A stretch of DNA of 21,229 bases from a virus. The notes beneath the pieces are model-generated. The model was not told the DNA's origin and searched no databases. It saw nothing but the letters and a program-made list of their open reading frames with translations. The position numbers and the translations under genes were made by a program. Positions within the stretch are counted from its first letter, which is position 1, and each line of letters begins with the position of its first letter. Where the stretch lies: positions 1 to 21,229 of the IMG/VR virus record IMGVR_UViG_3300008110_000646, one strand, 5' to 3'. This document shows, one piece after another, positions 1-21,229 of this stretch.

Positions 1-366
1 TCTGGTCAAGATGTTGTTGAAGTTGAATCAAATATAAATTATTTTGTATCTCCAACTGCTTCAACTGTTCTTAAATTACCAGCAAATCCACTAACTGGTG
101 ATACAATTAGAGTTGTTGATATTGGAGGAAATTTAACTTATAATGTATCACTTAAATTTAGAGCACCATCTGGTGTAGCTATTCAAGGTGATACTACCAA
201 CTCTGGCGGTACTCCAGATCCAGGTACTACATATAATGGGGGAGAACTTGTAGTTCAAACTCCTAATGCTGGTCTCGGACTTGTATACATTGGACCCGTT
301 AATTATGATGGTACATCTACTGGAGCTCCAGCATCACAACAAGGTTGGTGGTTAATGGAAATCTAA
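1..366 (+). CDS. C-terminal end of a virion fibre/structural protein (5' truncated)
   Basis: The reading frame is open from the first base to TAA at 364-366 and gives 121 residues without a start, so the gene begins upstream of the window. The visible part is rich in Val, Thr, Gly and Asn with alternating hydrophobic residues, as expected for a beta-structured fibre tip. It ends in GWWLMEI, an ending I recognise from structural proteins of T4-like cyanophages that carry a small C-terminal beta domain. Arginines use AGA, as in the following fibre genes. The next gene starts one base after the stop, so this is probably the same late transcription unit. Being a structural/fibre protein is an inference from composition, ending and neighbours. 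The specific role (baseplate, fibre or neck) cannot be told. Confidence 0.6.
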   Translation, partial: SGQDVVEVESNINYFVSPTASTVLKLPANPLTGDTIRVVDIGGNLTYNVSLKFRAPSGVAIQGDTTNSGGTPDPGTTYNGGELVVQTPNAGLGLVYIGPVNYDGTSTGAPASQQGWWLMEI

Positions 367-367
367 T

Positions 368-2056
368 ATGTCAAATTACGGAGCTATAAGAACAATGAAA
401 GGGTTGCCGATTGGATCGGTGCAACCCTGGGTTGGTCCTTTAACACAAATACCAAAGGGTTGGTTATTAGCAAATGGTGCGGAATTACAAGCAAGAGAAT
501 ATCCTTTGCTTGCTAGAATTCTAAAGGATACTTATGGTGGTGTAAATTTTTCTGGTGGATTTCCTAATTATGCAGGAACTTTTAGATTGCCTCCAACAAA
601 TCAAAAAGGTCTTGCTGATATTAATGTATCTTATTTTAGTGATAGTTCTTTGTTAAGAAACAATAAAATGGATACCACCAAAGCAGCTGCAATAGTTCAG
701 CAATATATTGGTGATATTGGAGATTTAGGAACACCATCTACAGTATTTGCAAATACTGATATGAACTTTACATATGCTCCAGATCCAGATGGAGTAATTT
801 TAACATTTCAGTATTCTGGCACTGCTCCAACGACAACAACAGCACAAAAATATGATTCTGGAGAATTAACATTATCTAGCGATGGAAATGGAATAAATGC
901 TACATTCCAAGTAGTACAAAATACTAATTCAACCTATTCTATTAAAATCATTAGTAGAGGCGAGGATTTTACCCAGGGGGAAGTAATTACAATATTAGGA
1001 TCTTCATTCACAAAAGGAACAACACCTGGAACTTCTCCAACAAATGATATTACAGTTACAGTACAATCAACTGGAGATGGTTTTTTTGATGGTAGAATTG
1101 AAGGGCATTCTGTAATTCCTGGATTTGGTATTAAATCTGTTTATATTGTTGGTAGAAAATTATCTAGAGAGCACTTCCCAGCTCATTTCCATCCAGCTCC
1201 AGATGGTGGATATACTACTATCAACAAAGGAGATTCTGGAGATAATCCTGGTTTAGGTGTTGGTGTATTTGATACTCCAGAGGTAAGTATTCTTAGTTAT
1301 TGGTATAGAAGAGTGCCATGCGAACCACTATCTTTAGCATGTGATCCAGATGAAAGAAGACAAAATAGATCCAATCCAAAAAGTACAGAAATAAGATGGG
1401 GAAATGAAACTGGACCTGAAGATGAAGGTTTAGATGGTGTAGTGAGTGCTGCTGGAATGGTACAACCTTTTCTTCCAGGAGCTGGTAGATATGCTCTTGC
1501 TTCTATCGAAGGATCTATTCCAATTAGAAATCACAGACCAGAAAGAACATCGATTGATAGACATGGAATTGGAAAATCTTGGTTTAACCAAGCAAAAAAA
1601 TTAAGAGTTACAGATAGTATAGTAAGTCCAGATACTCCATACTTAGCAACTTTAATTAGTGATAGTAAATTAATTGCTGGAACTTCTAGAATACCATTTT
1701 CTGACGAATCTAACGCAGTAGCTGCTCCAAATTATGATAATGGAGGAGGAAGCTCATCTAATGGTCTTAGTGATGGTATTGTTAGCCCACCTACACAAGT
1801 CTTATTTAATAATGCTGCAGTTGATTATAATGTAACACAAAATCAAGGTGGAAATGTGGTTAGAACAATTCAACCACACGACCATGGATCTGAATTTAAT
1901 ATTACATATAATGGAGATTCTATATCTGTAGCTCCCAGGATTTCTGCTAAAGTGCAACCAGTTGTAACTCCAGACAATGTAGAAAATGCATTTCAAATGA
2001 CATTTACTGTTACTTCTCCATCTCTTTCATGTATTCATCTAGTAAGAGCGTATTAA
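368..2056 (+). CDS. Phage tail-collar domain protein (tail fibre/adhesin), 562 aa
   Basis: The N-terminus (about residues 12-76) matches the phage tail collar domain: a GSVQPW start, then PKGWLLANG, a YPLLARIL helix, TYGG, and TFRLP. This fold caps fibre subunits such as T4 short tail fibre gp12. The rest (about 80-562) is a long beta-rich, Gly/Ser/Thr/Asn-rich adhesin-like region. It has two H-x-H motifs, H273-F-H275 and H504-D-H506. In T4 gp12 and gp37 such motifs coordinate metal on the trimer axis, so metal binding here is an inference. Arginine is encoded only by AGA/AGG, with no CGN codons. No strong ribosome binding site is visible; the ATG lies one base after the previous stop. It probably acts extracellularly on the virion in host recognition. 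Confidence 0.85.
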   Translation: MSNYGAIRTMKGLPIGSVQPWVGPLTQIPKGWLLANGAELQAREYPLLARILKDTYGGVNFSGGFPNYAGTFRLPPTNQKGLADINVSYFSDSSLLRNNKMDTTKAAAIVQQYIGDIGDLGTPSTVFANTDMNFTYAPDPDGVILTFQYSGTAPTTTTAQKYDSGELTLSSDGNGINATFQVVQNTNSTYSIKIISRGEDFTQGEVITILGSSFTKGTTPGTSPTNDITVTVQSTGDGFFDGRIEGHSVIPGFGIKSVYIVGRKLSREHFPAHFHPAPDGGYTTINKGDSGDNPGLGVGVFDTPEVSILSYWYRRVPCEPLSLACDPDERRQNRSNPKSTEIRWGNETGPEDEGLDGVVSAAGMVQPFLPGAGRYALASIEGSIPIRNHRPERTSIDRHGIGKSWFNQAKKLRVTDSIVSPDTPYLATLISDSKLIAGTSRIPFSDESNAVAAPNYDNGGGSSSNGLSDGIVSPPTQVLFNNAAVDYNVTQNQGGNVVRTIQPHDHGSEFNITYNGDSISVAPRISAKVQPVVTPDNVENAFQMTFTVTSPSLSCIHLVRAY

Positions 2057-2057
2057 A

Positions 2058-2918
2058 ATGACAGTTTATTACACAAAACAAAAAGCAAAATTTGGTGGGG
2101 TAACTGGAACTATCATTCCTTATCCTATTGTTGTAACTGATGCTGTTAAAAAAGACTTTCTTCCAGCAGGATTTTTAAAATGTGATGGGTCTATTTTGAA
2201 AGCTTCTGTTTATCCAGCATTAGCAAACACAATTGGAATTGGATCTAACTGTAGATTTGCTAAAGATCCAAATGATATTGCAAATGATGAAATACAATTA
2301 CCTGATTTAGGATCCAAATATATTAGGGCATCAAGTTCTTCTGGTCAATATTTAAACACAACACTAGAACAAGATCCAACAATTACTAAAGTTGGTACTG
2401 AAGTTGAAGTTATTTCTTTGGTTGGAGATACTACTGAAATCTCTTATTCTGGATATTTTGAAATACTTGGTCAAAACGGATTAAATTTTATTGGTAATCC
2501 TATTTTTGAAACAGATACTGGATTCACTTTATCTGATGCATTGAATGAAGAAAATTTCCAAGCACACGGTCATTATGCAGATGTTGGAGTATTTACTTAC
2601 TTAGGTAAATGGCAAGATAACGTATTTATTGAAGGATATGCTAGGGGTGGTAATGAAGCTCAGACAGAAGGATCTAATAATTTAGTTCAGATTGAATCTC
2701 CAGACCAAGCATCAACAACAGTTTCTCACAACCATAGGATTAATTTACCAGGAAGTACAGAATTAAAAGCAAACAATACTTTAAAATATTCTTTTTCAAA
2801 TACACAAATTCCAGCAGATGGTCTAAAAAGTGAAATAATTATTACTACAAGCAATGTTAAAAAATTAGATGATGTTATATCTCCATATATTTTAGTAGAA
2901 TACATTATAAAAATATAA
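2058..2918 (+). CDS. Phage tail-collar domain protein, 286 aa
   Basis: This is a second, shorter collar protein, starting one base after the stop of the first. Residues about 13-92 give the collar pattern: a GTIIPYP start, PAGFLKCDG (the P-x-GW-x-xC-x-G position), VYPALANTIG, then IQLPDLG. It has two H-x-H motifs, H170-G-H172 and H224-N-H226, spaced like those of the other collar proteins here, so a metal-coordinating trimer is plausible. The ending SPYILVEYIIKI is the usual type for collar fibres, where the last strand returns to the core; the 1801-residue fibre here also ends with SPYIWVKWLIKAF. It is likely a virion tip or fibre subunit and probably came from a duplication with the neighbouring collar genes. 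The exact position on the tail is unknown. Confidence 0.82.
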   Translation: MTVYYTKQKAKFGGVTGTIIPYPIVVTDAVKKDFLPAGFLKCDGSILKASVYPALANTIGIGSNCRFAKDPNDIANDEIQLPDLGSKYIRASSSSGQYLNTTLEQDPTITKVGTEVEVISLVGDTTEISYSGYFEILGQNGLNFIGNPIFETDTGFTLSDALNEENFQAHGHYADVGVFTYLGKWQDNVFIEGYARGGNEAQTEGSNNLVQIESPDQASTTVSHNHRINLPGSTELKANNTLKYSFSNTQIPADGLKSEIIITTSNVKKLDDVISPYILVEYIIKI

Positions 2919-2921
2919 GCA

Positions 2922-4121
2922 ATGGCAATAGTAGATTCCACAAATTGGTCAACTAGATCTTTAAATATTTTTAATACTTATTATGCTTTACCAACCCAAT
3001 ATTCTTCATTATGGGGAACATTTTTATTTGATAATTCTATTCAAGATCAAGGAATATATGAGTTTGACATTAGATTTTTAGAAACTGGAATACAAGTATT
3101 TGGTACAGCTGCAGACGACGAAGCTCAATTTTATATTGATGGTGAATATTTGGGAGATTTTGGTCCTTTAAATGATAACCAAAGAATATTTACCACAAAA
3201 TATTATGATGCTCTTACTGTACATCGTCTTACATTTATAAGAACAGATACAGGAATAAAGCCAACATCAATTGCTGCAAGATGGATTCGTAGTGAATATA
3301 ATCCAGTAGATATTAGAGATTTTGATGCTGCACCAAGAGTATTAACCAATACAACTAATACAATATTAAATTGGGATATTGCCAATGCTAGAAAAATTGA
3401 AATTAACCAAAATGTAGGTGATGTTACTGGAAAAACAACTATAACTTATACTTTACCAGCAATAACTGGAATTGATGCTCCAATATCTGTTACTGGCGAT
3501 GATTATGTATTAGTTACAACTGGAGTTTCGGAATCTTACACAAAAAGTATTACTGTAAATAATAATGCTGTTGTAAAATTACGTTTTCCTTCTCCAGATT
3601 TTAGTCAAGATCCTTTTACATTAGATAATAAAATAGAATACTATGTTGATTTTGGCACAATTAGAAAATATTTTACTGTAGTTACGAGAGCTCCAAATGA
3701 TAATGAAATTTTTGATTTTAGTGATGTAAAAAATTCTGTTCCTTATCCAGTACCTCCTGGAAATAGTGAAAATCCTCCGCAGTATCTAGTTTCTCCAGAA
3801 ACAGTAGAACCATCTGCAGATCAATGGCAAGTTGAACTACAATACCCAAACAACATAACTTTACAATCTGGTGTTGAAGTAAAAACTACATACAATGATA
3901 AAGCTCAAGTTAGAGTAAGACCATTTGGTGGTTCTTGGGGATCTTGGGTTAATACAGAATATTTGTATGATGAAATAATTGATCCTGGTCCAAAAACGAT
4001 TGAAAATATGAATTGGGCTACATTGGGAACTAGAAATAATGGAAATATATCTAATTCACAACCAAGATCTATTAATACTAGATCTTCTGGTATTTTAACA
4101 GCAAAAAATATAGCACAATAA
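2922..4121 (+). CDS. Fibre-associated protein with N-terminal jelly-roll and Ig-like domains, 399 aa
   Basis: Residues about 1-135 look like a carbohydrate-binding or PA14-like beta-sandwich: a GIYEFDIRF strand, then AQFYIDGEYLGDFG, then RLTFIR. Residues about 140-180 follow the Ig-like pattern T-I-L-x-W-x-x-x-N-A-x-x-x-x-I with a closing TYTLPA. A unit beginning ITGIDAP (about 180-257) and a C-terminal domain beginning NEIFDF (about 258-375) recur in the two glycine-rich proteins downstream. This gene therefore shares its C-terminal half with them but has a different N-terminal head. It starts three bases after the upstream stop. A receptor-binding or fibre role on the virion is inferred from domains and context. 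I do not recognise a named family for the whole protein. Confidence 0.75.
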   Translation: MAIVDSTNWSTRSLNIFNTYYALPTQYSSLWGTFLFDNSIQDQGIYEFDIRFLETGIQVFGTAADDEAQFYIDGEYLGDFGPLNDNQRIFTTKYYDALTVHRLTFIRTDTGIKPTSIAARWIRSEYNPVDIRDFDAAPRVLTNTTNTILNWDIANARKIEINQNVGDVTGKTTITYTLPAITGIDAPISVTGDDYVLVTTGVSESYTKSITVNNNAVVKLRFPSPDFSQDPFTLDNKIEYYVDFGTIRKYFTVVTRAPNDNEIFDFSDVKNSVPYPVPPGNSENPPQYLVSPETVEPSADQWQVELQYPNNITLQSGVEVKTTYNDKAQVRVRPFGGSWGSWVNTEYLYDEIIDPGPKTIENMNWATLGTRNNGNISNSQPRSINTRSSGILTAKNIAQ

Positions 4122-4123
4122 AA

Positions 4124-6055
4124 ATGCCAAATAAGATTAAGTTCGGAACTTCTGGTGGATTAGGATTTGACGGCACTGATGATGCTGAAAATTTTGATGC
4201 TCCCGCAAATGTGATAAGAGTATCTTATATTTGTTTAGGAGCAGGTGGTGGTGGCGGTGCATCTGGTGGTGGAGATCCATCTGGTGGCGGAGGCGGTGGA
4301 GGCGGATTATCTAAAGGTACTTTAGAAGTAGATCCACTTGGTAACATAAGAGTTAGAGCTGGAGGTGGTGGAGGAGGGAGCCCATCTACTGGTAGCGGTT
4401 CCGAAGATGGGAAAGATGGACAAGATAGTTTTGTTAGAACCAGCTACGGCCAAAGAACTGGAGGTGGGGGAAAAGGGGGTAGAACATTTTATGGTGGTAA
4501 TGGAGGAAATGGCAATGAGAGAGATGGAGTAAATGGAGAAAATCCAGTAGCAGTTAATCCTTTATTTCCAATAGGATGTAGAGGTGGTGGTGCTGCTAGA
4601 TTAAATTCCGTTGCTGGTAGAGGATCATTTGCTGGTGCTGGGGGAAATGGAACAACTTTTAATTTTAGTGCTAATGGATTTACAACACCAGAAGTAGAAG
4701 CTTCTTCTACCAATGGAGCTAGTTATGGTGGAGGTGGTGGAGGTAGTGTAGACGCAGTTGAAATTGATTATGGTGGAGGAGATCAAGCACCTGTTTATAA
4801 TATTGTTAATATTAGTAGACCTGGGGGTGGGGCAGGTGGTATTGCATTTGTTGGATGGGTAGTATTAACTGCTCCTAAATCTATATTGAGATCTGGAGAA
4901 CCTGTAACAGTTACATATTCAGATTCTTTTGGAAATACAGGAACGGTGGAAACATCTTTTACGAATGAAACTGAAGCAAATGTACAACAAGAATACAAAT
5001 ATACCGATAATTTAGGAGCACAATCAAGTATTACATTTACTATTCTACCGAAAGTAAAAATTAAATCTTTAATAGCATCTCCAAATCCACAAACTAGTGG
5101 TGAAGATGGAATACCAAATTACAATACAATTTTAATTTGGGAAGGTATTAGTGTTTTATCCGCTGTTGCTACTAGAAACGATTCTGTAGTATCAGCTACA
5201 TGGGAACAAAAAGAACAACCAACAGATTCAACACAACCTCCCGTATTTTGGGGATCTGGCAGTAAATCTGTAACAAATTTATATCAATCAATTTCTACTG
5301 GATCTTCTCAACCTGGATCAGATACCACATACACTTTAACTGCGACAGATGGGTTTAATACAGCTACAGCCACTGTTACTGTAAAAGCGTATAATGATAA
5401 TTGCCCAGATACGATTTCAATACCAGATCAATTAGGAAAAGAACCTGGAGAAGAAATAAAAATAACCACATCCCCAGTAACAGGAATTGATATGGTTACT
5501 TCTGTTGTGTGTGGTCCAGGAGTACAAGTTATCGGAAGTGGTGGAAGTGGTTATACAACATCAACATCTATAATTTCTGGTTCCACTTTAAGTATACGTG
5601 TTTATGCAGAGCCTTTTAATACTGATGAAAATGGTTTAGTTAATGAAAAAACTGTTTCGTTAACTGTTGGATGTCAAACTATATCATTTAAAGTTCAGAC
5701 TAGAGCTCCAAATGTTAATGAAATATTTGATTTTGGGGATAACCAATTTGCATTTCCATATCCTAAAGTGGATACTAGAGTTATTGGAGAAGTTCTTCCA
5801 GATGGAGGAACATATAAATCACCAACAGAATATTTAAATTCACCAACTATTGTTGAACCAACATCCACAGCATGGGAAGTTGAATTGGAATCTCCATATG
5901 GAGTTCAAATAAAAGCAAAAGATATAAAATATTCACCACCTACTACTACATCATATAATGATATAAGTTCACAAAATAATACTAATTTAGAAGTTAATGT
6001 CCAACGTCAAGGTAATCAACCTAATAATAATTGGACTAAACCAAATATAATCTAA
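4124..6055 (+). CDS. Glycine-rich adhesin-like tail protein with Ig-like modules, 643 aa
   Basis: Four blocks are visible. Residues about 31-245 are a glycine-rich domain with long GG/GGG runs between short hydrophobic strands (SYICLGAGGG, then IRVRAGGG, then a closing YGGGGGGSV). This resembles glycine-rich domains of phage adhesins, where polyglycine-II helices pack together. About 310-420 is an Ig-like domain with an SPNPQ start and a TYTLTA strand. About 425-530 is a unit starting with PDQLGKEPGE and containing GID. About 535-643 is the EIFDFGDNQF domain. The last three blocks match the gene at 6327-7946 in order and in many residues. The ATG lies two bases after the previous stop. A host-recognition function is inferred; the module homology is directly visible. 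Confidence 0.78.
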   Translation: MPNKIKFGTSGGLGFDGTDDAENFDAPANVIRVSYICLGAGGGGGASGGGDPSGGGGGGGGLSKGTLEVDPLGNIRVRAGGGGGGSPSTGSGSEDGKDGQDSFVRTSYGQRTGGGGKGGRTFYGGNGGNGNERDGVNGENPVAVNPLFPIGCRGGGAARLNSVAGRGSFAGAGGNGTTFNFSANGFTTPEVEASSTNGASYGGGGGGSVDAVEIDYGGGDQAPVYNIVNISRPGGGAGGIAFVGWVVLTAPKSILRSGEPVTVTYSDSFGNTGTVETSFTNETEANVQQEYKYTDNLGAQSSITFTILPKVKIKSLIASPNPQTSGEDGIPNYNTILIWEGISVLSAVATRNDSVVSATWEQKEQPTDSTQPPVFWGSGSKSVTNLYQSISTGSSQPGSDTTYTLTATDGFNTATATVTVKAYNDNCPDTISIPDQLGKEPGEEIKITTSPVTGIDMVTSVVCGPGVQVIGSGGSGYTTSTSIISGSTLSIRVYAEPFNTDENGLVNEKTVSLTVGCQTISFKVQTRAPNVNEIFDFGDNQFAFPYPKVDTRVIGEVLPDGGTYKSPTEYLNSPTIVEPTSTAWEVELESPYGVQIKAKDIKYSPPTTTSYNDISSQNNTNLEVNVQRQGNQPNNNWTKPNII

Positions 6056-6081
6056 ATAATATGAATTGAGGTAATTTAACC

Positions 6082-6324
6082 ATGATGACTCCAGATGGAA
6101 CGCCAGATGAGTTGCAAAAATTATATCTAGCATATACTCCGTTTAATGTAATGCTTAGAGAATATTTTGGTAGAAGGGGTAATGGAGAACTTATAGAATA
6201 TTTTGATCGTTTGTTGCATACTTACGTTCGTAAATATAATATCACTCCAGAAAAAATTATAGATCAAATTGAAGAGCAATATAAAGAATACCTTGCTAAT
6301 AAATCAATAGATGAAATTTTATAA
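6082..6324 (+). CDS. Small unknown protein between two glycine-rich fibre genes, 80 aa
   Basis: This is a helical, charged protein with many Glu, Lys and Tyr residues (ending IEEQYKEYLANKSIDEIL) and no obvious membrane segment. I do not recognise it. It has one of the few clear ribosome binding sites of the fibre block: GAGG at 6068-6071, about 10 bases before the first of two adjacent ATGs (6082 and 6085; either could be used). It ends two bases before the next glycine-rich gene. Its place directly after a fibre gene is typical of fibre-assembly chaperones, but no sequence signature supports that, so it stays a positional guess. Confidence 0.65.
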   Translation: MMTPDGTPDELQKLYLAYTPFNVMLREYFGRRGNGELIEYFDRLLHTYVRKYNITPEKIIDQIEEQYKEYLANKSIDEIL

Positions 6325-6326
6325 TT

Positions 6327-7946
6327 ATGTCAACAATAAATCGTTCTTTCCGATTTGACGATAACGGAACTGCAATTATTCCAGCAAATTCAATTGATAT
6401 TAGATTAACTATTCGGGGAGCACGAGGTGGCTCTGGTGGTGGTGATAGTGGTGGACCTGGGGGTGGATATGGAAATGGCAGATATGGTGCATTTTCTTTA
6501 CCAGATTATATTGGTAGAACTTTAGGAATGTATCCTGGAGATGCTGGTCAAGGTGGTCCAGGATGTTTTGGTAGAGGAACTAGTAGATCTGGAGGAGATA
6601 TTTCTGGGGGTGGTGGAGGATCTGCTTCTGGATGTTCTGGATCTGGTGGAGGTGGGGGTAGTGGTAGTGGTATTACTTGTAGTACAATAGGTAATGGATG
6701 GTTAATTGTTGCTGGCGGCGGCGGTGGCGGTGGCGGTGGATCATGGAATCGTGGTGGTAGTGGTGGCGGTGGATCTGGTGGTTGGGGAGCAACCACTGGT
6801 GGAATAGGTGCAAGTGGTGGTAGCAATGGTAATGGAGCTAGCTGCAGTGATGGTGCTGGTGGTGGTGGTGGTGGCGGTGGTGCTGGCGGCGGTGGAGGAG
6901 GTAGTGGAGGTTGTGATAATCAAAGGGGAGGAACTGGTGGTGGTGGAGGGGGAAGTCAATACAGAAGTGATATAACAACTCTTTTAGCAAGTGGAGATCA
7001 TTCTGGAGATGGCTACATAACTTTAACATACACAGAAGTAACTCCAGAAATTACAGAATTTAGTGCATCACCAAATCCACAAGAAAGTTCTGATGGAATA
7101 CCAAAATATGATACTACATTAACATGGTCAACCAGAGATGCAACAAGTGTTACGATTAATGGATCTGCGGTTAATGCTAGTGGATCTTTAAATATAACAA
7201 ATTTACTTCAATCAACTACAGGAACTAATTCTCCAGCATCTTCAAGTTATACTTTGCTAGCGTGTAATGGACCGTCTTGTGTTTCTAGTGAAATAATAGT
7301 AGATGCTTATAATGACAACACCCCAGATATTTTCACAATTCCAGATCAATTAAATAAAAATCCACTTGAAGAAATTTTTATATCCACACCAGAAATTACT
7401 GGTATAGATATGCCAACATTTGTTATTTGTGGTCCTGAAGTATCAGTAGAAACTGATAATGGATTTTCTACTCAAAGAATTATAACAAATGGGCAATCAA
7501 TTACAATAAAAGTTTTTTCTAACGACTTTAATAAAGACGAAAATGGATTAATAAGTGAGAAAACATGTTATATTACTATTGGCACAAGAACATATAATTT
7601 TAAAGTCCAAACAAGAGCACCAGTAATTCAAGAAATATTTGATTTTGGAGATAATCAGTTTACAATTCCTTATCCAAAAATTGATACTACTGATGAAATA
7701 CCACAACCATACATAGGATCTCCAACTATCATAGAAGAATCTATTAATGATTGGGAAGTTGAATTGGAAAATCCATATGGGGTTCAAATTAAAACAAAAG
7801 ATTTAAGATATTCTCCACCAAATACCACAGAATATACAGATATTAGTTCACAAAATACTTCAAAAGTTGAAGTAAATGTTAAAAGACAGGGGGATATAGA
7901 GTTTGATGAAAATAATTGGCAAACACCAAATATAAGTAATTTATAA
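6327..7946 (+). CDS. Glycine-rich adhesin-like tail protein with Ig-like modules, 539 aa
   Basis: This is a paralogue of the protein encoded at 4124-6055 with the same module order. Residues about 31-209 are extremely glycine-rich, with runs of up to nine Gly, and contain five cysteines (80, 103, 118, 172, 195). About 240-330 is an Ig-like domain with the SASPNPQ start and the strands TLTWS and YTLLA. About 332-430 is the IPDQLNKNPLEE/ITGIDMP unit. About 433-539 is the EIFDFGDNQF domain ending QTPNISNL. The glycine region is coded by GGT/GGC/GGA trinucleotide tracts that could change length in frame. A virion surface adhesin is the likely role, by analogy with glycine-rich phage tip adhesins. 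It starts two bases after the preceding small gene. Confidence 0.78.
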   Translation: MSTINRSFRFDDNGTAIIPANSIDIRLTIRGARGGSGGGDSGGPGGGYGNGRYGAFSLPDYIGRTLGMYPGDAGQGGPGCFGRGTSRSGGDISGGGGGSASGCSGSGGGGGSGSGITCSTIGNGWLIVAGGGGGGGGGSWNRGGSGGGGSGGWGATTGGIGASGGSNGNGASCSDGAGGGGGGGGAGGGGGGSGGCDNQRGGTGGGGGGSQYRSDITTLLASGDHSGDGYITLTYTEVTPEITEFSASPNPQESSDGIPKYDTTLTWSTRDATSVTINGSAVNASGSLNITNLLQSTTGTNSPASSSYTLLACNGPSCVSSEIIVDAYNDNTPDIFTIPDQLNKNPLEEIFISTPEITGIDMPTFVICGPEVSVETDNGFSTQRIITNGQSITIKVFSNDFNKDENGLISEKTCYITIGTRTYNFKVQTRAPVIQEIFDFGDNQFTIPYPKIDTTDEIPQPYIGSPTIIEESINDWEVELENPYGVQIKTKDLRYSPPNTTEYTDISSQNTSKVEVNVKRQGDIEFDENNWQTPNISNL

Positions 7947-7961
7947 TAAATAAAGATAAAA

Positions 7962-8186
7962 ATGGAAAGGCAATTAGAAAGTATTAATATTAAATACTGG
8001 CAAAAATATTGGGATGATGGCGGGGAAATTAAAAATATTCCATCCGTCATTATTACATATAGAAATATTATAGATGGAATTCCTCAAAAAATAGATACAA
8101 TAGTAATTAGTAAAGATACTGATTACTCAATCTACGAAGAAAAAATTCAAAAAATTTGTAACATTGCATTCGAAATTTATGAATAA
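7962..8186 (+). CDS. Small unknown protein after a glycine-rich fibre gene, 74 aa
   Basis: The ATG at 7962 gives a compact mixed alpha/beta protein with a Trp/Tyr-rich start (KYWQKYWDDGG), a central strand pair (VIITYRN, then DTIVISKD) and a C-terminal helix (EEKIQKICNIAFEIYE). I do not recognise a family. It lies 15 bases after the fibre gene and overlaps the next small gene by 8 bases (ATGAATAA), which suggests translational coupling. An A-rich leader precedes it and no clear Shine-Dalgarno is seen. A helper role for the upstream adhesin is possible from position alone. Confidence 0.6.
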   Translation: MERQLESINIKYWQKYWDDGGEIKNIPSVIITYRNIIDGIPQKIDTIVISKDTDYSIYEEKIQKICNIAFEIYE

Positions 8187-8352
8187 TTTTGCTGATAAAA
8201 GAGCTACTAATTTAAATCCAGATGATATGTTTTATTCTAGATTAATTACTGTTGATGATATTCCAGCTGGTGAATTACAAGAAATTAAATCTGATAAACC
8301 AATACAAGTAAGAATTAATAATGGAGAATGGATCACTATTGATCCATCGTAA
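8179..8352 (+). CDS. Small unknown protein, 57 aa
   Basis: I chose the ATG at 8179, which overlaps the upstream stop as ATGAATAA, over a TTG at 8164 in the same frame that would add five residues. The product is acidic and short. Its C-terminus, IQVRINNGEWITIDPS, resembles the N-G-x-W strand pattern of the Ig-like repeats in the neighbouring fibres, so it may be a free-standing fibre-associated beta peptide or chaperone. I do not recognise it otherwise. The TAA at 8350-8352 ends just before the late promoter word that precedes the giant fibre gene, so this gene probably closes the preceding transcription group. Confidence 0.55.
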   Translation: MNNFADKRATNLNPDDMFYSRLITVDDIPAGELQEIKSDKPIQVRINNGEWITIDPS

Positions 8353-8353
8353 C

Positions 8354-8361
8354 TATAAATA
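8354..8361 (+). promoter_or_regulatory. T4-type late promoter (TATAAATA)
   Basis: TATAAATA is an exact match to the T4 late promoter -10 element read by the phage sigma factor gp55 with gp33/gp45. It lies in the 46-base gap between the stop at 8352 and the ATG at 8399, about 37 bases upstream of the giant fibre start, and no -35 element is needed for this class. In such AT-rich DNA a chance match is possible, but position and orientation both fit. Confidence 0.6.
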
Positions 8362-8398
8362 CTATTTGAGAAAGAACATCTGATTTTGTAGATATTCA

Positions 8399-11300
8399 AT
8401 GGCTAGAATTTTAGTAGGTAAAGGGGATCAGGTTCAAATTAGATATCCCACACCATCAACTTGGAATACAAGAACTACTGTTCAAGTTCAAATTGGTACT
8501 GGATTAGATCCTACTGATGTGACTTTTGGTACAAGAATTCCAGATGCAAAACCAGATCAATTTAATTTTAGTAACCAAAGTGGAGCATTAACTCCTGGTG
8601 GAACTCCATTAACAGCTTTTGAAAAAAATACTTTTTACTATTCAAATTCCATTTTAATTAATGGTATTGAAATTTTGGTTCCTGTCAGTATTTCTGTAAC
8701 TACATCTGGACCAAGAAATTTATCCGCAAATATAACACAAGCAGCTTTTGAGGTTAATAATAGCGGAACTTGGGTAACTTCTGCACAAGTTAAAAATGGC
8801 GATGTAATTCGTTTAAGAATTAAAACCGAAAATTGGTATACAACAACGACAAATGTTACGCTTAGTGTATCAGATGAAACTTGGGGAGCAAATTTAGGGT
8901 TAAGTTCTAATACAACTGTTGATACATGGTCTATTACAACTAGACCACAAGTTCAAAATATACCACAATTTTCTTTTGTTGACTATATTGATGTAACAGC
9001 AGATGAATTTGGAAGTTATAAAACTACAACAATCCCAGTCAGTAATATTGATAATGATGCTGTATTAAGAGCAACTTCTACCAATAATGTACAAATTTCT
9101 AGTGATAATATTAATTGGTCTCAAGCATTATCTGGTCTAATTCTTGGTGACACAATTTACACTAGAATTTCTATTGGATCTTATACTACAAAAACCACTG
9201 GAGCTGTGAGAGTTTATGCAGTTGCAAATGAGACATATACTAGAGGTTCAAATTCTTATGATAATAACACTGCAGGAACATATGGAAGACCAGATTTAGG
9301 AGTAACAGAAAGATATACTGTAGTTCAAACTCTTGGGGATGTAACAGATAATTGGCAAGTATGGACAGAAGTAGATAGATATCCAGATTCTATTTCTCTC
9401 AGTCCAATTTATGCTATTTCTGATGGTGAAAAAGTATATGTTTCTAGTCAAAATTCATACTCCAGAGCAGAAGCATCAGAAAATGGCGATGAATTTTGGT
9501 ATTATGCAGATTTTAATATTACTGGTCTTGGAGTTGAATACACATCTGGAACTTATTCTGATTTAGAAGAACCATTTAACTTTACTTCAACCGCTAAACC
9601 ACAATTACCACTTGATACTTCATCTGTAAATGGTAGAGATGTAGAAATAAGATGTAGAATAGCACAAGGCAATGGTACTCTACGTAAAAATGATACTGGA
9701 GAATGGGTACAATCGTTGTATGTAAAAAATGGTGATAAAGTTACTGTTCGTCAACTATCTAGTGAATTATATAATCAACAATTAACGACTAAAATTATCA
9801 TTGATGGTCCTCCAGATGGAGCTCCATCTCCATATTCAAACCCAACAAATGGTCCTAGTCCAGCAAATAGATCGTTTGAAAATTTAGAAGATACAATTAC
9901 AATTAAAACTAGGTTAGCTAGAAATACTCCATATCCATTTAAAGGATCCAATGTTTATACAGCTGATCCTGGTGAATCATTATTAATTGGAATTCCTCTT
10001 GGTGGATATGATATACCAGTAGATGCAACAATTGTATCTCAATCTGCAGCAGCAGCAGCACAGATTAGTTTTGATGGATCAAATTATTCTTCATCAACTT
10101 TAACAGATATACCTTTAACAGCAACTACATTAAGTTTAAGATTTTCTGCTTCAACATCATATGGTGGATTGTCTTTCGTTACTTACAGTATAGGCGACTA
10201 TACAGATACTGTCTATGCATATACTAGAAAAAGAGGGTGGATTTATAGTGTATATACTGGAAATGTTAATAGAACTCAGCCAGAAAATTTTGTGGTGCCA
10301 GATTATGCAGAAAATTTTGATTTTGTTTTAGTTGGTGCTGGAGGAGGAAATGGTGGTGATGATGCTCCAAATAGTTATGGTGGTCGTGGTGGATTTGGTA
10401 ATTTACTAAGAGGATCTATTGCATTACCAGATTCATTTTTTCTCGGAAACGATTACACCGTAAAATTATATCCTGGAGCAAGGGGAGGAACTGGTCTTAA
10501 TTATACAGCCAATGCTCCTGGAGGAACTGGTGGATGGGGATATGCAACTGGAGGAGATGGTGGAAGTTCTGGACTTGGAGATAGTTCTGGTTCTGGTGGC
10601 GGTGGTGGAGGAGCTTCTGCTATTGCATTTAATAATGGAACGTTGATTGTTCTTGCTGGTGGAGGTGCTGGAGGTGGAGGAGCTGGTAATGATACAGAAA
10701 TACAAAAAGAAAATCAAAATGGTAATTATAATGGATTTGGCTCTCTTCAAAATACTTTAAATGGATTGAATTTAAGTGGTATTGATGGACAAAATAATTT
10801 ATCTGAAGGTGGTGGTGCTGGTGGATCTGGTGGAGGTTTTGGTAGTGCTGGAATTATACCAACTAACAAACTTGATGAATTTGGTCAAATTATACAAACA
10901 AATGATTTAGATGCTACTGGAGGAACTGGTGGAGGTGCATATTATGATTCCACATTAGTTAATTTGGCATCAACAAATAATTTTTCAAATTTTGGAGCTG
11001 GAGCACAAGCAAATGGAATAGTTGTGATTGGAATACCTCCACAAGACAGAACACCTAATCCATTTTTATTTACAGCAATATTATCAGCATCTCCAAATAC
11101 AATATATGAATCAGAAAAAGTAGAAATTACTGGTATTACTGGTAGAGTATTGGTTAGTGCATTTGAAAATCAAGCAAAAATAAGAGTATGTGATACGAAT
11201 CAGCAAAATTGCAGTGCCTATACATCAACATCACAATATGTAAGAAACGGAGAATGGATTCAAGTTCAAATGACTACTGGATTAGATTATTATACAACTT

Positions 11301-13804
11301 ATCCAATTAGAGTAGTTGTTGGTGATACTGAAGTCTATTGGATTGTTGAAACTGGAGAACCACCAGATACAGTTCCAAATGCTTTTACCATTCCAGATAA
11401 AATTGATGTAGAACCGAATACATTAATAGAAAGTGATGAAATAGAAATTAGTGGTATTAACACTTTAGTCAATGTTACAGCTACTGGTGGAGCACAAATA
11501 TCTATTTGTTCTTCTCCTGGCGTATGTGGTCCCTTTTTGCCAAGTCCTAGACAAATTGGCAACAATCAGTTATTTAAAGTTAGATTAACATCTTCGACTG
11601 AATATTTAACTACTGTTGGTACTACTGTAAAAGTAGGAGATTCAAATACAGAATCTTTCAATTTAACAACAATAAAAGAACCAGACAGAGATCCTAATTC
11701 ATTTGTTTTCTTTGAAATTACTAAACAACCATTAGAAACTATAGTAAAATCTAAAAACTCTGTTGTTATACAAGGAATTGATTCTCCTGTAACATTTGCT
11801 ATTACTAGAGATGATGGATTGTCTCCAAATGCTACGATTATTTTAAATGGAATTCCCACAGGTCTATCTTCAGTTCAAGTTCAATTATATGATGTAATTA
11901 GATTGCAATATTTAACTTCAAATATTCCAGGAGAAAGAATAGAATTTACTATTAATGCTGGTGATTTTGAAACTATTTGGGCAGTAACTACAGATGGATC
12001 TTTTGGAACAAATCCAAATCCTTTTGTGTTTACTCCAGTTTATGCCGATTCATTGCAATACGGACAATCAAATGAAGTTGTTACTATATCTGGACTAGGA
12101 TTTTCTGCTGTTTCCATATATGGTACAAACGGAGCACAATTTTCTATTAATGGCGGACCATTTATAGAATATACCATATCCTCACCAGGATCTATTTCAA
12201 ATGGTCAATCTTTCCGAGTAAGGCTATTAGCAAGTGCTATCGAAGGTTTTGATGTTGTTTCCGCAATTACTGTAGGATCTTACACTACATCATTTTCTGT
12301 GTTTGCAAATGCAAATGTATCAGATCCAATTCTTGGTCAATGGTATAGTAGTATTCAAACAATTAAACCAACTGATGGAGGTCAACAAATCAGATTCTCT
12401 ACAAAATTTGAAGGATTGCCTATTGGAACTATCATGCCAGTATTCCAAGATTCTACTGAAACAGATAATTGGGGTAATTTAGATGGTAAGGCAGATTCTA
12501 GATTCCATGGTTGGATTTGGTGTAATGGAGATTTTGTAAGCAATGAAGATTTTCCTTTATTATATGAAATAATTCAAAAATCTTATGGTGCAACTTCCGC
12601 TGATAGTAAATTGTTCAGACTGCCAGATTTTAGAAATAGAAAAGTATTAGGCACTGGTCCTATCGATGGAAATTCCGCTTCATCTCCAATTGTTAATCCT
12701 TTATATGGTCCTGGAAAAACTGGATTGAATGCTAGTGGAAATATACCTGGATCACAAGGTGGTATGTGGTTTGTTGATAAGATAGCTGATCCAGGCGTTG
12801 ATACAACTGGAAATAATAATGAATTTGAACAAGTAGAAACTCCAGCAACTGGACAACCAGCTCAAGCAAGTGATTATTTTGCTATTGCTAATATCAGAAC
12901 TACAGGTTATGAACAAATTAATGGCAATATAGAATTCGATACCACTGGTTCTATTAGTGGAAGTGTTTCGTTGAGTAACACTAGAATATTTGAAGTTCCT
13001 AGACATATTCACGAGATGGTAAGTGGCCAGCCAGATCCAGGAAGAACAAAAGGTTATGTTAATTGGGGTGGACGAGGTGGATTTGGTGCTCAACTACCAT
13101 TAACATCTAGAGCTGGAGAAGATGGTCCAACAATTCAAACGGATACATTTAGATTTAACGTTTGGGGATATTGCACAGATGATTATAATATACAAGGAGA
13201 AAGTGATGACATTCCAAGAGTAACTATAAATTCTGACGATAATGGTAATGTTCCTGTATTTGCAAAAACATTAACAGAATGGACGGAATCTTCTGGATAT
13301 ATTGGAACTTTTGTTGAGTCTAAATTTTCTAGTATAGAAGTAAAACAACCAAATATTAGATCAGGAAGTACTAATTTTACAGAAGTTAATAGTTATATTA
13401 ATTTAAATACATGGTCTGGTGGTTCTTCCTCATCATCTGGTGGATTGTATAGATTTATTGGAGTTGTAGATATTCCAGAAAAATCAGTAACTGTTCAATC
13501 ATTTACTCCAGAAAGAAAATCTCATTCCCATTATATAAGTTTAAGTAATCCAGGTGATCAAAATACTACATTTAGTTGGGGTAAAGATGATGGTCCTGGA
13601 ACAATAGCATCAGGAAGTCAATTTTCTACTGACGTAATTACTGTATCTTTTGATGCATTAGAAGTTGGTTTAGAAGTTTTACCAGGAACATTTACTTTAG
13701 CATCAACAAAACAGTTAATACCAGTTCCAGAATTTGCACCTCAAACTGAAGTACCATTGATATCTCCATACATTTGGGTTAAGTGGTTAATAAAAGCATT
13801 CTAA
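8399..13804 (+). CDS. Giant multidomain tail fibre with Ig-like repeats, glycine-rich insert and C-terminal collar domain, 1801 aa
   Basis: Residues about 1-635 contain several divergent Ig-like beta units (a PDQFNF start near 52; strand patterns such as V-K-N-G-D-V-I-R-L-R). About 640-880 is a glycine-rich domain of the same type as in the two upstream genes (FVLVGAGGG, then GGGGGG, then LIVLAGGGAGGGG). Four regular units follow, starting at PNPF 886, PNAF 993, PNSF 1099 and PNPF 1206, a period of 106-107 residues, each with an I-x-G-I/L strand and a VGD/VGS turn. About 1339-1420 is a tail collar domain (PIGTIMP, GWIWCNGDF, LFRLPDF). H1536-I-H1538 and H1709-S-H1711 are H-x-H motifs, and the C-terminus is SPYIWVKWLIKAF. 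It is by far the largest gene here and is probably a long host-recognition fibre. A late promoter lies upstream. Confidence 0.85.
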   Translation: MARILVGKGDQVQIRYPTPSTWNTRTTVQVQIGTGLDPTDVTFGTRIPDAKPDQFNFSNQSGALTPGGTPLTAFEKNTFYYSNSILINGIEILVPVSISVTTSGPRNLSANITQAAFEVNNSGTWVTSAQVKNGDVIRLRIKTENWYTTTTNVTLSVSDETWGANLGLSSNTTVDTWSITTRPQVQNIPQFSFVDYIDVTADEFGSYKTTTIPVSNIDNDAVLRATSTNNVQISSDNINWSQALSGLILGDTIYTRISIGSYTTKTTGAVRVYAVANETYTRGSNSYDNNTAGTYGRPDLGVTERYTVVQTLGDVTDNWQVWTEVDRYPDSISLSPIYAISDGEKVYVSSQNSYSRAEASENGDEFWYYADFNITGLGVEYTSGTYSDLEEPFNFTSTAKPQLPLDTSSVNGRDVEIRCRIAQGNGTLRKNDTGEWVQSLYVKNGDKVTVRQLSSELYNQQLTTKIIIDGPPDGAPSPYSNPTNGPSPANRSFENLEDTITIKTRLARNTPYPFKGSNVYTADPGESLLIGIPLGGYDIPVDATIVSQSAAAAAQISFDGSNYSSSTLTDIPLTATTLSLRFSASTSYGGLSFVTYSIGDYTDTVYAYTRKRGWIYSVYTGNVNRTQPENFVVPDYAENFDFVLVGAGGGNGGDDAPNSYGGRGGFGNLLRGSIALPDSFFLGNDYTVKLYPGARGGTGLNYTANAPGGTGGWGYATGGDGGSSGLGDSSGSGGGGGGASAIAFNNGTLIVLAGGGAGGGGAGNDTEIQKENQNGNYNGFGSLQNTLNGLNLSGIDGQNNLSEGGGAGGSGGGFGSAGIIPTNKLDEFGQIIQTNDLDATGGTGGGAYYDSTLVNLASTNNFSNFGAGAQANGIVVIGIPPQDRTPNPFLFTAILSASPNTIYESEKVEITGITGRVLVSAFENQAKIRVCDTNQQNCSAYTSTSQYVRNGEWIQVQMTTGLDYYTTYPIRVVVGDTEVYWIVETGEPPDTVPNAFTIPDKIDVEPNTLIESDEIEISGINTLVNVTATGGAQISICSSPGVCGPFLPSPRQIGNNQLFKVRLTSSTEYLTTVGTTVKVGDSNTESFNLTTIKEPDRDPNSFVFFEITKQPLETIVKSKNSVVIQGIDSPVTFAITRDDGLSPNATIILNGIPTGLSSVQVQLYDVIRLQYLTSNIPGERIEFTINAGDFETIWAVTTDGSFGTNPNPFVFTPVYADSLQYGQSNEVVTISGLGFSAVSIYGTNGAQFSINGGPFIEYTISSPGSISNGQSFRVRLLASAIEGFDVVSAITVGSYTTSFSVFANANVSDPILGQWYSSIQTIKPTDGGQQIRFSTKFEGLPIGTIMPVFQDSTETDNWGNLDGKADSRFHGWIWCNGDFVSNEDFPLLYEIIQKSYGATSADSKLFRLPDFRNRKVLGTGPIDGNSASSPIVNPLYGPGKTGLNASGNIPGSQGGMWFVDKIADPGVDTTGNNNEFEQVETPATGQPAQASDYFAIANIRTTGYEQINGNIEFDTTGSISGSVSLSNTRIFEVPRHIHEMVSGQPDPGRTKGYVNWGGRGGFGAQLPLTSRAGEDGPTIQTDTFRFNVWGYCTDDYNIQGESDDIPRVTINSDDNGNVPVFAKTLTEWTESSGYIGTFVESKFSSIEVKQPNIRSGSTNFTEVNSYINLNTWSGGSSSSSGGLYRFIGVVDIPEKSVTVQSFTPERKSHSHYISLSNPGDQNTTFSWGKDDGPGTIASGSQFSTDVITVSFDALEVGLEVLPGTFTLASTKQLIPVPEFAPQTEVPLISPYIWVKWLIKAF

Positions 13805-13826
13805 ATATTAAATAAACACCCCTGCC

Positions 13827-14771
13827 ATGGCATCAACTTTTAATCCTAATGATTTCATATTACAGGAAATTGCTCCTCCAGAAAAAAAATCTACTATTTT
13901 AGAATATGATTCTAAAAATAGAATGATTTTAGTGCGTGTTTTTAATAAAGAAAACGAAACAAAATATAATGCAATTTATCTTAGTGAGCAGTTAAATCAA
14001 AACGTTTTAACTAATATTCCAGCAGAATTATCTGATGAAAAAGATAAAATTGTTTTGTTTGGCATCTATGATGATGAAACATTTATTATGTACAAAGAAA
14101 AAATGAAATATGATTTTGCAACTCAACAAGCTAAATGGGTGAATTATGAGGTAACTGATGCTACAGTTGATGATGCAAAAGAAATATTTTCAGTATTAAA
14201 ATCTGCTATATTCATTCAACAAACAACAGATTCTGAAGAAAGAAATAATGCTGTTTTAGAAATTTTAACTAAAGATGAATATATTGATGATTTTTATAAT
14301 AAATTAGTAAATAGAAGAGATGATCTTTTAAGAACAAGCGATTATAGAATTTTAAGTGACTATCCAGAATTTTTTGATGGCGAGCAAATTTTGTGGATAA
14401 AATGGAGAGATGAAGTTAGAAATTGTGTAAAACCTTTTAGTGATTTTGATGATGAGTTAGATTATTTAATCTATTTGCAGGAATTTAAATGGCCAGTTGA
14501 TCCGCTAGTTTATTATTCCAAATATCCAAATAAAGAAGTAGAATATTTAGCAACAGAAGATCAATATAATGCTACACCAGAAAGAGTATCAACTGGCGTT
14601 CAAGAAATTATTAGAAAAAATGCTATTGCTATTATCAATCAACAAAAACTTAGAAATGATCAGGGTATTCCAGTAAACAAACAAATCTATGACATCATTA
14701 AAAAATATAATTTAAGTCAAGATTTACTTGATTTTGATCTTTCTAACTTAAATATAGGAGATGTATCATGA
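13827..14771 (+). CDS. Tail-fibre assembly chaperone-like protein, 314 aa
   Basis: Residues 163-200 contain RRDDLLRTSDYRILSDYP, then W190-I-K-W-RDEVRN. This is close to the R-D-x-L-L-x-x-T-D-W-x-x-L-x-D-x-P ... W-x-x-Y-R-x-x-L-R-D signature of phage tail (fibre) assembly chaperones, proteins usually coded right behind the fibre they help to fold. Residues 1-110 form a beta-rich part (ILEYDSKNRMILVRVFN, IVLFGIYDDETFIMY), and 202-314 are charged and mainly helical. It starts 22 bases after the giant fibre stop, as expected for its chaperone. TCTAAATA at 13800-13807 resembles a weak late promoter. The chaperone assignment is inferred from the motif and position; the N-terminal part could instead be structural. 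Confidence 0.6.
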   Translation: MASTFNPNDFILQEIAPPEKKSTILEYDSKNRMILVRVFNKENETKYNAIYLSEQLNQNVLTNIPAELSDEKDKIVLFGIYDDETFIMYKEKMKYDFATQQAKWVNYEVTDATVDDAKEIFSVLKSAIFIQQTTDSEERNNAVLEILTKDEYIDDFYNKLVNRRDDLLRTSDYRILSDYPEFFDGEQILWIKWRDEVRNCVKPFSDFDDELDYLIYLQEFKWPVDPLVYYSKYPNKEVEYLATEDQYNATPERVSTGVQEIIRKNAIAIINQQKLRNDQGIPVNKQIYDIIKKYNLSQDLLDFDLSNLNIGDVS

Positions 14772-15148
14772 TTGTACATGATTTTTTAGAATTTGGAAGA
14801 TATATTACAGCAAAAGATCATTCAACAGTAATGATTCTTCGTACTGTTGGTCCAGATGGAGTTACTGATACTCAAAAAGCAAATGAGATTTATTCTGCAT
14901 ATCATCTTAATTTAGAACCACTGGGTGAAGGATTATTTGATAAATTATTATATAATGAATTTGTGTTCATTCAATTTAATTCAGAACAAGAAGCATATGA
15001 TTTTGCTTTAGAAAATTTACCAATGAATAAAAAAAATATTGATTCTGATTATTTTGTACAATTTTATATTTTTTCTGATGGTGAATTTGCATATGGTAAT
15101 AATAGTGTTAAAGGATTAACTGAGTTACCATATCTATCTAACCCCTGA
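14768..15148 (+). CDS. Unknown protein closing the tail-fibre block, 126 aa
   Basis: The ATG overlaps the previous stop as ATGA, so translation is probably coupled to the chaperone-like gene. The protein is acidic and aromatic-rich, with a strand/helix alternation (FVFIQFNSEQEAYDFALENLP) that looks like a small alpha/beta domain. I recognise no family. It lacks a signal peptide and membrane segments. Its AT-rich sequence matches the fibre block, whereas the next gene uses CGN arginine codons, so it marks the end of the structural block. The stop at 15146-15148 lies inside the left arm of the inverted repeat that begins the control region. Confidence 0.6.
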   Translation: MIVHDFLEFGRYITAKDHSTVMILRTVGPDGVTDTQKANEIYSAYHLNLEPLGEGLFDKLLYNEFVFIQFNSEQEAYDFALENLPMNKKNIDSDYFVQFYIFSDGEFAYGNNSVKGLTELPYLSNP

Positions 15149-15155
15149 CAGAGTT

Positions 15156-15184
15156 ATTCTACTGGGTTTCTTGGGGTTTGTCAA
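15156..15184 (-). promoter_or_regulatory. Leftward sigma70-like promoter (antisense to the tail-fibre block)
   Basis: On the minus strand the -35 box is TTGACA (complement of 15179-15184, consensus) and the -10 box is TAGAAT (complement of 15156-15161, five of six), with exactly 17 bases between them. No minus-strand gene of credible length follows to the left, so the product would be antisense RNA against 14768-15148 and perhaps beyond. The match is strong by sequence; activity is inferred. Confidence 0.5.
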
Positions 15185-15188
15185 CCCC
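15173..15188. repeat. Inner palindrome GGGGTT-TGTC-AACCCC, possible hairpin
   Basis: This is a perfect 6-base stem with a 4-base loop. In RNA from the tail-fibre block it forms a stable GC hairpin and could help end transcription, but only a very short T stretch (CTTG) follows, so an intrinsic terminator is not convincing. Its right half overlaps the leftward -35 box (15179-15184), which fits an operator as well. Confidence 0.45.
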
Positions 15189-15217
15189 TTGTAACGGTTA
15201 GCATTTTCTGACAGGGG

Positions 15218-15246
15218 TTGACAAGCATCAGTTTTCGTGCCATACT
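15218..15246 (+). promoter_or_regulatory. Rightward sigma70-like promoter of the helicase gene
   Basis: The -35 box TTGACA (15218-15223) is a consensus match, followed by 17 bases and a -10 box CATACT (15241-15246, four of six). TGC directly before the -10 box fits an extended -10 motif. The expected start near 15253 leaves a leader of about 17 bases before the ATG at 15270. This is the host-polymerase promoter type used by early phage genes. Confidence 0.62.
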
Positions 15247-15269
15247 ATCTTTGTTGAAACGCCTTTGCC

Positions 15270-16496
15270 ATGAAACTCCGCCCCCAGCAAGAGCAATCCC
15301 TCGTCGCCATGCAACGCCATCAGTTCGGGCAAATCATCGCTCCTACTGGTGCTGGCAAAACTCTTATTATGATTTTCGATGCAATGCGTCGGATGCGTGA
15401 GTCTACCACACCACAGACCATTTTGATCTGTGCTCCCCGTATCCTTCTAGCAGAGCAATTGTCCAGTGAGTTTCTTGAGTTTATTGATAATGCTAACGTT
15501 ATTCACGTTCACAGTGGAGAAACGCATCATAAAAGCACCACCAACCCGCAAGTAATCGCTGCTTGGGATGAGATTGTTGACAATCATAAGCTCATCTTCA
15601 CTACATACAACTCTCTTCGTCGTTTGAATGAATCTGAGATCAATATCGACGTTGCCTACTTTGATGAAGCACATAATGCAGTCCGTACCGATTTTTTTGA
15701 TTCTGTGGCATCTTGCAATGCTACTAATTACTATTATTTTACTGCTACACCCAAGCATCGTCGTTCTTCTCTCGGAACTGGGATGAACAACAAGATTGTT
15801 TTTGGTCAGATTATTTCCAACATCTCTGCACCAGAACTTGTTGAGCAAGGTTGCATCCTGCGTCCTACCATTGATATTCACGAGGTTGATTTCGAACGTC
15901 AGAAAGGTCTCAGTGCTGCTGACAACGACCATGAGACCCTACTTGAAATGATTGACGGACTGGACGCTAGAAACGCCCAGAAGGTGCTTGTAGCTGCTCC
16001 TAGTAGCAAAGTACTGTGGCAGATGCTTTCTCGCACTACGGTCCTTCGAGACCTGTCTGAGCGTGGTTACGATGTCCTCCACATCACCAGCAAGTTTGGT
16101 GCTTATGTCAACCAAACCAAAGTTGATCGTGAGACATTCTTTGATACCTTCAATGCTTGGGGTCAGCAACCTGAGCGTAAGTTCATCATCTTCCACTACA
16201 GCATTCTGTCTGAAGGTATCAACGTTCATGGTCTTACTCACACTATTCTGCTTCGCAATCTTCCCATCGTGGAGATGGCACAAACCATCGGTCGTGTGAT
16301 TCGTCTTAACAAAGATGATGCACAAGACATTGCTGCTGGTAAGATTGAGGCAGGTAACTTTGCGATGTATCGCAAGAGCACTGGTTTCGTGACTGTTCCT
16401 GTGTTCAAAAACTACGGCAAGAAAACCCAGCGTCGTCTGGAAGAAGTCGTAGATACTATCTTTGTGAAAGGTCAACCTGCTATTGATGTTCGTTGA
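15270..16496 (+). CDS. SF2 DEAH-box helicase (UvsW/Res-type), 408 aa
   Basis: This is an ATP-dependent DNA or RNA helicase. Motifs in order are an N-terminal LRPQQEQSL (3-11), Walker A APTGAGKT (24-31), motif Ia around APRILLAEQL (55-64), DEAH (132-135), TAT (158-160) and motif VI QTIGRVIR (338-345). The order and complete motifs show an intact two-RecA-domain enzyme. T4 UvsW, which unwinds recombination intermediates and R-loops, is about 500 residues. This protein is shorter and lacks room for its extra N-terminal domain, so a UvsW-like role is possible but not proven, and I leave the symbol empty. It starts behind the rightward promoter. About 27 of 28 arginines use CGN codons, against AGA in the upstream fibre genes, pointing to a different expression class or origin. 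Confidence 0.88.
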   Translation: MKLRPQQEQSLVAMQRHQFGQIIAPTGAGKTLIMIFDAMRRMRESTTPQTILICAPRILLAEQLSSEFLEFIDNANVIHVHSGETHHKSTTNPQVIAAWDEIVDNHKLIFTTYNSLRRLNESEINIDVAYFDEAHNAVRTDFFDSVASCNATNYYYFTATPKHRRSSLGTGMNNKIVFGQIISNISAPELVEQGCILRPTIDIHEVDFERQKGLSAADNDHETLLEMIDGLDARNAQKVLVAAPSSKVLWQMLSRTTVLRDLSERGYDVLHITSKFGAYVNQTKVDRETFFDTFNAWGQQPERKFIIFHYSILSEGINVHGLTHTILLRNLPIVEMAQTIGRVIRLNKDDAQDIAAGKIEAGNFAMYRKSTGFVTVPVFKNYGKKTQRRLEEVVDTIFVKGQPAIDVR

Positions 16497-16529
16497 GCAT
16501 CAATAAATATGGTAGATGCAACGTAAATT

Positions 16530-16847
16530 ATGCTCTCATCTCAAACTCGTCTACGCCTTGAGGATATTGCAGCAAGAATCAAAGGGGGATTGTATGTTTC
16601 CTTTGAAGAAATGCAATGGGCACAGAAGTGGGCAGACCACAATCGAAGTGCCGAAGCAATCCTAAGAAAAGCAAGACGAATTGCAATTCAAGGAGAGGCA
16701 GAAGCAGGTAGTTTAGATGAGTTGATGCAGGGTTTAGATATTGGTGATCCCGATCCTTCTAATCATCTGATTGGTCCCCAAGACCCTACCACACTTGCTG
16801 AATGGTTTAAGCAAGATAAAACAGATGATTGGAGGCAAAGAGATTGA
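16530..16847 (+). CDS. Conserved cyanophage-type unknown protein, 105 aa
   Basis: The start SSQTRLRLEDIAARI followed by EEMQWAQKWADHN and ILRKARRIAI belongs to a small helical protein that I recall from T4-like cyanophages; its function is unknown. The N-terminal two thirds is basic and helical, while the C-terminal part (about 60-105) is acidic with DPDPSNHLIGPQDP, giving a strongly bipolar charge. The gap to the helicase gene is 33 bases and holds a weak stem-loop with an AATAAATA loop. The stop overlaps the next start by one base (TGATG). A nucleic-acid or protein-binding adaptor would fit the charge pattern, but that is speculation. Confidence 0.7.
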   Translation: MLSSQTRLRLEDIAARIKGGLYVSFEEMQWAQKWADHNRSAEAILRKARRIAIQGEAEAGSLDELMQGLDIGDPDPSNHLIGPQDPTTLAEWFKQDKTDDWRQRD

Positions 16848-17098
16848 TGTTATACTATTACGCAATATTTACGGTATTTGCCGTTATTGCTTACATGATT
16901 ATCGTTGATAAGAATGTAGCAATTTTTATTGAATTGATGGCACGGTTTGCTGTAGTTCAAGTAAAACGTGCCTGGTGGATCGTTAGATTTCACCCAGCAA
17001 ATCCAATTCCACGCTGGACTTTAAACTGGCGTGTTGAACGAATGACTCGTAAACTTGAAAAAGAACTTAAAAATGACTCATTACGACAAACTGATTGA
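16847..17098 (+). CDS. Small single-pass membrane protein, 83 aa
   Basis: I chose the ATG at 16847 because it overlaps the upstream stop (TGATG) and has GGAGG at 16831-16835; a TTG at 16829 in the same frame would overlap that ribosome site. Residues about 3-22 (YYYAIFTVFAVIAYMIIVD) are a clear membrane helix right at the N-terminus. A second moderately hydrophobic, Trp-containing amphipathic stretch (about 25-45) follows, and then a basic cytosolic tail (RVERMTRKLEKELK). It is probably an inner-membrane protein made early in infection. I recognise no family; takeover of a host membrane function would be a guess. Confidence 0.65.
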   Translation: MLYYYAIFTVFAVIAYMIIVDKNVAIFIELMARFAVVQVKRAWWIVRFHPANPIPRWTLNWRVERMTRKLEKELKNDSLRQTD

Positions 17099-17246
17099 CT
17101 CTATTAAACAAGAACTTTACGAGCACCATTGTAATACAGCAGTGTGGGATGAACACGGTGCCAATGAAACATCGCACAAAATCTTACAAATTGTAGAAGA
17201 ATTTCAACAAACTCGTGCATTACGACAGTGGAGGGCAAGTGACTGA
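17073..17246 (+). CDS. Small unknown protein, 57 aa
   Basis: I chose the ATG at 17073 over a TTG at 17055 in the same frame. It overlaps the end of the membrane-protein gene by 26 bases in another frame. The product is acidic and helical (MTHYDKLIDSIKQEL, then HKILQIVEEFQQTRAL) with a His/Cys stretch, HHCNTAVWDEHG, at about 18-29 that might bind a metal. Many cyanophage small genes share the start MTHYDKLI-x-x-I, so it looks like a real short gene, but I cannot assign a function. The GTG of the oxygenase gene overlaps its end by 8 bases. Confidence 0.55.
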   Translation: MTHYDKLIDSIKQELYEHHCNTAVWDEHGANETSHKILQIVEEFQQTRALRQWRASD

Positions 17247-17829
17247 ATATAGTAAACTAAGTGACTTTTATTATATAAAAGAAAACGCTTTAGATAAAGA
17301 GTTTTGTGAACAATGTATTACAAAATTTAAAAAAGATCCAAACAAAGTTCAAGGTAAAACTGGTGGTGGAGTAATACCAGAAATAAAACAATCTAGAGAT
17401 ATTAATATTTCTGAGTTTGATCATTGGAAAGAAGAAGATTCAGTATTTTTTGCCTCTTTGAATACTGCCATTGCAGAATATAGAAAACTTCACATTAATA
17501 AATTGCTTTGGTTAAATATTCAAGATTATAAAGATTATGGATACCAAATTCAGGAAACATTACCTGGAGGATTTTATAAATGGCACCATGATTTTTATTC
17601 TAGAGGCACGGAATCAAGATTCCTTACTTATCTTTGGTATTTAAATGATATTGATGAAGGAGGACATACTGAGTTTATTGATGGAACTATGATTAAACCA
17701 GAAACTGGTAAACTTATTTTGTTTCCAGCTGCTTGGCCATTCTACCACCAAGGAACACCACCAGTAAAAGAAAAAAAATATATTTGTACTGGCTGGATTT
17801 ATATAGAGTCCTCTTTTATAAACAGTTAA
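17239..17829 (+). CDS. 2OG-Fe(II) oxygenase, prolyl 4-hydroxylase-like, 196 aa
   Basis: Numbered from GTG 17239, the iron ligands are H116-x-D118 (in YKWHHDFYS) and H170 (FYHQGTPP), and K180, ten residues after H170, fits the 2-oxoglutarate carboxylate site. The strands around FLTYLWYLND and GKLILFPA complete the double-stranded beta-helix, so the core is complete. Such enzymes hydroxylate a peptide or small molecule using O2 and 2-oxoglutarate; the substrate here is unknown. The start is chosen for GGAGG at 17230-17234, only four bases ahead, and the overlap with the previous stop; an in-frame GTG at 17215 is the alternative. All four arginines use AGA and the gene is AT-rich, unlike the helicase but like the fibre genes. 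Confidence 0.85.
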   Translation: MTEYSKLSDFYYIKENALDKEFCEQCITKFKKDPNKVQGKTGGGVIPEIKQSRDINISEFDHWKEEDSVFFASLNTAIAEYRKLHINKLLWLNIQDYKDYGYQIQETLPGGFYKWHHDFYSRGTESRFLTYLWYLNDIDEGGHTEFIDGTMIKPETGKLILFPAAWPFYHQGTPPVKEKKYICTGWIYIESSFINS

Positions 17830-17844
17830 AATTGTTGAATAATT

Positions 17845-18117
17845 ATGGAAATACATTTATTTGTGCAGGAAGGTTGCCGACCTTGTATGTACGCTGAAAC
17901 ACAACTTAAGAAAGTTGATGGCTGGGAAAATGTAATCACCATAACCAATGCTAAGGAAAATGGCGAATGGTCAGCATTTGCTAAGAAATGTGGCATTGAG
18001 GCAACCCCAACGCTCGTGGCGTTGACAGATGGCAACATTGTTGCTAGGATGGCAGGGTCGCAGGACATGACTTTTGATTTCTGGAGGGCTACGGTAGAAA
18101 AGCATGGGAATGTTTGA
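17845..18117 (+). CDS. Thioredoxin-like protein, 90 aa
   Basis: This is a short thioredoxin/glutaredoxin fold: strand MEIHLFVQ, redox motif C11-R-P-C14 at the start of helix 1, then IEATPTLVAL with the conserved cis-proline at P55, and a final strand/helix pair. It would reduce or exchange disulfides in the cytosol. At 90 residues it is shorter than standard thioredoxin (about 105) and lacks the usual N-terminal helix, as in many phage versions. The partner is unknown; ribonucleotide reductase is the classical one, but no such gene is in the window. TATAAACA at 17817-17824 is a weak late-promoter-like word upstream. The stop lies inside the next gene (14-base overlap). Confidence 0.82.
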   Translation: MEIHLFVQEGCRPCMYAETQLKKVDGWENVITITNAKENGEWSAFAKKCGIEATPTLVALTDGNIVARMAGSQDMTFDFWRATVEKHGNV

Positions 18118-18499
18118 TTATTTCAGATCTTCATATGATCTGGGTGAACAATTCACTAATGTAGTGTGTCAAACCAAAGACATCGAAGACGGTATTGGTG
18201 GCACAATGACTGACTACTGGTTAGACCCTGCTGGTCAGTTGTGGTATCCAGATTATCGTCACACACATACACATGAAATCTATGAAGAGGGTCATCCAAA
18301 GTATGATCCAAAAAAGAGTTTTTTCAATCACGAATGGATACCAACTGGACAACATGGTAGATATCAACCTCACTATATTACAAAATATGTGGAGGTATAT
18401 CCTGAACAATGGAAAGGAGCGTGGGAAGATTGGCCACGTTTGCAAATTCACTTCAAATGTGGTAAACTACAAGATTACAAGGACATCACAGGACGATGA
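18104..18499 (+). CDS. MGMFDY-type conserved unknown protein, 131 aa
   Basis: The start MGMFDYFRSSYDLG followed by FTNVVCQTKDIEDG is typical of a small protein family widespread in phages whose function is not known. I chose ATG 18104 rather than 18110 because the family begins MGMFDY. A histidine cluster, HTHTHEIYEEGH (53-64), lies in the middle, and the C-terminus has W110-P-x-LQIHFKCG. The compact strand-rich pattern suggests a small beta domain that might bind a metal through the histidines. It overlaps the thioredoxin gene by 14 bases and the following gene by 4 (ATGA). A very similar WP-x-LQI-x-CG segment occurs in that next gene. Confidence 0.75.
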   Translation: MGMFDYFRSSYDLGEQFTNVVCQTKDIEDGIGGTMTDYWLDPAGQLWYPDYRHTHTHEIYEEGHPKYDPKKSFFNHEWIPTGQHGRYQPHYITKYVEVYPEQWKGAWEDWPRLQIHFKCGKLQDYKDITGR

Positions 18500-18777
18500 A
18501 ACTAATCACACTCAAGCACAGATATGATTATGGGCATGATTGGTATGCTCAAATTCTTCATACAAAGAACTGGGCACTTGTCCAAGGTTCTGTAAGTTGG
18601 AATGATTACGCCAGCTGGCCATATCTACAGATCAAATGTGGATGTGGTGGTATACTGAGCGTGGTGTTCTGGGTCTATAAGTTTGGAATTGACCTTGGTT
18701 TCATCGAACGTACCTGGAATTGGGATTACATGGAAAACATTGACTTTAAGGAGGAAGATGTTCAGCACACCAGTTAG
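18496..18777 (+). CDS. Unknown aromatic-rich protein, 93 aa
   Basis: The ATGA overlap with the previous stop fixes the start. The protein is Trp/Tyr-rich, with an MKLITLKHRYDYGHDWYAQI start, a W41-P-Y-LQI-KCGCGG segment and a hydrophobic stretch ILSVVFWVYKFGIDLGFI (about 53-70) that could be a membrane or buried strand pair. Two cysteines in CGC could bind a metal. It shares the WP-x-LQI ... CG segment with the upstream MGMFDY protein, suggesting a common fold element or duplicated origin. I recognise no function. Its end overlaps the next gene by 20 bases and carries that gene's ribosome binding site. Confidence 0.65.
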   Translation: MKLITLKHRYDYGHDWYAQILHTKNWALVQGSVSWNDYASWPYLQIKCGCGGILSVVFWVYKFGIDLGFIERTWNWDYMENIDFKEEDVQHTS

Positions 18778-19147
18778 ATCAACAGCACCAAAAAAGAATA
18801 ACAGAACCACCTTAAACTGGTGGGAGTATTGGATTGGTCATTGTTGGATGACTGGATGGCAAACGATTGGTATTAACCTTAGAGTATGGGCAGATCTTAT
18901 GGGATCCTCATATGAAAATTATTCTTTACTTAAAGATGTTGATCCAGAACAAGAATGTATTGAATGGTTCTGGGTTGGTCTGAATGATGATGACGTTTAC
19001 CCTAGAGAATTTCTTGAAGGGTTGATGGAAATGATGGATCGTATTGATCGTGGCGAAGAAAAACTCATTCCACTAGATGAGGATTTCTTTGATAGATTGA
19101 AAGAACTTACTGATGGTGTTGAACTGAACAAGGAGGATTTTGAATGA
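18758..19147 (+). CDS. Unknown acidic protein, 129 aa
   Basis: I chose ATG 18758 (MFSTPVRSTAPKK) because AGGAGG lies at 18749-18754; the spacing of three bases is short. Starts further upstream in the same frame, as far as 18683, would give a long overlap with the previous gene and an N-terminus of shadow quality. The protein begins basic, has a Trp-rich central part (LNWWEYWIGHCWMTGWQTIG, about 20-39) and becomes very acidic (PLDEDFFDRLKELTDGVELNKEDFE). There is no clear membrane helix or known motif. It overlaps the following start by ATGA. Function unknown. Confidence 0.65.
   Translation: MFSTPVRSTAPKKNNRTTLNWWEYWIGHCWMTGWQTIGINLRVWADLMGSSYENYSLLKDVDPEQECIEWFWVGLNDDDVYPREFLEGLMEMMDRIDRGEEKLIPLDEDFFDRLKELTDGVELNKEDFE
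19131..19136 (+). promoter_or_regulatory. Ribosome binding site AGGAGG
   Basis: AGGAGG ends seven bases before ATG 19144, the strongest and best-spaced Shine-Dalgarno in this gene cluster. It supports high translation of the small anchored protein and confirms its start. Confidence 0.6.
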
Positions 19148-19425
19148 GTTTTTCCAAAACTGTTTCTGTCTGTGCTGCTCTTGCAAGTATTTTTGCTGCT
19201 GGTGCTGCTGGATGGAAATTAGCGAACGAAAAAGAAACTACCCCTACACCTGAAATTAATCAAACGTACGAACAACATATTAATGAGTTGCAACAGAAAA
19301 TTTCTGAATTAGAACAGAAAGAACCAATTCCTGTTGCAACCCCTACACCTCAAGCTGTTCAACCTGCTGTAACCCCTCCACCTCTTCCGCCTGTCCCTCC
19401 AGTAAATGAACCCCCACAAGAATGA
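19144..19425 (+). CDS. Membrane-anchored coiled-coil, proline-rich protein, 93 aa
   Basis: Residues about 6-24 (TVSVCAALASIFAAGAAGW) form a membrane anchor or signal segment after a short basic start. About 41-60 (TYEQHINELQQKISELEQKE) has a heptad coiled-coil pattern, and 61-93 is strongly proline-rich (TPPPLPPVPPVNEPP). There is no clean lipobox, as C10 is preceded by V. The layout of anchor, coiled coil and stiff proline rod suits a protein reaching into the periplasm, such as an inner-membrane spanin-like or TonB-like spacer, but no partner gene is seen, so this remains speculation. A strong AGGAGG precedes it; ATGA overlaps occur on both sides. Confidence 0.65.
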   Translation: MSFSKTVSVCAALASIFAAGAAGWKLANEKETTPTPEINQTYEQHINELQQKISELEQKEPIPVATPTPQAVQPAVTPPPLPPVPPVNEPPQE

Positions 19426-19619
19426 TGAAACTTATTGAAACAATCAATTATTATATCACTGAAGTAGAAGGTGATTTGCAATGTCTTGAATGGGATATTC
19501 GAGAAGAAACAAATCATGAAGTTAATGACCTTGATTGGTACTGTGAACGCTATGATGAAGCAAAAGAACGATTAGAAGATCTTAAAACTATCAAATCCAT
19601 TATTGAGGCACAACAATGA
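19422..19619 (+). CDS. Small acidic coiled-coil protein, 65 aa
   Basis: The start ATG at 19422 overlaps the upstream TGA (ATGA); a second ATG at 19425 is an equally possible start one codon later. Nearly the whole protein is predicted helical by eye, with Leu/Ile spacing of a coiled coil (LIETINYYITEVEGDLQCL, then YDEAKERLEDLKTIKSII) and many acidic residues. It may bind another protein, including the anchored coiled-coil protein coded just before, but that is inference from position. No family recognised. The end overlaps the next gene by ATGA. Confidence 0.62.
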   Translation: MMKLIETINYYITEVEGDLQCLEWDIREETNHEVNDLDWYCERYDEAKERLEDLKTIKSIIEAQQ

Positions 19620-19828
19620 CATATGATGAACTCTACGAGCACGTTGTTGCTTACGTTGCTATGCCACATACTACTATCACAGTACATGATCAACGTCGTG
19701 CTCTATTGATTATTGGTGTATTCATGGAGTTTATTCTTGATTGTCAAGATCAAGGTATTGATTTAAATAAAATTGATATTACTAATTTTACAAGTGATAA
19801 ACTTGATGAACTGGAGGCAAAACAATGA
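19616..19828 (+). CDS. Small unknown protein, 70 aa
   Basis: The ATGA overlap with the upstream stop and GAGG at 19605-19608, seven bases ahead, fix the start. The product is a small helical protein with a hydrophobic middle (RRALLIIGVFMEFILDCQDQG, split by charged residues at both ends). It is too short and interrupted to be confident of a membrane helix. The acidic C-terminus FTSDKLDELEAKQ carries the ribosome site of the next gene (GGAGG). Function unknown; it belongs to the coupled small-gene cassette. Confidence 0.62.
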   Translation: MTYDELYEHVVAYVAMPHTTITVHDQRRALLIIGVFMEFILDCQDQGIDLNKIDITNFTSDKLDELEAKQ

Positions 19829-20208
19829 GCGGTGGTCATTTCAACGATTGTGGTTATGAATACTACAAAGTATCCCAGTTTGCTGATGAGTTAGAACAAG
19901 AGATCCTTAATAATGGTAGAGAAGGAACTACAGAAAATGGATATGAATGGTATCCCAATCACGAACCAGAAGTAATTGAGTATCTGAAGAAACAAATTCC
20001 TCTTCTGAATAAAATGGCAGAAATTATGCGTCATATTGATTTCCTTTACAGTGGTGATCATGGTGATGATAGTTTTATGCAACGTGTGAAAGAAGTGGAA
20101 GCAAGGTATAATGATCCTATTCAGCAGATCTTGAATGATCCTGATGATAACTTGAATGAAAGGATCGCAAATGCTATGCAAGAAGCAATAGCAGAATATG
20201 ACACTTGA
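19825..20208 (+). CDS. MSGGHFN-type conserved unknown protein, 127 aa
   Basis: The start MSGGHFNDCGYEYYKVSQFADELEQEI is characteristic of a small protein family found in many phages and some bacteria. Its members share SGGHFN, an ADE/DELE helix, a PEVIE helix and a SGDDG-like loop, seen here as IDFLYSGDHGDDSF (about 72-85). The function is unknown. It is acidic and mainly helical. It starts with an ATGA overlap behind GGAGG, and its stop ends the coupled run; a new promoter lies about 20 bases further on. The full-length match to the family pattern makes a real gene very likely. Confidence 0.78.
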   Translation: MSGGHFNDCGYEYYKVSQFADELEQEILNNGREGTTENGYEWYPNHEPEVIEYLKKQIPLLNKMAEIMRHIDFLYSGDHGDDSFMQRVKEVEARYNDPIQQILNDPDDNLNERIANAMQEAIAEYDT

Positions 20209-20227
20209 TCAACTGTCACACTCCATG

Positions 20228-20255
20228 TTGCATGGGGTGTCTTTTGGTCTATAAT
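20228..20255 (+). promoter_or_regulatory. Sigma70-like promoter with TATAAT
   Basis: A perfect TATAAT lies at 20250-20255, with TTGCAT at 20228-20233 (three of six) 16 bases upstream. It sits in the 68-base gap between the stop at 20208 and the ATG at 20277, the only real gap among the small genes. Transcription would start near 20262, just before the next gene. Confidence 0.6.
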
Positions 20256-20276
20256 GACAGCACACGCAACAGAGCG

Positions 20277-20447
20277 ATGACAGACCAACACACTCTCGAC
20301 TTTCAGATTGCTAACACGCTTGAGAAAATCCAACACATCAACCCTGTTCTGTATGGTATGTGGTATAGCAAGCTGTATCCCCCTCATGGTGACAACAAAC
20401 ACTGGACTGCTGAAACTCTTACTCATCTGAATAATTTACTAAAATGA
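20277..20447 (+). CDS. Small unknown protein, 56 aa
   Basis: I chose the ATG at 20277 (MTDQHTLDFQIANTLEKI) because it follows the promoter at 20228-20255; a TTG at 20205 in the same frame would run through the promoter and give an unlikely N-terminus. The product is a soluble small protein with one helix and an aromatic middle (LYGMWYSKLYPPHGDNKHW). No family recognised. It is the first gene of the last coupled group and overlaps the next by 4 bases (ATGA). Confidence 0.55.
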   Translation: MTDQHTLDFQIANTLEKIQHINPVLYGMWYSKLYPPHGDNKHWTAETLTHLNNLLK

Positions 20448-20617
20448 TCAGATTAATTCTCAATCAGTTTCCTGCTCGCTATGGATCTTATTCTACTGAA
20501 GGTAACAAGATCCGTAGGACATTCTCCAACGGTTTTAGTTACATCGTAGAAGAATGTAAGTCACCACAAGAAGCACAACGCATCGTAAAAGATCTCAATC
20601 AACTTTTAAGCAAATGA
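20444..20617 (+). CDS. Small unknown basic protein, 57 aa
   Basis: ATG 20444 overlaps the previous stop as ATGA and the frame is open to TGA 20615-20617, which overlaps the next ATG at 20614 in the same way. The 57 residues (MIRLILNQFPARYGSY ... AQRIVKDLNQLLSK) look like a small beta-beta-alpha domain: two strands with many Arg/Lys, then an amphipathic helix. It fills exactly the gap between its neighbours and shares their codon use, so it is very likely real. Function unknown; nucleic-acid binding is possible from its charge. Confidence 0.62.
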   Translation: MIRLILNQFPARYGSYSTEGNKIRRTFSNGFSYIVEECKSPQEAQRIVKDLNQLLSK

Positions 20618-20901
20618 CTGAAACCAAAACCTATCCCTACCTCAAATACATTCCACATTTTGTTGCAATTCGGTTGATTGTGCTTGGTCCGTTTGCGATT
20701 GCACAAGCAACGGCAGAGTTTATTTCTAACTCTCTGGACAAAGTGTGCCATAAGATTGATAAATTTCTTCCATCACCTTATGTTGAAAAGCAAGTAGAAT
20801 GGGATCAGTTGCCCAAACGAAATCAAGAAGCGATTGAGTATCTTGCAAAAAAGCGTGATACTACCAAAGAACGAATTCTCATTCAAACTGTGAAACCATG
20901 A
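20614..20901 (+). CDS. Unknown protein with a hydrophobic N-terminal segment, 95 aa
   Basis: The start is fixed by the ATGA overlap at 20614. Residues about 14-32 (PHFVAIRLIVLGPFAIAQAT) are hydrophobic and could be a membrane helix interrupted by one Arg. The following part is charged, with a helix (LDKVCHKIDKFL) and a possible second one (RNQEAIEYLAKKRDTTKERIL). The tail resembles the end of small membrane-associated regulators, but I recognise no family. Its gene ends in an ATGA overlap with the next. Probably part of the host-takeover gene set, by position only. Confidence 0.6.
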   Translation: MTETKTYPYLKYIPHFVAIRLIVLGPFAIAQATAEFISNSLDKVCHKIDKFLPSPYVEKQVEWDQLPKRNQEAIEYLAKKRDTTKERILIQTVKP

Positions 20902-21137
20902 CTAAATCATTACCACAAAAAACACACGCAGAGACACTAATTAAAGTCACAGAAGAATACACTCTACGACCCAAAGCAGGTGATCGTGCTCGTGTATGTA
21001 TTGCTACTCTTCAGTATCTACTGGACAACTTTGCTTGCAATGTTGAGTATGATGCTGATGGTTGGGGTGGTTCTGTTAAATGTGTAGAAACTGAAGACAT
21101 TGAACATCTTATTTACCAACTACAAAAACTGAAATGA
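20898..21137 (+). CDS. Small unknown protein, 79 aa
   Basis: The ATGA overlap fixes the start. The sequence suggests two helices (HAETLIKVTEEYTL and ARVCIATLQYLLDNFAC) followed by a strand pair around EYDADGWGGSVKCVETED and a last helix (IEHLIYQLQKLK), a compact alpha/beta fold. Three cysteines are present without a clear metal pattern. I recognise no family. The stop overlaps the following ATG by ATGA, continuing the coupled series. Confidence 0.6.
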   Translation: MTKSLPQKTHAETLIKVTEEYTLRPKAGDRARVCIATLQYLLDNFACNVEYDADGWGGSVKCVETEDIEHLIYQLQKLK

Positions 21138-21229
21138 ACTACCTCTGCCTTGTTGATGGTGTCATAGAATACGGCAGCACAGACCTCTACCAATTCAATC
21201 ATTATCGTATGATGTATTACGAAGACCAC
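21134..21229 (+). CDS. Start of a further small gene, cut by the window end
   Basis: The ATG overlaps the previous stop as ATGA and the frame stays open for 32 codons to the last base. The visible protein begins MNYLCLVDGVIEYGSTDLYQ, so it continues the cassette. Too little is present to assign a family. Confidence 0.5.
   Translation, partial: MNYLCLVDGVIEYGSTDLYQFNHYRMMYYEDH

Follow-up and report, generated by a model that had tools for sequence, protein, structure and literature searches.

The border between the tail genes and a helicase gene in a T4-like cyanophage raises the question of whether the two promoters that appear to leave it in opposite directions belong to a regulatory switch, and what might read that switch. 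The window, that is the whole stretch of DNA analysed, is a viral contig of 21,229 bases; at the junction orf126, downstream of the tail genes, lies on the left and an SF2 helicase gene on the right. The first-pass annotation had described divergent promoters with identical -35 surroundings inside nested, co-centred inverted repeats. The features to which the text refers are:

14768 to 15148, plus strand: orf126 (phrog_4883), a small gene that follows the tail genes; predicted antisense target of the leftward promoter
15140 to 15155, minus strand: operator-like imperfect dyad AACTC-TGTCAG-GGGTT, its core conserved across the Kyanoviridae and its arms covarying
15149, minus strand: predicted leftward start site, the 7th base past the -10 box, placed by the usual sigma-70 spacing
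15156 to 15161, minus strand: leftward -10 box TAGAAT (TACAAT, TATAAT, TAAAAT or TAGGAT in relatives)
15162 to 15178, minus strand: leftward spacer of 17 bp, constant in length and variable in sequence
15173 to 15188: GGGGTT-TGTC-AACCCC, enclosing the leftward -35 box; the inner palindrome of the first-pass annotation, not conserved in distant relatives
15179 to 15184, minus strand: leftward -35 box TTGACA, invariant in nearly all copies
15207 to 15219, plus strand: right arm of the annotated outer repeat, resembling the common CTGKCACAGGGG before the helicase terminator-promoter; the arm match is confined to the closest relatives
15213 to 15235, plus strand: degenerate remnant of a terminator hairpin lacking the 3' arm, with the rightward -35 box inside its loop (GGGGG-TTGACAG-CCCCC-TTTTTT in relatives)
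15218 to 15223, plus strand: rightward -35 box TTGACA of the helicase promoter
15241 to 15246, plus strand: rightward -10 box CATACT, with TG upstream at 15238-15239
15270 to 16496, plus strand: SF2 helicase (ResIII/DEAD), 408 aa
16530 to 16847, plus strand: gene of the phrog_507 (T4-GC49) family

RNA from the predicted start at 15149 would run antisense to orf126. An assignment of the helicase as UvsW was dropped, UvsW being a separate gene (S-PM2 encodes both, in different places); the window protein is the second helicase of cyanomyoviruses. At the junction (14001-16500) the G+C content rises sharply, from about 0.27 to about 0.45, which suggests separate origins for the tail module and the helicase cluster. 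The tail-fibre-like genes of the window contain glycine-rich repeat tracts at 4230-4880, 6427-6956 and 10314-10942.

Much of the annotated geometry was recovered from the letters. Both strands carry GGGGTTGACAA (at 15214-15224 and, as the complement, at 15178-15188), with no third site in the window when one mismatch is allowed; both -35 boxes read TTGACA with spacers of 17 bp, the leftward -10 box is TAGAAT and the rightward one CATACT with TG upstream of it, and the outer arms (15140-15152 and 15207-15219) differ by one mismatch. The inner repeat had been called a perfect palindrome, which it is not, its 6-bp arms being separated by a non-palindromic spacer of 4 nt. The two centres do lie about one base apart (15179.5 for the outer repeat, 15180.5 for the inner), but they fall on the leftward -35 box and not between the promoters, whose midpoint is at about 15201. 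Promoter-like sites as such were at chance level, 5 found against 5.6 expected in shuffles, but none of 150 dinucleotide shuffles of 15120-15270 (mean 6.3) produced a perfect inverted repeat as long as the 12 bp seen here. On the minus strand, 15184-15156 fits the pattern TTGACA, 16–18 bp, TANNNT. The consensus TTGACA stands where a T4 middle promoter would have a MotA box near -30 replacing the -35 box, and the -10 boxes are not the TATAAATA box of T4 late promoters.

The helicase is encoded by 71 viral contigs, of which 60 unique upstream regions were compared. The rightward promoter (-35 TTGAC, TG-CATACT) is nearly universal among these relatives; a regular-expression survey counted it in 28/60, a lower bound because the expression was too strict and missed promoters of the L016 type. 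In 18 of the 60 loci a hairpin surrounds the rightward -35 box, and in at least 16 it is followed by a T-run. In such a nested arrangement, GGGGG-TTGACAG-CCCCC-TTTTTT, the loop holds the -35 box and the T-run forms the spacer, so that a single sequence both terminates the tail-gene transcript and begins that of the helicase. Helicase promoters nested in this way in an intrinsic terminator lie just upstream of position 3001 in loci L005, L009, L012, L019-L021, L040, L043, L067 and L073. The hairpin is degenerate in the window, where the remnant folds at -4.7 kcal/mol (z 0.81); four regions were folded, and the results for L005 and L014 were not used, the intended hairpin having been missed. A partial inverted repeat, CAGT...AACTGKCACA, recurs ahead of the terminator-promoter in helicase loci L007-L043.

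The leftward boxes and the 15140-15155 core have a narrower distribution at this junction. They are kept in 10 of the 60 unique loci, including several types with different spacers; these loci share TTGACA, 17 bp, TANAAT and the next 15–16 bases, and differ in the spacer. The divergent promoters are strongly supported by comparison across relatives, and the leftward one is real as judged by conservation. The annotation had also looked to related cyanophages for conservation of both repeat arms, and here it failed: 50/60 keep the genes and have lost the arms and the leftward boxes, which marks the element as an acquisition at the helicase junction with its standing home elsewhere, upstream of gp55.

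The same comparison bears on the suggestion that one protein, bound to the nested co-centred repeats of 15140-15219, silences both promoters. The repeat arms occur in the window and its closest relatives (L003, L004, L068, L072), the only ones to keep the outer right arm, and the 12-bp repeat exceeds the shuffles. L005, L012, L016-L018, L024 and the isolate Sf-FR1, however, have neither the outer right arm nor the inner hairpin and retain both promoters, so the repeats do not behave as a functional unit. Silencing of both promoters in the window would also be geometrically weak, because some 70 bp lie between the centre of the dyad at 15140-15155 and the rightward -35 box. We consider this arrangement very improbable. 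What stands of the proposed regulator is its support from the dyad, the nested inverted repeats being lineage-specific.

When 15136-15275 was searched against phage records, the match fell in intergenic sequence at the locus of gp55, the late sigma factor, in the gap between a 'methylamine utilization' gene and gp55 (S-PM2, Sf-FR1, S-MbCM7, S-RSM4, S-CAM1, DSL-LC03); isolate Syn9 also has a copy at the gp55 site. To avoid circularity, gp55 loci were then fetched by the gp55 protein alone (n=80, 73 unique) and scanned with a weight matrix built from 83 copies. A leftward TTGAC-16/18-TANNNT promoter, antisense and divergent to gp55, was present upstream in 80/80; in Melnitz-2 no copy was found near gp55 with the patterns used. 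The rightward gp55 promoter stands back-to-back with it, the best-scoring -35 boxes starting 5–14 bp apart in 51 of the 80 loci, and in 22 (e.g. L330, L339, L345) the boxes overlap as TTGTCA/TGACAA, read both ways. In Syn9, TTGACAAGTTTGTCAA (L491 near 23700) interleaves the two. With -35 boxes shared or interleaved, the two promoters could hardly be occupied together. A gene in the place of the 'methylamine utilization' gene was seen beside the antisense promoter at every isolate gp55 locus inspected; the 'methylamine utilization' gene itself (T4-GC139, phrog_471; L184:3577-3975) matches Sm_like (PF16243) above the cut-off. Pelagibacter phage HTVC008M (L492 430-720), of the same phage family with a non-cyanobacterial host, has a leftward TTGACA-17-TATAAT upstream of gp55 followed by the dyad AGGCATGTGCCT, in which a perfect AGGCA-TG-TGCCT repeats the layout with other arms.

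Beyond the gp55 site, most isolate genomes carry one or two extra copies. A matrix trained on the window copy only, run over six whole genomes, gave one or two copies per genome scoring 27–31 against a shuffled maximum of 17.7, and the copies so found were recovered by other patterns. With a pattern that leaves the variable core positions free, most further genomes had one to three sites, while the reversed pattern, used as a control, gave one or none; some of the free-pattern sites look like chance matches, e.g. in DSL-LC03 and at 116295 in S-MbCM7. The exact core was found in about 100 viral contigs. The copies away from gp55 mostly face a gene in sense, usually an early-looking one: phrog_507 in S-PM2 and an IMG/VR relative, cpeT after cp12 in ACG-2014b, a 2OG oxygenase/cpeT pair in S-SZBM1, a resolvase-like gene and small genes. 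Such placement marks a working promoter type, and the leftward reading in the window is therefore no accident. An assignment of the second copy to the phrog_507 gene was rejected, most phrog_507 loci lacking the element.

In one large clade the 67-aa product phrog_718 (L499-L543) is almost always encoded behind a promoter of the leftward type, which was present in 35/37 unique loci with leaders of 18–42 nt. It is a candidate member, or controller, of a regulon. As the regulator itself it was set aside, its model (mean pLDDT 81) being beta-beta-alpha-alpha-beta and lacking a recognised DNA-binding fold.

The dyad of the window reads AACTCTGTCAGGGGTT on the minus strand, directly after TAGAAT; it fits AAC-NN-TGTN(2-3)-NN-GTT and overlaps the stop codon of orf126 (TGA, 15146-15148). 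TTGACA-17-TAGAAT-AACTCTGTCAGGGGTT belongs to a promoter family of the Kyanoviridae that is apparently undescribed. Across the family the imperfect dyad measures 15–16 bp, with half-sites 10 or 11 bp apart, or one helical turn; it is predicted to extend from -6 to about +10 relative to the leftward start, a stretch where repressors often sit. It varies by lineage (AACTC-TGTCA-GGGTT, AACAG-TGTCG-CTGTT, AACCT-TGTAG-AGGTT, AACTG-TGTAG-CAGTT), and the arms covary: 44 distinct cores gave 163 Watson-Crick pairs against 143.4 +/- 3.2 with arms swapped, and the inner positions 4 and 5 gave 48 pairs against 29.8 +/- 3.0. A search of Rfam returned no family match at the gathering score or at E <= 1.

Departures from symmetry on the promoter strand are G.T 27 times and A.C twice, 18 of the G.T cases being one inherited pair. 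This excess would also suit a hairpin of the promoter strand. Such a hairpin, formed in the nontemplate DNA or at the 5' end of the transcript, would be the target of a phage RNA-binding protein or would govern RNA decay, and the genome-specific core would serve as an RNA tag. A loop of 5 to 6 nt is in keeping with this, and the Sm-like gene that adjoins the gp55 copy, together with the G.T excess, keeps an RNA-level explanation alive. With the usual sigma-70 spacing, however, transcription would start inside the loop and leave the left arm outside the transcript, and the 5-bp stem is mismatched in several genomes (AACAC/GGGTT, AACCA/GGGTT) that still share the core. A hairpin is accordingly unlikely as the explanation.

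The core is also specific to the genome that carries it. Core identity is 0.85 within genomes and 0.57 between them (label permutation p < 0.0002), rising to 0.93 against 0.44 at the free positions, whereas spacer identity is 0.39 within and 0.36 between (p = 0.25). The core occurs twice in S-SZBM1 (CAACACTGTCCAGGGTTG), three times in ACG-2014b (AACACTGT) and in S-RIM2 (AACCATGT), and twice in Syn9 (AACACTG; NC_008296.2, 123698-123733 on the minus strand and 52741 on the plus) and in contig G016 (AGCAATGTGGCGCTTT). Both copies in the isolate Sf-FR1, which has the helicase arrangement of the window, carry AACTCTGYCAGGGTT; the window contig itself does not include the gp55 region. Against an operator, some genomes, such as ACG-2014d (AACAATGTCAGAT), have copies with a common core that is not a dyad. 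In the genomes scanned the core was found only attached to the promoter. Recombination could in principle keep copies alike within a genome, but the spacers are not alike; shared descent would have kept both, and the simplest cause of like cores beside unrelated spacers is a trans-acting, sequence-specific partner.

That partner might be a regulator of the host, with a specificity that varies between hosts, and early cyanophage promoters are thought to be read by the host RNA polymerase (PMC2984593). Phages recorded on the same strain, WH7803, nevertheless differ in core (AACTCT in S-PM2 and S-MbCM7, AACCAT in S-CAM8), which argues for a phage-encoded partner. The exact class-1 core, moreover, is absent from host genomes, as from all 84,980 bacterial and archaeal species genomes searched, a result confined to the exact core; on the same ground a copied host promoter was rejected. 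We regard a host regulator as quite unlikely.

The leftward RNA might instead act as in T4, where ori(uvsY) is an origin promoter whose RNA primes DNA synthesis. In favour of this, the position of the cyanophage element near uvsY-uvsW-gp55, with other copies near baseplate and tail genes, resembles that of the T4 origin sites. The sense copies, on the other hand, drive ordinary genes, and in six genomes the GC skew, whole or at third codon positions, shows no change at the copies and so lends no support to an origin. We give this explanation hardly any credence.

Our preferred reading is that 15140-15184 probably represents one copy of a promoter-operator module conserved in cyanomyoviruses and served by a putative phage regulator. 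A regulon operator over the predicted leftward start site is well supported by the comparisons; the start site, the existence and identity of the regulator, repression as opposed to activation, and any effect on gp55 or the helicase we infer. Leftward transcription by the host RNA polymerase, of sigma-70 type, would begin at about 15149. A putative phage-encoded protein, probably dimeric, would bind the half-sites AAC-x-x ... x-x-GTT, which lie 10–11 bp from each other on the same face of the helix and span -6 to about +10. In this way it would repress, or time, the window-type promoter along with its sister copies in that genome. At the gp55 copy, divergent with back-to-back or shared -35 boxes, the same protein could tie expression of the late sigma factor to a few early genes; in the lineage of the window, a copy stands ahead of the second helicase.

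Several described systems resemble this module in part. T4-like cyanophages lack MotA, AsiA, Alt and Mod, and their early and middle transcription control has been described as unclear; a putative middle promoter, mentioned for P-SSM4 and Syn9 and not for S-PM2, may or may not overlap the leftward-type element (PMC2984593). T4 middle promoters are likewise phage-timed promoters on host polymerase, but cyanomyoviruses have no MotA or AsiA (PMC2984593) and the present element follows the -10 box instead of lying at -30. The host-like (sigma-70) early promoters of cyanophages have the same TTGACA-17-TATAAT-type boxes for the unmodified host polymerase (PMC2984593), to which the module adds a genome-matched dyad after the -10 box, a low copy number and the antisense gp55 copy. 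In the PeSL cassettes of T4-like phages (Arbiol 2010; Comeau 2014, as cited in PMC4503421) a promoter and a stem-loop stand together between genes. As the cassettes are described there, the rightward helicase promoter within its terminator may be a close fit, whereas the leftward module has no terminator and its dyad is short, genome-specific and over the start site. The CfrI RNA of S-PM2, about 225 nt at psbA, is a case of antisense transcription in a cyanophage; the antisense RNA of the module, at gp55 and helicase junctions, is only proposed. Temperate phages of the lambda type have repressor-operator regulons with several operators of one specificity per genome lying over promoter start sites, and this specificity differs between related phages. 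The module is alike in both respects, but it occurs in lytic phages, its regulator is putative and the gp55 copy faces away from any gene.

It is possible, at somewhat less than even odds, that lytic cyanomyoviruses encode a fast-evolving DNA-binding regulator of a small sigma-70 regulon, one promoter of which is antisense and divergent to gp55, and that this regulator fills the MotA/AsiA gap and times the early-to-late switch. A set of promoters that share a genome-specific dyad, with one copy facing away from the late sigma gene, offers a concrete handle on early and middle control in cyanophages: with the sites listed, the protein that binds them can be sought directly, and both copies are present in Syn9. 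If true, phages that rank among the most abundant in the sea would have a type of regulon more familiar from temperate phages.
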